From assembly GCA_021774735.1 (NCBI GenBank), contig JAJFIS010000047.1, forward strand, positions 1 through 64,000: a stretch of 64,000 nucleotides of DNA, read 5' to 3'. The notes below the pieces were generated by a model, which worked only from the letters and a program-made list of their open reading frames with translations, was not told where the DNA came from and did not search any database. This DNA comes from Alphaproteobacteria bacterium (lineage in GTDB: Bacteria; Pseudomonadota; Alphaproteobacteria; Sphingomonadales; Kordiimonadaceae). Position 1 is the first letter of the stretch. Every line of letters starts with the position of its first letter. This document shows positions 1-64,000 of the stretch, one piece after another. Both the position numbers and the translations under genes were made by a program.

Positions 1-95
1 CCAATCAAAGCGGCAGCGCAACGTGCTGTCGTACCCGCTACAAAATGTTCTTGTAATCGTGATCGTTTAGCTTGGCTTAATCTGCTCTTTCTCAT
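1..95 (-). CDS. IS1595-family transposase, N-terminal fragment (runs off the window)
   Basis: Reading from the ATG at 95 toward position 1 gives 31 codons beginning MRKSRLSQAKRSRLQEHFVA and continuing GTTARCAAALIG. This matches the conserved N-terminal helix region of IS1595-family transposases as I know it (MRKSRLS...EHFVAGTTAR.AA.L.GVNRKTA). The DDE-like catalytic domain lies beyond the edge, so intactness cannot be judged. It is the transposase of the element whose outer end lies next to the downstream toxin gene. Confidence 0.75.
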   Translation of the reverse strand, partial: MRKSRLSQAKRSRLQEHFVAGTTARCAAALI

Positions 96-139
96 ACATA
101 CCCCTATAACACAAATTATGCATTATCTGGGTCAGCCCC
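1..139 (-). mobile_element. End of an IS1595-family insertion sequence (truncated by window edge)
   Basis: The minus strand carries the start of a transposase gene preceded by about 44 bp of non-coding DNA. The likely outer end of the element is near position 139, where the minus strand begins GGGGCTGACCCAGATAATG, a G-rich terminus of the kind seen as terminal inverted repeats in this family. The next 8 bp outward (140-147, ATAAATAA) could be a target duplication. The other end is outside the window, so neither the inverted repeat nor the duplication can be confirmed. Confidence 0.6.
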
Positions 140-152
140 ATAAATAATACTT

Positions 153-602
153 ATGCTTAAATTTGATCCCAAGCCCGGACTGGTTCTTGTATGCCAATAT
201 GAGCCTGGATTTAAGATTCCTGAGATGATCAAAAAGAGGTTAGCCATTGTTGTTTCATCCAGACTAAAGGGTCGTGTAGGCCTATGCGCTGTTGTTCCTT
301 TAAGCATGACGGCACCATATGGTGCTCCAAAGCCATGGGAATATGAATTTGATCTTGGACGAGACATGCCCAGCCCATTTGAAGGTCGCATCAAATGGGC
401 AAAATGTGACATGGTGTGCACCATAGGTTATCACCGCCTTACTTTACCTCACACACCTAGGGTTGGCTCCCATGTTGGCCGTAAATATATTCAGCATCAC
501 ATAAGCAAAGACAGCCTAGACCATATCAAATATGGCATTTCCAGATCAATGCAATTGAGTACAATACATATGACAAAGCCCCCACTCGAAAGTGGAGGCT
601 GA
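153..602 (+). CDS. PemK/MazF-like toxin (endoribonuclease family)
   Basis: 149 residues with the arrangement of PemK-like growth inhibitors: an N-terminal strand ending in PGLVLVCQYEPGF, then PEMIKKRLAIVVS (corresponding to the conserved 'K.RP.VVvs' segment with Leu in place of Pro), the VVPLS strand near residues 48-52, and a C-terminal WAKCDMVCTIGYHRL segment matching the family's 'vk.dm..tvs..RL'. Known members cleave mRNA in toxin-antitoxin modules. No protein antitoxin gene precedes it; an insertion-sequence end lies only about 14 bp upstream and no Shine-Dalgarno sequence is visible before the ATG, so expression may be altered or lost. The last codons overlap the terminator hairpin of a candidate convergent small RNA. 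The family call is good; activity is unproven. Confidence 0.75.
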   Translation: MLKFDPKPGLVLVCQYEPGFKIPEMIKKRLAIVVSSRLKGRVGLCAVVPLSMTAPYGAPKPWEYEFDLGRDMPSPFEGRIKWAKCDMVCTIGYHRLTLPHTPRVGSHVGRKYIQHHISKDSLDHIKYGISRSMQLSTIHMTKPPLESGG

Positions 603-678
603 CAAAAAGAGCTAGTAGCTTGTCATCGCATCTAACCCTACCGACTAAGTCGGATTTAAGCCCGCCTAAGCGGATACC
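573..678 (-). ncRNA. Candidate small RNA (about 105 nt) convergent with the PemK-like toxin
   Basis: The minus strand between a sigma70-like promoter and a terminator-like hairpin folds into four successive local hairpins: 673-662 (CCGC/GCGG, loop TTAG), 653-641 (CCGAC/GTCGG, loop TTA), 624-601 (GACAA...TTGTC enclosing AGCT/AGCT), and 599-578 (GCC plus CCACT paired to AGTGG plus GGC, tetraloop TTCG, with one mismatch), the last followed by TTTGTC. The first two hairpins sit in 20-nt units that both start ATCCG and align as an imperfect tandem repeat. No ORF of note is present. The RNA would overlap the 3' end of the toxin gene by about 30 nt in antisense. An RNA antitoxin is possible; the RNA itself is a prediction. 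Confidence 0.5.
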
Positions 679-683
679 TTTAT

Positions 684-713
684 ATATATGTTACATAGTT
701 CACATAAAGTCAA
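684..713 (-). promoter_or_regulatory. Sigma70-like promoter for the candidate small RNA
   Basis: On the minus strand TTGACT (713-708) is followed after 17 to 19 nt by an AT-rich -10 region (CATATA/TATATA, 690-683). Transcription would start near 678, immediately before the first hairpin of the candidate small RNA. Confidence 0.45.
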
Positions 714-785
714 GTCTAGCTCCTTTTATGCAACAAGGGTGATAACGGACTATCTGGACGGGATTTTCGAGGGTCAAAGCCAGCT

Positions 786-807
786 TCACGCGCAAATCAC
801 GCGCAAA
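786..807. repeat. 11-bp perfect tandem repeat (TCACGCGCAAA x2)
   Basis: TCACGCGCAAA occurs twice without a gap (786-796 and 797-807). It lies between the tRNA-Pro terminator and the toxin/small-RNA block. It could be a protein-binding site of a former integrative element, but nothing in the sequence proves that. Confidence 0.6.
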
Positions 808-811
808 TATG

Positions 812-847
812 AAAAACGGGTAATTTCGATCAACTCGAAAAAACCCG
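812..847 (-). terminator. Rho-independent terminator downstream of tRNA-Pro
   Basis: On the minus strand CGGGT (846-842) pairs with ACCCG (821-817) around an inner TTCGA/TCGAA stem, and the hairpin is followed by TTTTTC. It lies about 20 bp beyond the 3' end of the tRNA in its direction of transcription. Confidence 0.65.
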
Positions 848-865
848 CTATTTCATAGACTTATT

Positions 866-942
866 TGGTCGGAGAGACAAGATTCGAACTTGCGACCCCT
901 ACACCCCCAGTGTAGTGCGCTACCAGACTGCGCCACTCCCCG
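866..942 (-). tRNA. tRNA-Pro (anticodon GGG), CCA encoded
   Basis: The minus strand gives a 77-nt cloverleaf: acceptor CGGGGAG pairing with CTCTCCG, a D arm with GTCTGGTAGCGCAC, anticodon stem CTACA/TGTAG with loop CTGGGGG (anticodon GGG), a T arm with GTTCGAATC, discriminator A and an encoded CCA. A tRNA-Pro after merR is a common alphaproteobacterial arrangement; here a Rieske and a regulator gene lie between merR and the tRNA. Its 3' side faces mobile-element and toxin sequence, as expected for a tRNA used as an integration site. Confidence 0.95.
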
Positions 943-1032
943 ACAGGAATTTGCTTAATTGGTTTACACCAACAAGCGGCGCGGACTATACCGCCAGCTC
1001 TGCATGCATGCAACAGCAAAGAGATGATATAT

Positions 1033-2616
1033 TTATCCCTCAACTGAAACGGTTTTTATCGCCTGCAGAGCATCTCGAATGGGACTACGCTGACGTATAT
1101 GACTGCCAAGATATAGCTGAAGCGCGCCGAGCAGGATGTTTTGGGCATTATCCTCCATAAGAGGCAGGCTGCGCTCCACAGCCACCGTCATTTTCAGCCG
1201 GTGAACGGCGTAAATATAGTCACCAGCATCCATATTGAAGAGCGCACTCTTGGCACTGTCCAAAAAAGCAGCTGCATCACCAGAAAATGGTGGATTTGGC
1301 TTACCCAGTAAATGCGGCACTTGTCTGCCAATGAAGTTAACGAGCTGCAAGGCTGCGGCTTTCCAATGCGGGCTGTCCCCGTCCAACAAAGCAACGGTAG
1401 CTTCTGCGAAGGTAAGCGCGTGGGTGAACTGTAGCCAACCTACATTACGCGAAATGGGCTGATCGATGATATCCTGATGACTGCTGTCAAAGTGCAACAA
1501 AGTTTGCGCCGCCGAAACCCACAGAATATCAAATTTATCCCGCCATGATCCGGATGCATCCAGCACCATTTGGTGGGCTTTGGACAGTCTGAGACCAATC
1601 AATGCATCATGCTGTAAAGAAGCCTCAAAGCCAGTGCTGTTTGCTGCCATGGCATCGCGGTAAGACGAAAACTCGGGAATAAGGTCTTCCCGGCTAGCAA
1701 TGCATAAATAACGCACCAACATCAACATCAGAGGCATTTCAACGGCTTGGTCCAAGCGATGGGTCAGCTCTTCCACCTTCATCAGGTAAATTGCTGCATG
1801 ACCGAAACCCAAATAATGGGCGTAAACCAGCTTGGTGAATATGGGCTTTAAGTCTTTGAATCTGAGACCTTCGGCCAATGCTCCACGCAGTGTTTCATGA
1901 GCGAGGGTTTGATCTTGTGCCTCGATAGCTTGGGCAAAAGCGTCAGCGCTCCACATATTTACACCATCTCCGAATGGCGTATGGGGTGAAAATAACGCTT
2001 CATAGGAAAGATGCGCGAGCGCCTCTAACAGGGGCACTGTTTTCTGCGCTGCTGCACCAATGGGCAGTTTAATGCCTTTCATTTCACGAAGACTGAGCCA
2101 ATCGGCGAGACCCGCATGCGAATGCATAAAGCCGCGCTCAAACTTATCATGGCTCCACTTAATGGCCCAAATGGCTATTTCATCAGCCTCAACACCCGCC
2201 CTGTCCAGCCGCGCTAAGGAACGAGCTATGCGGGTATAGTCATGCTCTGACATAGCTTCCCCTAACTCATCCCATGCCTTTGCCGCTAGGGTCGCTTGGG
2301 GTATGGGTGTCAGATCGATCCAAATATTGTCACCGCGACGCTCAATGGGATATGTGCGCAGCGGGTCCCTGCCCTGAACCGCATCACCGTTTGTGAGATC
2401 AAAGGACCAACTGTGCCAACTGCACGAAAGCTTACAATCTTTCTGAATGACGCCTTCCATCAAAGGATAACCTTCATGGGGGCACCGGTTGTTTACCGCA
2501 AACAACTGCCCCTCAACATCAAAGACAACTATTTGGTGGCCGCTATGCTTAAACAACGCCCTGCCCATTTTGGTCAGTGATGGAAGCTGTCCTGCGTTGG
2601 TCCAATGATCAGTCAC
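1033..2616 (-). CDS. Rieske [2Fe-2S] protein with a large all-helical C-terminal domain
   Basis: 527 residues. Residues about 5-105 form a Rieske ferredoxin domain with both cluster-binding boxes visible: C45-P-H47 and C65-S-W-H68. The remaining about 420 residues look predominantly helical and have no domain I can name; they contain several histidines in helical contexts (HSHAG, AHYLGFGH, FTHALTF), which might bind metal or haem, though this is only an inference. There is no signal peptide or membrane segment, so it is probably cytosolic. The start is a GTG whose first bases overlap the stop of a 36-codon upstream ORF (GTGA), implying translational coupling. A divergent gene encodes a SufR-like, potentially Fe-S-sensing regulator, which may control it. 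The substrate is unknown; an electron-transfer or oxygenase-like role is possible. Confidence 0.75.
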   Translation of the reverse strand: MTDHWTNAGQLPSLTKMGRALFKHSGHQIVVFDVEGQLFAVNNRCPHEGYPLMEGVIQKDCKLSCSWHSWSFDLTNGDAVQGRDPLRTYPIERRGDNIWIDLTPIPQATLAAKAWDELGEAMSEHDYTRIARSLARLDRAGVEADEIAIWAIKWSHDKFERGFMHSHAGLADWLSLREMKGIKLPIGAAAQKTVPLLEALAHLSYEALFSPHTPFGDGVNMWSADAFAQAIEAQDQTLAHETLRGALAEGLRFKDLKPIFTKLVYAHYLGFGHAAIYLMKVEELTHRLDQAVEMPLMLMLVRYLCIASREDLIPEFSSYRDAMAANSTGFEASLQHDALIGLRLSKAHQMVLDASGSWRDKFDILWVSAAQTLLHFDSSHQDIIDQPISRNVGWLQFTHALTFAEATVALLDGDSPHWKAAALQLVNFIGRQVPHLLGKPNPPFSGDAAAFLDSAKSALFNMDAGDYIYAVHRLKMTVAVERSLPLMEDNAQNILLGALQLYLGSHIRQRSPIRDALQAIKTVSVEG

Positions 2617-2723
2617 TTCAAGAGATCCCTTATGGTTGACATAATGTCTTTACGATAAACTTTTTTGTCCTTTTGGCGTTGTTTCCAAATAGCAACTGTT
2701 ATCCAATCTTGTTCATTCATCAT
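2613..2723 (-). CDS. Small 36-residue ORF coupled to the Rieske gene
   Basis: The ORF reads MMNEQDWITVAIWKQRQKDK and then KVYRKDIMSTIRDLLK. It has a good Shine-Dalgarno sequence (AAAGGATAA about 5-8 nt before ATG) and its TGA overlaps the GTG start of the Rieske gene, the classic arrangement of a translationally coupled pair. The Rieske GTG has no clear Shine-Dalgarno sequence of its own, which supports the small ORF being translated. No known family is recognised; it may be a small partner protein or a leader peptide. Confidence 0.55.
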   Translation of the reverse strand: MMNEQDWITVAIWKQRQKDKKVYRKDIMSTIRDLLK

Positions 2724-2810
2724 TTTATTATCCTTTTAAGAAAGTAAATGCTTTCGTAAATATGGATATTATGGTTGATTTAAGCAAGAAAAAACTTTAT
2801 TAAATAAATC

Positions 2811-3473
2811 ATGAAACAAAAAACACAGCAAAAAGAAATCAATCCACGTGGCTTAACAAGCCGTGAACGCATTGTTTCCATTATTAAAAAGTCTGGTGAA
2901 GCCCGGGCTGAAGATATTGCAGAAATATTATCGGTTACCCCGATGGCAGCGCGCCAACATCTCTATAAATTAGAAGAAGACGGCACTGTGAAAAGCGAAT
3001 CACGAGCGGCTGGCCGGGGCCGCCCATCCAAATATTGGCGCTTAACTGACCGTGCTGATGTGTATTTTCCCGATGCACACCGGGACCTATCGCTGGACCT
3101 GCTCACCTCTGTTCGATCAGTATTTGGCGACAGCGGTTTGAATGCCCTAGTGCAGGACCGCTCTGAGAAACAGCAATTGGCCTATAAAACTGAGCTGGAC
3201 ACTTTTGACACTCTAGACGAAAAAATGAAAGCCTTGGTCACCATTAGAACCCGTGAAGGCTATATGGCTGAAACTGTCAAAGGGGATGATGGTACTTGGT
3301 ATTTAGACGAAAACCACTGCCCTATTTGCGCCGCTGCCAAAATTTGCAGTGGGTTATGTGCTAGTGAACTTGAAATTTTTCGCACCTTATTCAAAGGCTA
3401 TGCCACTGTTGAGCGAAGCGAACATATTACCCAAGGGGCAAGGCGCTGCCGCTATATAGTCACTGCACAATAA
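2811..3473 (+). CDS. SufR-like HTH transcriptional regulator with a cysteine-rich C-terminus
   Basis: 220 residues. The N-terminal winged helix (about residues 14-75) has the DeoR/SufR-type pattern ERIVSIIKKSGEARAEDIAE followed by ILSVTPMAARQHLYKLEEDG and the wing GRGRPSKYWRLT. The C-terminal half carries cysteines spaced C-P-I-C, C-S-G-L-C and a later GARRC, resembling the Fe-S ligand cluster of SufR repressors. Known SufR proteins sense Fe-S status and repress suf genes. It is transcribed away from the Rieske gene across an 87-bp gap that contains a direct repeat GTAAAT...GTAAAT (2744-2760), a possible operator. The start ATG has no clear Shine-Dalgarno sequence. Confidence 0.75.
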   Translation: MKQKTQQKEINPRGLTSRERIVSIIKKSGEARAEDIAEILSVTPMAARQHLYKLEEDGTVKSESRAAGRGRPSKYWRLTDRADVYFPDAHRDLSLDLLTSVRSVFGDSGLNALVQDRSEKQQLAYKTELDTFDTLDEKMKALVTIRTREGYMAETVKGDDGTWYLDENHCPICAAAKICSGLCASELEIFRTLFKGYATVERSEHITQGARRCRYIVTAQ

Positions 3474-3494
3474 ATTGAGGAAACTCAGTTCCAA

Positions 3495-3983
3495 TTAATC
3501 GAGCAATGCCCGCATTATTTTCAGCTCGCTCAGCAATGACTGTAATGTCGCCTTAGTGGGCGCTGACAATGCATCGTCTTCTGCATGTTCAACATCTGGT
3601 GTCGCAGCCTTTTCTTGCGTTGAGGCAACAGCTTCATCATTTGCTATTGCTGCGCCATTACTTTTTTCTTCGGGAAATGATTGTTCCCCCAGTTGGGCTG
3701 CAACCACTGTTTTAACACCATGTTCTTTGAAAAGCTTCTGAACACCGCGAATGGTAAAGCCATCATTATGCAGCAACTGCTTGATAGCCGTAAGCAAGCG
3801 AACATCATCAGGGCGATAATATCGTCGGTTGCCCCCACGTTTCAGCGGTTTAATTTGGCTAAATTTACTTTCCCAAAAGCGTAAAACATGCTGAGGGAGG
3901 TCAAGCCCATCGGCAACTTCAGAAATAGTGCGAAAAGCGTCTCGCCCCTTACCTGAGCGCCGCTGAGAAGCTTCTTGTTGCAT
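3495..3983 (-). CDS. MerR family transcriptional regulator (ihfA-linked)
   Basis: A MerR-type winged helix occupies roughly residues 17-90: [20 protein letters not shown] then WESKF, and [15 protein letters not shown], followed by a helix [19 protein letters not shown]. The C-terminal part is low-complexity and acidic, ending in [16 protein letters not shown], a possible dimerisation helix. No ligand cysteines are seen. The ATG at 3983 is preferred over an upstream GTG because GGGGGGCAG stands just before it. It follows ihfA by about 60 bp in the same direction, the conserved alphaproteobacterial order; its target genes are not known from sequence. Confidence 0.85.
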
Positions 3984-4040
3984 TGTATCTGCCCCCCTAG
4001 GCAGCCTTATCACTATAGCAGTCTTTAAGCTTGGATCTAA

Positions 4041-4337
4041 TTACCCAGCGTTGATGCGCTCTTTCATCACTTGTGATGGACGGAAAACCAAAACCCTACG
4101 CGGCTCAATCGGAACTTCTTCACCGGTTTTTGGGTTACGGCCAATACGACCATTTTTACTGCGCACTAAAAAGCTACCAAAGGATGATATTTTAACGTTG
4201 TCCCCACTTATTAAGCTTCCTGAAACTTCATCAAGAACCTGTTCCACAAGGGCGGCAGATTCGTTACGGGAAAGCCCTACTTCTTCATAAACAGCTTCAG
4301 TAAGGTCAGCACGGGTCAAAGTTTTATTGCTCATCAT
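4041..4337 (-). CDS. ihfA: Integration host factor subunit alpha
   Basis: 98 residues of the HU/IHF fold: N-terminal helices ([20 protein letters not shown]), then the DNA-binding arm with [20 protein letters not shown] containing the intercalating-proline motif (RNPKTGE). Length and motif are those of IHF alpha, which bends DNA as a heterodimer with IHF beta. It is followed by merR and preceded by plsX, but with a 195-bp gap and its own putative promoter rather than fabH. Two ATGs are adjacent at the start (MM). Confidence 0.93.
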
Positions 4338-4377
4338 CTATCCTATCTGTAACAGCTAAACACTATCAATAAGCAAA

Positions 4378-4406
4378 GCCTATGTGAGTCGCGGGGTAAG
4401 AGTCAA
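4378..4406 (-). promoter_or_regulatory. Putative sigma70 promoter for ihfA
   Basis: On the minus strand TTGACT (4406-4401) is separated by 17 nt from ATAGGC (4383-4378), about 40 bp upstream of the ihfA start. The -35 is strong and the -10 weak. Confidence 0.4.
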
Positions 4407-4532
4407 GATTTCGCTATATATGTTAATCACTTAGACAGCATTTTAAGCTTAGTGCATCAAGAAAGCCACACCTTGGCTTGTACAAGCACATAAAATATAG
4501 CAGCAGGTTGCTACCGAAAAATCATATTCAAA

Positions 4533-5579
4533 TCAATCAGATGGCCCTGAATTATCTTCAATGTCATGGATTGCATGTAAGTTTTCTTCTATCTGCTTAT
4601 TCAAATTATTCCGCGCCATATCATAAGCTGTGGCAACAGCCGTGGCATAACCCTCAGCGTTAGCGCCACCATGACTTTTAACAACAAGACCATTAAGCCC
4701 TAAGAAAACGCCACCATTATGGTTGTTCGGGTCCATATGGTCCTTAAGCGAGCGAAGTCCCTTACGTGCAAGCAAATAGCCAAGCTTGGATGAGGTTGAG
4801 GATGTTAATGCGCGGGCCAGTAGCTTGGACATTAATTTAGCCGTGCCCTCAGCAGTTTTAAGGGCAACATTGCCCGTAAAACCATCGGTGACCACAACAT
4901 CAACGTCGCCAGCACCCAAACTGTCGCCTTCAACAAAACCACGATATTCAAGCGGTAAGTGACTAGAAAGCTTTAATATTTCAGCAGCTTCACGGATTGT
5001 GTCCCTGCCCTTCAGCTCTTCCACACCAACGTTCAAAAGTCCTACTGTAGGCTTGCTTAGCCCTAAAACCGTACTGACATAGGCCGAGCCCATAATGGCA
5101 AATTCAACCAAATTTTGGGCGTCACATTCAACATTAGCCCCAAGGTCCAGCATCACACTTTCACCCCGTAGGGTTGGAAACAAGGAGATTAGTGCCGGGC
5201 GATTAATTCCTGGCATAGTGCGGAGCATAAATTTGGCCAGCGCCATCAAGGCACCCGTATTGCCTGCTGACACTGCCACATCAGCAGTGCCGTCTTTAAC
5301 CGCTTGAATTGCCAGCCCCATAGATGACTTGCGGCCCCGGCGCAAAGCTTGCGATGGTTTATCTTCCGACCTCACAATGTCATCAGTGTGAACCACTTCG
5401 CTATTTTCTGCCAAAGCCTGATCTGACATCAGCAAAGGTGTAATGCGCGCTTCATCACCGTAAAATATGAACTTAACATCAGGATGCCGCACCCGGGCGA
5501 TCGAAGCACCTGCGATAGTCATATCAGGCGCTTGGTCTCCGCCCATTGCATCAATGGCGATAATTAGTTTCTTATCCAC
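4533..5579 (-). CDS. plsX: Phosphate acyltransferase PlsX
   Basis: 348 residues with the PlsX signature start KLIIAIDAMGGDQAP and the conserved segments VSAGNTGALMALAKFMLR, LDLGANVECDA and VVVTDGFTGNVALKTAEG. PlsX makes acyl-phosphate from acyl-ACP for phosphatidic-acid synthesis. It follows the DUF177 gene in the usual order. The gene normally next, fabH, is missing: after the plsX stop there is only about 195 bp before ihfA. Confidence 0.95.
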   Translation of the reverse strand: MDKKLIIAIDAMGGDQAPDMTIAGASIARVRHPDVKFIFYGDEARITPLLMSDQALAENSEVVHTDDIVRSEDKPSQALRRGRKSSMGLAIQAVKDGTADVAVSAGNTGALMALAKFMLRTMPGINRPALISLFPTLRGESVMLDLGANVECDAQNLVEFAIMGSAYVSTVLGLSKPTVGLLNVGVEELKGRDTIREAAEILKLSSHLPLEYRGFVEGDSLGAGDVDVVVTDGFTGNVALKTAEGTAKLMSKLLARALTSSTSSKLGYLLARKGLRSLKDHMDPNNHNGGVFLGLNGLVVKSHGGANAEGYATAVATAYDMARNNLNKQIEENLHAIHDIEDNSGPSD

Positions 5580-5695
5580 TAAAATTTAGCTTTCATTTTG
5601 TACCGCAATATACATTTGCATGACTGTTTATTAGACCCTGCAAAAGATAAACGTTCCCATACCCAGCTATAATAATAAGCATTTTAAGCCTGCCT

Positions 5696-6250
5696 TCAAG
5701 GCTTGTCCTTTAAAGAAGACAATATTTCGAAGGGATTAGCGCGTTTCAAAGGCTCTTGATTGACACTAATTTTTGCACTTTCTACGGCTTCAAGCGACAC
5801 GCCTTCAGCCCTTGGATAAGGGGTTAGCATCAAGGAGAGTGACTGCGCCACTATCTCTCCTGCATCAAAATTATCGCCGTCTAATAGTTCAAGATCATCT
5901 GCATCAGGATCTAAATAATATTCTTCACTATCGGCGAGCGCCAATTCTTCACTGCCAACCAGTCTTAAACGAAAGTCATCGTCAACCAGCTCATCAACGG
6001 GCATTGAGGACAAAGCACAACTTTGCTGCAATTCAGCATCAATATGCCCTTCAATGATTATGCCTTGCGCACGTCCGCCATCTTTAATGCTTAATTTTGC
6101 CTGCAAAAGAGTTATGCTTGGCAGGTCAAAACGCGTGGCTAAAGCTTGGCATTCGTCCGGCCTAGCATCAATTTTCAACACCCTGCCCTTGCTGGTAACC
6201 TCGCCAACACGGACTATTCTACTCAATTCTGGTACGCTTTTATCGCCCAA
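5696..6250 (-). CDS. DUF177 / YceD family protein
   Basis: 184 residues. The body matches the alphaproteobacterial YceD (DUF177) family: a beta-rich N-terminal half (PELSRIVRVGEV, LQAKLSIKDGG, IEGHIDAEL), C-A-L-S at about 78 where the family has a Cys-containing strand, an acidic middle and the conserved C-terminal region EIVAQSLSLMLTPYPR then ANPFEILSSLK. Family members are linked to ribosome (23S rRNA/L32) and lipid gene clusters. The start is TTG with a strong Shine-Dalgarno (AGGAGATAAAG). No rpmF lies between it and plsX. Confidence 0.85.
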   Translation of the reverse strand: MGDKSVPELSRIVRVGEVTSKGRVLKIDARPDECQALATRFDLPSITLLQAKLSIKDGGRAQGIIIEGHIDAELQQSCALSSMPVDELVDDDFRLRLVGSEELALADSEEYYLDPDADDLELLDGDNFDAGEIVAQSLSLMLTPYPRAEGVSLEAVESAKISVNQEPLKRANPFEILSSLKDKP

Positions 6251-6286
6251 CTTTATCTCCTGTCACAGATATAAGTATCTTTGAAT

Positions 6287-6868
6287 TTAATTAGTGTTTT
6301 CTGGCCAATATTCAAGCGCCCAATCATCACCTAAATCCGAAAGTGCCTCAATGTCCACTGCTGCAAGGCCTTTCTGGCAAGCCCGCATATAACCAGCAAA
6401 TATTGTGGCATAGGGTGGTGCCTCAGCTAACGATGCAGTTTCACCTACCTCAAAGCGGTATATGTTGCGGGCAATTGTTTCGCTTAACAAACTATCATCA
6501 ACGCTTGCTAGTGCTGCGTCATATGCCTTGGAACGGCCAAGCCAAGCCGCACCCATATTTTTAACTTGTTTACCAACACCCATATCACCAACCCCCATTT
6601 CACGTAAGGTACGGTCCATATCTGTTATCAAGACTTCCTGTATCGACCGTTGCAATTCTTCTGTTTCAACCTCTTGGCCCAGCCTATTTACCAAAAGATA
6701 GATATGCACCAGAATCATATCGAACCGGCCATCCAACGAATCTTCAACAGCTGCATGGCTATAAAAAACAGGACGCCGCGCCCATGTTACTGCTCGGCCA
6801 TATAACTTATAGGCTTGTTTTTGCGTGTCAGAATGACTAAATAAGCGTCGAAAATACTGTAACACCAT
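6287..6868 (-). CDS. Ubiquinol-cytochrome c chaperone (CBP3/UQCC1 family)
   Basis: 193 residues, mostly helical, with the family hallmarks: N-terminal LYGRAVTWARRPVFYSHAAV (RxPxFY region), then DGRFDMILVHIYLLVNRL and DMDRTLREMGVGDMGVGKQVKNM. In mitochondria and alphaproteobacteria the family helps assemble the cytochrome bc1 complex. It lies directly upstream of the DUF177 gene with a 36-bp gap and divergent from bamE, a common alphaproteobacterial arrangement. Confidence 0.85.
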   Translation of the reverse strand: MVLQYFRRLFSHSDTQKQAYKLYGRAVTWARRPVFYSHAAVEDSLDGRFDMILVHIYLLVNRLGQEVETEELQRSIQEVLITDMDRTLREMGVGDMGVGKQVKNMGAAWLGRSKAYDAALASVDDSLLSETIARNIYRFEVGETASLAEAPPYATIFAGYMRACQKGLAAVDIEALSDLGDDWALEYWPENTN

Positions 6869-7027
6869 AAAAATCTGCTCTTATTCCTGCCAAAATTGTC
6901 ATTTATACCGAATGAAGTAATTGGGCTCTTGATTTTTTTTGTCGGGAATGGCTCTATCACGGTGCGTTTCTCACTGCAATAGTGTACAAAACTGCTTGCG
7001 AATCGCTTTATAGGGAAAATAAGAACT

Positions 7028-7522
7028 ATGATCACCAAATTAAAAGCTGCAAAAATTGCCAAGCTATCTTTGATAGTGACGCTCAGCGTCGGCATTAATG
7101 CATGTACGAGCTCGCAACAGTCTCGCGGCTATCTGTTTGATCCTGATTTGGCAGATGCTATTACACCTAGTGTTGATAACCGGCAATCGGTTGAAACGAC
7201 CCTTGGTACACCGTCTATCCGTTCAACTTTTGACGCCAATACATGGTATTATGTGAATACGATTATAAAAAACCGTCCTGTTTTCCGCCCCAAGCCAATG
7301 CAGCGCCGAGTAATGAGAATTCGTTTTGCAGAGAATGGTACCGTTTCTGAAGTTTTAAACTATGACATCAATGACGCGCGAGATATCGATATCGTTAGTG
7401 ACAAAACTGAGACCCGTGGGCGCAAGTTAAACTTTTTCCAACAGCTTTTCATGAATGTTGGGCGTTTTTCGGGCTCCGCTCCGGTTGGGTCCCAAGGTGG
7501 CCCCGGTCCGAACGGCTCATAA
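7028..7522 (+). CDS. bamE: Outer membrane assembly lipoprotein BamE (SmpA/OmlA family)
   Basis: 164 residues. A lipoprotein-type signal sequence ends in VGINAC (Cys about 26). The mature part has the SmpA/OmlA fold signatures SVDNRQSVETTLGTPS and TWYYVNTI, followed by MRIRFAENGTVSEVLNYD. BamE stabilises the BamA-BamD complex at the outer membrane. The C-terminus is Gly/Pro-rich and probably disordered. A strong bidirectional terminator follows. Confidence 0.88.
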   Translation: MITKLKAAKIAKLSLIVTLSVGINACTSSQQSRGYLFDPDLADAITPSVDNRQSVETTLGTPSIRSTFDANTWYYVNTIIKNRPVFRPKPMQRRVMRIRFAENGTVSEVLNYDINDARDIDIVSDKTETRGRKLNFFQQLFMNVGRFSGSAPVGSQGGPGPNGS

Positions 7523-7561
7523 TGCTATTTGATTTCACAGTCTAAACTAGTCATTAAAAAA

Positions 7562-7583
7562 CCCCGGACCTTTCAGTCCGGGG
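7562..7583. terminator. Bidirectional rho-independent terminator (bamE / hppA)
   Basis: CCCCGGAC (7562-7569) pairs with GTCCGGGG (7576-7583) around loop CTTTCA. The plus strand is followed by TTTGTTTTT and the minus strand by a T-run (complement of AAAAA at 7556-7561), so it can serve both convergent genes. Confidence 0.92.
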
Positions 7584-7607
7584 TTTGTTTTTATTATGCG
7601 CCAACGC

Positions 7608-9689
7608 TTAGTGCGCCAACATCGCCAACAGCAGCAAAGCCACAATGTTAGTAATCTTGATCATTGGGTTAACCGCAGGACCAGCTGTGTCTTTGTATGG
7701 GTCACCAACTGTATCACCTGTAATAGCTGCATGGTGAGCGTCTGAGCCCTTACCGCCGTGATTGCCATCTTCGATGTACTTCTTGGCATTATCCCAAGCG
7801 CCGCCACCGGCGGTCATGGACAGCGCAACATAAAGCCCGCCAACAATAACACCAAGCAGAAGTGCCCCCAGAGCCGCAAAGGCCTCAGCTTGGCCCGCAA
7901 TAGCATTAATGATGTAATAAACCGCGATCGGCGCACCAACAGGCAGCAAACTTGGAACAATCATTTCCTTAATTGCTACCTTGGTCAACAGATCAACCGA
8001 TTTGGCATAGTCTGGCTTACTTGTGCCTTTCAGGATGCCTGGGTCATTTTTGAACTGGCTACGAACTTCTTCAACAACAGCACCACCTGCGCGGCCAACA
8101 GCCATCATGCCCATCGCACCGAACAGATATGGCAGCAAGGCACCAAGAAACAGGCCAACAACCACATAAGGGTTAGAAAGACTGAAATCGACGGTCAAAT
8201 CACTGAAGAATAGCTTCAAGTCTGCCGTATAAGCACCGAACAGAACGAGAGCAGCAAGACCAGCGGAAGCAATGGCATAACCTTTGGTAACAGCTTTAGT
8301 GGTGTTGCCCACAGCGTCAAGCGCATCTGTGCGGTCCCGCACTTCCGCGTCTAGCTCTGCCATTTCAGCAATACCGCCTGCGTTATCGGTAACCGGACCA
8401 AAAGCATCCAGCGCTACAACGAAGCCAGCAAGCGCCAACATTGTTGTCCCAGCAAAACCAAGACCCAACACGCCAGCTAATTGGTAAGCGACAATAATGC
8501 CGCCGCAGATCAAAATGGCAGGTGCAGCGGTTGATTCAAGCGATACAGCAAGACCCTGAATAACATTGGTGCCGTGGCCTGTTTCTGATGCTTTAGCAAT
8601 AGAGCGCACAGGGCGATATTCCGTTGATGTATAATATTCGGTGATAACAACAATAAGTGCCGTCACCACTAGACCAACGATGCCACACCAAAAAGCCGCC
8701 ATGCCAGTAAAGTTACCAGCTGATGTAACCACTTCTTTATCTATACCTATCGTGTAATCAATAGCCAAATACAAAGCCCCAATAGAAAGTATCGTGGTGA
8801 CAATAAAGCCTTTATACAATGCCCCCATGATATTGTTACTGCTACCAAGCTTAACGAAGTAAGTACCGATGATAGATGTAATAATGCAGGCTCCACCAAT
8901 AAGCAGAGGCATAGACATTGCCGCTGCAGCGCCTTCACCCATAAACAGGGCTGTAAGCACCATAGTTGCTGTGATTGTTACCACATAGGTTTCAAACAAG
9001 TCAGCGGCCATTCCAGCACAGTCACCAACATTGTCACCAACGTTATCAGCGATAACCGCAGGGTTACGCGGATCATCTTCAGGGATACCAGCTTCAATTT
9101 TACCAACCAAGTCAGCACCGACGTCAGCACCTTTGGTGAAAATGCCACCGCCAAGGCGCGCAAAGATGGAAATAAGCGACCCACCAAAGCCAAGGGCAAC
9201 TAGTGAATTGATCACATCACGGCTTGTCTCTGCCATGCCCATTGGGCCAATAAGGATATAATAATAAACCGCAACGCCCAGCAGCGCGAGACCCGCAACC
9301 AACATACCTGTAACGGCACCTGATCTGAAAGCCAAGGTCAAGCCACCTTGCAGGCTTTCGCTGGCAGCTTGCGTTGTGCGAACATTGGCCTTTACTGAAA
9401 CCAGCATGCCAATATAACCGGCAACACCAGACAGAATAGAACCAATTGCAAAACCAATGGCAGGATACATGCCCAGCGTTGGAATAAGGCCCAGCGTTAC
9501 CACAACACCAACGATCGCAATGGTGCGATATTGACGACTTAGGTAGGCACGTGCGCCTTCTTCAATTGCTGCAGCTATTTCCTGCATACGTTCATTGCCT
9601 GCACTAGCAGACAGAATTTGACTACGTGTAAACACGCCGTACAGTACGGCAATGACACCGCAGCCTATGGCGACATATAATGCGTCCAT
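7608..9689 (-). CDS. hppA: Proton-translocating pyrophosphatase, K+-independent type
   Basis: About 693 residues with some 16 hydrophobic segments. The pyrophosphate-binding signature [20 protein letters not shown] and [19 protein letters not shown], and the C-terminal [16 protein letters not shown] and [15 protein letters not shown] are all present. In the cation-selectivity segment it reads [10 protein letters not shown]; Lys here is the family marker of K+-independent enzymes (K+-dependent ones have Ala). It couples PPi hydrolysis to proton export across the inner membrane. The start ATG at 9689 (MDALYVAIG) is chosen because AAGGGGAAG precedes it; 23 upstream codons to 9758 are unlikely to be translated. 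Confidence 0.95.
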
Positions 9690-9884
9690 GGAATTACTTC
9701 CCCTTAAAAGGATTACTTTTACTTCATTCTCAGGCCGTTCATTCGACCGTTGAACCATTTAAATAAGACCGTCCCCCTCAAAAATGGAAGGTCAGTGGCG
9801 TACAGTAGGGTTACAGAAAGCGCCAAGCAAGGGTGATAAAGCCAAAAAGTGATTATCATGCAAAATAAATTGGTAACGACACCT

Positions 9885-10403
9885 CTATCGCATACGAATG
9901 GCGTCTGTAACGTCTACTTCTAGGACAATTTCTTGGCCCAGAACCTTATTGACGGCATCTTTTAGCTCACTTGCCATAAAATCTACGTCTAAACGACCGG
10001 GGTTATCACGAAAGGTCGAATCGATATTGGCAATACGCTTAAGGAAGCTGTGGCGAATCTCATCCATATGGTCCTTCACATTGGCGCTGTCTTCTTCGGT
10101 TTCCACTTTCAATGTTACCGACATCTGATAGGAACCAAGATATTTCTTACGGGATGAATAAACCGGCATGTGCAGCTTGGAAATCGTGACACCAATAAGC
10201 ACTATTTCAGGTTCTTCTTCCTCAATAAGCTCCTCTTCTTCAACTACTTCGTCAGTATCCCCCTCTAACCCGCCGCCAAAATAAAAGCCGCCACCCGCGC
10301 CGGCAGCAAGCCCAACAACTAGAATGATGATAATCAGCAGCTTACTAGTGCCACCTTTTTTTTCGTCTTCTTCGCCGTCATTTTCTTCTACAACATCACT
10401 CAT
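9885..10403 (-). CDS. fliL: Flagellar basal body-associated protein FliL
   Basis: 172 residues: a short acidic cytoplasmic N-terminus, one membrane segment (LLIIIILVVGLAAGAGGGFYF, about residues 22-42), an acidic linker and a periplasmic FliL domain ending in VNKVLGQEIVLEVDVTDAIR, the usual stator-associated region. FliL supports the flagellar stator. The ATG at 10403 is preferred because AAAGG stands at proper distance; an ATG two codons earlier is too close to it. It is away from other flagellar genes, immediately after thiL and before hppA. Confidence 0.85.
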   Translation of the reverse strand: MSDVVEENDGEEDEKKGGTSKLLIIIILVVGLAAGAGGGFYFGGGLEGDTDEVVEEEELIEEEEPEIVLIGVTISKLHMPVYSSRKKYLGSYQMSVTLKVETEEDSANVKDHMDEIRHSFLKRIANIDSTFRDNPGRLDVDFMASELKDAVNKVLGQEIVLEVDVTDAIRMR

Positions 10404-10431
10404 GCGCATGCCTTTCGATTATCTATTTCGA

Positions 10432-11385
10432 TTAAAAATGTTGAAACCCTTGTTTTTCCGTATCAATCTGCAGGCCGTCTCCATCATATAAATAGACCCC
10501 AGCACCGGCCACCACGCGCCCTACTGATGTGCAGGATATGCCCGTTTCTTTCACCTTCGCTTCAAAAGCGGGTACCGACGCGGCCCTTACACAGCATAAT
10601 AGCTCATAATCATCACCACCTGACCATATTTGTGGCCATTCATCAGGGTATTTTGCTAATATAGTATGGGCACCCTTTGAAAGCGGTAAACGCGCTTTAT
10701 CAATTTTTAGCGCTACGTTGCTGCATACTGCAATATGACCTGCATCCGCGAGCAAACCATCTGAAATATCCACCGCTGCACTGGCATATAACCTGAGCAA
10801 GGGTGCCATGGCTACCCGTGGTTGGGGATAGGTGAAACGGCTAATGAGCTGATCATCGCTTTTTAAAGTGCCTTTGATGCAAGCTAGGCCAAGGGCCGCA
10901 TCGCCCATGGTGCCGGTTATATAAATCACATCCCCAGGCTGGGCACCCGACCGGGTGACAAATTTACCGACGGGAACAGTTCCTATCGCCGTAATAGACA
11001 CGGTTAACCGCTCACCCGTGCGCACTGTATCGCCGCCGAATAATGTGCAACGGCCAAATAACTGAGCTTTTTTCAGACCACTGCTAAAATCCGCAAGCCA
11101 TTGTGCATCTTCACGCCCTGTAAGGCCAAGTCCTAGTAAATAGCCCAATGGCTTTGCGCCTTTTGCCGCGAGATCAGATAAATTCACAGCCAGCGAGCGC
11201 CAGCCAATGGCCTCAGCGGCAGTATTAAGCGGAAAATGAACCCCAGAGACCGAAATGTCTTTCGTCAGGACAAGGGACATGCCCTCTGGTGGGTTAAAAA
11301 GGGCAGCATCATCAATAAGGGAAAGGCCTTCAGGCCCAGCAAGTGGTGCGAAATATTTTTCGATTATTTCAAATTCACCAACCAA
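10432..11385 (-). CDS. thiL: Thiamine-monophosphate kinase
   Basis: 317 residues of the AIR synthase-like ThiL family: N-terminal FEIIEKYFAP, IDDAALF, then LTKDISVSGVHF, GWRSLAVNLSDLAAKGAKPL, GGDTVRTG, and C-terminal VDISDGLLADAGHIA and IWSGGDDYELL. ThiL phosphorylates thiamine monophosphate to the pyrophosphate cofactor. The start is TTG, with GGGAGGG just upstream. It follows nusB by 26 bp in the common nusB-thiL order. Confidence 0.93.
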   Translation of the reverse strand: MVGEFEIIEKYFAPLAGPEGLSLIDDAALFNPPEGMSLVLTKDISVSGVHFPLNTAAEAIGWRSLAVNLSDLAAKGAKPLGYLLGLGLTGREDAQWLADFSSGLKKAQLFGRCTLFGGDTVRTGERLTVSITAIGTVPVGKFVTRSGAQPGDVIYITGTMGDAALGLACIKGTLKSDDQLISRFTYPQPRVAMAPLLRLYASAAVDISDGLLADAGHIAVCSNVALKIDKARLPLSKGAHTILAKYPDEWPQIWSGGDDYELLCCVRAASVPAFEAKVKETGISCTSVGRVVAGAGVYLYDGDGLQIDTEKQGFQHF

Positions 11386-11411
11386 ACAACCCTCCCTAAG
11401 GTGATAAATAT

Positions 11412-11867
11412 CTATCCTCGTGTATTCCGTCCCATTTGGTCAAGAACACCGTTAATAAAGCCTGATTCCGATTTTTCATAGAAAGCTTTCGTTACTTCAA
11501 TATATTCATTGATAATAACCGGTGTGGGCACATCAGGTCGCGCCGTCATTTCATAAGCTGCTGCCCGCAATATCGCTTTTAAGATACGCTCAATACGCTC
11601 TAAAGGCCAACCCTTGCTAAGGCACGGTAATATCACTTGGTCAATATCATCTAAATTAGCCATCGTACCCGCCACAATATCGCTAAACATTGATTGATCG
11701 GCTGCACCATATTGGTCACCTTCAAGCTCTTGGCCCAAACGATGATTAACATATTCTTCGATCAGCATTGGCGCTTTGCTATCATCTGACATATCCATCT
11801 GATACAAGGCCTGAACCACCGCTAATCGTGCGGCACTTCGGGGGCTGACTTTATTCTTCTTAGCCAC
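11412..11867 (-). CDS. nusB: Transcription antitermination protein NusB
   Basis: 151 residues: N-terminal SPRSAARLAVVQALYQMDM, the Arg-rich first helix that binds boxA RNA, and C-terminal RAAAYEMTARPDVPTPVIIN followed by EYIEVTKAFYEKSESGFING, all NusB signatures. NusB with NusE(S10) promotes rRNA antitermination. The start is GTG, and a GGAG overlaps the end of ribH. The ribH-nusB-thiL order is conserved. Confidence 0.95.
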   Translation of the reverse strand: MAKKNKVSPRSAARLAVVQALYQMDMSDDSKAPMLIEEYVNHRLGQELEGDQYGAADQSMFSDIVAGTMANLDDIDQVILPCLSKGWPLERIERILKAILRAAAYEMTARPDVPTPVIINEYIEVTKAFYEKSESGFINGVLDQMGRNTRG

Positions 11868-11869
11868 AA

Positions 11870-12295
11870 TTAAACTCCAAACTGCTTTTTAATTTCGATC
11901 ATCCGCAAAGCAGCTTTTGCTACGTCAAATCCTTTATTTTTTCGGCTGCGGTCTGCTCGCGCCCAAGCTTGATCCTTATTTTCTACCGTCAATATACCAT
12001 TGCCGATACAAAGACCATCTCGCAGTGCGAGGTCTTGAAGGCCCCGTGCGCTCTCACCGCAGACATAATCATAATGTGATGTTTCGCCGCGAATGACACA
12101 GCCAAGCGCAATGAAACCGTCATAATGCTCTGCCGCAAACTTTATCGCGGCTGGAATTTCCAGCGCTCCCGGCACATCAAGCCGGTCACAGGTCGCACCG
12201 GCTTCTCGCACCGCATCTATGGCACCCTCAGCCATTTCATCGGCAAGATCACCGTAAAAACGAGCTTCAACGATCAATAGTTTTACTTCAGTCAT
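11870..12295 (-). CDS. ribH: 6,7-dimethyl-8-ribityllumazine synthase
   Basis: 141 residues with lumazine synthase signatures: VEARFYGDLADEM, VPGALEIPAAIKFA, LGCVIRGETSHYDYVCGE and GNGILTVENKDQAWARAD (family pattern 'fGvLT.e...qA..Ra'). It condenses the RibB product with the RibD product in riboflavin synthesis. ATG 12295 is preferred over the adjacent TTG; AGGAT precedes it. It is followed by nusB within 3 bp. Confidence 0.95.
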   Translation of the reverse strand: MTEVKLLIVEARFYGDLADEMAEGAIDAVREAGATCDRLDVPGALEIPAAIKFAAEHYDGFIALGCVIRGETSHYDYVCGESARGLQDLALRDGLCIGNGILTVENKDQAWARADRSRKNKGFDVAKAALRMIEIKKQFGV

Positions 12296-12312
12296 CAATA
12301 TATCCTGATCTA

Positions 12313-13425
12313 TTATTTCTGAGGTATGGAAACTTGGTCAACAAGTTCAAGTCCATAGCCATCTAGCCCAACGATGTTACTGCGCGTATCAGAAATAAGC
12401 ACCATTTTCTGAACACCGAGTTCGACCAGTATCTGCGCACCCGTGCCATATTCACGCAGAACACCATCCCGGCTTTCTGCTTTTGCTTTCTTCAAATCAG
12501 GATCCATCAATTCACTTGGCCGACGCCGCATAAGGCCAGAAAATAGCACCACAACCCCTTTGCCTTTTTCTTCAATGAGATCCATCGAGCGTTGAAGTTG
12601 ACCACTGCGGGACCCCTCTTGACCCAAAAAGTCTTCAAAGGGGTTCATCACATGCATCCGCACCAAGGTTGGTTCTTGCGGGTCAATGTCCCCTAAATAT
12701 AGTGAAACTGTTTCAACGCCGTCACTTTGCGCTTGAAAAACTCTTGTTTGCCATTCAGCACCACCACGGCGAATAAAGCTGGATGAAGCAATTTTTTCCA
12801 CAGTGTGATCATATTTCAGGCGGTAGGCGATCAAATCGCGAATGGTCGCGATTTTAAGCTTATGCTCTTTGGCAAACTCCACCAGTTCCGGCAAACGGGC
12901 CATGGTGCCATCTTCGCTCATAATCTCACAAATTACAGCAGATGGATTTAGGCCCGCAAGGCGCGATATATCAACCGATGCTTCAGTATGCCCTGCACGA
13001 ACAAGCACGCCGCCGTCACAGGCGATAAGCGGAAAAACATGACCCGGACTGGCTATATCGCTCGCGGATTTGCTGGCATCAATGGCAACCGCAATGGTGC
13101 GTGCCCTGTCAGCGGCAGAAATGCCCGTGGTTACGCCCTCAATTGCTTCAATCGAAACGGTAAAGGCCGTTTGGTGGCGGCTTTTATTGTCTTGGCTCAT
13201 CAATGGCAGGCCGAGGTCATCAACCCTTTCTTCACTTAAGGGCAAACATATGAGGCCTCTGCCGTATTTCGCCATAAAGTTAACCGCATCAGGGGTCGCC
13301 ATTTGGGCCGGGATTATAAGATCGCCCTCATTCTCACGGTCCTCATCATCGACCAGAATAAACATTCGGCCATTGCGAGCATCTTCAATTATATCTTCGA
13401 TGGGGGAGAGAAAACTTTGTGGCAC
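12313..13425 (-). CDS. ribB: 3,4-dihydroxy-2-butanone 4-phosphate synthase with degenerate GTP cyclohydrolase II domain
   Basis: 370 residues. The N-terminal RibB domain (about 1-205) is intact: ILVDDEDRENEGDLIIPA, the CLPL segment, DRARTI, RAGHTEASVDISRLAGL and EDGTMARLPEL. The C-terminal part (about 215-365) has the RibA fold outline but the zinc-binding segment that normally reads C-x10-C-x-C (HSECLTGDVFGSLRCDCG in typical enzymes) is VMNPFEDFLGQEGSRSG here, with no cysteines. GTP cyclohydrolase II activity is therefore unlikely, and a separate RibA is expected elsewhere. The start is GTG with AAGGAAC upstream. It lies between ribE and ribH. Confidence 0.9.
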   Translation of the reverse strand: MPQSFLSPIEDIIEDARNGRMFILVDDEDRENEGDLIIPAQMATPDAVNFMAKYGRGLICLPLSEERVDDLGLPLMSQDNKSRHQTAFTVSIEAIEGVTTGISAADRARTIAVAIDASKSASDIASPGHVFPLIACDGGVLVRAGHTEASVDISRLAGLNPSAVICEIMSEDGTMARLPELVEFAKEHKLKIATIRDLIAYRLKYDHTVEKIASSSFIRRGGAEWQTRVFQAQSDGVETVSLYLGDIDPQEPTLVRMHVMNPFEDFLGQEGSRSGQLQRSMDLIEEKGKGVVVLFSGLMRRRPSELMDPDLKKAKAESRDGVLREYGTGAQILVELGVQKMVLISDTRSNIVGLDGYGLELVDQVSIPQK

Positions 13426-13427
13426 GA

Positions 13428-14033
13428 TCAGTTCCTTGCCTGAAGGCGCGCAACATAGCGGGCCAAAATATCAAATTCGAGATTAATTTTATCGCCAGCT
13501 TTTGCCGCGTGAAAATGGGTATGTTGCTGGGTGTGGGGCACCAGATTGATCGACACAACCGTTCCGCCGCCATTGGGGCGGTCGGTAACATCATTTACGG
13601 TCAAGGAAACGCCGTCAACGGCGATGCTGCCCTTTTTGGCCACCAATGGTGCAAACTCATCTGGCAAGCTAACAACCAAATGCATGGAGCCCGCAACATT
13701 TTCTAATGTTTCGATAGTGCCAACGCCGTCTACATGACCGGTGACAATATGACCGCCTAGTTCATCGCCAAGCTTCAAGGAGCGCTCAAGGTTTATCAAG
13801 GTACCGACTTTCCAGTCGCCAAGGGCTGTCACGGCCAAAGTTTCATCTGACACGTCTGCGGCGAACCAGTCACGGCCCTTATCAACAACGGTTAAACAAA
13901 CCCCATTACAGCAGACCGATGCCCCAATATCCACCGAATGAGTATCAAGTGCACATTCAATGACCATGCGGGTGTCACCATCTCGCTCGCTGCTTTTCAG
14001 CCGCCCAACATCAATTATTAGCCCTGTAAACAT
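13428..14033 (-). CDS. ribE: Riboflavin synthase, alpha chain
   Basis: 201 residues made of two lumazine-binding repeats: MFTGLIIDVGRL opens the first, with GVCLTVVD and FAADVSDETL; the second opens at LGGHIVTGHVDGVGTI with GVSLTVNDV and VSINLVPHT. It dismutates two lumazine molecules to riboflavin. It sits between ribD (3 bp apart) and ribB. Confidence 0.95.
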   Translation of the reverse strand: MFTGLIIDVGRLKSSERDGDTRMVIECALDTHSVDIGASVCCNGVCLTVVDKGRDWFAADVSDETLAVTALGDWKVGTLINLERSLKLGDELGGHIVTGHVDGVGTIETLENVAGSMHLVVSLPDEFAPLVAKKGSIAVDGVSLTVNDVTDRPNGGGTVVSINLVPHTQQHTHFHAAKAGDKINLEFDILARYVARLQARN

Positions 14034-14036
14034 TGT

Positions 14037-15131
14037 TTATTTTATCCGCTCATAGCAGTTCAATTGATCTACACCACATCTCTGGCTGTGGGTATGACGA
14101 AAGCGCGCCGAATGTTCAAGCTTTTTGGCATTAAATGTCTCATTTGGCACGCCCATTTTATCCCCAAAGGCAAATGGCGCGGTGAATACCGCCAGTCTAT
14201 CGGCTAAATCCGCCTCTAAGAAGCTAGCATGGGTTTGACTGCCACCTTCCACCAGGACCCTAGTTAAGCCTTCTGTAGCCAATATATTTGCGACTTTACC
14301 AACATCTCTGGGCGTTTCACACGTAAATATTTTCGCCCCAGCCGCTTCGAGTGTTTTTGCCTGGTTTTTGTCATAACTATCGCTTGTTATCACCCACAGT
14401 GGCACCTGCATGGCAGTTTGCACCAACTTACTATTTGTCGGCATGCGCAAATGACTGTCTAACACTATTCTAATTGGTGAACGGTCTTCCAAGCCATCAA
14501 TCCTACAGGTCAGACTTGGGTCATCCGCTAAAACGGTCCCAATACCCACCATTATGGCATCATGCTGGGCCCGCATCATATGGCCCTTAGCCCGCGCCTC
14601 CGGGCCCGTTATCCATTTGTCCGTGCCCTCAGGAACGGTTATGTGGCCGTCCTCGCTCTGGGCGATTTTAAGGGTAAAAAGCGGGCGCTTTTCTTGTTGG
14701 TTTAGGAAAAAACCAGCGTTTAACTCTTCAGCAGCATCGGCTTCAACACTCGATATTACTTCTACCCCGGCGGCTTCCAGCACATTATGCCCTCTTCCTT
14801 TAACGCGTGGGTCAGGGTCTTGTACCGCGTAAACTACTTTCTTAATACCGGCTTCAACGAGCGCCAAAACACAAGGACCTGTTTGGCCGTGGTGACTGCA
14901 TGGTTCCAGCGTAACATAAGTCGTAGCCCCCTTTGCACCATCCTCCGCAGCAGCTAGCGCCATAGCTTCAGCATGCGGACGCCCACCGGGCTGGGTCCAG
15001 CCTTCTGCGATAACTATAGAATTTTTAACGATGACACAGCCAACAGCAGGATTGGGAGCCACTTGCCCAAGACCACGGCGCGCCAACACAAGCGCATGCC
15101 GCATCATTTTCTGGTCAAAGGAGAGTTGCAT
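14037..15131 (-). CDS. ribD: Bifunctional diaminohydroxyphosphoribosylaminopyrimidine deaminase / reductase RibD
   Basis: 364 residues. The N-terminal deaminase has the zinc motifs HAEAMAL and PCSHHGQTGPC. The C-terminal reductase has DGHITVPEG, DAIMVGIGTVLADDPSLTCR and LVEGGSQTHASFL. It performs the second and third steps from GTP toward riboflavin. It follows nrdR with an 11-bp gap in the usual alphaproteobacterial order. No FMN riboswitch is seen upstream. Confidence 0.95.
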   Translation of the reverse strand: MQLSFDQKMMRHALVLARRGLGQVAPNPAVGCVIVKNSIVIAEGWTQPGGRPHAEAMALAAAEDGAKGATTYVTLEPCSHHGQTGPCVLALVEAGIKKVVYAVQDPDPRVKGRGHNVLEAAGVEVISSVEADAAEELNAGFFLNQQEKRPLFTLKIAQSEDGHITVPEGTDKWITGPEARAKGHMMRAQHDAIMVGIGTVLADDPSLTCRIDGLEDRSPIRIVLDSHLRMPTNSKLVQTAMQVPLWVITSDSYDKNQAKTLEAAGAKIFTCETPRDVGKVANILATEGLTRVLVEGGSQTHASFLEADLADRLAVFTAPFAFGDKMGVPNETFNAKKLEHSARFRHTHSQRCGVDQLNCYERIK

Positions 15132-15142
15132 GGGGCTATACC

Positions 15143-15619
15143 CTAATGGTCGTCCTCATAATCATGATTGGGGCCAACCATTTTACCCAAAAAACGCTCA
15201 AAGTCCGACGCTTCTCGGAAGTTTCTGTATACCGAAGCATAGCGAACATAGGCCACTTTATCGAGTGTCTCGAGCCCTTCCATCACCAACATACCTATTT
15301 GCTCTGAAGCTAATTCGCTCTCGCCCATAGATTCTAAGCGGCGCACAATAGAGCTAGCAAGACGTTCAACCTTATCAGGCTCAACAGGCCGTTTGCGCAA
15401 GGCAATGTCCAAAGAGCGCTCCAATTTATCCCGACTGAAGGGAACCCGCCTGCCACTTTTCTTAATGATAGTAAGCTCGCGCAATTGTACCCGCTCAAAC
15501 GTTGTAAAGCGGGCTCCACACCCCGGGCAATAGCGCCGACGGCGGATAGAAGCTTTATCCTCGGTTGGACGAGAATCTTTAACTTGTGTATCTTCGTTCT
15601 GACAGAACGGACAGCGCAT
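15143..15619 (-). CDS. nrdR: Transcriptional repressor NrdR
   Basis: 158 residues: the N-terminal zinc ribbon [17 protein letters not shown] with the second pair [14 protein letters not shown], then an ATP-cone ([20 protein letters not shown] to [17 protein letters not shown]). NrdR senses nucleotides and represses ribonucleotide reductase genes through NrdR boxes. It lies between glyA and ribD. Confidence 0.96.
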
Positions 15620-15724
15620 AACAGTCCCTCACCCAATATTTAGTAGCTGATAGTTGAATATGCGGCAAACCTAGCACCGGAAAGCATCCAATGCTAGCGC
15701 CTTTTTATCCATTTACATTCATTT

Positions 15725-17008
15725 TTAGTAGATCGGGAAGCGAGCGCAGAGTACCGCTACTTTTTCACGCACAGCAGCTTCAACAAAAGCATTGCCCTCT
15801 TCGCCGTTCACCTTAAGTCCGTCAACGACTTCAGTTATCCAATCCGCAATTTGAATAAATTCCGCGACACCAAAGCCCCGCGTTGTTCCGGCTGGTGTGC
15901 CAAGCCGCACGCCTGATGTAATGAAAGGCTTTTCGGGGTCAAATGGTACACCATTCTTATTACATGTCATCAAGGCGCGCTCTAACGCTTCATCTGCCGC
16001 CTTGCCAGTAATGGCTTTAGGGCGCAGGTCGACCAATACCACATGGGTGTCTGTACCGCCTGAAACGATATCAAACCCATTTTCAAGCAGACGAGCGGCC
16101 AATGCTTTGGCGTTCTCAACCACTTGCACAGCATAAGTTTTATATTCTGGCTTTAGCGCCTCTCCAAAAGCAACAGCTTTAGCGGCAATGGCATGCATTA
16201 GCGGTCCGCCCTGCAAGCCGGGGAACACCGCACTGTTTATTTTTTTGCCGATGGCTTCGTCATTGGATAAAATCATTCCGCCCCGAGGACCGCGCAAGGT
16301 TTTATGCGTTGTTGTGGTCACCACATGGGCATGGGGCAATGGGCTTGGATGAATGCCACCTGCCACAAGGCCAGCAAAATGCGCCATATCAACCATCAAA
16401 TATGCACCGACCTTATCAGCGATTTCTCTGAATCGTGCAAAATCAATCTGGCGCGGATAAGCCGAGCCACCTGCAATGATAATAGCTGGCTTATGCTCAA
16501 TGGCTAAGGCTTCAACCGCGTCATAGTCAATGAGAGCTGTTTCACGCAACACACCATATTGAACTGCGTTAAACCATTTGCCCGATTGCGCTGGAGCTGC
16601 GCCGTGCGTTAGATGACCACCCGCATCAAGGGACATGCCTAAAATTGTATCGCCCGGCTTGGCCAGCGCCAACATCACAGCGCCGTTAGCCTGCGCGCCA
16701 GAGTGAGGCTGAACATTAATATAATTACAATCAAACAAAGACCGCGCCCGGTCTATGGCCAAATTTTCGGCTATATCCACATGATGACAGCCTTGATAAT
16801 AGCGCCGTCCCGGATAGCCTTCAGCATATTTATTCGTAAGAACTGAACCTTGTGCTTCAAGAACAGCAGCGCTGACAATATTTTCTGAAGCAATTAATTC
16901 AATCTGTGTCTGCTGGCGGTGTAATTCACCGTCTAGCGCCGCTTTTAGGTCGGCGTCACTCGTCGCTAAATTTGAAGTGAAAAAACCATCCTGTGTGACA
17001 TTCGTCAT
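15725..17008 (-). CDS. glyA: Serine hydroxymethyltransferase
   Basis: 427 residues with the full SHMT set: [48 protein letters not shown]-like segment, [12 protein letters not shown], and the PLP-lysine motif [11 protein letters not shown]. It interconverts serine and glycine and feeds one-carbon units to folate. It is downstream of rpiB and upstream of nrdR, a widespread alphaproteobacterial arrangement. The extended N-terminus ([18 protein letters not shown]) is typical for alphaproteobacterial GlyA. Confidence 0.96.
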
Positions 17009-17046
17009 AGTAAAAACCCTTATGCATTAATTATGGCTGAAATTAA

Positions 17047-17484
17047 TTATTTTGCCAACATATCGACGCGACGTTCATGTCGCCCGCCTTCAAATTCTGT
17101 ATTAAGGAAAGCATCAATACAGTCAAGCGCTGTTTCTTCTCCGATGAGCCGTGCACCCATCGCTATCACATTAGCGTCGTTATGTTGGCGGGCTAACTTG
17201 GTAGCAAGACCTGTTTGCACAAGTGCCGCCCTAACCGCTGGATTTCGGTTTGCGGCAATAGATATGCCAATACCAGAACCGCAAACAAGAACACCACGTG
17301 TTGCACGACCATCGGCGATTGCTTCTCCCATCGCTTTACCATAATCCGGATAATCCACAGAGCTTGTGCTGTCAGTTCCTAAATCCAAAACAGCAAACCC
17401 CAATGATTCTAGATGTGATTTTGCAAATTCCTTCATAGCAAATCCAGCATGATCACTTGCAACAGCTATTGCTTCTTTTTCCAT
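17047..17484 (-). CDS. rpiB: Ribose-5-phosphate isomerase B
   Basis: 145 residues of the RpiB/LacAB family: IAVASDHAGFAMKEF, VDYPDYGKAMGEAIADG, and the active-site segment GVLVCGSGIGISIAANR with the catalytic Cys, then RHERRVDMLAK at the C-terminus. It interconverts ribose-5-P and ribulose-5-P. It leads the glyA-nrdR-rib gene run and has a strong Shine-Dalgarno sequence (AAGGAG). Confidence 0.94.
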   Translation of the reverse strand: MEKEAIAVASDHAGFAMKEFAKSHLESLGFAVLDLGTDSTSSVDYPDYGKAMGEAIADGRATRGVLVCGSGIGISIAANRNPAVRAALVQTGLATKLARQHNDANVIAMGARLIGEETALDCIDAFLNTEFEGGRHERRVDMLAK

Positions 17485-17889
17485 CGTATTTACTCCTTAA
17501 GAAACTTCCCGCTTCAGCAGTTCATATCACAGTTGTAATGCCAACCCAATAGCTTGGAAATCCAAACATCATAAATCCAATTAAAGCCACTTATAGTATG
17601 CCTTTTTCGCTAATCTTCAGCAATTCTTACTGATGTAGTTTCTATATTTAGATTTTTATTCTTCACACAATAGTCCAAATATCAATTGTTATTAAATCAG
17701 TGCATACAAATACAGCTAGAGTATATCAAACCTATATTGAACTATTAAATATGCACACTGCTCTTAAAAAAGAAAAATATTGATCAGCCATTCAAAAATA
17801 AAAGTAAAGATATTGTAAAGCTTGTTGAAATTCTCTAGAAATAGTTTAATAGACGAAACAGGACAATTAATTCGGAATGGAAATAGCAG
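17485..17889. other. AT-rich 405-bp intergenic region between rpiB and the MucR gene
   Basis: This divergent gap carries no ORF or structured RNA that I can support. It is strongly AT-rich with many T-A steps (for example 17610-17800). MucR proteins are known to bind AT-rich DNA with T-A steps and to autoregulate, so the region probably holds the MucR and rpiB promoters and MucR sites; no specific site can be assigned by eye. Confidence 0.5.
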
Positions 17890-18318
17890 GTGACAAGCGA
17901 AGCATCAATGAAAGAAAATGAATATATTTTTCTTCATATGACCACAGATATTGTTTCAGCCTACGTAAGCAATAATAAAATAAATACAGACGAATTGCCG
18001 AACTTAATTAAAGAGGTATACGGTGCGCTATGCCATGTAATTGGCCTGTCACAAGATGCGGGAAATGAAGGTCTTATCCCCGCCGTTCCAATTAAAAAAT
18101 CCATCACACATGACTACATCATATGCCTAGAAGACGGTAAACATTTGAAAATGCTGAAACGCTATTTACGCACCCATTTCCAATTATCACCGGCCGAATA
18201 TAGGGCCAAATGGGGGCTAGCATCAGACTATCCCATGGTCGCGCCTGGCTATGCCCAGCGGCGGTCTGACTTTGCCAAAAAAATCGGCCTCGGTAAAACT
18301 CCCAACAAAACAAAATAA
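17890..18318 (+). CDS. MucR/Ros family zinc-finger transcriptional regulator
   Basis: 142 residues. The Ros/MucR core is at about 75-125: DYIICLEDGKHLKMLKRYLR then THFQLSPAEYRAKWGL, with the zinc-finger Cys and the H-x-x-x-H region modified as in many MucR proteins, followed by DYPMVAPGYAQRRSDFAKKIGLG. The N-terminus holds the helical oligomerisation segment. MucR proteins are H-NS-like global silencers controlling exopolysaccharide and motility genes, which fits this genome's large exopolysaccharide locus. The start may be GTG 17890 or ATG 17908; neither has a strong ribosome site. Confidence 0.88.
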   Translation: MTSEASMKENEYIFLHMTTDIVSAYVSNNKINTDELPNLIKEVYGALCHVIGLSQDAGNEGLIPAVPIKKSITHDYIICLEDGKHLKMLKRYLRTHFQLSPAEYRAKWGLASDYPMVAPGYAQRRSDFAKKIGLGKTPNKTK

Positions 18319-18353
18319 TTGATTTGGTTTGAATGTGGAAATTTCATGGATGT

Positions 18354-18581
18354 TTAAATTACAACGCCCGGCGGCTTTGATTTGCCCTCGCCGTCTTCGT
18401 TATCTTTTTCATTTTTCTTCAGCAAATAATTGAGCTTTTGTGTAGCAAGACGTTTTAAATGCTCACGCGGTGCAGCTGGGTCACCCACAATTATCGCCTC
18501 AAGACCAGAAATTGTATCAACAGCTGTTACTTTAACAACATTTCCAACGGAAATAAATTCAATGATGACATCGCGCATCAT
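18354..18581 (-). CDS. Small conserved protein downstream of hemA (DUF6898-like)
   Basis: 75 residues from the ATG preceded by AAAGGACCAA: MMRDVIIEFISVGNVVKVTA, then DTISGLEAIIVGDPAAP and a helix LKRLATQKLNYLLKK, ending in a charged tail. I recognise it as the small uncharacterised alphaproteobacterial family found near central metabolic genes, with moderate certainty. It is 20 bp downstream of the hemA stop and so probably co-transcribed with it. Function unknown. Confidence 0.65.
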   Translation of the reverse strand: MMRDVIIEFISVGNVVKVTAVDTISGLEAIIVGDPAAPREHLKRLATQKLNYLLKKNEKDNEDGEGKSKPPGVVI

Positions 18582-18601
18582 TTGGTCCTTTGTACCTGCA
18601 A

Positions 18602-19819
18602 TCAAGCTGCTATGCGCTGCAAACCCAATTGATCCCAGACAATCGATAACGCTTTTACAAGCGCTTCTATCATCGCGTCGCTATGTAATGGCCCAGGGGT
18701 AAAGCGAAGGCGCTCCGTGCCTCGTGGCACTGTTGGGTAATTGATCGGCTGAACATATATAGCGTGGTCATTGAGCAGCATATCTGAAATAGTTTTGCAG
18801 AGAACAGGGTCACCCACCAAAAGTGGCACTATGTGGCTTTCGGCATCCATCACGGGCAGGCCTGCACTGTTGAAGGCTCTACGCAAATAGGCAGCGCGCT
18901 CTTGATGCTTTTGACGTTCAACGTTTGATTTCCGTAAATGCCGCACACTTGCTAAGGCCCCCGCCGTTAAAACTGGGCTTAAAGCCGTGGTAAAAATAAA
19001 GCTAGATGCATAAGAGCGCACCACATCAATCAGCTTTCGGCTAGATGCGATATAGCCCCCCATTACACCAAAAGCTTTACCAAGGGTGCCTTCAATAACG
19101 GTTAAGCGATGCTCTAATCCCTCTCGCTGCGCTATACCACCACCCTCACGGCCATACATGCCAACCGCATGCACTTCATCAAGGTAGGTCAAGGCACCAT
19201 ATTGGTCCGCAAGATCACAAATTTCTTTGATAGGCGCTATATCACCATCCATCGAGTAAACTGATTCGAACGCAATAATTTTCGGAGCCTTTGGATCACT
19301 TGCCTTAAGCAACTCTTCTAAATGCTGAACATCACTGTGACGAAAAATATGTTTGCGCGCACCAGAATTGCGGATTCCCTGGATCATAGAAGCATGATTT
19401 TGAGCGTCTGAGAAAACTACACAATTTGGTAAGATTCTGGCTAGTGTTGATAATGTCGCTTCATTTGAAATATAACCGGATGTGAACAATAAGGCCGCTT
19501 CTTTTCGGTGAAGACTGGCAAGCTCCTCTTCCAAATTAACATGATAGTGGCTTGTACCTGCGATATTTCGTGTGCCACCAGCACCCGCACCCGCTTCATC
19601 CAGTGCACCGTGCATGGCCGCCAAAACATCTGGATGCTGCCCCATACCCAAATAGTCATTACTGCACCATACAGTAACTTGGCGTGATTCTTCTGCCGTT
19701 TCAAAGCGTGTCGCTCGGGGGAAATCACCACGACGGCGAACAATATCCGTGAATACGCGGTAGCGCCCTTCATCATGAATGGCAGCTATAGCATCAGCAA
19801 AGACTTTTTCGTAGTCCAT
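18602..19819 (-). CDS. hemA: 5-aminolevulinate synthase
   Basis: 405 residues of the alpha-oxoamine synthase family: [73 protein letters not shown] and the PLP-lysine motif [15 protein letters not shown]. It makes ALA from glycine and succinyl-CoA, the C4 route to haem typical of Alphaproteobacteria. It has a recognisable promoter and an operator-like palindrome at its start site, and hemB is nearby. Confidence 0.97.
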
Positions 19820-19890
19820 TAATAAAGATCCAATTTCCAGTCAAGTTGGTGCTTTCATACCCTAGCTGATACAACAGGTCCAGTGAACAA

Positions 19891-19910
19891 TTGTCACATC
19901 TATATGACAA
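19891..19910. promoter_or_regulatory. 20-bp operator-like palindrome upstream of hemA
   Basis: TTGTCACATCTATATGACAA is an inverted repeat with TTGTCA/TGACAA arms and AT/AT inner matches. It lies just after the predicted hemA -10, where a bound repressor would block transcription. It contains TGT-N12-ACA, a spacing used by PpsR/CrtJ, but the arms would also suit other regulators, including the neighbouring MarR protein. The binding protein is unknown. Confidence 0.55.
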
Positions 19911-19911
19911 G

Positions 19912-19940
19912 TATATCCAATTCATAATACCTATTGACAA
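19912..19940 (-). promoter_or_regulatory. Putative sigma70 promoter of hemA
   Basis: On the minus strand TTGTCA (19940-19935) is followed after 17 nt by GATATA (19917-19912), placing the transcript start near 19905, within the palindrome at 19891-19910 and about 85 bp before the hemA ATG. Confidence 0.5.
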
Positions 19941-19970
19941 ACAGCCACACTATAGCTGGAAAATAAAGGA

Positions 19971-20450
19971 TCACATAGCAAAGCGCAACTTATCCGTCCA
20001 ATAGCGCTCAAGATTACGTAAATTGCGCCTGAGTAGGATAAGTTCATCGTCAGCAATTAAGGCATCACGCTGCATTTCTGCCAGTTGACTTTGGTAAAGC
20101 GTGTCAACTTGTTCACGAATTTCACGGCCCTGATCCGTCAGGCTAATACGAACTGCCCGGCGATCATGTTCTGAGCGTTCATGAAGTAAATAGCCCATCT
20201 CAACCAATTTTTTCAAATTATACGATACATTTGACCCTTGATAATAACCGCGAGTCTTCAATTCACCCGCCGTCATTTCATGTTCGCCGATATTATAAAT
20301 CAACAATGCTTGAACCGGATTTATTTCGTTATTACCGCAACGATCCAAATGGTCTTTAATAACATCCAATAAGCGGCGGTGTAGTCGCTCTACAAGACCC
20401 AATATATCTAAAAACAGCGTTTTCGGGTTATTTAAGTCATATACATTCAT
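19971..20450 (-). CDS. MarR-type winged-helix regulator (LdtR-like)
   Basis: 159 residues. The winged helix spans about 45-115: NPVQALLIYNIGEHEMTAG and ELKTRGYYQGSNVSYNLKKL, then SEHDRRAVRISLTDQGREI. The RGYY-GSNVSYNLKKLVE segment is characteristic of the LdtR branch known from Rhizobiales, where LdtR is linked to L,D-transpeptidase and stress genes. It lies between hemA and hemB and is divergent from hemB, so it might regulate haem genes, but that is inference. Confidence 0.82.
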   Translation of the reverse strand: MNVYDLNNPKTLFLDILGLVERLHRRLLDVIKDHLDRCGNNEINPVQALLIYNIGEHEMTAGELKTRGYYQGSNVSYNLKKLVEMGYLLHERSEHDRRAVRISLTDQGREIREQVDTLYQSQLAEMQRDALIADDELILLRRNLRNLERYWTDKLRFAM

Positions 20451-20700
20451 TTCTTCTTGCCTTTTTACCTGATATTTTTGTTAATTATCACCATGACGCC
20501 TAATAAAGCTCTCATATTTACTAAGAAATTTCATCTATTTTTATAACCATTGAACAAATTCCTTAACAACGACTTAAATTTACAATTTGAACTAAATATT
20601 TTTTTGCCTGAAAATGTCTGACTTCTTGCCAAGTTAGGGGAATTAGCTTTAAACCCTGTTCAAGCTAATGCTGCAATTTTTCCCAATCGATAGCTTTTAG

Positions 20701-21699
<999 letters not shown>

Positions 21700-22299
21700 T
21701 TATTCAGCAGGCTTTGGAAATTCCACGAGCATGCCATTATACCACTTACGCGGCCCAGATATTTCCCAACGAAAACTATTATCCGAGCTTACAAGTGACA
21801 CAGGCAAATATGGTGGTGCACCGGCTAGTGATCCAGGATGACAACTAACCTTCTCATTTCTATATAGGTTCGCTGTCCAAGCAGAAAATTGCTGCTCAGA
21901 GAGTTTATGGCCATCTTCCCATGTAAATCCCTTTGTGGCACATGACATTCTTAGCCCAATCCAAAATTTACCACCCTTTGTAGGCACCGAAAAATTTGAC
22001 ATTAAGAAAAAATGAGTGTCGCCAGACTTAATAGTCGCTAATTGACCTCGTCTACCATTATATAACAGCTCATTTGAAGCGCGTTGAGCAATCCACCAAT
22101 CCATTTTACTGCCAGATTCTATATAATATAACTGATAATAACTGCCGCTTGAAGGGTCTAAAATGGGCTTTGTCCTGGCTATCGGTGGGCTGTGCCACGA
22201 TGCGGCATCTTGCTTAGCCCAAGCTTCTGACTGCGCATTGGCCTGTAATGATGTAAACAACATCCATGACATAACAATCATAAGGCTTAAAATTCTCAA
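21700..22299 (-). CDS. Secreted protein with a C-type-lectin-like domain
   Basis: 199 residues. A Sec signal peptide (RILSLMIVMSWMLFTSLQAN, cut probably after ANA at about 22) is followed by a domain with C-type-lectin-fold marks: GSYYQLYYI, a helix WWIAQRASNELLYNGRRGQL ending in ATI, then KFWIGLRMSC, GFTWEDGH and a final RWEISGPRKWYNGMLVEF, with cysteines that could form the conserved disulfide. The canonical Ca-binding EPN/WND motifs are not evident. The start is TTG with GGGAGAG upstream. Its stop directly abuts hemB's stop. Ligand unknown. Confidence 0.6.
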   Translation of the reverse strand: MRILSLMIVMSWMLFTSLQANAQSEAWAKQDAASWHSPPIARTKPILDPSSGSYYQLYYIESGSKMDWWIAQRASNELLYNGRRGQLATIKSGDTHFFLMSNFSVPTKGGKFWIGLRMSCATKGFTWEDGHKLSEQQFSAWTANLYRNEKVSCHPGSLAGAPPYLPVSLVSSDNSFRWEISGPRKWYNGMLVEFPKPAE

Positions 22300-22387
22300 A
22301 GCTCTCTCCCAACTATTACTTTTTGTTACAATATCAAGTGTTAACGCAACAAGAATGTCACAAACAATATGAACTGTCCATGAACCT

Positions 22388-23104
22388 TTAGCGGTTTAAA
22401 GCCTTAATAATACCACGAAATGTCTGCACTTCCTGTGGGGACAGCTCTGCATTTTGCAGCAGATTACGCAGCATGCGACGTTGACTTCCACGACGATCTT
22501 CTGAGCGAAAATACCCTTTGCCCTCAAGGGCATTTTCCATATGCTCCATTAGTCCAATTAAATCTCGCTTTGGTGCCAATCCCTCAGCGTCAGATGGTTG
22601 AAGAGGAACCGTGATATCTGACGCTTTAGCCCACTCCCAAGCGCAAATGAGCACTGCCTGAGCTAAATTTAAGCTACCGAAGTCAGGATTAACCGGCACC
22701 GTTAAAATACTGTCAGCAAGTGCAATATCATCGTTCGCCAGCCCAGAGCGCTCCGGCCCAAGCATAATAGCTGGCCTTTCACCTCTAAGCGTTGCTGCTT
22801 TCATTTTCGCAATAGCTGCGGGCGGCGTTGCAATTGGTTTGTTCATGCCGCGCTCCCGCACTGTGGCGGCGAACACAAGCGTACAGTCAGCTATGGCATC
22901 TTCTGTTGTTTCAAACACTTGTGCGCCGTCTAGCACAACATCAGCCCCCGCAGCTGAAGGCCCTGCCGCTGGATTTGGCCAGCCATCTCTTGGCTTTACC
23001 AGTCGTAAGTCGGTCAGGCCGAAATTCAGCATTGCGCGCGCAGTATGGCCAATATTTTCGCCAAGCTGAGGCTGAACAAGGATGACGGCGGGTTTAATGT
23101 CCAT
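22388..23104 (-). CDS. trmJ: tRNA/rRNA methyltransferase of the SPOUT family (TrmJ-like)
   Basis: 238 residues from the ATG at 23104 (AAGG upstream): PAVILVQPQLGENIGHTARA, LRLVKPRDGWPN, VFAATVRERGMNKP, IMLGPERSGLANDDIALAD and VNPDFGSLNLAQAV are the SpoU/TrmJ signatures. TrmJ 2'-O-methylates tRNA position 32. The C-terminal helical extension with QRRMLRNLLQNAELSPQEVQ is typical of TrmJ. It follows cysS nearly without a gap. Confidence 0.9.
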   Translation of the reverse strand: MDIKPAVILVQPQLGENIGHTARAMLNFGLTDLRLVKPRDGWPNPAAGPSAAGADVVLDGAQVFETTEDAIADCTLVFAATVRERGMNKPIATPPAAIAKMKAATLRGERPAIMLGPERSGLANDDIALADSILTVPVNPDFGSLNLAQAVLICAWEWAKASDITVPLQPSDAEGLAPKRDLIGLMEHMENALEGKGYFRSEDRRGSQRRMLRNLLQNAELSPQEVQTFRGIIKALNR

Positions 23105-23109
23105 TGGCC

Positions 23110-24444
23110 TTAATCCGCTTTGCGCCATGTTGTGCCCGCTGGCCCGTCTTCAAGGGTCACGCCCATGGCTGACAGAGTTTCTCGTACACGGTCGGCGGTT
23201 GCCCAATCCTTGTTTGCTTTGGCTTCTGAACGCTCAGTGATAAGCACTTCAATTTTGGCCGCATCCAAATCAGACGCACCCCCGCCCTGAAACCAATCTT
23301 GCGCCGGTTGGGTCAAAAGCCCTAAAAACTGGGCACCCGCCAGCAAATCAGATGCTGTGTCGGGTTTTGCTAGTGCCTCAAGCGCTGCTATGGCTTGCGG
23401 CGTATTAATGTCGTCCGAGATCGCCGCTATAACTGTTTCGGGCACAGCTGTGCTTGGCGTAACCCTTTCGCTTAAGCGGTACCAACGGTCCAAACGCTTT
23501 TTCTGTTCGGCGACCACTGCGCGGGAGAAATCCACCGGTTGCCGGTAATGAGCAATCAACAAGGATAGCCGCAGGGCTTCTCCTGGATAGTCACCAATAA
23601 GATCATGAACCGTGTGAAAATTACCGAGGGACTTAGACATCTTCTCACCGTCAACGGTCAAATAACCGTTATGCATCCAGTAGTTAGAAAATATTTTCCC
23701 ATTTGCACATTCGCTCTGGGCAATTTCATTTTCGTGGTGGGGAAAGATCAAATCTTGCCCACCCGCATGAATATCAATCGTTTCTCCCAAATGCTTTGCA
23801 CTCATGCAGGAGCACTCAAGGTGCCAGCCCGGCCTGCCCCGACCCCACGGACTATCCCAACCGGCTTGGTCCGCTGAAGACGGTTTCCACAACACAAAAT
23901 CAGCAGCGTCCCGCTTATAAGGTGCAACTTCGACCCGCGCACCAGCGACAAGTTCATCGCGGCTATGGCCTGACAGGCGCCCATAATTCGCCATGGAGGT
24001 CACATCGAATAACACATGACCCTCTGCAACATAGGCATGATCTTTTTCAATCAGTGTCGCCATCATAGTCAGCATTTCAGGGATATGATCGGTCGCCCGT
24101 GGCTGCAGAGACGGGGTTAACGCATTCAGTGTCGCCATATCCTGCTCATAGACGGAGGAGAATTTTTCCGTAATCGCAGAGATATCAACGCCAGCATCCT
24201 TCGCTTTTGCCATGATACGGTCGTCGATGTCGGTAAAGTTACGGGCATAAGTAACATTATCTTCGCCGTATAACTCCCTGAGAAGTCGAAATAAAACATC
24301 AAACACCACCACAGGCCTTGCATTGCCAATATGGGCAAAGTCATACACAGTTGGTCCGCAGACATACATCCGCACATTACTGGCATCAATGGGTGTAAAA
24401 ACCTCTTTTTTACGAGCGATGGTATTATAAAGTTTAACGGTCAT
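23110..24444 (-). CDS. cysS: Cysteinyl-tRNA synthetase
   Basis: 444 residues of a class I synthetase: MYVCGPTVYDFAHIGNARP with the HIGH motif HIGN, the zinc ligands at CGPTVY and in WHLECSCMS and HAGGQDLIFPHHENE, and the KMSKS motif GEKMSKSLGNF. The C-terminal DALR region (EVLITERSEAKANKDWATAD) and the end GVTLEDGPAGTTW are as expected. It sits between gltX and trmJ on the same strand with tiny gaps. Confidence 0.97.
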   Translation of the reverse strand: MTVKLYNTIARKKEVFTPIDASNVRMYVCGPTVYDFAHIGNARPVVVFDVLFRLLRELYGEDNVTYARNFTDIDDRIMAKAKDAGVDISAITEKFSSVYEQDMATLNALTPSLQPRATDHIPEMLTMMATLIEKDHAYVAEGHVLFDVTSMANYGRLSGHSRDELVAGARVEVAPYKRDAADFVLWKPSSADQAGWDSPWGRGRPGWHLECSCMSAKHLGETIDIHAGGQDLIFPHHENEIAQSECANGKIFSNYWMHNGYLTVDGEKMSKSLGNFHTVHDLIGDYPGEALRLSLLIAHYRQPVDFSRAVVAEQKKRLDRWYRLSERVTPSTAVPETVIAAISDDINTPQAIAALEALAKPDTASDLLAGAQFLGLLTQPAQDWFQGGGASDLDAAKIEVLITERSEAKANKDWATADRVRETLSAMGVTLEDGPAGTTWRKAD

Positions 24445-24449
24445 TGCCC

Positions 24450-25793
24450 CTAAGCCCTCTCGCCCATAAGGCGCTTCATAACACGCTCACGGCCAATAAG
24501 GGGCAGAAGCGTTTTCATATCAGGCCCATGCTGCTGACCCGTTAGTGCCAACCGAAGCGGCATAAACAGAGCCTTACCCTTAACGCCAGTTGCGTCCTTA
24601 ATTGCAGAGGTCCAGGTCTTCCAGCTTTCCGTGTCTAAAACACCCTCAGGCAAAAGCCCCGCACAGACTGCCATATGATCTGCGTCTTCAATCAAAGGCG
24701 TAACCGGGCCATTTATCATCGCTAGCCAGTCAGCAGCTTCGCTAACCTTATGCAGGTTTGCTTTAATGCCGTCCCACAAAACTTCGGTGAAACCTAGGCC
24801 AGAAAGGCGCTCAGATACCGCCTCAAAGGGCAGTTCGTGCATAATACGAGCATTTAACAGCTCTAGGTCCTCTGGGTCTAATTTCGCCGTGCCTCTGCTA
24901 AACTTAGCAAAGTCAAAACCTTGAATAAGCTCACTGGATTCGGCAAATGCTTCAATTGGTTCACTGGTGCCAACACGGGCAAGCAAACTGATAATACTCA
25001 TGGGCTCTAAGCCTGCGCTGTCGCGGTATTCAGCGATGCTCATGGCGCCGTAACGCTTAGACAGCCCTTCACCGCCCTTGCCCGTAAGCAGGGCAAAATG
25101 CGCCATTTTAGGCACTTGGCCGCCCAGAGCTTCAAAAACCTGGATTTGAACGGCGGAATTGGTGACATGGTCTTCACCGCGCACAATGTGGCTAATGTTA
25201 TAGTCGATATCATCAATCACGCTCGGCAGCGTGTAGAGAAAACTACCATCACCGCGAATAAGGATGGGGTCTGATACGCTCGCGAGATCAATGGAAACAT
25301 CGCCGCGTATCAGGTCCGTCCATTCCGCTTTGCCCGGCAGGTCGAGCTTAAAACGCCAATGGGGCTTGCGGCCCTCTGCCTCAAAAGCTGTAATCTCGTC
25401 CTCCGTTAACAAAAGACCTGCCCGGTCATAAACCGGCGGCATGCCGCGCCCAAGCTGAACTTTACGCTTTAGGTCAAGCTCTTCGGATGTTTCAAAGCAT
25501 GGGTATAAGCGGCCATCGGCCTTTAACTTAGCCACCAATTCATTATAGCGGTCAAAGCGCGCAGATTGATTGAAGGTATCAGCCCAGCTAACACCGAGCC
25601 ATTTAAGATCAGCGCGAATGGCATCTTCATATTCTTTTGTAGAGCGAACAAGATCAGTATCATCAATACGCAGGATAAATTCACCGCCCTGTTGGCTAGC
25701 AAACATCCAGTTAACAAGCGCCGCGCGCACATTACCCAAATGAATAAAACCCGTCGGCGATGGGGCAAATCTTACTCGAACCGTCATGTTCAC
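24450..25793 (-). CDS. gltX: Glutamyl-tRNA synthetase (shorter alphaproteobacterial type)
   Basis: 447 residues: VRFAPSPTGFIHLGNVRAAL with the HIGH-type motif HLGN, the catalytic-domain segment FILRIDDTDLVRST, HIVRGEDHVTNSAVQ and a KMSKS-type motif GEGLSKRYG. Alphaproteobacteria often carry two GltX paralogues, one charging tRNA-Gln for the amidotransferase route; the HLGN and LSKR variants resemble the second paralogue, an inference from memory of the family. It precedes cysS by 6 bp. Confidence 0.93.
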   Translation of the reverse strand: MNMTVRVRFAPSPTGFIHLGNVRAALVNWMFASQQGGEFILRIDDTDLVRSTKEYEDAIRADLKWLGVSWADTFNQSARFDRYNELVAKLKADGRLYPCFETSEELDLKRKVQLGRGMPPVYDRAGLLLTEDEITAFEAEGRKPHWRFKLDLPGKAEWTDLIRGDVSIDLASVSDPILIRGDGSFLYTLPSVIDDIDYNISHIVRGEDHVTNSAVQIQVFEALGGQVPKMAHFALLTGKGGEGLSKRYGAMSIAEYRDSAGLEPMSIISLLARVGTSEPIEAFAESSELIQGFDFAKFSRGTAKLDPEDLELLNARIMHELPFEAVSERLSGLGFTEVLWDGIKANLHKVSEAADWLAMINGPVTPLIEDADHMAVCAGLLPEGVLDTESWKTWTSAIKDATGVKGKALFMPLRLALTGQQHGPDMKTLLPLIGRERVMKRLMGERA

Positions 25794-25833
25794 ATTCCTG
25801 TTTATCTGCGGGAAATTTATCTTTCCTGCTCAA

Positions 25834-27501
25834 TTATCTCTTTGCGCTGCGAAATCCATTGGTAATTGGATAACGCCGCTCACGGCCAAAGCTTTTGCGG
25901 GTTAGCTTAACCCCCGGCGGTGCTTGGCGCCTTTTATATTCGGCGATGTACAGCAGGTGCTCTAACCTTGCAACATCTGTTGCACTATGGCCGCGCTTTA
26001 TTATCTCTGCGGCTGACATCTCATCGTCCACCAAGCAGCGCAAAATATCGTCAAGAACCTCATAGGGCGGCAAACTATCCGCGTCCTTTTGGTCTTCCCG
26101 CAGTTCAGCGGTTGGTGGCTTGGTGATGATATTTTCTGGTATCACCATGCCCTTTGGTGCCATGGCACCGTCTGGGAAATTCGTGTTGCGCCAGCGGGAT
26201 ATGCCAAAAACATCCATTTTATAAACGTCTTTAAGCACACTGTAACCACCACACATATCACCGTATAATGTCGCGTAACCCACTGACATTTCTGATTTAT
26301 TACCCGTTGTTAGTAGCATGGAGCCAAATTTATTACTGACCGCCATGAGCAGATTACCGCGCAGGCGGGCCTGAATATTTTCTTCCGTGGTATCAGCTTC
26401 CCTTCCCTCAAATAGATCTGACAAGATGCTTTCTACCGCCGCTGTGCCCTCTGATATTGGCAAAATATCATAGCGAATACCAAGGGCGTTGGAACATGCC
26501 TCAGCGTCAGTGAAGCTATTATCTGAAGTGAAGCGCGTTGGCATCATAACGCCATGAACGCGCGAAGGCCCAAGCGCATCAGCGGCCACTGCAGCTGACA
26601 AGGCACTATCAATGCCGCCTGACATACCAAGCACAACACCGGGAAAATGGTTTTTCTCCACATAATCGCGCAAGCCCAGCATCATGGCTTGGTAAATCGC
26701 GCTATAGCCATCGTCGATGGTCGCCATCTCGCCCATACCACAGTGCATTTTACCGTCACTGCGGTGCCAAGTGGTTAAGGTCTCCGCTTCCGACCAAGCT
26801 GGCAACTGCACCGCCAGTGCACAGTCTGTGTTAATCACGAAGGAAGCACCCTCGAACACCAGTTCATCTTGGCCGCAAATTTGATTGCAAAATACCAATG
26901 GCAAACCGGTTTCTTCAATGCGGGCATTGGCGTGATCTATGCGCTCATGATATTTATCCGCTTCAAAAGGGCTACATGTGGGCACAAGCAAAATTTCAGC
27001 GCCTCTGTCCGCCAAATCCTGCGCCGGAGCTGAGAACCACATATCTTCGCAGACCAAAATGCCCAGCTTAACGCCGCGAAAATCAATCGGGTCCTGCGCT
27101 CTGCCAGCATTGAACACTCGTACTTCATCAAAAACGCCGTAATTGGGTAGTTGCCGTTTAAAACGAATAGCTTTGATAGAACCGCCGTCCAGAAGAATGG
27201 CCGCATTATAAAGTTTGCCAGCTTCAAACCAGGGCGCACCGATCAGCAAGCCCGCCTTACCCTCGCCTTCCGTTATTTCAGCGAGCTTAACCACTGCATC
27301 CATAACCGTGCGCTGAAAGAAAGGTTTTAACACCAAATCTTCGGGGGGATATCCGGTCACGGACAGCTCGGGCGTCATCACAAGGTCAACCTGGGCGACT
27401 GCGCCAGCTTCATACGCCTCTGTAATGCGGGCAATATTCGCCTCAATCGCCCCAACGGTGGGGTTCAACTGCGCCATATATAGTGAAAAACCATCTGTCA
27501 T
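25834..27501 (-). CDS. nadE: Glutamine-dependent NAD+ synthetase
   Basis: 555 residues, two domains. The N-terminal nitrilase-like glutaminase (about 1-270) shows the catalytic Glu in MTPELSVTGYPPEDL, Lys in FKRQLPNYGVFDE and Cys in GILVCEDMW. The C-terminal NAD synthetase domain has the PPi loop VLGMSGGIDSALSAAVAADA, TTGNKSEMSVGY and RRQAPPGVKLTRKSFGRER. It amidates deamido-NAD in the last step of NAD synthesis. Confidence 0.96.
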   Translation of the reverse strand: MTDGFSLYMAQLNPTVGAIEANIARITEAYEAGAVAQVDLVMTPELSVTGYPPEDLVLKPFFQRTVMDAVVKLAEITEGEGKAGLLIGAPWFEAGKLYNAAILLDGGSIKAIRFKRQLPNYGVFDEVRVFNAGRAQDPIDFRGVKLGILVCEDMWFSAPAQDLADRGAEILLVPTCSPFEADKYHERIDHANARIEETGLPLVFCNQICGQDELVFEGASFVINTDCALAVQLPAWSEAETLTTWHRSDGKMHCGMGEMATIDDGYSAIYQAMMLGLRDYVEKNHFPGVVLGMSGGIDSALSAAVAADALGPSRVHGVMMPTRFTSDNSFTDAEACSNALGIRYDILPISEGTAAVESILSDLFEGREADTTEENIQARLRGNLLMAVSNKFGSMLLTTGNKSEMSVGYATLYGDMCGGYSVLKDVYKMDVFGISRWRNTNFPDGAMAPKGMVIPENIITKPPTAELREDQKDADSLPPYEVLDDILRCLVDDEMSAAEIIKRGHSATDVARLEHLLYIAEYKRRQAPPGVKLTRKSFGRERRYPITNGFRSAKR

Positions 27502-27565
27502 GACGCTGTTTTAGCCGTAACTATGGGTGGCAGCAACAGGATAGTGGCCTTGAGCTCGCAAATAT

Positions 27566-28945
27566 TTAACCTGCAGACGCCTGAGCGTTCGCTATTGCTC
27601 TGCGTTCATCCTTCAGCGCTTCCGCAACCTCAAAGGCCAATTCGATCGACTGACTGGCGTTCAGCCTCGGATCGCAGTGGGTATGATAGCGACTGCCCAG
27701 CGTTTCATCGGTGATATCAATGGCACCGCCGGTGCATTCGGTAACATTTTGGCCTGTTAGTTCAAGGTGGATACCGCCAGCGTAAGAGCCCTCAGCCCGG
27801 TGTGCGGCAAAAACATTGCGTACTTCACGCAGAACCCGCTCAAATGGCCGCGTTTTAAAGCCAGTGGAGGCCTTCACCGTATTGCCGTGCATGGGATCGC
27901 ATGACCAAATGATATTTTTGCCTTCGCGCTTTACGGTCCGCAACAGATTAGGCAAATGTTTCTCAACCCCGTCCGCGCCGAAGCGGGTAATAAGGGTCAA
28001 GCGCCCTGCCTCATTGGCGGGGTTTAAAGCATCGATAAGCTTCAGCAGCTCATCGGCCTTTGTCGTTGGGCCAACTTTACAAGCAATTGGATTGCTGATG
28101 CCGCGCATAAATTCAACATGGGCACCGTCTAATTGCCGCGTCCGGTCACCAATCCACAGCAAATGCGCTGATGTATCATACCAATCACCCGAGGTGCTAT
28201 CGACCCTTGTTAGGGCTTGCTCATAGCCCAGCAAAAGCGCCTCGTGCGAGGTGTAAAAGTCAGTGCCCTGCAATTGGGTAACGCTGTCAGGGTCAATGCC
28301 ACATGCTTGCATGAATTCGAGCGCTTTGCCGATTTGCTCAGCTAATTCTTCGTATTTTTCACTAGCGGGACTATCCTCAACAAAAGCGAGATTCCAACGG
28401 TGAACACTCATCAAATTGGCATAACCACCCTGAGCAAAAGCCCTAAGCAAATTTAAAGTTGCAGCAGCTTGGCTGTAAGCTTGCACCATCCTCTCGGGGT
28501 TTGGTTGGCGCGCATCCCCTTCAAAGCGGATGCTGTTGATAATATCACCGCGATAAGAAGGCATTTCAATGCCGCCAGAAATTTCTGTGTCGCTAGAGCG
28601 TGGTTTAGCAAATTGACCTGCCATGCGGCCAACCTTAACCACGGGGCAACTGGCGGCAAAGGTCATCACCACCGCCATCTGCAGCATAACGCGAAATGTA
28701 TCGCGGATATTATTGGGATGAAACTCTGCAAAGCTTTCAGCGCAATCCCCGCCTTGCAGCAGAAAACCATTGCCCGCAGCAACATTTGCCAGCTGTTCTT
28801 TCAGCCTGCGTGCTTCACCTGCAAAAACAAGTGGGGGATAATTGCTTAGCCTAGATTCAGCTTCTGCTAGAGTAGCTGCGTCAGGATACTGAGGCATTTG
28901 TACTTTAGGGAAGTTGCGCCAGCTATCAGGTTTCCAATTCGTCAT
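27566..28945 (-). CDS. Class II (plant-type) 3-deoxy-7-phosphoheptulonate synthase
   Basis: 459 residues from the ATG of [20 protein letters not shown]. Class II DAHP synthase segments are all present: [92 protein letters not shown] and [18 protein letters not shown]. It performs the first step of the shikimate pathway. The 16 upstream codons to 28993 are probably not translated. Confidence 0.95.
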
Positions 28946-29291
28946 CTCATCACTCAATCGTATAATAAGTTGCAGCCTTACATTTAGCACCACACTTATG
29001 GCAAAAGGCTTTCATACTGTAATTTGGATGATCTTAGAACACGGGCAAACCGCCCTTGCAAGCCAAAAGGCGCTAGAATTTTAACATTCACATCATTACT
29101 GACATTCCCACTGATTTTAGTTCAATTTGATTTAACCAAGCTGATGACAAATCTTGACAACTTGGTCAGGATTTAGCAATGTCGCCACATAATATTCTAT
29201 GGCCAAATCTTGAAATCTCATAAACGAGATTTTCAACAACTCTAGGGTTCAACTTTAGTAATCACTAACATATCTCTATTGAGGAAAAAAA
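28946..29291. other. Intergenic region upstream of the TonB-dependent receptor
   Basis: The divergent 346-bp gap holds no gene. It contains repeated TGACAA words (TGACAAATCTTGACAA near 29144-29160) next to a CTTGG that is complementary to an upstream CCAAG, and a hairpin at 29212-29234 (AAATCTC/GAGATTT). GAGGAAAAAAA before the receptor ATG is a clear ribosome site. These may be the promoter and operator for the receptor; no cobalamin or other riboswitch could be recognised. Confidence 0.45.
29212..29234 (+). promoter_or_regulatory. Hairpin in the leader of the TonB-dependent receptor
   Basis: GAAATCTC and GAGATTTTC flank a 6-nt loop (ATAAAC), giving a 7-bp stem about 55 bp before the receptor start. 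It could be an operator half-site pair or an mRNA stem; its role is unknown. Confidence 0.35.
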
Positions 29292-31526
29292 ATGCATATC
29301 ATCAATAAAAACAAACATTTGACTGCGCTACTGGCATCATCCGCCATTGCGTCCTTTGTGCTTACATCAGCACCGACCATTGCACAGGATACTGACAGTG
29401 ATGATTCCGCCAGCAACATTGAAGAAATCTTTGTCACCACATCAAGAAAACGCGAAGAGAGCATATTTGATTCGCCGACAGCCCTTACCATATTCAACGA
29501 AGGCAGCATGAAAGCGCTGAACGTTAGTAACTTGGATGATATTGGCAAATATGTTCCAAACTTGAACATTTCGCGTTTCGGCGTCGGTAACACATCCGCC
29601 ACCGCCATCTTCATTCGCGGCATTGGTATCCAAGATCACTTGATTACCACTGACCCAGGTGTTGGTGTTTATGTGGACGGTGTTTATCTTGGTCGTCAAA
29701 TGGGTTCAAACCTTGGCTTGAAGAACATTGAACGTGTTGAAGTGCTGCGCGGTCCTCAGGGAACACTTTATGGCCGTAACACGCTCGGCGGTGCTGTAAA
29801 CATCATTACCCGCAAACCTGGCGACGAAGAAGGCGTAGAGATTGACCTGCAAGCTGGTACCCGTGAACGTTTCACCGGCAGCTTTTATGCAAACACCCGC
29901 CTATCTGATAACCTCGCTGTTTCAGCAACCGGTTACTTTAAGCGCCGCGACGGTGTTGGCGATGCAGTTAATTTGATCAACCCCGAAAAGCGTATTGGTG
30001 AAGAAAAAGAATTTGGTGGCCGTTTTGCTGCATTATGGGATGTATCTGATAGCTTCTCACTACTTCTTGCCATCGATGGTATGGACGCTGAAAATGGCGT
30101 TTCACCAACCCACGCTGAAGTTATTGGCGCACCGGCTAATTGCTGTGGGCCGCTTCCACAATTGCAGGACCGTCACTTCGGCGTTGACCCTGACAATAAC
30201 CAGACCATGGTACCAGGGCTCGAATCTGCTTCTAACGATGCTATCGGCATCTCCTTGACCGCAGAATTTGATATGGGCGAAAATTGGGACGGTAAGTTGC
30301 TCGGCAGCTGGCGCAATAGCAGCTACACGGGTGGTTTAGACGATGACGCTACCGCATTCTTCCTGTCTGAATTCCCTGAAGAAGGTGAAGCTGACCAATA
30401 TTCCTTCGAACTTCAGTTAAACGGTTCATATGATAATTTTGATGTTGTCGGTGGCCTTTATTACTTCACCGAAGATGGCTTTGCTTTCTCTGGTCCGTTT
30501 AACTTCTCACCTTTCAATGGTTCAGTTGACACCCGTGGTACTGTTGCTAACGGTGACTTTTTTGACCTTTCACAAGAGGCAACATCCATTGCAGCTTATG
30601 TGAATGGTTCATACAAAGTTGATGATCGCCTGACCATTGGCGGCGGCATTCGTTACTCCCGCGATGACAAAACAGCAAGCGCCCTATTCCCAAGCTTTGG
30701 CGGTGTTTCTAAGACCGTTGATGACGACTGGGATGCTTTCACCTTTGATGCCAATGTAAACTATGCCTTCTCTGAACAAGGTTCTGTTTATGCCCAAATT
30801 CAGCGCGGGTATCAGACCGGTGGTCTACCGCCGCGTCCATTTGGTGGCCCTGACCAGTTTGATCCTTTTGAAAAAGTAACCGCCCTCAACTATGAAGTTG
30901 GTTACAAAGGCAAAGTAAGTGACAATCTTCTCGTTCTTCTGTCTGCTTTCTGGACTGAGTATGATGACCTAGTTGTGCAGGTTTCTGAACCACAAGCTGG
31001 CGGCTTTGTTACCCGCGCTGGCAACGCAGCTGGTGCCCGTGCGCGTGGCTTTGAACTTGAAACCAAACTGAACATGGACAATGGCTTCTTCCTCAACACA
31101 TCCGTTGGTTACTTGGACGCAGAAATCACCAGCCTGCAAGGCGATGTACTTGGTGTTCAAGTTGGTAACGTTCTGCCACTGGCTCCTGAATGGACCCTGT
31201 CTGCCGTCGCTGGCTACCGCTATGTAATGGACAGTGGCGCTCAAGTTAGCTTCCAGTCTGACTATTCTTACCGTGGTGAGATGTTCTCGCAAGTCGTGCC
31301 TTCACCAAGCGAACTGCTTGATTCGCGTGATCTAGTTGGCTTCAACTTGCAATATACCAGTGCAGACGGCACATGGGATATCGACATATACGGCGAAAAC
31401 GTCTTTAACGAAGTATATGACCAAGGCCGCTTGAACAATACGTTCCACGGCTTTGTTGGTATCGTTAGAAGTAATGACCGCAGTGAATTTGGTCTGCGCT
31501 TCACCAAGCGTTTCGCTGGGCTATAA
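29292..31526 (+). CDS. TonB-dependent outer membrane receptor
   Basis: 744 residues. A Sec signal peptide (cut near TIAQD, about residue 34) is followed by a TonB-box-like stretch EEIFVTTSRKREES, a plug domain (PNLNISRFG, IFIRGIGI, RVEVLRGPQGTLYGRNTLGG with AVNIITRKP) and a 22-strand barrel ending FGLRFTKRFAGL with a C-terminal aromatic pattern. Such receptors import iron chelates, cobalamin or glycans using TonB energy. No transporter, TonB or siderophore gene is adjacent, so the substrate cannot be inferred. A terminator follows directly. Confidence 0.95.
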   Translation: MHIINKNKHLTALLASSAIASFVLTSAPTIAQDTDSDDSASNIEEIFVTTSRKREESIFDSPTALTIFNEGSMKALNVSNLDDIGKYVPNLNISRFGVGNTSATAIFIRGIGIQDHLITTDPGVGVYVDGVYLGRQMGSNLGLKNIERVEVLRGPQGTLYGRNTLGGAVNIITRKPGDEEGVEIDLQAGTRERFTGSFYANTRLSDNLAVSATGYFKRRDGVGDAVNLINPEKRIGEEKEFGGRFAALWDVSDSFSLLLAIDGMDAENGVSPTHAEVIGAPANCCGPLPQLQDRHFGVDPDNNQTMVPGLESASNDAIGISLTAEFDMGENWDGKLLGSWRNSSYTGGLDDDATAFFLSEFPEEGEADQYSFELQLNGSYDNFDVVGGLYYFTEDGFAFSGPFNFSPFNGSVDTRGTVANGDFFDLSQEATSIAAYVNGSYKVDDRLTIGGGIRYSRDDKTASALFPSFGGVSKTVDDDWDAFTFDANVNYAFSEQGSVYAQIQRGYQTGGLPPRPFGGPDQFDPFEKVTALNYEVGYKGKVSDNLLVLLSAFWTEYDDLVVQVSEPQAGGFVTRAGNAAGARARGFELETKLNMDNGFFLNTSVGYLDAEITSLQGDVLGVQVGNVLPLAPEWTLSAVAGYRYVMDSGAQVSFQSDYSYRGEMFSQVVPSPSELLDSRDLVGFNLQYTSADGTWDIDIYGENVFNEVYDQGRLNNTFHGFVGIVRSNDRSEFGLRFTKRFAGL

Positions 31527-31560
31527 GACTTAACCACTTTAAGTCTCGACCTAACAAAAA

Positions 31561-31585
31561 TCCCTCGGCCTTTGTGGCCGGGGGA
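31561..31585. terminator. Rho-independent terminator after the TonB-dependent receptor
   Basis: TCCCTCGGCC (31561-31570) pairs with GGCCGGGGGA (31576-31585) around loop TTTGT, followed by CATTTTTTTG. AAAAA precedes the stem, so it may also end the convergent VWA transcript. Confidence 0.88.
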
Positions 31586-31619
31586 CATTTTTTTGCCTAA
31601 ACCTAAAGTGCCAGTGGAA

Positions 31620-33830
31620 CTACATCTCTCGCGCTGACTTAGCGAGGCGCACAAGGTTTAAAAACTCACTGCGATAGCCAAACTCATCTTTACCGCGGGC
31701 GTCTCGTGCAAGCGTCAAAATATGATCATAGCTATACTCACCTACTGTTGCTTCGCCGCGCAACAGCTGGCCAAAGGCCGCAACACTGGTGGCAAAGCGC
31801 ACATCATCCGACGTATTGCCGATATTATTCGTTTCATTGGCTTTAGTTATTGGCAAACTGATCAGCTTGCTAGTGTCACTACCGGGTAGCTTATAGCGCA
31901 TTTTTAGGAAAGCATATTCCCCGTCCTTGCTTGCCTTCTTAGGCTTATCATCACTACCGTACCGCAGTGGGTCCACTTGTTGTGCGCTACTGCCCACAGG
32001 CGTTATTTCATAGATCGCCGTGACACTGTGGCCTGAGCCAATCTCGGCCGCATCCACTTTATCATTGTTAAAGTCTTCGCGCTTCAGCATCCGGCTTTCA
32101 TAGCCGATAAGGCGGTATTCAGCGACAATTTCAGGGTTAAACTCCACCTGAATTTTCACGTCTGCCGCAATGGGAAACAGGGTTGAGCCCGCCTCCTCCA
32201 CCAGCACTTTACGCGCTTCATTCAACGTGTCGATATAAGCCGCATTACCGTTACCATTTTGCGCCAGCGCCTGCATCAGGCTGTCATTATAATTCCCCTG
32301 CCCAAAACCAAGTACGGACAAATAAATACCGCTATCACGTTTGCGCTCAATATAGCCTTTCAGCTCGTCTGTATCGCGGATACCGACATTAAAGTCGCCG
32401 TCGGTGGCTAAGATAACCCGGTTGACGCCGCCTTCCTCGAAGCCAGCTTCCGCCAGTGCATAGGCTTGCTCGATGCCCTGCGCACCTGCGGTGGACCCGC
32501 CAGAGCTAAGGTTGCTGAGGGCCGCGAGTATCTTGGCTTTATCTTTAACCGATGTGGGCTCCAAAATGGTCGCCGCGCGGCCAGCGTAGGTAACGATCGC
32601 CACGGTATCATTTTCGCTTAAATTTTCCACCATCATGGCAAAAGCATTTTTCAACAGTGGTAGCTTGTCAGCACTACTCATGGAGCCTGATACATCGAGC
32701 AAAAATACCAAATTTGCGCGGGGCTTTTCAGCCGGAATAATATCATGACCTTTGACCGCGATATGCATCAGTTTGGTGCCCTCATTCCACGGTGTTGGAT
32801 AGATGGTTACCGTAGGCTTAAAGGGTACATCAGCATTATCGGGCAAGGCATAATCATAGCCAAAATAATTGATTAACTCTTCAATTCGCACCGCTGATTT
32901 TTGCGGCAAATGACCATTCATCAAAGCGCGGCGCACAAAGGCGTAGGATGCAGTGTCAACATCCACTGACAAAGTCGAGACCGGAGTGTCACGCGTTATT
33001 TGCAGCGGATTTGGATTGAATTCATCAAATTGGTCACGCCCTGAATAGGCAGGTGGTGTTGCTCGGTCATTGTCGTCACTGCGCAAACGAAGATATTGAG
33101 CTAAAGCTGGCGGGATCACTTGGGCCTGGGCTGTCATGCGACTCCCCATTCTCTGTTTACCCGGAGGGAAAGTAGGTGGCTGCGGTATAAATTCTTTTCG
33201 TTTTACTTGTGACCCGGTATCTATACCTTCCTCAAATCCACCGAAATTAGACGAAGGCGCAACAACGGCATCTGCCACGACATTAGGGGCCACAGGCTCT
33301 GGCGTTGAAGCACTCTCAACGACCTCTTTAACTTTCCCCTCTGATTGCGCACCTTTCGCTCCAACTTCGGCTTCTTGAACTATGCGAGCGCCATCCGTAT
33401 CTAGCTCATTAGCATCTGACTTTTTTTCACCCTCAGCTTTAACCACTGCATCACCAAGGCTGCTGTTATTATCCGCTATATCCGCCGGGCTTTCATTCAC
33501 CTCAGGGATTTTCCATGCATCATTGGTCTGCTGCTGCATAACACCCACGGTCATTACAAAAGCGAAGGTGCCCGCAAGTGCGGTGCCCGCTATTAGTCTG
33601 CGTTTCATCATTCCAGTCATCAATCTGCTCCATAATGTTTCATTGTCATTATGGGTAAGACGGTCTGGGCGCTGATTTCCTTGGGTATTAATTTTTGGTG
33701 AGACTTTTTTAGCCTCAGCCTGTTGCGCCTCAAAAGCATGAACAGCGGCATTTATAGCCCGCTTTTTGGCTTCCATGTTCGGCTTCGGGGTTTCAACGCC
33801 TGCTAATTCATGTAATTTCTTGTCATCCAT
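31620..33830 (-). CDS. Membrane-anchored von Willebrand factor A protein (YfbK-like), sigma-factor-coupled
   Basis: 736 residues. A cytoplasmic N-terminus (MDDKKLHELAGVETPKPNME) precedes a single membrane segment at about 93-115 (LIAGTALAGTFAFVMTVGVM), then a low-complexity linker, an N-terminal VWF region (DEFNPNPLQITRDTPVSTLS, VDVDTASYAFVRRAL), the VWA domain with an intact MIDAS motif DVSGSMSS (about residue 380), and a C-terminal DUF3520-like region. Its gene overlaps the stop of an ECF sigma factor, suggesting the N-terminus could act as an anti-sigma or membrane tether. The function of this VWA family is not established. Confidence 0.82.
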   Translation of the reverse strand: MDDKKLHELAGVETPKPNMEAKKRAINAAVHAFEAQQAEAKKVSPKINTQGNQRPDRLTHNDNETLWSRLMTGMMKRRLIAGTALAGTFAFVMTVGVMQQQTNDAWKIPEVNESPADIADNNSSLGDAVVKAEGEKKSDANELDTDGARIVQEAEVGAKGAQSEGKVKEVVESASTPEPVAPNVVADAVVAPSSNFGGFEEGIDTGSQVKRKEFIPQPPTFPPGKQRMGSRMTAQAQVIPPALAQYLRLRSDDNDRATPPAYSGRDQFDEFNPNPLQITRDTPVSTLSVDVDTASYAFVRRALMNGHLPQKSAVRIEELINYFGYDYALPDNADVPFKPTVTIYPTPWNEGTKLMHIAVKGHDIIPAEKPRANLVFLLDVSGSMSSADKLPLLKNAFAMMVENLSENDTVAIVTYAGRAATILEPTSVKDKAKILAALSNLSSGGSTAGAQGIEQAYALAEAGFEEGGVNRVILATDGDFNVGIRDTDELKGYIERKRDSGIYLSVLGFGQGNYNDSLMQALAQNGNGNAAYIDTLNEARKVLVEEAGSTLFPIAADVKIQVEFNPEIVAEYRLIGYESRMLKREDFNNDKVDAAEIGSGHSVTAIYEITPVGSSAQQVDPLRYGSDDKPKKASKDGEYAFLKMRYKLPGSDTSKLISLPITKANETNNIGNTSDDVRFATSVAAFGQLLRGEATVGEYSYDHILTLARDARGKDEFGYRSEFLNLVRLAKSAREM

Positions 33831-34362
33831 CGCTCTTCAACCATTTTTTTAAGTGTTTTTTTGCTTCGCTTATTTGCCAGCTAACCGTTCCTTCTTTGCA
33901 GTCCATTATTTCACCAGCTTCTGCATGGCTTAGGCCTTCGCTATATACCAACAGGATGGCGTCACGCTCCTTGGGCTTTAAGCGGCTTACCATTTGCCAA
34001 AGCTGATTATTTTCAATCACCTTATCAGCGGCGACCACATCAGCGGCCATATCGTCCGCATCACTTAAATCGCCTTCATACTTTCGCTTACGCTGATTAT
34101 CTCGCGCGGTATTCAGCGTTATGCGGTAAAGCCATGTTGAAAATTTTGATTTTCCGCTAAACTTGGCGATCGATTGACCCAATTTGATGCAAACTTCTTG
34201 GGCGATATCTTCGGCATCAACGCCGTTACCGCACCATTTCCAAGCAACTTTATAAATTTGGTCGTAGTGGGCCTCAATGAGCTTGGCAAAAGCCTGCCCA
34301 TCACCGGCGACGGCGCGATCCACTAAGGTTTGTTTTACAGGTTGGTCCATACGTCCAAGCAT
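33823..34362 (-). CDS. ECF-type RNA polymerase sigma factor
   Basis: About 175-179 residues. Region 2 shows LIEAHYDQIYKVAWKWCGNG, DAEDIAQEVCIKLGQSIAKF and STWLYRITLNTARDNQRKRK; region 4 shows KPKERDAILLVYSEGLSHAEAG followed by EIMDCKEGTVSWQISEAKKHLKKWL. The stop overlaps the start of the VWA gene by 8 bp, so the two are translationally coupled. The start is ATG 34362 or 34350 (MDQPVKQ); the sequence does not decide. Confidence 0.9.
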   Translation of the reverse strand: MLGRMDQPVKQTLVDRAVAGDGQAFAKLIEAHYDQIYKVAWKWCGNGVDAEDIAQEVCIKLGQSIAKFSGKSKFSTWLYRITLNTARDNQRKRKYEGDLSDADDMAADVVAADKVIENNQLWQMVSRLKPKERDAILLVYSEGLSHAEAGEIMDCKEGTVSWQISEAKKHLKKWLKSDG

Positions 34363-34599
34363 TCACCATTAATTGGGCCTTTATATGTTAGACGCAACTG
34401 ATGAAAAATTCCTTGGAATATTTTTTTACGTCTCATGAATTACCTTAATTAAATAGCTATATTTAGCGGCAAACTGGTTCAATACCCATCTATATTGTAC
34501 CAAAATATAGCCAGAAGTCTTTGATATTGTTTAACAGATTAGAAAGACCTATAGTTTATAGATTAGGCAATTAAATAAATTGATTTGTAGGTCGGACGC

Positions 34600-36069
34600 A
34601 TGAAAATTCTTCTATGGAAACCGGGTGTATACGATATGACTCGCGGTGAGCTACCCACCATTGGGCTAGCTATCATGGCGACGGCAGCTATTGAAGCTGG
34701 CCATGAAGCTGTTGTTGCTGACCACCATTTTAGTCCACCAGAAGAAGAATTTATTGAAAAAGCCATCATTAAACTGATTGATGAGCATCAACCGGATATT
34801 TTAGGTATTTCAGCTGTTTCCTATGAATGGACCATGCCACGGGTGCAACATGCACTGGATATCGCCCACGCGCGTGGTATCGAAGTATGGGTTGGTGGCC
34901 CCCAAGCTGTTGCTTACAATGATATTCTGGAAAAAGATGAGCGCCTTAGCAAAATTGTCATCGGCGAGGCTGATGGACGGTTCAATGAGATTTTAAATGC
35001 TGAAACCAAAGTAGTTCATCTGGGCCGTAGTCCAGTTTTTAACCGCCCAACCTTCACGGCCCTCATCGACCACGGAGAAATTATCACCTACCCCTTCTTC
35101 GTGTCTCGTGGTTGCCATTATAATTGTACATTTTGTGCGGCGACCAAGGTTTTTGGCAATCGTTGGCGGGCCCGTGAACTATCAGATGAGCTTTGGGCTG
35201 AACTTGATGCCATCGCAGTCAACCATCCCAAATGCAAAACGCTTTCCATCATTGATGATGCCTTCACGCAGGATATGGACCACGCTAAAGAATTTCTGCG
35301 TGAATATATTAAGCGTGACTACCCTTACCAAGTCAGTGTCTTTAATGTGCGAGCAGATTATCTTGATGAAGAAATTCTCGCGCTTCTGAAAGAAACCGGC
35401 GTTGAAACATTAGCTGTAGGTATCGAATCTGCTGACCCAGAAGTTTTCCGGATGCTGCGCAAGGGTGAAACATTAGAGAAGATCGCTGAAGCTATAGTTA
35501 TGATCCAAAAGGCGGGGCTAACCCCTTGGCTAAACATGGTTATTGGCCTGCCTGGAGACACAGTAGAATCGCACCGTCGGTCGTTAGATTGGATCATGCA
35601 ATTTGAACAACCTAGGATCATTCAGTGGAATATCTTCTCCCCCTTCCGGGGCACCATGGCCTATGATTATTTCGTTAAATCTGGCGATATTGAGGATGGT
35701 TACACCCCGCCATTCTGGGGTCGCTACGAGAAATTGCCTGATGATGGCATGTTCGACGCTGAAGGGTTCACCCGCGAAGAGAAATCGCTCGCTCAACTTG
35801 AGGCCTTCCTGAAATGCAACGTGCCCATCATTATTTTGAGCGACAGCAAGGTGCGTAAGCTGTGCAAGGAAAATAATATGTGGGATACTTATCAAGAATG
35901 GCGTAAAAACGCGCCCATTCGTAAGTTCCTTGAAAATACCGTCCCCAATAAAGTCGATAAGGGGCAAGAAAGCATTTCATTCGACGAATATGATACTTTA
36001 ATGGCTGAATTTTCCAATCAGGATGAACTCCCGACAGACCCCTTTGTTTATAAAACAGTATCACCGTGA
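34600..36069 (+). CDS. B12-binding-domain radical SAM protein
   Basis: 489 residues. Residues about 1-140 form a cobalamin-binding-like Rossmann domain (MKILLWKPGVYDMTRGELPT, ILGISAVSYEW, VWVGGPQAVA) without the base-off DxHxxG motif. The radical SAM core follows with the cluster motif CHYNCTFC (C-x3-C-x2-C) in FVSRGCHYNCTFCAATKVFG, then SIIDDAFTQD, TLAVGIESADPEVFRMLRKG and MVIGLPGDTVESHRRSLDW. A ferredoxin gene follows 10 bp later, a likely electron donor. The substrate is unknown; class B-type methylation or ring chemistry is possible. Confidence 0.88.
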   Translation: MKILLWKPGVYDMTRGELPTIGLAIMATAAIEAGHEAVVADHHFSPPEEEFIEKAIIKLIDEHQPDILGISAVSYEWTMPRVQHALDIAHARGIEVWVGGPQAVAYNDILEKDERLSKIVIGEADGRFNEILNAETKVVHLGRSPVFNRPTFTALIDHGEIITYPFFVSRGCHYNCTFCAATKVFGNRWRARELSDELWAELDAIAVNHPKCKTLSIIDDAFTQDMDHAKEFLREYIKRDYPYQVSVFNVRADYLDEEILALLKETGVETLAVGIESADPEVFRMLRKGETLEKIAEAIVMIQKAGLTPWLNMVIGLPGDTVESHRRSLDWIMQFEQPRIIQWNIFSPFRGTMAYDYFVKSGDIEDGYTPPFWGRYEKLPDDGMFDAEGFTREEKSLAQLEAFLKCNVPIIILSDSKVRKLCKENNMWDTYQEWRKNAPIRKFLENTVPNKVDKGQESISFDEYDTLMAEFSNQDELPTDPFVYKTVSP

Positions 36070-36079
36070 GGCTCACCTT

Positions 36080-36442
36080 ATGACCTATGTAGTTTGCGAG
36101 CCTTGTATTAAATGCAAACACGGCGATTGCGTGGATGCCTGCCCTGTTCAGTGCTTTTACCAAGATGCGGATATGCTTTATATCAACCCTGAAGAATGTA
36201 TTGATTGTGATGCCTGCGCCCGTTTTTGCCCAGTTGATGCCATCTATATAGATTCTGAAGTACCAGATAATTGGCAAAATTTCATCGCCATTAATGCAGA
36301 CTTTAAATACACGGAAGACTGCCGTGTCAATGAGGCCAAAGACGTTATTCCCGGCGTAAACCTAAACCAGGAAAAAGCCGAGCAAAATACCGAAACTCAT
36401 ATGCCGTATAAAGAGTTACTTGAGCGAAAGAACAGTTCTTAA
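36080..36442 (+). CDS. fdxA: 7Fe-8S type ferredoxin (FdxA family)
   Basis: 120 residues from the ATG of TYVVCEPCIKCKHGDCVDAC. One cluster motif is C-x7-C-x3-C-P (KHGDCVDACPVQCFY) typical of the 3Fe-4S site of FdxA, the other is CIDCDACARFCPVDAI for the 4Fe-4S site. The C-terminal tail includes FIAINADFKYTEDC. It is 10 bp downstream of the radical SAM gene and its stop abuts glmS on the other strand, so it probably serves the radical SAM enzyme. Confidence 0.88.
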   Translation: MTYVVCEPCIKCKHGDCVDACPVQCFYQDADMLYINPEECIDCDACARFCPVDAIYIDSEVPDNWQNFIAINADFKYTEDCRVNEAKDVIPGVNLNQEKAEQNTETHMPYKELLERKNSS

Positions 36443-36443
36443 G

Positions 36444-38267
36444 CTATTCCACTGTTACAGATTTTGCTAAGTTCCGTGGCTGATCTACATCGGTGCCTTT
36501 ATGCACCGCTACATGGTACGCCAAAAGCTGCACTGGGATGGCATATAGCATTGGTGCCATGATGGGGTGGACCGATGGCATCTCAATGGTCGCGACCGTG
36601 CCCTCACCGTGACTATTGATGCCTTCAGCGTCGGATATCAGGATAACTTTACCGCTACGGGCGATAACTTCTTGCATGTTAGACACGGTCTTCTCGAACA
36701 GATTACCGCTTGGTGCCAGCACGATGATCGGCACATGCTCATCAATCAGGGCGATGGGCCCATGCTTCATTTCACCCGCGGCATAGCCTTCCGCGTGGAT
36801 ATAGCTTATCTCCTTCAGCTTCAATGCCCCTTCCATGGCAATGGGGAAATCAGCGCCGCGCCCTAAGTAAAGCACGTCACGGGCTTGCGCCACGTCCTTT
36901 GCTAGCTCTTCAATAGCTTCATCATGGGCGAGCACGTCCGCCATGCGTTTGGGCACTTCTATGAGCGCACTAACAAGCTCGTCTTGCTCAGCAGCGCTCA
37001 AATGCCCGCGCTGAGCACCCGCCGCGATGGCAAGGGAAGCTAGAACCGCAAGTTGGCAGGTAAAGGCCTTGGTGCTAGCGACACCAATCTCTTGGCCAGC
37101 ATGGGTTTGCAGCACGACATCAGACAAGCGCGCCATAGAAGATTCAGCCACATTAACAATGGTGGCAATATGCTGCCCACCAGCTTTGGCATGGCGCAGG
37201 GCCGCAAGTGTGTCCGCCGTTTCACCGGATTGACTGATGAATATAGCTAGGCCACCTTCCATGAATATAGGGTCGCGGTAACGAAATTCAGACGCGATAT
37301 CGACCTCAACAGGTATGCGAGCGATTTGCTCGAACCAATAGCGGGCAACAGAAGCCGCATAAAAACTCGTGCCACAAGCAATGAGCGTGATTTTGGGGAT
37401 ACCTGTAAAATCAAAGGGCATTTCTGGCAGTTCAACACGGCCAAAAAATGGGTTCAAAAAGCTGCCAAAGGTCTGAGCCATCACCGTGGGCTGATCATAA
37501 ATTTCCTTCAGCATAAAATGACGGTAATTGCCCTTACCCAAGATGGCGGATGACGCGTTTATAATGCTGATGTTGCGCTTAACTGGCTTGTCGTCTTCAT
37601 CAAATACCATGGCTCTGTCATGGCTTAACTCAACCCAGTCACCTTCTTCAAGATAGCTGATGCGGTTGGTGAGCGAAGCAAGCGCGATGGCATCAGAGCC
37701 CAAATACATCTCGCCGTCGCCGTAACCCACCACCAAGGGGCTGCCCCGACGAGCGCCAAACATCAGTTTTTCTTCGCCCTTAAACATAATAGCCAGCGCA
37801 AAGGCACCGCTTAAGCGCTTTAAGGCCGCTTTTACGGCCTCCCCTGGGCTCATGCCATCAGCACGGTTTTGCGACAGTAAATGAACAATAACTTCAGTGT
37901 CGGTTTCACTGGTGAATCTATGGCCCAAATCCGTGAGCTCGCGGCGCAATTCGCGGAAATTTTCAATGATGCCATTATGAACGACCACCACGTCATCTGC
38001 CATATGGGGATGGGCATTCTCAACTGTTGGCTCACCGTGGGTTGCCCAGCGGGTATGACCAATACCACTTAAGCCCTCAAGCGGACTGCTCTCCAGCTCA
38101 CTTTCCAGCATCTTAAGTTTGCCTTTGGCTCGGCGGCGCTCTAATTGACCCGCATCCATGGTGGCTACACCGGCGGAATCATACCCACGATATTCAAGCC
38201 TTTGAAGGGCTTCAACAAGACGAGGAACAGCAGCTTCATTGCCTAAAATTCCAATAATGCCACACAT
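36444..38267 (-). CDS. glmS: Glutamine-fructose-6-phosphate aminotransferase (isomerizing)
   Basis: 607 residues. The N-terminal glutaminase begins MCGIIGILGNEAAVPRLVEA with Cys2 as nucleophile; RRLEYRGYDSAGVA-type and GHTRWATHGEPTVENAHPH motifs follow. Two SIS domains include ACGTSFYAASVARYWFE and ISQSGETADTLAALRHAK, and the C-terminus ends in PRNLAKSVTVE. It makes glucosamine-6-P for peptidoglycan and amino-sugar polysaccharides. It lies downstream of glmU on the same strand. Confidence 0.97.
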   Translation of the reverse strand: MCGIIGILGNEAAVPRLVEALQRLEYRGYDSAGVATMDAGQLERRRAKGKLKMLESELESSPLEGLSGIGHTRWATHGEPTVENAHPHMADDVVVVHNGIIENFRELRRELTDLGHRFTSETDTEVIVHLLSQNRADGMSPGEAVKAALKRLSGAFALAIMFKGEEKLMFGARRGSPLVVGYGDGEMYLGSDAIALASLTNRISYLEEGDWVELSHDRAMVFDEDDKPVKRNISIINASSAILGKGNYRHFMLKEIYDQPTVMAQTFGSFLNPFFGRVELPEMPFDFTGIPKITLIACGTSFYAASVARYWFEQIARIPVEVDIASEFRYRDPIFMEGGLAIFISQSGETADTLAALRHAKAGGQHIATIVNVAESSMARLSDVVLQTHAGQEIGVASTKAFTCQLAVLASLAIAAGAQRGHLSAAEQDELVSALIEVPKRMADVLAHDEAIEELAKDVAQARDVLYLGRGADFPIAMEGALKLKEISYIHAEGYAAGEMKHGPIALIDEHVPIIVLAPSGNLFEKTVSNMQEVIARSGKVILISDAEGINSHGEGTVATIEMPSVHPIMAPMLYAIPVQLLAYHVAVHKGTDVDQPRNLAKSVTVE

Positions 38268-38301
38268 AAACTATCTCCAATAAGACATTGTTAAATATCA
38301 A

Positions 38302-39639
38302 TTATTTTTTATTAGTATCTCTAAATCTTTTTGCCCAGCCCGACAATTCTTTATGCTTAGAGCGTGTCAAAGCAAGCGCGTCGGCGTCAACATCTTTGGT
38401 CACCACACTCCCCGCCCCAACAATGGCACCAGCCCCTACTGTGACCGGAGCTACCAAAGCGGTATTAGAGCCAATGAAAGCGCCAGCACCAATAGTAGTT
38501 TGGTATTTGTTAAAGCCATCATAATTACAAGTGATGGTGCCTGCGCCGATATTTGCCTTCGCCCCAACTGTAGCATCACCAATATAGCTGAGATGATTTA
38601 CTTTAGCACCAGCCTCAATCGTAGCCTTTTTGACTTCACAGAAATTGCCCACTTTAGCGCCTTCATGCAAATCAGCGCCAGGACGCAACCGCGCAAAAGG
38701 CCCAATTTGGCAATCATCGGCAATTTTCGCTTCCTGAATATGGGAAAAGGCGTTGATGCGCACAGCGTTACCGACCTTCACACCGGGACCAAAATATACG
38801 TTAGGCTCTACCACAACATCATGACCCAACACAGTGTCGGTGGAGAAATACACGGTCAGCGGATCAATGAGCGTCGCGCCCGCCGCCATCGCAGCCGCCC
38901 GCGCGCGGTTTTGGAAAATATTTTCTGCCACTGCAAGCTCCGCCCGGCTATTAACGCCCATCACATCGGCCTCACTGGCTTCCACGGTTACAACGCGGTC
39001 CCCCGCCGCCCTTGCAATTGCAACGATATCGGTCAGATAATATTCACTCGCGGCATTATCATTATCGGTGGCGTCTAAATAATCAAATAACTTGCTGCCA
39101 TCCACGGCCATTATGCCGCTATTGCAAAAATTGATTGCACGCTCAATCTCGCTAGCATCCTTAAACTCAACAATACGCTCCAAACTTCCATCCTCAGCTG
39201 TCACCAAGCGTCCATAAGCCCCCGTGTCCAAAGGTTTAAACCCTAGAACCACCAGTGATGGGGCGTCATCCGCCGATCTAGCTTCAATCATGGCAGTCAG
39301 AACTGATTGTGGCACCAGAGGCACATCACCATATAAGATCAGTATAGTGCCAGAGAAGCCTTTCAGCGCATCCTTTGCCATCATAACGGCATGGCCCGTG
39401 CCAAGTTGTGGCTCTTGCACAACAAACTCTGCTCCCGACACTGCTCTTTCGACTTGCTCGCGCCCTGCCCCCACGACCATCACTTGTTTTTCAGCGCCCA
39501 ATTGCTCTAATTGGTCAGTAAGGTGCAACACCATTGGCTTATTTCCAATGGGATGGAGCACCTTATGCAGCTCCGATTTCATACGGGTACCCTTACCTGC
39601 GGCCAGAATAATGGCGGCTACGCCCAAGTTTGCCATAAC
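38302..39639 (-). CDS. glmU: Bifunctional UDP-N-acetylglucosamine pyrophosphorylase / GlcN-1-P acetyltransferase
   Basis: 445 residues from the ATG with GGAGGATT upstream. The uridyltransferase domain opens VAAIILAAGKGTRMKSELHK; the left-handed beta-helix acetyltransferase domain shows hexapeptide repeats and SHIQEAKIADDCQIGPFARL, EVKKATIEAGAKVNHLSYIG, NIGAGTITCNYDGFNKYQT and GAFIGSNTALVAPV. It makes UDP-GlcNAc, a precursor for wall and exopolysaccharide. It is coupled with glmS. Confidence 0.97.
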   Translation of the reverse strand, partial: VMANLGVAAIILAAGKGTRMKSELHKVLHPIGNKPMVLHLTDQLEQLGAEKQVMVVGAGREQVERAVSGAEFVVQEPQLGTGHAVMMAKDALKGFSGTILILYGDVPLVPQSVLTAMIEARSADDAPSLVVLGFKPLDTGAYGRLVTAEDGSLERIVEFKDASEIERAINFCNSGIMAVDGSKLFDYLDATDNDNAASEYYLTDIVAIARAAGDRVVTVEASEADVMGVNSRAELAVAENIFQNRARAAAMAAGATLIDPLTVYFSTDTVLGHDVVVEPNVYFGPGVKVGNAVRINAFSHIQEAKIADDCQIGPFARLRPGADLHEGAKVGNFCEVKKATIEAGAKVNHLSYIGDATVGAKANIGAGTITCNYDGFNKYQTTIGAGAFIGSNTALVAPVTVGAGAIVGAGSVVTKDVDADALALTRSKHKELSGWAKRFRDTNKK

Positions 39640-39741
39640 GTAAATCCTCCCCGGATCAAAAGTGGCTGACAAGTCTTTATAGAATCTGCCATAACCATGA
39701 AACTATTTCTATCTTGAATTCACTATTGGCAGCAAATTATT

Positions 39742-40404
39742 ATGACATTGTTAACCGTAAACAAAATTATCTTCGACCTTGATGGTACTTTGATCAATAC
39801 CGCCCCTGACCTAACGGCTGCAATGAACCATGTTCTTGTGCAAATTGGTAGGGCAAAGGTGGCGGAAGAACATGTCCGCAATATGGTGGGGTTAGGCGCC
39901 CGAAAAATGCTGGAAACTGGCCTGATGCATACAGGCGGTATGGACGGTCATGACCTAGTGCAATTGCACCAAGCTTTCTTAGTTTATTACGCCGACAATC
40001 TAGCGAATAAATCCGTTCTATATGATGGTTGTTTAGACATGCTTGAAGATTTGAAAAATGCGAACATGCAGCTTGCTATATGTACTAACAAGCCAATTGC
40101 ACTCGCCTTACCTCTTGTTAAAGAATTTGGACTAACTGGTTATTTTCACACAATAAAAGGCGGAGATAGTTTCAAATATAATAAACCTGATGGTCGCCAT
40201 ATCCTAAGCACCGCTATGGAGCTGATGGGCAATGGCAACATTGTCATGATTGGTGATAGTATCAGCGATATAAGTGCTGCCAAAAATGCCAAAGTGCCGT
40301 CCATTGGTGTTAGCTTTGGCTATAGTGACCCCCCTGTGGCGGAGCTTGGGCCAGATTATATGGTTGATACGCTGAATGAGATTCCACCTCTGATGGGGCT
40401 ATAA
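39742..40404 (+). CDS. gph: Phosphoglycolate phosphatase-like HAD hydrolase
   Basis: 220 residues of the HAD superfamily: motif I FDLDGTLINTAPDL, motif II AICTNKP, Lys in FKYNKPDGRH and motif III IGDSISDISAAKNA. The cap sequence MNHVLVQIGRAKVAEEHVRN and the GLGARKML segment match Gph, which removes 2-phosphoglycolate. It is divergent from glmU and convergent with the nucleotidyltransferase gene (7-bp gap). Confidence 0.88.
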   Translation: MTLLTVNKIIFDLDGTLINTAPDLTAAMNHVLVQIGRAKVAEEHVRNMVGLGARKMLETGLMHTGGMDGHDLVQLHQAFLVYYADNLANKSVLYDGCLDMLEDLKNANMQLAICTNKPIALALPLVKEFGLTGYFHTIKGGDSFKYNKPDGRHILSTAMELMGNGNIVMIGDSISDISAAKNAKVPSIGVSFGYSDPPVAELGPDYMVDTLNEIPPLMGL

Positions 40405-40411
40405 TCGCATC

Positions 40412-41455
40412 TCACTTTAAATGCATGCGCTTTACATGCTTTTGCCAATAATGACGCAGAAGGTGCCTCATTGACATTGCGGTAAACTGTGACCGGATAA
40501 GCCAAAATTTCCCCGTAATATAAGACACCGGATTTGATGCCCCTTTAAGGCTAATATTCACCATAAAAGCCATGAAGCTGCGAGAAAATCTAAACCCAAG
40601 CTGGGTATTCAGCTCTGCCATAACTTTATTTGGGGTAACGCTTGGGTAAATTCTCTCTAAAGCATCAAGCGCAATAGCAAGGGGCCATAAAAGCCCAATA
40701 TCCTTAGCCCTGCCAATCAATCTATCCCAATCATTCTGGCTAAGGGCATTCGCGAGATCATAAAACTCGATTAAACTGCGCACAGGTGTTTGAAAATCAC
40801 TCGCGTAAAAACTATGCAGTGCCGAGTGCAAAAATATGTCCACATTGCTGAGGGCAAAAAGGCCTGTCGTTCCCACCTGTTGAAGTTCTTTTATCAGCAT
40901 ATCTGTCGGCACTTGGACAGGACTTGTCAGGGGCGACAGAGCATGGTGAACATCTATAATTGTGTGACGTTTGTTGTGCACCAAAGGGGGCAATTCATGC
41001 ATCAAATTACGGTAATAGGCTTGATCATACGCATTTTTATTCTTTGCGAGCCAACCCCAGCCATTTTCATGCAATATATTTTCTGTTTCCTGCAAATCTT
41101 TGCGTGGCACAAGTATATCCAAATCAGATACGCGCCTGCCTCTTGCTACCCGCATTGAAAGGGCGCTGTAAGCACCCCCTTTAAGCAAAATGACCGGGAA
41201 GGATACTGCACTGAACAATCGTGCTATCTCAAAGATCTCGTAGGATAAAACAGCCGCTTCATAGGTTGCCATACTCTGGCTAAACTCATATTTAAAGCCG
41301 AAAACACTGTGACTGGTTATTTGACACTCACCATCAAACCTTGCCAAGACATGTCGTGGCTCGCACCATTCAATAAATTTATTGAGCCTTGCCTCATCCA
41401 TAGACGGAAGAAACCCATCTGACACCCATTTCAAATATTCCACCACTTCGGTCAT
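40412..41455 (-). CDS. Nucleotidyltransferase family protein (NTP_transf_5-like) of the HprK-A gene set
   Basis: 347 residues. The middle contains LLKGGAYSALSMRVARGRRV then SDLDILVPRKD, the G-S/D-x-D pattern of pol-beta-type nucleotidyltransferases as found in the uncharacterised PF14907-like family (the conserved 'lLKG...y....R...DiDlLv'). Further conserved points are HHALSP and ALHSF. It overlaps the HprK-like gene by 4 bp (ATGA). Such proteins recur beside HprK-related kinase and PqqD-like genes in exosortase-bearing proteobacteria; the transferred group and acceptor are unknown. Confidence 0.8.
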   Translation of the reverse strand: MTEVVEYLKWVSDGFLPSMDEARLNKFIEWCEPRHVLARFDGECQITSHSVFGFKYEFSQSMATYEAAVLSYEIFEIARLFSAVSFPVILLKGGAYSALSMRVARGRRVSDLDILVPRKDLQETENILHENGWGWLAKNKNAYDQAYYRNLMHELPPLVHNKRHTIIDVHHALSPLTSPVQVPTDMLIKELQQVGTTGLFALSNVDIFLHSALHSFYASDFQTPVRSLIEFYDLANALSQNDWDRLIGRAKDIGLLWPLAIALDALERIYPSVTPNKVMAELNTQLGFRFSRSFMAFMVNISLKGASNPVSYITGKFWLIRSQFTAMSMRHLLRHYWQKHVKRMHLK

Positions 41456-42375
41456 GGGAGGTCCCCCATCTCTGTCGCGATCTCTTCAACCAATTTTACA
41501 CCGCTTGCCAGATCAGGATAGCGGATATCAAATGCTTTGATCTTGCTACCCATGCTGGTTAGAGCATCAAAAGCTCGCTCCCCCATCAGCTCATAATTAC
41601 TTGATGATAAAATTAGCTTCATTACCGCATCGGCATTGGTATGTGAAATTCGGTCGGCGGTCGCCCCAGGTGAATAGAATGGAAAAATAACTGCCCTTGG
41701 AATTTTATGGTTGGAAATTCCAGCAATCGCGGCATCATTGGGGGGCAAATAACCAAGGCGCCCTTTGGGTGTACCATCTAGCTTTATCGATACACATCCA
41801 ACACCGCCAAGTTTGTCAATGATTTCAACTGACTCGTTCTTAAGTGAAATTGGTCGTGGGTAAGGAACCACCATACCAGTGGCAGGGTCAAGCAAGCCAA
41901 ATTCATCGGATAGATGTTGATACCCTGCGAGTACCAAACCGGCTGTCATCGTGCTTTTCCCGCTGCCCGATTGCGCAGGGAATAAATAGCTGCCCTCCCC
42001 AATGCCAATGGAGGCCGCATGAAAAGTGGTAAAACTGGCATTCTTCAACGCTACTTGTAAATTCAAGCCCATCTCTAATGCCAATGCGGCTTGTATTGCG
42101 GGCAGAGGCTGCATCAATTTGTCAAAACCAACATCAGGATATGCTTGACGGCGAATATGTCGGCGGAAAAAATTAGGTGCGCTAACTCCAGTATCAAAAT
42201 GTGATGGTCTTTCATCATCGATATGCTGAAAGGCCCCATATAATTTTGAAACTGCTTTTTCTATCTCTGGCATTGAACTGCGGATGCGTGTTTGAAATGG
42301 CCCAAGCTGGACTTTCAAGCCCTGCCCACGCAAAAATTTCCTCAAAGCTTGTCTGGAAAGTGCATTAACTTTCAT
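41452..42375 (-). CDS. HprK-related kinase A
   Basis: 307 residues from the ATG at 42375. A P-loop YLFPAQSGSGKSTMTAGLVL is followed by LSDEFGLLDPATGMVVPYPR-type elements, as in the C-terminal half of HPr kinase/phosphorylase, but the N-terminal domain and the HPr-kinase signature for bifunctional activity are missing. The family (HprK-related kinase A) is found with a small PqqD-like protein and a nucleotidyltransferase, and usually lacks a linked HPr. Its stop overlaps the start of the nucleotidyltransferase by 4 bp. The substrate is unknown; the neighbouring Tat-signal protein is a candidate. Confidence 0.82.
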   Translation of the reverse strand: MKVNALSRQALRKFLRGQGLKVQLGPFQTRIRSSMPEIEKAVSKLYGAFQHIDDERPSHFDTGVSAPNFFRRHIRRQAYPDVGFDKLMQPLPAIQAALALEMGLNLQVALKNASFTTFHAASIGIGEGSYLFPAQSGSGKSTMTAGLVLAGYQHLSDEFGLLDPATGMVVPYPRPISLKNESVEIIDKLGGVGCVSIKLDGTPKGRLGYLPPNDAAIAGISNHKIPRAVIFPFYSPGATADRISHTNADAVMKLILSSSNYELMGERAFDALTSMGSKIKAFDIRYPDLASGVKLVEEIATEMGDLP

Positions 42376-42407
42376 TGTAGGCAACCCAAATCAAGCGGTG
42401 GGCATTG

Positions 42408-42680
42408 TCACTTTGATATTTGAACAAGGCCACAGGCTTCCAGTTCTGAAACAGCCCGTTCAGCCATCTCTGGAGCACATTCTTCCCCACTTAACCCTAG
42501 TCGTTCAAGTGTTATTTGATGTAATTCTTCTATTTTCAGTGATGTCTTGCTTAAGGCGATCAAAACTTCATGGGAATAAAAATTCAAGAAATGGGTTTTG
42601 CCCGAAAGGCGGTTGAAAACAATATATACATCTTCAATCTCTTGAATTTTAAAATGTTTTTGATCCGCAATATAGTACAT
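42408..42680 (-). CDS. PqqD-like peptide chaperone of the HprK-A system
   Basis: 90 residues: IQEIEDVYIVFNRLSGKTHF followed by LNFYSHEVLIALSKTSLKIEE with a winged-helix shape, and the acidic C-terminal helix PEMAERAVSELEACGLVQI. This is the PqqD fold, known to bind precursor peptides for modifying enzymes in RiPP systems. The ATG at 42680 (AAAAGGG upstream) is preferred over a TTG two codons earlier. It sits between the Tat-signal gene and the kinase gene in one operon. Confidence 0.8.
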   Translation of the reverse strand: MYYIADQKHFKIQEIEDVYIVFNRLSGKTHFLNFYSHEVLIALSKTSLKIEELHQITLERLGLSGEECAPEMAERAVSELEACGLVQISK

Positions 42681-42701
42681 AAGCAAAAACCCTTTTGCTT
42701 A

Positions 42702-43223
42702 TTACGAATCACCATGTCCGAAAGACGTAAACGATACGACGCAGGATACGCCAGGCAAATTCAAATCCATGCTCAATGTATTTTGTACCACTTCCCAATA
42801 AGCTTGCTGGCCATAGGTGGCGCTACCATCACCATATTCCTGTGCATTAAAGGGTGTAATGTCATCACTATAATAAAAGCCCTCTGGCACCGAAGTGGTA
42901 AAGTCTATTCCTTCTTTCACCTTATCAATTGCATCATTCACGTCCTTATCATCATCGGACATTTCATCTTTTCTAATTCTATCGATCGCATCTTGGTCAC
43001 TAAGTTCCAAATACCACCCCTGGCCAGAACCATCAGAATAAATGACGTAAAAGCTTGGCGGCATAACTGTACAGGTCGTAGAATGTAATACCCCTGAAGC
43101 CGAGGCTTTAGCCGTAATGACCATTGGTAAGCTGACGGCACCTAGTTTCAAAAGAGTGCGCCGTGATTCAAGTTTTGATTCATCATGCTGCATACTGGTA
43201 ACTTTCTTTTCAAGATCGCTCAT
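42702..43223 (-). CDS. Tat-signal exported protein, candidate substrate of the HprK-A/PqqD system
   Basis: 173 residues from the ATG of SDLEKKVTSMQHDESKLESR. A twin-arginine signal (SRRTLLKLGAVSLPMVITAK, RR at 21-22) ends near ASA (40-42). The mature region begins GVLHSTTCTVMPPSFYVIYS and includes a charged helix rich in Asp and Lys (MSDDDKDVNDAIDKVKEG) and a second Cys near the C-terminus (GVSCVVSF), so a disulfide is possible. I know no family for the mature part. It is first in an operon with the PqqD-like protein, HprK-like kinase and nucleotidyltransferase and has a sigma-54-like promoter upstream; export of a folded, perhaps modified, protein would fit. Confidence 0.65.
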   Translation of the reverse strand: MSDLEKKVTSMQHDESKLESRRTLLKLGAVSLPMVITAKASASGVLHSTTCTVMPPSFYVIYSDGSGQGWYLELSDQDAIDRIRKDEMSDDDKDVNDAIDKVKEGIDFTTSVPEGFYYSDDITPFNAQEYGDGSATYGQQAYWEVVQNTLSMDLNLPGVSCVVSFTSFGHGDS

Positions 43224-43354
43224 GGAAAATCCACTACATTCAATCATATTAGCTCATTTTGCGTAATGAAGAAAATAAAACTGCATATAATTAAAGTCTG
43301 ATTGCTCAAATTTCTTGTATATAATTTCTTCTTTCAACATTTAGTATAGATTAT

Positions 43355-43369
43355 GCAATTATCGAACCA
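43355..43369 (-). promoter_or_regulatory. Sigma-54 (-24/-12) promoter-like site for the Tat-protein operon
   Basis: The minus strand reads TGGTTCGATAATTGC: GG and GC separated by 10 nt, with TTGC matching the -12 consensus exactly and two mismatches in the -24 element. Transcription would start near 43343, about 120 bp before the Tat-protein ATG. Confidence 0.5.
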
Positions 43370-43845
43370 GTTTCAATTAACCATAAATATCAACACCTTA
43401 ACTTCAGTTTCACTTATAATCTGTAAAGAATTCTGACACATATCATATTGTGGCACAGTTATTACTGATCAAATTTCAATATATCGGAATGGATTATATC
43501 TTCGAAGGTCCTAGTCTCTATTAAATTTAAAACATATAAAATACATCAAAGTTCAAATCCAGCCTTACAAAAATGTAAAAAATTGACAAATATTACCAAA
43601 GGAAATTCTTAAAGAAACTCTAAAGAAAAGATGCTATTTCAACAATATTTGGCAATAGAAGAAGCATATATTCATTCATTAATAGATTAAAATCGCCTTT
43701 TAGGAGATTTCTATTTGGGCTTTTCAATGGTTAATAAATTGTTATGTCAGAAATCTTTACATTATCAATCTTATTTATAATCAATTTCATGTTTAATATA
43801 ATTTTAACCAATCTAACATATTGTAATCACTATATAAGTAGTAAC
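43370..43845. other. AT-rich divergent regulatory region
   Basis: This 476-bp stretch between two divergent sigma-54-like promoters has no convincing gene. It contains TGTAAAGAATTCTGACA (43422-43438) and the similar TGTAAAAAATTGACA (43574-43588), the latter overlapping an inverted repeat TTACAAAAATGTAA (43566-43579). Upstream activator sites for a sigma-54 enhancer protein would be expected here, and these words are candidates. A 71-codon ORF at 43744-43959 has poor composition and no ribosome site and is not called. Confidence 0.4.
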
Positions 43846-43860
43846 TGGCAAGATACTTGC
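43846..43860 (+). promoter_or_regulatory. Sigma-54 (-24/-12) promoter for the EIIITP-repeat protein gene
   Basis: TGGCAAGATACTTGC fits the consensus TGGCAC-N5-TTGC with GG and GC separated by 10 nt and only one mismatch in the core. Transcription would start near 43872, giving a leader of about 90 nt before the ATG at 43965. XrtA-associated genes are known to be controlled by the PrsK/PrsR pair and RpoN, which supports the reading. Confidence 0.65.
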
Positions 43861-43964
43861 TTATTTGATGTTACTGTCGTTAACTTTTCAAAAGTCAGGC
43901 AACTAGAGAAAGTGCGGCATGGGCGGGAAACCCTTTTAACCATCAGGCAAAGAGGCTAAACGAA

Positions 43965-44489
43965 ATGTTAAAAAATAACGAGCGCGAAAAAGAGAGAATG
44001 TCTATGCGCGAATCTGTGTTTTTGTGGGTAGGTGGCGCAGTATTTGGGTGGGCCCTATTAATGGTGTCTGTTTATAATGTGGTACGATTTGATGATCCAA
44101 CACAAGTGGGTCCGCAAACAATTGCAGAGGCAGAAGCCGAACGATTGAATGAAATTCTTCCTGCTGCTGGTACCATGCCAGAGAGCCAATTTGAGACAGA
44201 AGAAATTATCATCACGCCAGAAGATGTGGATACAGAAGAAGATTCTGGTGAACAGCCCATGGACGAGGAAACAGATGATGATCCAGATGCAAATACTTCC
44301 GGTTTAAATGCTTTATCTCCTGCAGCTGGGAATATGTCATCTGACAGTGCTTTCACTATGGATGAAATAATCATAACCCCATCACAGGCAGAAAGCTTTA
44401 ATGCTCTTCTACCGAATGCCGGACAGCCCATGTCAGACAGTGCTTTTACGATGGATGAAATAATCATTACACCTGCTGATGCTGGCTAG
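43965..44489 (+). CDS. Membrane-anchored protein with three EIIITP repeats, unknown function
   Basis: 174 residues. After a short charged N-terminus there is one membrane segment (about 18-40, VFLWVGGAVFGWALLMVSVY). The rest is acidic and mostly disordered in composition and contains three copies of a unit that opens with (L/F)N-x-(I/L)-x-P-x-A-G and ends with (E/D)EIIITP: 61-85, 114-139 and 145-170. The last two copies share SDSAFTMDEIIITP exactly. No family is recognised. AGAGG precedes the ATG, a sigma-54-like promoter lies upstream and a terminator follows, so it is a single-gene transcript beside the exosortase locus. The repeats could be a docking or modification site; this is inference. 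Confidence 0.75.
   Translation: MLKNNEREKERMSMRESVFLWVGGAVFGWALLMVSVYNVVRFDDPTQVGPQTIAEAEAERLNEILPAAGTMPESQFETEEIIITPEDVDTEEDSGEQPMDEETDDDPDANTSGLNALSPAAGNMSSDSAFTMDEIIITPSQAESFNALLPNAGQPMSDSAFTMDEIIITPADAG
44145..44476 (+). repeat. Three in-frame repeats in the EIIITP protein gene
   Basis: The coding units starting at LNEILPAAG, LNALSPAAG and FNALLPNAG are about 75-80 nt each. Units two and three are close to identical around GACAGTGCTTT...ATGGATGAAATAATCAT, showing recent internal duplication; unit one is more diverged and separated by an acidic spacer. Confidence 0.8.
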
Positions 44490-44518
44490 CATCAACTAAA
44501 ATATAATGAAGAGACCTA

Positions 44519-44553
44519 ATGCCCTGATCATGCTGATTGGGGCTTTATTTTTG
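44519..44553 (+). terminator. Terminator downstream of the EIIITP-repeat gene
   Basis: GCCC...ATCA (44520-44529) pairs with TGAT...GGGC (44533-44542) with a small internal mismatch, followed by TTTATTTTTG. It lies 30 bp after the stop codon. Confidence 0.6.
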
Positions 44554-44577
44554 CTCGCTTCAAATATTGGCCAAAAT

Positions 44578-45351
44578 CTATTTCTTTAGATCTTTGAGCA
44601 TGCGAGAAACAAACTTAATAGGAATAGCATATGATATGCCCGTGGCCTCGCCCAATCCATTCTCTCGGGTTTTTCGAATGAAAGCGGCGTTCAATACTGC
44701 CACAACCATTCCTGTATCTGGTTCATAAATGGGACTTCCGCTGTTCCCAGGATAGGATGTTATATCAAGCTGATAAATAATAAATCGTTCTCGGCGAATT
44801 ATTGCTGGTGTTAAATAACGAGCATTTTGTTGCGGAATGACATTCGGCGCATGCGCTGAAATAATCCCACGGTGGGTAACGGGATATAAGCCAAGCACCT
44901 GCCCTAACGGGAATCCGGTCATGGCAATATCGGAACCTTCAGCAATAGTATAAGCGCTTGAAGCTAGCCTAAGAGGCTTTAAGCTATTTGCCTCTTCAAT
45001 ACGCAGCAACGCCAAATCATACAGCGGCGAGGAACTTGCTATTGTTGCTTCATATATCTTTGCATTTTCGCCGCGCCCTGTGAGGATTGCAAGCCGCCCT
45101 GTTGTTGCGCCTTGTTCAAAGGCCTCAATCACATGGAAATTTGTCGCAATAAACGAACCATCGCCCACCACAAAACCAGTACCAACAATTTTAGCCTTGG
45201 GCTGCGCTAGAGGGTCATAATTAACTATAGCAACGATGCTTCCTCTAATTTCAGCTAATGTTTGTGGCAAATCATTGGCTTGAGCAGCAATCCCCATCCA
45301 GAAAAAACAAATTGCTATGATTAATAAACGGCTAAAATTAAGCATTACCAT
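44578..45351 (-). CDS. Trypsin-like serine protease, secreted, in the exosortase operon
   Basis: 257 residues. A signal peptide (FSRLLIIAICFFWMGIAAQA) is followed by a single chymotrypsin-fold domain with the triad visible: His73 in ATNFHVIEAF, Asp112 in PLYDLALLRI and Ser204 in SYPGNSGSPIY. There is no PDZ domain, so it differs from HtrA/DegP. Its start overlaps the end of the amidotransferase gene, making it the last gene of the operon. It could process exported proteins of the system; the target is unknown. Confidence 0.82.
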   Translation of the reverse strand: MVMLNFSRLLIIAICFFWMGIAAQANDLPQTLAEIRGSIVAIVNYDPLAQPKAKIVGTGFVVGDGSFIATNFHVIEAFEQGATTGRLAILTGRGENAKIYEATIASSSPLYDLALLRIEEANSLKPLRLASSAYTIAEGSDIAMTGFPLGQVLGLYPVTHRGIISAHAPNVIPQQNARYLTPAIIRRERFIIYQLDITSYPGNSGSPIYEPDTGMVVAVLNAAFIRKTRENGLGEATGISYAIPIKFVSRMLKDLKK

Positions 45352-47263
45352 CCACTAACTTACTATCTGCCCCATCCATAATTTGCCGCATAGAAGATTC
45401 AAACATTAATAACGACCAAAGAGCCGTACCATTTTGACCAACACCTGATATATGCTGATCAAGAAGCTTATTCATATAACTACGATCAAAAATCCCCGTA
45501 TCCAACAGATGTTCACTATTGATGGCGCTGCGCACACGTTCTTTTAACGGACCTTTAAACCAAGTGCCGATGGGAACCGCAAATCCCATTTTTGGCCGGT
45601 AAAGAATGTCCTTTGGCAAATATGATTCTAGGGCTTTTTTGAAGACATATTTACCTTCGCCAGACTTCAAACATTCGGCGGAGGATATACATGTGGACCA
45701 TTCAATGAATTTATGATCAAGGAGTGGCGCCCTAACCTCTAAGGAATGTGCCATTGAAGCCCTATCAACCTTTGTCAATATATCGCCAGGTAAATAGGTT
45801 TTAAAGTCACCATATTGCGCCCGGGACAAATGATTGTCAGCTGGTGCATTATCCATGAATGACTTTAGAATTTCTACGCCGTTATAACTTCCCAATTGTT
45901 TCTGCATACCAGTGCTATAGAGCATCGTTCGTTGACGGTCCGGAAGGGTGGATACCGAATTAAAATAGGCCTCAGACGATGAATGAGATAGCGACTGCAA
46001 TGTGCTTTTAGCTCTAAGAAACTTTGGTGCCCAGTCCATTTTGGGGTATAAACTTGCAAGCGTACCAAATACAGGACGTCTGAATCCAAGAGGCAATTTA
46101 CTGCGTATATTTTCTTCATAGTCATGCCAACGATAGCGCCGGTAACCCGCAAACAACTCATCGCCACCATCACCCGATAGTGCCACCGTCACATTCTCGC
46201 GCGCAAGCTCACAGACACGGTATGTAGGGATAGCAGAACTATCCGCATAGGGCTCATCATAAAACCCCGCTAATTTATCGACAAGATCAAAGTCACTTGG
46301 ATCAATCATCCTAGTAAAATGGTTGGTTCCATACTGTTCGGCCACACTTAATGCATAATCAGACTCGTCATGGTCCTTCTGCTCAAATCCAATCGAACAT
46401 GTATTAACAGGGCCTTTGCTCAGGCCCGCCATCATGGCCACAATGGCGCTAGAATCCACACCACCAGACAAAAAGGCCCCAAGAGGTACATCTGAGACCA
46501 AACGGACGTTCACCGCTTCACGCAGCCGCTCAATAAGCTCGTGCCCAATATCCTCTGCACTTCCAAGTTTTTGATCGTTAAAACTTAAATCCCAATATTG
46601 TGTTGGCTCAACTTCCCCTGCGCCTTCATGTACCAAAATCTTATGCCCGGGAGGCAGTTTTTTAACGCCTTCTAAAATTGTCTTAGGATCAGGAACATAA
46701 CCATAGGAGAAATAATCCTCAACCGCATCTATACGCAATTTACGCGTCAATGCCGGGTGCTGCAGCAAGGCTTTCATTTCTGAGCCAAAGACCAATTCGC
46801 CAGTGGGCAAAAAGGCATAATAGAGAGGTTTAATCCCTACTCTATCGCGTGCCATGAAAAATGTGCGGTCACGTCGGTCATATATAACAAAGGCAAACAT
46901 CCCACGTAGCCTATCAACGCAGTCAGGTCCCCACTCTAACCATGCGCTCAATAATACTTCGGTATCAGACTTTGTACGAAACGGATAGCCAAGCCCCTCT
47001 AGTTCCCGCCTGATTTCCATGAAGTTATAAATTTCTCCATTAAAGACCATAATGGCACGTCCATCATGACTTTCAAATGGCTGTTGACCTGTGGCAATAT
47101 CAATGACCGACAACCGCCGATGACCAAGAGCCAAGCCATCTTCCATATGCAGCCCGAACTCATCAGGGCCCCTGTGACTAAGCGAATGTGTCATCCGCTC
47201 TAAAACGGACTTATCAAGTGGTCGGCGTTGTGTTGCGTCAAATATTCCAGCTATTCCGCACAT
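45338..47263 (-). CDS. XrtA-system amidotransferase (asparagine synthase family)
   Basis: 641 residues. The N-terminal class II glutaminase starts MCGIAGIFDATQRRPLDKSV with Cys2 intact, and has LSHRGPDEFG and VFNGEIYNFMEIRRELE. The synthetase domain has the PPi loop AFLSGGVDSSAIVAMMAGLS and ALSGDGGDELFAGYRRY. It resembles the amidotransferase type routinely encoded next to exosortase A, thought to amidate a sugar of the exopolysaccharide. It lies between the exosortase and protease genes. Confidence 0.88.
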   Translation of the reverse strand: MCGIAGIFDATQRRPLDKSVLERMTHSLSHRGPDEFGLHMEDGLALGHRRLSVIDIATGQQPFESHDGRAIMVFNGEIYNFMEIRRELEGLGYPFRTKSDTEVLLSAWLEWGPDCVDRLRGMFAFVIYDRRDRTFFMARDRVGIKPLYYAFLPTGELVFGSEMKALLQHPALTRKLRIDAVEDYFSYGYVPDPKTILEGVKKLPPGHKILVHEGAGEVEPTQYWDLSFNDQKLGSAEDIGHELIERLREAVNVRLVSDVPLGAFLSGGVDSSAIVAMMAGLSKGPVNTCSIGFEQKDHDESDYALSVAEQYGTNHFTRMIDPSDFDLVDKLAGFYDEPYADSSAIPTYRVCELARENVTVALSGDGGDELFAGYRRYRWHDYEENIRSKLPLGFRRPVFGTLASLYPKMDWAPKFLRAKSTLQSLSHSSSEAYFNSVSTLPDRQRTMLYSTGMQKQLGSYNGVEILKSFMDNAPADNHLSRAQYGDFKTYLPGDILTKVDRASMAHSLEVRAPLLDHKFIEWSTCISSAECLKSGEGKYVFKKALESYLPKDILYRPKMGFAVPIGTWFKGPLKERVRSAINSEHLLDTGIFDRSYMNKLLDQHISGVGQNGTALWSLLMFESSMRQIMDGADSKLVDGNA

Positions 47264-47290
47264 AGATTAACTCTACTTTCTAAAAAATAT

Positions 47291-48859
47291 TCACTGAACT
47301 TGTGAAGCAAAGTATAATTCCAAATTATCTATCGACAATACAAAGTCTTTCAATGTTTCGCGAGCGGCAGCTTCATCAGTTATGATAATTACAGATATAA
47401 GTAAAGCCCCCCCGGGAGCACCCCTGCCTCGCAGCCGTGAAACAACTGTGTCTAATTTTGCAGTGTAGTTATCAGCTATCAAACTGCCATCAATATAATA
47501 TATGGTCCAAGCCAAGCGCCGCTGCCCACCATGGTTGATGCGGGTCTCAATAACCTTTTCAAACATAAAGCCTGATGGAAGTTTTAGCATGGATTTGGCT
47601 GCATTCTCCCAATCTTGTCCGCCAACTGCATTGGTTTTTTGTACTAACTCTTTACCATCAATCTGGTTAAAATAATGTGCAGCATATACGGAAACCTGAC
47701 CCGAACTGTGCCGAAAAACACCGCGCTCATGTTTATCTGCATTGGCAAATATTGGGGTCCAACGTGCATCCGCCACAGACGAGCGACGCCAGCTAGTATG
47801 ATTTTCAAATATCTGGGCATTTTCCGCAGCGCTATTTACCTCAGCATTGATACCAGCCCCAGCAAAGTTTGTTGAGACAACAACAAAATAAACTGCAATC
47901 AATGGGGCGCTCAGCAATTTACCTTTAACATTGGAAATATTTATTTGGCTATCTTCCTCTTCAACATTCTGTCTTGCGTTAATTTGCTTCACATCGGAAA
48001 AACGCCAACCAATGGCTAAGAAAATCAATAAAATAAAAGTAAAAAATACATATCCATAAATAATATGGTCATAGCCAGTGGCATATTCCATATCGGTCCA
48101 ATGGGCAATTAGAACCAAAAACAGCGCCCTAAATCCATTGCCGATGATAGGAATGATAAAGGAGAGCAATATGATCGTTGCCTTGCGCCATATTGAATTA
48201 AAGCCCACATAGGCAAAAAAGGTGCCAACTGCCACCATGGCAATCATAAAGCGTACACCTGAGCAGGCTTCTGCTACTAAGAAATTACCGGCAGGAATAC
48301 TGATGAAAATACCGTCATGTTGCACGGGTATATCCAACAACTTAATGCCAGCCACAATGAATTCAGCAGTAAAGTCTTGTAAAATGGGAACAAACTGATC
48401 CCCAAATGGAACCGCAAAAGCCAAATATGCTACAGGGAAGAATAGTGTTTTTAGGGCTTTTTTACCAAATATAGCCAGAACACTGGCTTGGATCATACCG
48501 ACAAATCCTGCTTCCGATATCACATCTACCGAGGCAATCTCACCTAGAAACCATAAAGCACCCCCGGCAATCATGCCTAAAACACCGATCCAGCTGAATT
48601 CGGGCTTTACGCGATACAGGTCAGGCAATTTTTCATAAACAAGCCAACCGCAAATAAGTGGTATAATAAACCCATGATTAAACGAAGCTGACACCCACCA
48701 AGTGCGCACCATATGGGCACCTGTGTCATAAAAAAGGACCAGCATCAGCAATAGGACCGGAAACCAATATTTTAGCGCCCAATTTCGCCATACCAGTTTT
48801 GCATCAAGATTGTGAGCTTGAATATTCGTAGAATCTGATTTTGCTTCCACAGTTGACAT
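47291..48859 (-). CDS. xrtA: Exosortase A fused to an EpsI-type domain
   Basis: 522 residues. The N-terminal part (about 30-295) has eight or so membrane segments and the exosortase active-site residues: Cys199 in VAEACSGVRF, Arg244 in GNGFRALFL and His265 in YDHIIYGYVFF. After a charged linker (about 296-312) and one more membrane segment, residues to 522 form an EpsI-like periplasmic domain. Exosortases are thought to cut and transfer PEP-CTERM proteins at the inner membrane. No PEP-CTERM substrate was found in the window, so its targets are elsewhere. Confidence 0.92.
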   Translation of the reverse strand: MSTVEAKSDSTNIQAHNLDAKLVWRNWALKYWFPVLLLMLVLFYDTGAHMVRTWWVSASFNHGFIIPLICGWLVYEKLPDLYRVKPEFSWIGVLGMIAGGALWFLGEIASVDVISEAGFVGMIQASVLAIFGKKALKTLFFPVAYLAFAVPFGDQFVPILQDFTAEFIVAGIKLLDIPVQHDGIFISIPAGNFLVAEACSGVRFMIAMVAVGTFFAYVGFNSIWRKATIILLSFIIPIIGNGFRALFLVLIAHWTDMEYATGYDHIIYGYVFFTFILLIFLAIGWRFSDVKQINARQNVEEEDSQINISNVKGKLLSAPLIAVYFVVVSTNFAGAGINAEVNSAAENAQIFENHTSWRRSSVADARWTPIFANADKHERGVFRHSSGQVSVYAAHYFNQIDGKELVQKTNAVGGQDWENAAKSMLKLPSGFMFEKVIETRINHGGQRRLAWTIYYIDGSLIADNYTAKLDTVVSRLRGRGAPGGALLISVIIITDEAAARETLKDFVLSIDNLELYFASQVQ

Positions 48860-50068
48860 TCAGCAATCCTTAATCATTTTTTCTAATCCTGCCAAATTCG
48901 CGTCCCAACTATAATTATCCAACACCAATTGTCTGGCACGCTCGCCCATGGTGGTGGTATCCATCCCACCTTGCAACAGCTGAATGACGGTAGCCGCAAA
49001 GTCCACATCGCTTTCAGCAACGATCAAATCTTGCCCCGGCGTTGCCGTTATACCTTCAAAGCCCATTGGGGTCGTAATGACTGGCTTCGCCATTGCCATT
49101 GCTTCTAAAACCTTATTTTGAACCCCGCGCGCAATGCGCATGGGGGCAACAGCCAGTTTGCTTGCAGCCACAAAGGGGCGGACATCTTCTACCCTGCCCG
49201 TGACTGATATATGTTCTCGCAGTGCTAGCTCCTGAACTTTTTTATCCGGTTTGCCGCCGACGATATAAAACATTGCGTCTGGAACAACTTCAAGCACTTT
49301 AGGCCAAACATGGTCTGCAAACCAGACCACCGCATCCACATTTGCCCAATAATCCATAGCACCTGTGAAGGATACGCCGTTAGAGCCCATGGCAGGAATA
49401 TTTTCTAGCGCATGGTCAGGGCTGAAATAATCCGCATCAACGCCGTTATGCAATGCTGATACTTTGGACGCTATAGTCTTTGGTAAATGCGAGCAAAACA
49501 AGGCAACTTCATCATCTGTCACAAATATGCTTGCAGCTGTTTCCGTGCAAATTTTCTTCTCAAAAGCCAATAATGTCCGCGCTTCACGGTCATATATTGT
49601 ATTCAGGGGAAAGGATTTTGACTTGGCATATTGCTGCCATTTATCAGAATCCATATCAACGAAATCCATGATGACTGGAATGTTGCTAGCATGTTTCATA
49701 ACAAACCGCGCGGTGGCTGAAGAAAATAGGATAACAACATCCACATCTCTGGCGCCGATAAGACCGTCAACATAGGATTGAAGTTTTTTTGACCGATACC
49801 ACGAAACTGACAGTGGCTCACCGGTTAAAAAGCCACGCAGCACATTGTAAATTTTTTTGAACCTGCTTGTCAGGTCAATAACATTCACGCTGCTGCATTG
49901 CTTTCTAAGAAAATCCACATGCGCAAAATCCGCAGGGTCATCCACAAAGCAACCAAGATGCACTTGATGGGATTTAAGGAGGTACTTTAGCATATTCCAA
50001 GATCGTATCTTATCGCCTTTATTGGGCGGATACGGCATCCTATGTGCGAGAAATAATATTCTAGCCAA
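48860..50068 (-). CDS. XrtA-associated glycosyltransferase (TIGR03087/Stp1-like)
   Basis: 402 residues, GT-B fold, family 4-like: opening LFLAHRMPYPPNKGDKIRSW, a signature of this exosortase-linked family; nucleotide-sugar site segments ALHNGVDADYFSPDH, GAMDYWANVDAVVWF, ISVTGRVEDVRPFVAASKLA and APMRIARGVQNKVLEAMAMA. The start is TTG with AAGGAAA upstream. It probably adds a sugar during exopolysaccharide assembly in the cytoplasm. Confidence 0.88.
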   Translation of the reverse strand: MARILFLAHRMPYPPNKGDKIRSWNMLKYLLKSHQVHLGCFVDDPADFAHVDFLRKQCSSVNVIDLTSRFKKIYNVLRGFLTGEPLSVSWYRSKKLQSYVDGLIGARDVDVVILFSSATARFVMKHASNIPVIMDFVDMDSDKWQQYAKSKSFPLNTIYDREARTLLAFEKKICTETAASIFVTDDEVALFCSHLPKTIASKVSALHNGVDADYFSPDHALENIPAMGSNGVSFTGAMDYWANVDAVVWFADHVWPKVLEVVPDAMFYIVGGKPDKKVQELALREHISVTGRVEDVRPFVAASKLAVAPMRIARGVQNKVLEAMAMAKPVITTPMGFEGITATPGQDLIVAESDVDFAATVIQLLQGGMDTTTMGERARQLVLDNYSWDANLAGLEKMIKDC

Positions 50069-50085
50069 CTGCTTTTTCCTTATAG

Positions 50086-51117
50086 TTAACCTAAGCTTCG
50101 AGAGATTAACGGCCCTAATAAGTTCGCTAGCGGTAAGGGCAATTTTTGCCAGCTATTCACTAGCAACTTATATTTTGGATTATTGGGGTTAACATCGGGC
50201 AGCTCTTCGCCTTCGGCCAAAAGATATTCATAAATCAGCGGTTCTGGATCAAAACCCCAATTTTTCTTAAATTTATATGCGCCGGTATCTACTTTTGAAC
50301 GGCCAAAATCAAAAAGGCGATATCCCCGCTGCCGCGCACTTTCCATCAGGGCCCAATACATATAATCATTGGCCGCAAATTGACGGGCATCCGTGGTGCC
50401 ACCGCCATAATATGGAATGACTTCATCTTTATAGTAAAAGCTGAGAACCGCAGTAAGGGCTGTGCCATCCGGTTTCCGCACCGTTAAAACATCCACGGCA
50501 TCGCCGAAAACGTCCAAAAGCGCCTTAAACAGTTTCTTAGGAAATACTGGGGTGCCTAGATTGCGAACACTGGTCGCATACATGGTGAAAAAAGTATCTA
50601 CATCACGGCCTAGATCATGGGTGAGTTCAAATTTAAAAGCTTTACGCACCATGGCCCGCTGCTTACGGGGTATCGCCAGCATATTAACTTCCGCGTCAGC
50701 ATCTATGGCCTTGCGAAAGGTAACATATGTTTCTTCTTTAGCGACCCAGTGCGGGCGAGTTCTACCCCGGGATCTATATTCAACATATTGTACGCCAAGA
50801 GACGGCAAAAGTTCAGCCGCAGCTTTATCCAGAGCCTCATGCGCTTCTTGGCTATCCGCCAAAGGGCCACCATAAACAGCGAAGCCACTGGATATTAAGG
50901 CATTAGTGAAAATTCTGCTTCTTATATGGGTAAGAGGCAAAAGGCCGACAATCTTCCCATCCTCCTCGGCTATAATCCACGGGCATGGGTGACCAAAAGC
51001 CCGCTTCATAACCTCAATCCAGCCTGTTAAGTGAAAAAAGCTACCCTCCGGGTGCTCCAGAACAAAGCTATCTACGGCAGAGCAATCACTAGGCGCTATA
51101 GAGCGGGTCGTAATCAC
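50086..51117 (-). CDS. FemAB-like XrtA-system acyl/aminoacyl transferase
   Basis: 343 residues of the FemAB/GNAT-related family: FFHLTGWIEVMKRAFGHPCP, GLLPLTHIRSRIF, SSGFAVYGGPLA, VYATSVRNLGTPVFPKKLFK-like segment, AVLSFYYKDEVIPYYGGGTT and LFDFGRSKVDTGAYKFKKNW. The end part matches the known XrtA-linked group. The start GTG overlaps the stop of the deacetylase gene (GTGA). It probably decorates the exopolysaccharide with an acyl or amino-acid group. Confidence 0.85.
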   Translation of the reverse strand: MITTRSIAPSDCSAVDSFVLEHPEGSFFHLTGWIEVMKRAFGHPCPWIIAEEDGKIVGLLPLTHIRSRIFTNALISSGFAVYGGPLADSQEAHEALDKAAAELLPSLGVQYVEYRSRGRTRPHWVAKEETYVTFRKAIDADAEVNMLAIPRKQRAMVRKAFKFELTHDLGRDVDTFFTMYATSVRNLGTPVFPKKLFKALLDVFGDAVDVLTVRKPDGTALTAVLSFYYKDEVIPYYGGGTTDARQFAANDYMYWALMESARQRGYRLFDFGRSKVDTGAYKFKKNWGFDPEPLIYEYLLAEGEELPDVNPNNPKYKLLVNSWQKLPLPLANLLGPLISRSLG

Positions 51118-52028
51118 GAAATAGCTTCCTTCCCACTATTCGAAGTCAAAAATATCTCATCCATTCTTCCCCAGCTAAAGTCATCCAAAGCGCGCTGTAG
51201 TTTACCAGCCATTTTATTGATCTTGGTATAATGACGCAGACGAGACTTTAGCGGAGCATGGCTTTGCCTTGGTTGGCCGGTATCAACTTCCCAAGGGTGA
51301 AAATAAAAAATGCAGGATTCTTGATCAATTTTATTGACCTTTTTCATTGCCCAACGACTAATTTGATAGGGCAAAAGCCTAAAATAACCACCGCCGCCAC
51401 AGGGAATTTTTTTACCCAAAATATCAACCGTAGTAACTGGTAATTCGACCATCTCAGCACCAGTAACAGGCTTAAAAGCGAAACGCGGTGCAGTTGGCAT
51501 GCCATAATGATCATGGTGAATAGGATATACGCTCGAGGAATATTTATAACCCTCCTCGGCCAGCACCTCTAATGCCCATAGATTTTTGGTGCCTATAGAA
51601 AAACTTGGTGCCCGATAACCAACAATGGCAGCACCACCTGCATCCTCAAGAATCGTTTTTGATTTATGCAGGTCGGCACGAAAGGATGAAGCAGTTAAGG
51701 ATGTTATGCGGTCGTGATCATAGCCATGACTAGCGAGCTCATGACCCTCATCAACAATACGGCGGATCAAGCTTTTGTGACGCTCACCTACCCAGCCAAG
51801 GCAGAAAAAAGTTGCCTTAACATCAGCAGCATTAAATTGATCAAGAACCAATTCCGTAGAATAAACAGCGCGGGACTGCATCTTATCCCAATTTGACTTA
51901 TCGATACAATTTTCAAACGCACCAACTTGGAAATATTCCTCTACATCAACGCTCATTGCATTGATGATCGAGCCATTTAGGGCACGGGGTATGTTTATTT
52001 GCTTGAAGGCGTTTGGGTCAACCGCCAT
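51114..52028 (-). CDS. XrtA-system polysaccharide deacetylase
   Basis: 304 residues with a NodB-type domain: MSVDVEEYFQVGAFEN (catalytic Asp motif), ATFFCLGWVGERH, HELASHGYDHDRI with metal-binding His pair, GYRAPSFSIGTKN, and FYFHPWEVDTGQP near the C-terminus. The family removes N-acetyl groups from amino sugars in an exopolysaccharide. No signal peptide is evident, so it may act in the cytoplasm or at the membrane. It overlaps the ATPase gene by 11 bp. Confidence 0.9.
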   Translation of the reverse strand: MAVDPNAFKQINIPRALNGSIINAMSVDVEEYFQVGAFENCIDKSNWDKMQSRAVYSTELVLDQFNAADVKATFFCLGWVGERHKSLIRRIVDEGHELASHGYDHDRITSLTASSFRADLHKSKTILEDAGGAAIVGYRAPSFSIGTKNLWALEVLAEEGYKYSSSVYPIHHDHYGMPTAPRFAFKPVTGAEMVELPVTTVDILGKKIPCGGGGYFRLLPYQISRWAMKKVNKIDQESCIFYFHPWEVDTGQPRQSHAPLKSRLRHYTKINKMAGKLQRALDDFSWGRMDEIFLTSNSGKEAIS

Positions 52029-53121
52029 TACCAGAACCCTTGTCTGCTTTCATGACCATCCCCATGATGTCGACAAGTTTTCGCAGGCTAATGTCATGCG
52101 CTTCAACATATTGCTCTATAAGCGCAAGCCTTGCATTCAACTGTATGATATCTTCCATATCAATATTTGAAAGTGATGAATTAGACACAACTCCACTATC
52201 CATTTTGGTTGGAAGGGGCGTAACATTACCAGCTGACTGTGCTGCAATGGGTCCAGTACCACTTTGAGTGTCCGCCTGAGGAACATATTTAGGCCCTGTG
52301 GTTGGAGTTGCATCAGATTCTAAATCTGCAACAACATCAGCAACGACACCTTTATCAATTTTGGTCAGTTCTTCAATACCACCAAACAGCAATATTCGTG
52401 AACAAAGCGTGTTTAAGCGCCTTGGAACACCCTGTGAATATTCATAAATTGCTTCAATGGCACTTTCTTCGAAGGACGGTGTGCCTGTCCAGCCAACCAA
52501 TTTCAAACGGTGCTCAATATAGCCATCAAGCTCTTCCCTAGCCATTGGCTCCAAGTGGTGTGTCGCGATGACCCGTTGGCGCAATTGTTCCAACTCTGGT
52601 GAAAAAGCTAACTTATCGCGAAATTCGGGTTGACCGAGTAAAAAACTTTGCATCAAGGCGCGGTTTTCAATTTGGAAATTCGACAACATGCGCAGTTCTT
52701 CAAGGGCACCGACATTCAAGTTTTGCGCTTCATCAACAATCAGCAAAACACGTCTACCCGCTTCGTATTGGGCGCGTAAGAACCGTTCAATCCTGCCCAG
52801 AAGTTTAGCTTTGTCATTATCGTCTGAATCCAGACCAAAGGCCGAAACCACCATACGCAATAGGTCATCGGCTTCAAGCTGCGTACTTGTAACAGTTGCT
52901 AGGACATATTCTTCAAGGTCTAGAGTGTCAAACAAATGCCCGACAAGTGTCGTTTTTCCCGCACCAATATCACCAGTGATGATGATAAACCCTTCCCCTT
53001 GGTTCAAGCCATAGGTTAAGTAGGCCATGGCCTTCTTATGTGTGCGTGAATCAAACCAAAACTTGGGATCAGGTGTAAGCTTAAAGGGCCGCCCTGTGAA
53101 ATTATAAAAGCCTTCATACAT
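52018..53121 (-). CDS. XrtA-associated AAA ATPase (ExeA-like)
   Basis: 367 residues. The AAA core has Walker A GDIGAGKTTLVGH (about 50-60), Walker B RVLLIVDEAQNLN and an arginine-rich sensor region (LEQLRQRVIATHHL); YSQGVPRRLNTLCSRILLFG is a family signature. The C-terminal about 100 residues are variable with a final helix. Similar ExeA-like ATPases are regularly encoded in exosortase A loci; how it supports export is not known. Confidence 0.88.
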   Translation of the reverse strand: MYEGFYNFTGRPFKLTPDPKFWFDSRTHKKAMAYLTYGLNQGEGFIIITGDIGAGKTTLVGHLFDTLDLEEYVLATVTSTQLEADDLLRMVVSAFGLDSDDNDKAKLLGRIERFLRAQYEAGRRVLLIVDEAQNLNVGALEELRMLSNFQIENRALMQSFLLGQPEFRDKLAFSPELEQLRQRVIATHHLEPMAREELDGYIEHRLKLVGWTGTPSFEESAIEAIYEYSQGVPRRLNTLCSRILLFGGIEELTKIDKGVVADVVADLESDATPTTGPKYVPQADTQSGTGPIAAQSAGNVTPLPTKMDSGVVSNSSLSNIDMEDIIQLNARLALIEQYVEAHDISLRKLVDIMGMVMKADKGSGNGG

Positions 53122-53127
53122 TGATGT

Positions 53128-54600
53128 TTAGAAGTTCCCTCTGATGAAAAACTGAAGTGAATTTTCCTTAATATCACCGTTTGCCACATTCGACAGGCGC
53201 TGCGAATAATTATAGGAAATACCTGTCGTCATGTAACGTGAGAGATTGCGGTTCAAGGCAAATCTGCCATAAAAGAAATGGTCTTCCCTGTTACTATTCT
53301 CAATATCATTCCGGCGGTAGTTAACATTTACGTCCAAATTAGTTTTACGGTCTAGGTCATGCCTATAACCGCTGCTAACGCCCCACGATTTAGCCTCACC
53401 AGCATTACCATCAAAACTACGTCGCTCTATCGAAAAATTACCATAAACACTGCTTCTAGTGTGTTTCCATGTAAAGCCTAACCGACCAATTTTATTACGG
53501 AAGTCCACATCGGAAAAGTCGAATGCAGGTGCCGTTTGAGATTGGGGAATGTCGAATTGATCAACAACCCCAAGGTCAGGGTTGACGTTTAAGGATGAGT
53601 TGATATTAGCAAAATTAGTCGCATTTGATGATAAACCATCTGAATAAGAGCCATTAATATTAATCCGTGGTGTAACACGGTAATTCAAGGTCACTGTACT
53701 TGTTGTACGTTTGCCCGCACGACCAAAGCGTGCCAACAAACTTGTCCGGCTACTTGGGGTTAACCTTACACCAGCATCCCAGACAAAGCCGTCTCTACCC
53801 AATATGCGAGTTCGCAAATTACTGCTACCATACCCCGCGCTTCCCAAAATTGAAATGCCGCGTGCCAGCCTATATTCAATGGTGCCACGGGTTGTAGCTT
53901 GGCTAAAATCCCGAACATTGGCATTATCACGGTCAACTTTTGCATAATTAGTTTCAGCGGTAAATCGAAGCCGATTAAACCGATCACCAGTGTCTGCAAC
54001 ACCATAAATGGAATGGGTCAGCGTATCTGAGAATTGAAAGCTCAGTGGATTTGCTGTTGCAGAATCCGCTGACGATAAAATCATGCTAGCACTATATGTT
54101 AAACTCCAATCAGCAAGGGCCGCCACCCGGCCTTTAAGGCGCGGCGATATCATATAGTTCTGAACAGTCCGACGATTACCGCTTCTATTAGCTTGATTAC
54201 TAGAAAACCCAAGGCTGCGATCAAAAAATGTTTGCCTAACGCTAGCAAGTCCAGAAATATCAAAATGTTCCCGGATGACATCAACATTCACCCGCGTGAA
54301 AAGAGAATGTCTTAAATCTGTATCATCAGTATTACCAAAATAGAGGAAATTTGCCTCATAGTCCGATTGTAAAGAAATTCTTGAATTTTCAATGAACACA
54401 GATACGCCAGGCGAAAAACGCCCAATAATATCATTCTGTGTATTTGTGTCAGTAAGATTTACATTATCTGTCAAAATTACAGAGCCGGTAAATCTTGGCA
54501 CAATGCGAATGGGATCAGCCGATACCATTCCAAGCGGCAATAATACTGATATGAGGGCGCTACTCATTAGCAACCTAGAAAACCTACTCCCCGAAACCAT
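53128..54600 (-). CDS. XrtA-system outer-membrane beta-barrel protein (TIGR03016-like)
   Basis: 490 residues from the ATG at 54600, which has AGGAGG at proper distance. A signal peptide (LLMSSALISVLLPLGMVSAD) is followed by alternating polar/aromatic strands throughout, as in the exosortase-linked outer-membrane family (for example SLGFSSNQANRSGNRRTVQN, LGFTWKHTRSSVYGNFSIER), ending in a terminal strand LQFFIRGNF. It overlaps the end of the tyrosine kinase gene region. It is a candidate outer-membrane exit or anchor for the polysaccharide. Confidence 0.85.
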   Translation of the reverse strand: MVSGSRFSRLLMSSALISVLLPLGMVSADPIRIVPRFTGSVILTDNVNLTDTNTQNDIIGRFSPGVSVFIENSRISLQSDYEANFLYFGNTDDTDLRHSLFTRVNVDVIREHFDISGLASVRQTFFDRSLGFSSNQANRSGNRRTVQNYMISPRLKGRVAALADWSLTYSASMILSSADSATANPLSFQFSDTLTHSIYGVADTGDRFNRLRFTAETNYAKVDRDNANVRDFSQATTRGTIEYRLARGISILGSAGYGSSNLRTRILGRDGFVWDAGVRLTPSSRTSLLARFGRAGKRTTSTVTLNYRVTPRININGSYSDGLSSNATNFANINSSLNVNPDLGVVDQFDIPQSQTAPAFDFSDVDFRNKIGRLGFTWKHTRSSVYGNFSIERRSFDGNAGEAKSWGVSSGYRHDLDRKTNLDVNVNYRRNDIENSNREDHFFYGRFALNRNLSRYMTTGISYNYSQRLSNVANGDIKENSLQFFIRGNF

Positions 54601-54614
54601 ATGTTTGCTCCTCC

Positions 54615-55586
54615 TCAACGTCCACCATACCCATAATAAGTTGCAAATTTCTTGCTACTACCGCTAAATTTTGTGCGGTTTAAAAGTAAATTGATATTCT
54701 CGCATGCGCTAACCATTGGAATTGCTTCCTGAATCTGCGGCTCTGTTGTATTTTCAGCTTCAATAACAAATACAATTTGCCCCATATGCAAAGCCAAAAC
54801 AGATGATGCACTGCTTGCTAGGGTTGGGGGTGAATCAAAAATTACGATACGGTCAGGATACCGCTCTGCTATCTCATCCACGATTTTTCCCATCCGGTCA
54901 CTAGCCAGCAATTCTGTTGTTCTATTATGTTGCCGTCCTGCCGGCAAAATAGCAAAATTTGGAATATTAGTGCGCAAAAGATAGTCACCAACATCTAATG
55001 ATGGGTCTGCTACTACGTCCATTAACCCCTTACCACCAGCAACACCTAAACGGCTTAGAACTTCAGGTTTTGAAAAATCTGCATCTACCAAAAGAACCGT
55101 CACATCTTGCTCGCTGGCAATCGAAAGTGCCAAATTAATAGCACAATATGTTTTACCTTCATTTGGATTGGCGCTGGTAATTAAAATCATATTACCGTTG
55201 TTAATCTTACCATCACCTTCTGCGAAGGAATTTAAAATTAATTGCCGTTTGATAATCCTGAACTCTTCCGCCATCAATGTTGGAGCCATATCAGGCATGA
55301 TATAGCCCTCTTCCCGTAAGCTTACCAGATCAAGGGAAACCTGTTTGCTTCCATTACGCTCAGAATGTGCAGAGCTGACCGTTTTGGCTGGCTGGGGTGA
55401 AGGGGCAATAGTTTCAGGCGATGGTGCGGGGGCATTAGCTTCCCCAGCAACAGATTTCTCGATCATTGAAGCAGGGACCTTTAAGTCTTGCTCGTCTGCA
55501 TTACCTGTTTTATTTGTGGCGCGCTCAAGAAGTGACTTCTTTTCTTCATTCTTGAGCTTTTGTGCGGCACGTTCGATCAAATCCAT
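54615..55586 (-). CDS. XrtA-associated tyrosine autokinase
   Basis: 323 residues. The bacterial tyrosine-kinase (CpsD/CapB-like) domain shows the Walker A variant SANPNEGKTYCAINLALSIA, Walker A' VLLVDADFSKPEV and Walker B-like VIFDSPPTLAS. The last residues FATYYGYGGR form a short tyrosine cluster, the usual autophosphorylation site. It regulates chain length and export together with the Wzz-type protein encoded just upstream. AAAAGGA precedes the ATG. Confidence 0.9.
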   Translation of the reverse strand: MDLIERAAQKLKNEEKKSLLERATNKTGNADEQDLKVPASMIEKSVAGEANAPAPSPETIAPSPQPAKTVSSAHSERNGSKQVSLDLVSLREEGYIMPDMAPTLMAEEFRIIKRQLILNSFAEGDGKINNGNMILITSANPNEGKTYCAINLALSIASEQDVTVLLVDADFSKPEVLSRLGVAGGKGLMDVVADPSLDVGDYLLRTNIPNFAILPAGRQHNRTTELLASDRMGKIVDEIAERYPDRIVIFDSPPTLASSASSVLALHMGQIVFVIEAENTTEPQIQEAIPMVSACENINLLLNRTKFSGSSKKFATYYGYGGR

Positions 55587-55611
55587 CGGAAATCCTTTTA
55601 ATTACAGCGCA

Positions 55612-57195
55612 TTATATCGTAGAGATAGATTCAAACAGCAGTAATGCACCGCATGTTAAAAACAGTCCAATAACTAAAATGATGAAACTTATAAAATTCA
55701 CACTTTTTTGCTTGCGGTCCTCATCATTCAACATCATGGAAACACTGCCAAGGACCGGGTAATCAAAGCGACCACGAAGCTGATCGACAGAAATTATAAC
55801 TGATTGGATCTGCGATAATATTAACGCGACACCTAATCCAACTGCTAAACCAGCAAATAAAACTGCGACCAAAAACAACAATCTCGGCGGACCACTAGCC
55901 TGGTCAGGGGTTCTTGGGGGCTCAATAACATTAAACTGCGCACTTGGCGTATTGCGAGCAATGTCCAATTGAACAGCATTCTTTTCACGCTCTCTAACAA
56001 AAAGATCATACTGTTCTTTATTTGCAGAATAACCGCGTTGGAGCTTTTTTAGTTCCGCCTCAACAACCGGCACTCTTTTGGCATTAGCTTCCATTCGATT
56101 TAGAGTTTCTTCTTGATCCAAAGCTTTTTGACGAAGTGTTGCTAAAGTGGTTTGAATTTCACTACGGCGTAGTGCTAATTGCTCATATATTCGACTAGGC
56201 TGAATTCCTGGTCCTGTAGGCATTGCTTGGCTTTCACCATTTTTAAGTGCTTCTGCCAAACGTTCCTGTTCTTCTTCTTGTTGTTTCACAAGTAGATCAA
56301 TTTGCAATTGAATGGAGCGAACATCGGGATGCCGGTCTGTTTTCCCTGATGCTTTTAGCAAATCAATACGTTCTTGCAATGATGCAATTCTACCAAATAT
56401 AGCGGAGCCGGTGTTTCCAGCAGTATTACGTGATGTCGTGTTATATTGCGGGACCTGCTTCAGCTGCCTTTCAATATCTTGGCGGGCAGTTTCATACTCA
56501 GAGATTTTTGAGCGGGTATCTGCCAGCGATGTACGCAAAGATTCCATTCGCTGAACAAAGGACGTAGTACCAGCTAAAATTTCTAAATTTCGCTGCTTAT
56601 ACTCAGCCAGCAACCGCTCATCTTCTTCGAGTAACCGCTCATATTTTGTGATTTGGTCTTCAACAAAACGGATACCATCAATAAGCTTGGTTTGATTGTT
56701 ATCTATATTTTGTTCACGGAAAACCTGAATGAGGTTAAATACAATTGTCTCGGCCATTTTGGCGCGATCCATCTCATCCAACCTAGCATCATCAATATTG
56801 AAGTTTAGCTCAAACAAACCACCCTGTTCTGCTTTAACAGAAATATTGTCCCTAACATATTCAATCAGCTCGTTAAACTCTTCATCAGATTTAACCAAAC
56901 GGTCCATATCTGACCGGCGAATGATCGTTTCTAAATTTCCTCTGGATATTAAAGTGCGCCGCACAATATCAACGTGGCGCATCGCATCGCCCCGTATGCT
57001 TAAAATTTTAGCAAGGCGCGGAAGAACCGTTTCAGTATCAACAAAAATGCGGGTTGAAGCCTCATACCTATAAGGCATGCTTGCAACGAATACCCAACCG
57101 ATTAAACAGACCACATAGGCAACCACGACGGCATACCAGCGTCGCCGCCAAATACCGTACACAACGGTCATCAGCTGTTGCATTATCTCATGCAT
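55612..57195 (-). CDS. XrtA-system polysaccharide chain-length determinant (Wzz family)
   Basis: 527 residues. An N-terminal membrane segment (YAVVVAYVVCLIGWVFVASM) with the Wzz motif MPYRYEASTRIFVDTETV, a large periplasmic coiled-coil region (about 150-400, for example YERLLEEDERLLAEYKQRNL), the proline-rich NVIEPPRTPDQASGPPRLLF motif and a second membrane segment near 430-455. A further C-terminal membrane segment is present. It acts with the tyrosine kinase downstream to set polymer length. Confidence 0.9.
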   Translation of the reverse strand: MHEIMQQLMTVVYGIWRRRWYAVVVAYVVCLIGWVFVASMPYRYEASTRIFVDTETVLPRLAKILSIRGDAMRHVDIVRRTLISRGNLETIIRRSDMDRLVKSDEEFNELIEYVRDNISVKAEQGGLFELNFNIDDARLDEMDRAKMAETIVFNLIQVFREQNIDNNQTKLIDGIRFVEDQITKYERLLEEDERLLAEYKQRNLEILAGTTSFVQRMESLRTSLADTRSKISEYETARQDIERQLKQVPQYNTTSRNTAGNTGSAIFGRIASLQERIDLLKASGKTDRHPDVRSIQLQIDLLVKQQEEEQERLAEALKNGESQAMPTGPGIQPSRIYEQLALRRSEIQTTLATLRQKALDQEETLNRMEANAKRVPVVEAELKKLQRGYSANKEQYDLFVREREKNAVQLDIARNTPSAQFNVIEPPRTPDQASGPPRLLFLVAVLFAGLAVGLGVALILSQIQSVIISVDQLRGRFDYPVLGSVSMMLNDEDRKQKSVNFISFIILVIGLFLTCGALLLFESISTI

Positions 57196-57264
57196 AATAA
57201 GGCTCCAATCACACCAAACATTCCGGCAGTACTTTAAACTTTAAATCAAGCGCCAGCATTATTC

Positions 57265-57888
57265 TCAGAAGAAGCTTTCTGGAATAATCAAAACATCGCC
57301 AGGCATAATAGTAACATTGGCGCTGATATCACCGTCTTTCAAAAGCGATTCAATTCTGATCGAATATTCACGCTGCGAGCCATTTTCATGACGGACCAAT
57401 GTAGCACGGTCGCCAGAAGCAAATTCGGTTAGCCCACCGACAGAGATCATAACATCCAACAATGTCATATTAGCGCGATACGGTATCGCTTGCGGGTTTG
57501 CAGCTTCACCCACAACACGTACTTGCTGTGCAAAAGGTCCGCTAAAGCCTGATACAATCACCGTAACAATAGGCTCTTGTAGATAAACTTTCAGCTCTGC
57601 CTCAATGTCACGCGCTAATTGCGTTGGTGTACGACCCGTTGCTGCAAGATCCTCGATTAATGGAACTGAAATACGCCCATCAGGCCTAACAGTAACACCG
57701 CTTGATAGCTCTGGCTCACGCCATACAAATATTTGAAGATTATCTAGAGGGCCAATTAAATATTGTGGCCCAGGACCCTCTTCAGCTGACACAAATTGTG
57801 CTGATGGCAAGTCTTGACCGCCGCGAGCACATGCCCCAACCACCAAAATAGAGGTCAAAATTAATATCTTAGTAATTATGTTACGCAC
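57265..57888 (-). CDS. XrtA-system exopolysaccharide export lipoprotein (Wza-type)
   Basis: About 207 residues from the GTG at 57888 (GGGAGAGAC upstream), avoiding 17 upstream codons of doubtful translation. The signal sequence ends in the lipobox LVVGAC. A poly_export domain (YLIGPLDNLQIFVWREPELS to VTVRPDGRISVPLIEDLAAT) and a SLBB-type region (VRVVGEAANPQAIPYRANM, LLDVMISVGGLTEFASGDR) follow. It forms part of the periplasm/outer-membrane channel and begins the long exosortase operon. Confidence 0.9.
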   Translation of the reverse strand: MRNIITKILILTSILVVGACARGGQDLPSAQFVSAEEGPGPQYLIGPLDNLQIFVWREPELSSGVTVRPDGRISVPLIEDLAATGRTPTQLARDIEAELKVYLQEPIVTVIVSGFSGPFAQQVRVVGEAANPQAIPYRANMTLLDVMISVGGLTEFASGDRATLVRHENGSQREYSIRIESLLKDGDISANVTIMPGDVLIIPESFF

Positions 57889-57956
57889 TTGTCTCTCCCA
57901 CAGATTGTCTACTCTCAATTTGAACCACACACTATTCACTTAAATATCAGTGACTT

Positions 57957-57971
57957 AGCACTTAAAGTGTT
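57957..57971. promoter_or_regulatory. Inverted repeat upstream of the exopolysaccharide operon
   Basis: AGCACTTAAAGTGTT has CACTT/AAGTG arms around one central base. It lies about 70 bp upstream of the export lipoprotein GTG and could be an operator. Confidence 0.3.
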
Positions 57972-58063
57972 ACAAAAAAAGCTTTCGCTCCTGCACACAC
58001 TTAATCCTCTCATAGTTATTATGACTTTTACCAAGCGTTTCGACAACCTCTTTAACTAGCTAA

Positions 58064-58092
58064 ATAGGTAAAAACATGTGGTTTTTTGTCAA
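58064..58092 (-). promoter_or_regulatory. Possible sigma70 promoter of the exopolysaccharide operon
   Basis: On the minus strand TTGACA (58092-58087) is a consensus -35; with 16-17 nt spacing the -10 would be TACCTA or ACCTAT, which is weak. The leader to the first gene would be about 170 nt. Confidence 0.35.
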
Positions 58093-58111
58093 AATATAGA
58101 AAAAGTTACTC

Positions 58112-59923
58112 TCAAGTATGGATTTCCAGCCAACTTTCAAACATCGCTAATTTCCATGATTGATATTCCAGCCCATTTGAAACATCCTTATCAAGGGCAT
58201 CTGAAACACTCTCCAAGTATGATCCACTAAATATTCCCCGCTCTGATAGTCGCTTCATCTTCTCGCGCACATAGGCTTTAATATCAGCATCCGTTCGTGA
58301 CCAATGCTCAAATGGCAGTCCGAACCCATGTTTTGGTTTTGTTAGCAATGGGTCAGGCAAAAAACCTCTGACCATCTCTTTATAATAATGACGCAATTTC
58401 ATTCCTGGCAACAGATCCCCTTCTGGCACTCTTGAGGCGCTGTCGATAACCTGGTCTGATAACATAGGATAAACCACATTCACACCAGCCGCCTCTGTCG
58501 CCCGGCTAACTTTTCGCAAATCGTTATCAGCGAGCGTTAATTGCATATCAAAGCCCATCAACTGCTGCACGAGCGGATAATCCTCAAAGCGATTTAATAG
58601 GGTGCGCAAATCAGAAAATGTTGCTTCATTTGAAACTTGAGCCGACAATTCTGGGCTAAAAATCACATCTGGTGAACGACCAAAAAATTCGCCGTAGCTA
58701 TAAAGACGGTCCGGCATTGGGATAGCATATCTTTGCTGCCACCCGTGGACTTTCTTCAGCATAGGTATTTTTGCAAAAATCTCTTGGCCCATGAATTCTC
58801 TAATCAGGGCTGGCACTCGGCCAAATTGATCAATGCGCTTAAATTCAATATAGCGCTCATTACCGCCAAATATTTCATCGCCCCCATCACCTGCAATCAG
58901 AGTCGTCCGGCCTTCTACCCCTGCCGCTTTAGCGCAATGATAGGTCGGCAGCGCGGAATCATTAAAAAATGGCTCGTCAAAAGCCCGCGCTAAAACCTCG
59001 AAGGAATCTAAGACATGCTCTGCTTCAACATATATCTCACGGTGGTTAGTTTGGAATTTTTTTGCAACAATCTGAGCCCATTCCCCTTCATCCCAACGAG
59101 GATGATGAAACCTAATAGTATAACTATTAACCGTTGGCCGTAACCGAGATAAAAGCCCCACCATCGAACTGCTATCCAGCCCCCCTGACAGAAAAGCACC
59201 AAGTGAAGCATCTTCAATTCCACCAGCAGCTTTCTCTACAGAATTCTGCATTACACTCAAAATGTTTGAGGACCTAGGATCACTAAATGCTGGATCCGGT
59301 TTGAATGTCAACGTCCAATAAGGTGAAACCTTTATATCTGATGGATTAAATGACAGTTGAAAACCCGCCTCTAACTTAAACACACCTTCGAAAAAGGTCT
59401 TTGGCGCAGGAACACAGGATAGTTGCAATAAATCATAAATCGCCTGCGGGCGCATTTTTAAATTACCGTGAGCAATGCGAATACAATCAAGTTTGCTACT
59501 AATGATCATCTGCTCCCCGAAGCGGGCATAACAAAGGGCTTCTTGGCCAACACGGTCAATAGCACTTAATCCAGCACCGGTAGAAACATCCCAAATAACG
59601 AAGGAAAAGCGCCCCCCAATGTCTTTCATGACATTGCCGCCTGAGCGTTGCCAAAGCCAAATTAATGTTGCCGCTCTACCGTGTTCATTGGCATAAGCTT
59701 GGCTTTTGCTGTCCCGCCATTCTGGAGCCCCAGTCATAACGGCTACTAGACCATCAATATTGGCGATTGAAGCACCCCCTCCAGCCACTGCACCCCATCC
59801 ACGGCCAACACGAAGCACAGTTTTCTGATTGGCATCAGTGGCACTCAGCCATGCACCAACTTTGGCGAGGTTATCTTGGTTCGGAGATTTCCCTGAAAAA
59901 TCAATTATGACCGCAAAACCCAC
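58112..59923 (-). CDS. Asparagine-synthase-like protein lacking the glutaminase cysteine
   Basis: About 603 residues, GTG start at 59923 (AGGAG upstream). The N-terminus reads MGFAVIIDFSGKSPNQDNLA: compared with the usual M-C-G-F the catalytic Cys is absent, so glutamine hydrolysis is not expected. The synthetase half is intact: LGAFLSGGLDSSSMVGLLSR, then AGDGGDEIFGGNERYIEF and KPKHGFGLPFEHW. It may use free ammonia or act as an ATP-dependent ligase on another amine. It lies upstream of the exosortase operon and divergent from a glycosyltransferase. Its substrate is unknown. Confidence 0.82.
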   Translation of the reverse strand: MGFAVIIDFSGKSPNQDNLAKVGAWLSATDANQKTVLRVGRGWGAVAGGGASIANIDGLVAVMTGAPEWRDSKSQAYANEHGRAATLIWLWQRSGGNVMKDIGGRFSFVIWDVSTGAGLSAIDRVGQEALCYARFGEQMIISSKLDCIRIAHGNLKMRPQAIYDLLQLSCVPAPKTFFEGVFKLEAGFQLSFNPSDIKVSPYWTLTFKPDPAFSDPRSSNILSVMQNSVEKAAGGIEDASLGAFLSGGLDSSSMVGLLSRLRPTVNSYTIRFHHPRWDEGEWAQIVAKKFQTNHREIYVEAEHVLDSFEVLARAFDEPFFNDSALPTYHCAKAAGVEGRTTLIAGDGGDEIFGGNERYIEFKRIDQFGRVPALIREFMGQEIFAKIPMLKKVHGWQQRYAIPMPDRLYSYGEFFGRSPDVIFSPELSAQVSNEATFSDLRTLLNRFEDYPLVQQLMGFDMQLTLADNDLRKVSRATEAAGVNVVYPMLSDQVIDSASRVPEGDLLPGMKLRHYYKEMVRGFLPDPLLTKPKHGFGLPFEHWSRTDADIKAYVREKMKRLSERGIFSGSYLESVSDALDKDVSNGLEYQSWKLAMFESWLEIHT

Positions 59924-60176
59924 CAATGCACTCCTGTTTAATTCATAATAACACCGTACTTCACTGTGTTAGATTGACAGTAGAAAAGTAATATTGCAAA
60001 CCTAATTCTCATTTCCTGCCAAATGGTTAAATTAAATTTGATATTCTAATAAAATAACAATTACAGTGATGTAATTATAGAAACAAACTGCATGAACAAC
60101 TGGCATACAGCGTTGCACAAAAGCAAACACGCGGCTATGTTCATTTTAGTTGATTCAGGAAATTGAGAAAGTCTAT

Positions 60177-61376
60177 ATGCGCTCCCTACAATTGTTTGAT
60201 CATTCTGTACCGCTTCACAGTGGCTATAGCTTTCGCAGCCGTAACCTACTACTTCGGCAAAAGGAGCGTGGTTGGCAAACGCTTCAAGTTACGTCACCGC
60301 GACATTATAAGGATGGGCCAAACCCTGAAACTGTTCATGATTTAACGTTCCATCGTTCGCAAACACCATCAGGTTTCCAAACCAAACTCCCAGTTCTGCG
60401 GGAGCTTGCCGAAATTAGAGCATCTAAAGCCAAAATGTTAGCTGTTGCTAACGATTTTAAACCAGACGTAATTCATGCCCATTCACCGGTTTTAAACGCT
60501 GTTGCGGCAGGGCAAGCCGCAAGGAAAATTGGAGTTCCATTTGTCTATGAAATTCGTGCTTTCTGGGAAGATGCCGCTGTCGGTAATGGCACTACAGCAG
60601 CTGGCAGTGCTCGCTATCATCTCACCAAAATGCTTGAAAGCCGCGCAGTTGGCCAAGCCGATGCGGTAACGGTTATTTGTGACGGACTTCGTGATGACCT
60701 TATTTCCCGTGGGTTTCCTCAGGAAAAGCTTTTCATAATACCAAATGCGGTTGACCTTTCACAATTTGGCGGCCAGCCTCCCCGTGACAGTGCCCTAGCA
60801 GACAATCTTGGTCTCGATGGAAAAATAGTCCTCGGCTTTTTGGGGTCATTTTATGATTATGAAGGCTTAGATATTCTCATCGAAGCAATGACCATGTTAC
60901 CAAATGACATTCATGCTTTGCTAGTTGGTGGTGGCCCGCGCGATGCCGCCTTAAAAGCACAAGCAAAAGCTTTAGGGCTTAGTGAGCGCATACATTTTAC
61001 TGGAAGAGTCGACCACAATGAAGTGTCCAGATATTATTCGCTGATTGATATTCTTGTTTTCCCTAGAAAATCCATGCGATTAACCGAGCTTGTGACACCG
61101 CTTAAGCCGTTAGAATCGATGGCGCAGCTCAAGCTTGTTGCTGCCAGCAGCGTCGGCGGCCACCGCGAATTGATTGAAAGTGGTAAGACAGGTGCCTTGT
61201 TCGAGCCAGATAACCCGAAGGCACTCGCAGACTGTGTATCAGATTTATTGCAGCATAAAGGTGATTGGCCGCAGATATTAGATAATGGCCGTAGCTATGT
61301 TGAAAATGTACGTAATTGGCCAAACAGTGTCGCTAATTACCAAGCCGTATATCAATATCTAGGGCTGCTTGATTAA
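60177..61376 (+). CDS. Exosortase A-associated glycosyltransferase (family 4)
   Basis: 399 residues from the ATG of RSLQLFDHSVPLHSGYSFRS; the 'DHS.PLHSGY.FR' opening is typical of the glycosyltransferase family often linked to exosortase A. GT-B elements include YEIRAFWEDAAVGNGTT, IPNAVDLSQF, LGFLGSFYDYEGLDIL, IHFTGRVDHNEVSRYYSLID and VFPRKSMRLTELVTPLKPLE. Its 3' end overlaps the next, convergent glycosyltransferase by 18 bp. Confidence 0.88.
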   Translation: MRSLQLFDHSVPLHSGYSFRSRNLLLRQKERGWQTLQVTSPRHYKDGPNPETVHDLTFHRSQTPSGFQTKLPVLRELAEIRASKAKMLAVANDFKPDVIHAHSPVLNAVAAGQAARKIGVPFVYEIRAFWEDAAVGNGTTAAGSARYHLTKMLESRAVGQADAVTVICDGLRDDLISRGFPQEKLFIIPNAVDLSQFGGQPPRDSALADNLGLDGKIVLGFLGSFYDYEGLDILIEAMTMLPNDIHALLVGGGPRDAALKAQAKALGLSERIHFTGRVDHNEVSRYYSLIDILVFPRKSMRLTELVTPLKPLESMAQLKLVAASSVGGHRELIESGKTGALFEPDNPKALADCVSDLLQHKGDWPQILDNGRSYVENVRNWPNSVANYQAVYQYLGLLD

Positions 61377-62534
61377 GCTTTCAAATATTTTCTTTTGACC
61401 TTCGCTGGTCTCAGGCCAACTATAAGCTTCCGCGTATTTCCGTATGGCAGGGCGATCAATTGATTTATCTAATATTTGCTTCAAAGCTACAGCTATTGCT
61501 TCTGAGCTTCGTTCTTTGACTATTAACCCCGCAACATCGTTGGTTATAATCTCTTTTACGCCGCCAACATCTGTTGCAACAACGGGTGTACCACAAGCCA
61601 TAGATTCCAGCAGCACATTAGGCCAGCCTTCCCGGGCAGAGGCTAACACGAGCACATCAGAGGCATTATATAGTTTGACGATTTCCCCAGCGGATAGGCG
61701 ACCTAAAAACTTAACACGGCCATCTAATTTCAATTCTTTTGCAAGCTCAATCAGAGCCGGTTTTTCCGGCCCATCACCGGCGATCAGCAAATGAACGCCC
61801 TCTAGCTTTGCAGTAGCTTTCATAATAAGGTCAACGCCCTTTAAGGCGACTAAATTACCAACAAAAGCAACTACCTTTTGCCCTTTTAAACCAAATGACT
61901 GGCGTATAATTGTTTGGTCATGGGGTGTAAAAAAGTCTAAATCAACGCCGTTGCGCAACACAGTAATCTTCGCAGGGTTGACCCCAAGTTTTATCATGGC
62001 ATCCTTCAAGGCTGTAGAGACCGTGATCATATGGTCTGCATCCTTGGATGCTTGCACGATTGCCGCTCGTGGTTTTGTGAAATTGGGAAGGACATTTATG
62101 TCACTGCCTCGGGCCGTTACAACACAAGGTAAGCCCAATGATTTGCCAATCCTCGTTGCTGCAACACCATCGGGGTAAAAATAATGCGCGTCAATTAAAT
62201 CAAACTTTTCGCCCTTTCTTATTAGGCACTGAATGGCTTTTAACCCTACTTGCTTCAGGGTTAATGGACTAATAGACATACCTATTTTTGGCAAAACCAA
62301 ATAGCGTGGGTGCAGAACTCTAATGCCAAAACGCAGCTCTTCTCGGTCAACACGGGCATAACTGCCATATTGACCAAAGAGCTTGGAGCGAAAAGGAAAC
62401 CACGGCACTGGGGCAATGACTGTCACCGTCACATTTTCATCCAAAATCAATTGCCGCAGTCTATTTTCAACAAAAATGCCGTGCTGAGGGTTCTCTGCAT
62501 TAGGATAAAGGCTGGAGAATAATATTATATTCAT
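61359..62534 (-). CDS. Glycosyltransferase family 4
   Basis: 391 residues, GT-B fold: N-terminal LFSSLYPNAENPQHGIFVEN, IDAHYFYPDGVAATRIGKSL, VVTARGSDINVL, VLRNGVDLDFF, VAFVGNLVALKGVDLIMKAT, VHLLIAGDGPEKPALIELAK, VKFLGRLSAGEIVKLYNASD and the donor-binding ASAREGWPNVLLESMACGTP. It probably transfers a sugar to the growing lipid-linked exopolysaccharide. It overlaps the start side of the neighbouring glycosyltransferase by 4 bp (ATGA). Confidence 0.9.
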   Translation of the reverse strand: MNIILFSSLYPNAENPQHGIFVENRLRQLILDENVTVTVIAPVPWFPFRSKLFGQYGSYARVDREELRFGIRVLHPRYLVLPKIGMSISPLTLKQVGLKAIQCLIRKGEKFDLIDAHYFYPDGVAATRIGKSLGLPCVVTARGSDINVLPNFTKPRAAIVQASKDADHMITVSTALKDAMIKLGVNPAKITVLRNGVDLDFFTPHDQTIIRQSFGLKGQKVVAFVGNLVALKGVDLIMKATAKLEGVHLLIAGDGPEKPALIELAKELKLDGRVKFLGRLSAGEIVKLYNASDVLVLASAREGWPNVLLESMACGTPVVATDVGGVKEIITNDVAGLIVKERSSEAIAVALKQILDKSIDRPAIRKYAEAYSWPETSEGQKKIFESLIKQP

Positions 62535-63640
62535 CCCTCTTTTCCTTGATATAGGCGGTCATATTTAGCAAGCATCTCTTGCACACCATATTCCACCTGA
62601 ACCTTTGCCAAATTATCTGCAGCAATCGACTGTCTTAACTTTTCGTCTTTGAGCATTAGACTGCAAGAAGAGCCAAATGCCTCCGGTCCATGCCAATCAA
62701 CAATAAAGTCTCGATTGCTCGCTGCCACTATAGGCTTGATGTCCCCTACATTAGTGGAAACTACTGGCAAACTAGATGCCATAGCTTGCAATAAAGCATT
62801 GGGCATTTGCTCGGTCGATGATGTCATGGCAAAAATATCGAACAGTGGATATATTTTTTCCGGTTCACTGGTGTGACCAAAAAATTTAATCCGGTCATGC
62901 ACAGGCGATACAGCGGCGAATTTCTCTAATCTCTCACGCTCACTACCATCACCGACAATCACCAAATAGCTATTGTCTGGCAGATAATTTGCTGCCGCAA
63001 TGAGCTTGTCTAATGCTTTTTCTGGTCTGAGCGGTGCAATGGTACCAACAATATTTGCCCCTTCTGGTATGCACAACTTCGCGAATAATAAAGGATCACC
63101 CTGACCATTAAACCGCTGCAAATCTACGCCATTTGGGATGCGTATGACTTTGCTTTTCGATAGTTTCCAGTCACTAAATGCATAACCTTCAAGAACGTAG
63201 GACGGCACAATAACCTTTTCGCAGAATGGCAAAACCAGTCGCCTAGTCCATATACGCCGCGTTATCTGATTGGTGGCTTCTTCTGGGCCAAAACCACTTT
63301 CAAAATGCAATTGCCGCAATCTCGGCAGGCTAAGCCCCGCCATTGTCCATTCAATGGCACCCCAATTATATGTAATTAAAATATCTGGGGGGTGCTCCTT
63401 AATATAGGTGCGATAGTTTGAAACCCGGGACAAAAGTCCCCCCTTGGAAGCTGGCCAAATATTTGCTGTTGCGTTCAGTGTAGGATCTAGCATTTCTGCT
63501 GCATGAATGGAACTATCAAGGCTGATAAAGTGATGAGAATAGCTATCCCCAAGTGCATTTGCGACCGTAACAATCCTAAGCGGAACACCGCCTTGACCAA
63601 AGGACGCAAATATATGGAGTAATTTCAATGTTTTCTTCAT
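62531..63640 (-). CDS. Glycosyltransferase family 4
   Basis: 369 residues, GT-B fold: LLHIFASFGQGGVPLRIVTV opens with the acceptor-loop type GGxPLR; RIPNGVDLQRF, GTIAPLRPEKALDKLIAAAN, LVIVGDGSERERLEKFAAV, IKFFGHTSEPEKIYPLFDIF and AMTSSTEQMPNALLQAMASS form the donor site. It is the first gene of a two-gene unit with the glycosyltransferase downstream (4-bp overlap). Confidence 0.9.
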   Translation of the reverse strand: MKKTLKLLHIFASFGQGGVPLRIVTVANALGDSYSHHFISLDSSIHAAEMLDPTLNATANIWPASKGGLLSRVSNYRTYIKEHPPDILITYNWGAIEWTMAGLSLPRLRQLHFESGFGPEEATNQITRRIWTRRLVLPFCEKVIVPSYVLEGYAFSDWKLSKSKVIRIPNGVDLQRFNGQGDPLLFAKLCIPEGANIVGTIAPLRPEKALDKLIAAANYLPDNSYLVIVGDGSERERLEKFAAVSPVHDRIKFFGHTSEPEKIYPLFDIFAMTSSTEQMPNALLQAMASSLPVVSTNVGDIKPIVAASNRDFIVDWHGPEAFGSSCSLMLKDEKLRQSIAADNLAKVQVEYGVQEMLAKYDRLYQGKEG

Positions 63641-63790
63641 AATCCGCAGATGCTATATCCATAAGAAAGCAGTGACCGCTAAAGTCATAGCATGGCCTAG
63701 ATAGATGTAAATAGGAATTCCCTCATTGGTGAGAATTGTGTTTATATATAAGTGGTCTGATTACACGAGACATTTGCAAAGGAGTTCTGC

Positions 63791-64000
63791 ATGATACGAT
63801 TTATTTGGCAAATTTCATCAATCGCCTTAGCAATAGTTTCCTGTATGCTATTATACAGGTATTCTAACAGTGTCATCAATTTTCAAATTGGACCGATGTT
63901 TGATCTGCCCTATGCCAATATAATTTCTGCATCCCATAAATCGAACATTGGTCTTGCTGGGCTTCTACTTGGATTTGGTATCTTTTATGTTTTGGGAACA
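63791..64000 (+). CDS. Membrane protein, N-terminal fragment (runs off the window)
   Basis: An ATG with a consensus ribosome site (AAAGGAG 6 nt upstream) opens a frame that continues to the window edge, 70 codons: MIRFIWQISSIALAIVSCML then LYRYSNSVINFQIGPM, with membrane segments at about 5-22 and 53-70. No family is recognised. It is divergent from the glycosyltransferase gene pair and may belong to the exopolysaccharide locus. Confidence 0.65.
   Translation, partial: MIRFIWQISSIALAIVSCMLLYRYSNSVINFQIGPMFDLPYANIISASHKSNIGLAGLLLGFGIFYVLGT

Follow-up and report, generated by a model that had tools for sequence, protein, structure and literature searches.

A MazF/PemK-fold toxin gene and an adjoining three-hairpin RNA as a candidate toxin-antitoxin module

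Type III toxin-antitoxin (TA) systems are defined by a repeat RNA, encoded upstream of a ToxN-like toxin gene that lies behind a terminator, and by pseudoknots; every structurally solved type III antitoxin combines tandem repeats with a pseudoknot (PMC5086642). RNA can also neutralize a toxin in other systems: in AbiF-RCd22 of Clostridioides difficile, a structured non-coding RNA does so by direct binding and is active in trans (PMC12373285).

The window analyzed here (the whole stretch of 64,000 nucleotides) comes from a genome of 2.78 Mb in 51 contigs, where it forms the start of contig C42. An earlier note on its first few hundred nucleotides, made from the sequence alone, described a PemK-like toxin gene opposite a hairpin-rich RNA. 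On the evidence given below, we consider it fairly probable that these two genes form a TA module in which a MazF-fold endoribonuclease is accompanied by an RNA that is transcribed separately, consists of a single unit with three hairpins, and is likely a direct inhibitor of the toxin.

The toxin gene and its upstream neighbor

Two features occupy the left end of the window:
1 to 139, minus strand: terminal part of a multicopy insertion sequence, lying shortly before the toxin start, with copies at the ends of contigs C4, C5, C20, and C41
153 to 602, plus strand: toxin-like gene of the MazF/PemK fold (149 amino acids, subfamily phrog_15698), assigned on the basis of PF02452, phrog_15698, and an AlphaFold2 model

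The open reading frame at 153 to 602 is intact, and its product matches PF02452 (PemK_toxin) with an E value of 7.7e-6, exceeding the gathering score, and phrog_15698 with an E value of 5e-19. No other PF02452 gene occurs in the source genome. All 63 subfamily members searched match PF02452 and no other family, with no ToxN-type match among them, and every member tested against PHROG 15698 (the window toxin, L038, L019, and L046) matched that family, to which no function is assigned. PADLOC and NCBIfam searches gave no match above the cut-off. While an AlphaFold2 model built from 3 sequences reached a pLDDT of only 33, an input of 63 sequences yielded a mean pLDDT of 92.5, and the best 50 PDB matches listed in a structure search with this model were all MazF and none ToxN. 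Residues E24, R29, S51, K84, D86, and R95 are invariant in toxin alignments of both 26 and 63 members; the first three align with E24, R29, and T52, the catalytic residues of Escherichia coli MazF. Judging from sequence and model, the window gene is predicted to encode a MazF/PemK-fold RNase with conserved active-site residues and, presumably, a toxic activity.

An 8-bp duplication, ATAAATAA, is found at 140 to 147 and at the end of contig C41 (L072), which reads ...AACAGGG-ATAAATAA, the AGGG resembling a ribosome-binding site. Since ATAAATAA is duplicated on both sides, we take the C41 end to be the old upstream neighbor of the toxin gene, joining C42. The insertion sequence splits the start codon from this ribosome-binding region, and the window toxin may therefore be poorly expressed.

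The flank on C41 carries a small DUF2484-like membrane open reading frame, and no gene for a protein antitoxin was found beside the toxin gene, either in the window or on that flank. Nor does one recur consistently in relatives, so that the absence of a protein antitoxin reported earlier holds well beyond this locus. In fact, pemK has no conserved protein neighbor at all: upstream of it are dnaN, mnmE, pheS, genes for XRE or LexA-like regulators, or nothing that recurs. A small XRE gene precedes pemK in two loci only, where a protein partner is therefore possible.

The three-hairpin RNA and its family

On the opposite strand, the following features were assigned:
708 to 713, minus strand: -35-like element of the RNA, TTGACT, at the same distance from P1 as in 34 relatives
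685 to 690, minus strand: -10-like element, CATATA, 17 nucleotides from the -35-like element, read from the sequence
570 to 679, minus strand: gene for an RNA of a new family, with approximate transcript ends, assigned on the basis of held-out covariance matches (609 to 674) and the conserved promoter geometry upstream
661 to 674, minus strand: hairpin P1, UCCGC-UUAG-GCGGG, from the fold; family helix 1, in which all 4 pairs covary
654 to 660, minus strand: linker CUUAAAU, counterpart of CUUAAGnCC in relatives, from alignment to covariance model R3 and the family consensus
641 to 653, minus strand: hairpin P2, CCGAC-UUA-GUCGG, from the fold; family helix 2
608 to 639, minus strand: hairpin P3, with the conserved apical loop GCGAUGACAAGC at 629 to 618, from the fold; family helices 3 and 4, GAU and CAA near invariant
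570 to 600, minus strand: intrinsic-terminator-like hairpin (577 to 600) with a T-rich tail, from the sequence; in most relatives, a terminator directly follows P3

Folding of this region beats 200 of 200 dinucleotide shuffles (z of -2.86). The promoter-like site seen previously on the minus strand was confirmed, with a 17-nucleotide spacer, the promoter geometry being conserved in relatives and the window's promoter-to-P1 spacing being that of the family, as was the terminator-like hairpin (600 to 577 on the minus strand), which overlaps the last codons and the stop (600 to 602) of the toxin gene. Of the four short hairpins that had been described, the reading as a structured RNA stands, but conservation extends to three of them and the terminator only; the additional one is an alternative pairing in competition with the third hairpin. 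Similarly, the two 20-nucleotide repeats starting with ATCCG turned out to be P1 and P2, and because these two differ from each other in relatives, their sequences being unrelated there, they do not constitute a repeat array. Beyond the RNA promoter lies a tRNA-Pro gene (942 to 866).

Toxin homologues were gathered from whole genomes, plasmids, and phages, and the DNA 3' of each was inspected. A narrow covariance model built from 9 close sequences (R1) gave matches adjoining the toxin gene at further loci but missed the window copy; a second model (R2) was built from an alignment of 24 sequences, from which the window was excluded. The members share one architecture: the first hairpin is GC-rich and is followed by CUUAAGnCC, hairpin two has the form GnCC...GGC, hairpin three carries GGCGAUnnCAAGC as its apical loop, and a terminator comes last. 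Two unpaired motifs are conserved, CUUAAGnCC in the stretch joining P1 to P2 and GAUnnCAA in the loop of P3, and conservation across the family is highest in the unpaired regions.

The helices are very strongly supported by covariation. In the 24-sequence alignment, 95.6% of cells are paired, versus 64.9% after shuffling; two-sided changes number 148 (shuffles, 42.9), and the covariation score is 0.806 versus 0.237 for shuffles (at most 0.14 when the partner column was slid). An independent alignment of RNAs from viral contigs, which provided the covariation check that had been proposed, gave 94.8% paired cells versus 61.5% shuffled. While alignments fitted to a model are biased toward its structure, the shuffle and slide controls and individual minimum-energy folds concur, and in a structure-blind scan of all column pairs (71 sequences) the top 12 were all structural. 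The same scan of 71 sequences revealed no non-nested covarying pairs that would signal a pseudoknot, an absence of signal that is no proof of the absence of a pseudoknot. With permissive thresholds, no Rfam 15 family scored above its gathering score; the best match, BjrC68, reached 19.4 bits versus a cut-off of 39 and mostly covered a local hairpin and the terminator. The RNA is a structured RNA gene family absent from Rfam 15 and PADLOC.

To place the window copy, R2 and a third model, R3, both trained without the window, were scored across all 64 kb with no filters. Both ranked the same segment, 609 to 674 on the minus strand, first: R2 with 19.0 bits (E value, 0.015) and R3 with 23.7 bits (E value, 0.0075; second best in the window, 16.3 bits). 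Alignment to R3 matched the linker, P2, and the P3 loop GCGAUGACAAGC position by position. Since held-out models put this segment first, we regard this as the decisive case for the window RNA being a family member beyond chance, even though the copy is divergent (19 to 24 bits) and is missed by the whole-genome pre-filter.

Linkage to pemK, gene order, and transcription

Of 73 held-out loci on viral contigs that encode a PemK of this subfamily, 72 have the RNA adjoining the toxin gene (71 were found with R2 and one more with R3), and the single locus without an RNA match is a partial protein match. The check suggested earlier, a covariance search for hairpins conserved beside homologous toxin genes, was thereby passed. 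In total, pemK is paired with the RNA in more than 100 related loci from bacteria, phages, and plasmids, and the RNA also adjoins pemK in most pemK-positive genomes and plasmids. The converse holds as well. In 251 genomes of the same order, all four RNA matches with an E value of at most 0.01 adjoin pemK. In 240 genomes of the class, all four strong matches fall in pemK-positive genomes, three adjoining pemK and one standing solo, while one weak match (E value, 0.004) is located elsewhere; Fisher's test for the class sample gives about 4e-8, assuming five pemK-positive genomes. Nearly all RNA matches across both surveys (about 490 genomes) thus adjoin pemK, and these survey counts are lower bounds, since the pre-filter drops weak copies, including that of the window.

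The module was encountered in diverse surroundings. It lies between dnaN and recF in three genera (L038, L039, and L054) and follows mnmE (L026) and pheS (L041), all of them housekeeping operon contexts. In Vinavirales-like phages of Vibrio (L019 and L056; 13-kb tailless-phage records), pemK and the RNA are found at the genome end, behind a gene for a LexA-like repressor. A Neisseria gonorrhoeae record (L047, 2495 to 2968) contains the module, including the RNA, unannotated.

One might suppose that such a module is regulatory rather than toxic, with the MazF-fold RNase processing an sRNA of the mobile element. The lack of an assigned function for phrog_15698 and the many members adjoining phage repressor-type genes would suit this idea. 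However, insertion between dnaN and recF, or after mnmE or pheS, is how a selfish TA module would be expected to scatter, and the active-site residues of toxic mRNA interferases are invariant; we therefore consider this alternative very unlikely.

Adjacency of pemK and the RNA is conserved; strand and order are not. In 66 of the 72 viral loci, the RNA is encoded downstream of the toxin gene on the same strand, 12 to 102 nucleotides away, with two copies overlapping the gene end, and in the other 6 of 72 the order is RNA, terminator, toxin, again on one strand, which is the type III order. The convergent layout, previously presented as characteristic, occurs for the three-hairpin RNA in the window only and is better described as a rearranged exception. 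From the sequence, it appears that the window RNA, together with its promoter and terminator, was inverted compared with its relatives and that the last residues of the toxin were replaced by sequence read through the RNA terminator.

This bears directly on the possibility, raised earlier as antisense action at the 3' end, of a type I-like control in which the RNA pairs with the toxin mRNA. The terminator of the window RNA does overlap the last toxin codons, and regulation of mazEF by antisense RNA is known (PMC8749433). In relatives, however, the RNA lies on the toxin strand, downstream or upstream and mostly without overlap; duplex energies with the own and with foreign toxin mRNAs are alike (z of -0.07 for start regions and -0.26 for the open reading frame); and the covariation in the three hairpins is of the intramolecular kind. 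Because only the window is convergent, we do not regard 3'-end antisense pairing as the mechanism, and we give this alternative hardly any credence. A type I identity was likewise rejected, the RNA being mostly same-strand and non-overlapping, with no excess of own over foreign pairing and a small 3' overlap in the window only.

Evidence for independent transcription comes from the region upstream of P1. In 34 relatives, the best sigma-70-like score ending 5 to 11 nucleotides before P1 averages 8.79 out of 12, versus 5.20 ± 0.19 at random positions, and TTGAC is present in 22 of the 34 upstream stretches versus an expected 4%. In the usual downstream layout, the -35 element lies inside the last toxin codons. 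In addition, one solo RNA (L067, 1501 to 1583, minus strand; G557:C24:29728-29810) comes with a promoter and a terminator of its own but lacks an adjoining toxin gene; this copy could be an orphan antitoxin guarding against an incoming module. The fixed-spacing promoter, the three layouts, and the solo copy together lead us to conclude that this is an independent RNA gene.

These observations also speak to two further explanations. First, the RNA might be a cis-acting 3' or 5' untranslated region, or a transcriptional attenuator, tuning the toxin level, as its usual position just 3' of the toxin gene and the terminator at its end would allow. However, its own promoter-like element stands at a fixed spacing, it also occurs upstream, convergent, or alone, and conserved loop sequences would be superfluous for termination, which makes this reading highly improbable. 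Second, the RNA might assist the MazF-fold protein as cofactor or guide, in a ribonucleoprotein that cuts specific RNAs, for instance those of phages. Strict linkage and a structured RNA suit such an effector too, and the modules reside in phages, plasmids, and islands adjacent to tRNA or housekeeping genes. Yet a variable, guide-like segment is absent, the unpaired regions being the most conserved, MazF-type enzymes work without RNA cofactors, and one RNA stands alone, without the protein gene. We consider this second explanation unlikely.

Mode of action and relation to known systems

That the pairing is strict, a protein antitoxin missing, the active site conserved, and the gene order free fits an RNA antitoxin acting in trans on the protein. 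Most probably, the RNA acts through direct binding to the toxin, blocking its RNA-binding groove, and the unpaired stretches CUUAAGnCC and GAUnnCAA would serve as a tethered pseudo-substrate; these conserved segments are likely protein contacts. Its own promoter would keep the RNA in excess over the toxin, and loss of the RNA, be it through loss of the element or phage shut-off of host transcription, would free the more stable toxin. Toxicity, direct RNA-protein binding, the difference in stability, and the biological role of the module are all inferred here. Counting against an RNA antitoxin is that this RNA lacks the tandem repeats, and any detectable pseudoknot, of the solved type III antitoxins.

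Taken further, the data make it reasonably likely, albeit with less confidence than for the module itself, that we are dealing with a widespread, undescribed TA class in which MazF-fold toxins of type II lineage are neutralized in trans by a single-unit three-hairpin RNA, in variable gene order. The pairing of pemK with this RNA was not described in the full-text literature searched, the scope of which excluded most subscription papers and all preprints.

Other RNAs were observed next to related genes. A second class (GUAGCCC..GAGGC..UUUU.UCCCC..GAGGGACC..AAGCCC, followed by a terminator), apparently unrelated to the three-hairpin RNA, lies 3' of pemK in L046, L048, L049, and L051 and accompanies a longer PemK of gamma- and betaproteobacteria, on plasmids of E. 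coli, Klebsiella, Pseudomonas, and Limnohabitans; in Limnohabitans L055 (2966 to 3036, minus strand) it is convergent, like the RNA in the window. Downstream of a distant PemK subfamily, both L015 and L034 show UGnCCGUUUCCCGnAAGGGA and then a terminator, possibly a third class.

If the proposed class is real, MazF-fold toxins that do not belong to the ToxN lineage have recruited RNA antitoxins as well, perhaps repeatedly, given that the gamma-/betaproteobacterial subgroup is accompanied by at least one other RNA class, apparently unrelated to this one. "Orphan" PemK/MazF genes are often recorded as type II toxins whose antitoxin is missing; should an RNA prove to be the partner, a considerable number of modules in phages, plasmids, and chromosomes would have been misclassified. 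The RNA would be a new family with a clear, testable protein partner, and the module tests whether RNA inhibition of MazF-fold nucleases evolved through repeat arrays only or also through a single folded RNA.

How, then, does the module compare with described systems? The proposal that its arrangement is unlike standard type II and type III systems was upheld, there being no protein antitoxin and a single, non-repeat RNA. With type II MazEF/PemIK (Kis-Kid), it shares the toxin fold and catalytic residues, but a structured RNA, rather than any consistent MazE- or PemI-like protein gene, is the constant neighbor. PHROG 15698 is the same protein family, in whose description no RNA partner appears. 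Outside the ToxN fold, the nearest mechanistic parallel is AbiF-RCd22, in which the RNA is likewise not processed into many repeats; however, the toxin there belongs to another protein family, AbiF/Abi_2, which is related to the origin of Cas13, and RCd22 has two abiF motifs and lies upstream of its gene (PMC12373285). Like type III systems (ToxIN, CptIN, and TenpIN), the module combines an endoribonuclease of the MazF/Kid/CcdB fold class with a non-coding RNA, and 6 of 72 relatives even show the RNA-terminator-toxin order, in contrast to the remaining 66 and the convergent window. Unlike in type III, each locus, in the window and in relatives, holds one three-hairpin unit instead of tandem repeats, the RNA is usually downstream with its own promoter and gives no pseudoknot signal, and the toxin, in sequence and structure alike, is nearest to MazF of type II systems rather than to ToxN, CptN, or TenpN. 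Since repeats and toxin family differ and the gene order agrees in a minority of loci, we do not file the module as type III, although it probably works like one.

Follow-up and report, generated by a model that had tools for sequence, protein, structure and literature searches.

In nearly every genome that we compared, the operon encoding a PqqD-like chaperone and an HprK-related kinase begins with a gene for a protein carrying a twin-arginine (Tat) signal, which makes that gene a constant partner of the pqqD-hprK pair. The sequence features that these partners share make it very probable that the Tat protein is the substrate of the set. We propose, at a rough probability of 0.55 for the whole model, that the PqqD-like protein recognises the signal, the kinase phosphorylates a serine in a conserved motif, an NTP_transf_5 protein decorates the phosphate, and the Tat system exports the product. 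The window, that is, the whole 64,000-nucleotide stretch of Kordiimonadaceae DNA that we analysed, has the following relevant features:

43223-42702, minus strand: tat, Tat-signal partner protein and proposed substrate, 173 aa
43095..43166, minus strand: Tat signal, residues 20-43 (SRRTLLKLGAVSLPMVITAKASAS), member of the P-x3-[TS]-[LI] signal family
42729..42755, minus strand: motif PGVSCVVSF, residues 157-165, proposed modification site
42680-42408, minus strand: pqqD, PqqD-like peptide chaperone, TIGR04353 (HPr-rel-A system), 90 aa
42375-41452, minus strand: hprK, HprK-related kinase A, TIGR04352, 307 aa
41455-40412, minus strand: ntp, NTP_transf_5 nucleotidyltransferase-like protein (PF14907), 347 aa
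45338..57939, minus strand: XrtA/PEP-CTERM exopolysaccharide locus, context outside the operon, with a TIGR03108 amidotransferase, XrtA (TIGR03109), a TIGR03087 glycosyltransferase and others

The four genes tat, pqqD, hprK and ntp run in one direction with short gaps, 21 nt between tat and pqqD and 32 nt between pqqD and hprK (23 nt if the alternative TTG start of hprK is used). The coordinates bear out the four tightly packed genes described in the first-pass annotation, and the ATGA that it had seen shared by two of them is where the end of hprK overlaps the beginning of ntp. That annotation had also described HprK-related kinase A, a PqqD-like protein and an NTP_transf_5 protein as a recurring trio, and all three products score above curated cut-offs: 49.2 bits for the pqqD product against TIGR04353 (cut-off 35), 225.5 bits for the kinase against TIGR04352 (cut-off 200), and 123.2 bits (E 1.8e-35) for the ntp product against PF14907 (gathering cut-off 31.2). 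NCBIfam groups the TIGR04352 kinase and the TIGR04353 PqqD family chaperone as the "HPr-rel-A" set and assigns no function to it. By these cut-offs the window's pqqD, hprK and ntp all qualify for that set, taken together with PF14907, but NCBIfam release 20.0 and Pfam hold no family for a Tat-exported partner, which the window operon has; the window Tat protein matched no family in either collection. The open-access literature yielded no report linking HPr-rel-A with Tat or exosortase. Two other assignments were rejected, as the NCBIfam WgkC system gave only a weak sub-threshold match to the window PqqD (E 0.0087), and NF050068, whose accession neighbours that of WgkC, is unrelated.

We followed the linkage of the Tat gene to the set at 152 loci, which represent the alpha-, beta- and gammaproteobacteria as well as one other lineage. 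These came from own-family genomes, six more alphaproteobacteria, 80 named genomes of the three classes (two of which repeat own-family loci, while a third is a contig from the own family), plus 40 genomes from a phylum sample. Within the family, 26 of 29 genomes have a full-length kinase (25 above the cut-off and one at 197.7 against 200 bits), and in 26/26 of these pqqD is immediately preceded by a gene for a Tat-signal protein. Across all loci a Tat-signal gene is present at 142/152, nearly always in that same position. Matches to a Tat-signal HMM within 2.3 kb upstream of hprK account for 139 of the 152, and three further Tat genes were found at L115 and L199, by an independent regular-expression signal test, and at L177, where the gene is downstream. 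Among 2,205 control frames the HMM matched one, which is L177's own Tat gene. Because the HMM was built from the 152 loci themselves, we examined a fresh held-out sample of gammaproteobacteria, in which a Tat-signal gene stands upstream of pqqD at 17/17 new kinase loci; one of these genes scored only 6.3 bits by HMM, yet it reads KRRLTKVGLLTSTVVASVSGKSAFA. The operon arrangement, recurring at this frequency, is not chance. Whether a Tat-signal protein precedes the set elsewhere had been left by the first-pass annotation as a point to check, and the answer is that it does so almost universally, in three proteobacterial classes.

Three loci carry two tandem copies of the Tat gene. The set at L115 is in a record titled as a Planctomycetaceae MAG, which may reflect contamination or transfer. 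Ten loci gave no Tat gene; two of them (L089 and L167) have little upstream sequence, and at the other eight (L125, L181, L186, L187, L190, L191, L208 and L216) none was found despite enough upstream sequence. Several of these eight also have no detected pqqD. The kinases of L181, L187, L190 and L191 score far above the TIGR04352 cut-off, with neither pqqD nor a Tat gene detected alongside, and these four loci belong to a lineage mostly without exosortase.

The window Tat protein begins with SRRTLLK, a hydrophobic stretch and ASA, a twin-arginine signal with an AxA site (SRRTLLKLGAVSLPMVITAKASA). The two arginines are kept throughout its relatives, and TatC is encoded in the same genome (E 9.5e-69). 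The consensus of the signals, RRRLLKGGAAAAPVVLTLASGAALA, includes in its hydrophobic part the element P-x3-[TS]-[LI], with P in 65%, T or S in 92% and L or I in 83%. The median signal score of held-out members is 31.5 bits, whereas none of the 16 E. coli Tat signals that served as controls exceeds 12.4. RRE domains are readers of leader sequences (PMC12710340), and such a special signal would fit recognition by the PqqD-like protein.

Behind the signal the partners are very dissimilar, and their mature parts form 28 sequence clusters by single linkage. Two serine motifs recur in them: an N-motif, C-x(1-3)-S-x3-S, near the mature N-end, and a C-motif near the C-end, with a strict core [ST]-[CA]-phi-x-S-[FIL] (PGVSCVVSF in the window), counted as [STGAN]-[CA]-[WFLIYVA]-x-S-[FILVY] in the last 45 residues. 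One or the other is present in 125 of 144 partner proteins, where shuffled sequences would give 5.8, a comparison in which the motifs were defined post hoc on the same sequences; the remaining 19 have neither motif as defined. Because of this, the held-out proteins matter for the count, and 17/17 of them have a motif: the 13 of the G class all have the N-motif, and the other four have the C-motif, three in its strict form and one (L229) only in the loose form. A single universal motif was not reached; there are two terminal motifs instead, and the S-x3-S spacing is common to most clusters.

In the G class, the largest cluster with 45 members, the invariant residues are two arginines, C51, S55, S59 and one Leu. 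Those of the K class (Kordiimonadaceae) include S44, C48 and a G-x-S-C-x-x-S near the C-end, and in the alignment columns of the window protein's relatives G158, S160, C161 and S164 are invariant. Beyond the Tat signal, the invariant residues are mainly Cys, Ser and Gly within the motif regions, which, with the signal arginines, answers the earlier question of what is conserved in the Tat protein. The window protein is a K-class member, a shortened copy that lacks the Asp-rich middle of its relatives. In other Kordiimonadaceae partners (L032-L056) the conserved ends flank a long, hypervariable middle rich in Asp and Gly, which the window copy has lost along with two of the four conserved cysteines. 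The window protein ends in Ser, but we rejected this residue as a lasso-like phosphosite, because its relatives end differently and the internal SCxxS is conserved.

Most mature parts are 70-270 aa. AlphaFold predicts a mostly well-folded protein for both the G class (mean pLDDT 83.5) and the K class (81.5). The motif lies in the last helix of the K-class model, whereas in the G-class model it precedes the folded domain, within an N-terminal extension of low confidence. Foldseek searches with both class models against solved structures returned nothing at E <0.001; on structural re-alignment the K-class model gave Z 3.2 with a C-type lectin, which we do not take as evidence either way, and the G-class model gave nothing. 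At the other extreme, the L229 partner (about 778-1011) has a mature part of only ~12 residues ending in CISCNASLI, essentially the motif alone, and is a candidate for a natural minimal substrate. Because such dissimilar partners share the signal and the serine motifs, "substrate" fits them much better than "bystander". As read from sequence, the partner, its signal signature and the serine motif are new here.

The kinase has a P-loop (GSGKS in the window) and conserved H119, K140, D157 and E158. Its profile matches the HprK structures 1jb1, 2qmh and 1ko7 around the P-loop over ~45 residues, with the His, Lys and first Asp aligned. The likeness to HprK/P stops at the second catalytic Asp: the P-loop and His-Lys-Asp-Asp set is incomplete, as Asp-Glu is found in 151/151 kinases read, where HprK and the lasso kinases have Asp-Asp. 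HPr is also absent from the window operon.

The closest functional precedent comes from lasso peptides. The HprK-like kinases PadeK and PsmK phosphorylate their C-terminal Ser, and PsmN, annotated as a nucleotidyltransferase, puts hexoses on the phosphoserine, as in pseudomycoidin (PMC9266682). PqqD-like, HprK-like and NTP_transf_5 proteins recur as a trio among lasso clusters (PMC7533575). Lasso tailoring (PadeK/ThcoK, PsmK, PsmN and the B1 RRE) has the three kinds of protein in common with the window operon, and the serine modified there stands at a chain end (PMC9266682; PMC7533575). The substrate here would differ, however, in being a Tat-signalled, mostly folded protein. There is no lasso precursor in the window, and the amidotransferase nearby is an XrtA-type enzyme rather than a lasso cyclase: as the nearest cyclase candidate, it scores 981 bits against TIGR03108, above the cut-off, and only 251 against a lasso cyclase cut-off of 525.

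We therefore propose that the operon is a protein-modifying system acting on its own first gene product. The PqqD-like protein, of the RiPP-recognition-element type, would bind the signal/leader region in the cytoplasm; the HprK-like kinase would then phosphorylate the serine of the motif (in the window protein S160, S164 or both). NTP_transf_5, where present, would extend the phosphate, a sugar being the likeliest addition by comparison with PsmN and pseudomycoidin and a nucleotide the alternative, and Tat would export the folded, modified protein. We lean slightly towards phosphorylation of the motif serine by the kinase; the sugar step, argued by analogy, is tentative and somewhat less likely than not. 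At nine or more loci where tat, pqqD and hprK stand together, no NTP_transf_5 gene is adjacent, so a sugar or nucleotide step would not be general. The first-pass annotation had read the first gene product as a substrate that is phosphorylated or nucleotidylated and exported folded; the substrate part of this is supported by the near-universal linkage, the shared signal and serine motifs and the lasso analogy (PMC9266682), while its nucleotidylated version fares less well.

In that version NTP_transf_5 would transfer AMP or UMP to the Tat protein, and the HprK-like protein would be regulatory or phosphate-transferring rather than the main serine kinase. The invariant KG and D-x-D of the NTP_transf_5 members are typical of nucleotidyltransferases, and for pseudomycoidin a nucleotidylated intermediate is still considered possible (PMC9266682). 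The loci without an adjacent NTP_transf_5, however, make the kinase the more constant enzyme, and the in vivo precedent yields phosphate plus hexose, so we regard nucleotidylation as unlikely.

The genomic context raises another possibility. Many sets lie inside XrtA-type exopolysaccharide loci. In the window, the XrtA locus lies upstream of the operon, past an AT-rich gap of 740 bp, a small divergent gene and a trypsin-like protease. XrtA accompanies the kinase in 26/26 own-family genomes and is in 0/3 of those lacking the kinase, which have a distant exosortase only, far below the XrtA cut-off; in the class sample it is in 7/7 kinase genomes against about 18/240 others, and among the held-out gammaproteobacteria an exosortase is in 15/17 kinase genomes against 3/18 kinase-negative ones among those listed. 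The association is looser across the phylum sample, with the kinase in 25/35 XrtA genomes and XrtA in 25/61 kinase genomes; because the genomes are related, none of these counts are independent. The kinase genomes without XrtA come mainly from one lineage in which only 7/34 genomes have any exosortase, which rules out a universal dependence on exosortase; the neighbours of the set in that lineage include relatives of the XrtA-type amidotransferase and glycosyltransferase. The XrtA/PEP-CTERM system adjoins the window's set and that of many relatives, and co-occurs with it in the alpha- and gammaproteobacterial samples, but the set is absent from some XrtA genomes and found in a lineage mostly without exosortase. 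No PEP-CTERM was seen in the Tat partner proteins that we examined.

Given this association, the Tat protein could be exported unmodified and serve the exopolysaccharide system as an effector, scaffold or sensor, while the co-expressed enzymes act on another molecule such as a glycan or a PEP-CTERM protein. Many sequence families sharing a signal and a serine motif would be unexpected, however, unless a common enzyme reads both. A PqqD-like chaperone implies a peptide substrate, and the L229 partner has little beyond signal and motif, so this explanation seems to us rather improbable.

Several neighbours deserve mention. The small gene at 43965-44489 (plus strand) encodes a membrane-anchored acidic protein with near-repeats LP.AG.M..S.F...EIIITP; it has no Pfam match and no counterpart near the operons of relatives. 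The secreted trypsin-like protease (Trypsin_2/HtrA-type) at 44578-45351 (minus strand), between the operon and the XrtA locus, has homologues of 37-44% identity within ~4 kb of the kinase at 24 other loci, mostly of the G class, and may for this reason be a functional neighbour. On the other side, at 39742-40404 (plus strand), a HAD phosphatase gene converges on the operon, with glmU and glmS after it; the phosphatase also neighbours the set in most Kordiimonadaceae and in several sphingomonads, which is probably conserved synteny.

The set may also be RiPP-like: it has a PqqD-like protein, a conserved leader-like signal and a serine motif, the putative site of modification. It resembles the DUF2063 RRE/DUF2282 precursor systems in combining an RRE-type protein with a signal-peptide-bearing precursor, but those precursors use Sec where the window partner uses Tat, and the tailoring enzymes differ (PMC12710340). 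A secreted RiPP-like natural product, a bacteriocin or signal with the Tat signal as leader and a bioactive mature part under diversifying selection, would suit the constant leader, the variable mature parts, the RRE-like protein with its tailoring enzymes and the very short L229 mature part, yet it is improbable given the length of most mature parts, the predicted folds of the two that were modelled, the linkage to exopolysaccharide genes, and the fact that we noticed neither an immunity gene nor a dedicated exporter beside the sets.

Returning to the proposed modification of the Tat protein, in many hosts its product would probably serve the adjacent exopolysaccharide/exosortase surface system. 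The fullest form of this idea is speculative and, on balance, doubtful: the set would be a cytoplasmic machine that adds a phosphate-linked group, probably a sugar phosphate, to a serine tag that many dissimilar proteins carry at one end, the Tat signal would double as the PqqD-like protein's leader, and the exported phosphoglycoprotein would prime, anchor or cap an XrtA-type exopolysaccharide.

NCBIfam names the kinase and chaperone in many proteobacteria without a substrate, and a constant partner with a candidate serine site makes their function testable. If the model is true, leader-guided serine phosphorylation and glycosylation, known from lasso peptides, would extend to folded, Tat-exported proteins, and these proteins may be a link within XrtA-type exopolysaccharide systems.
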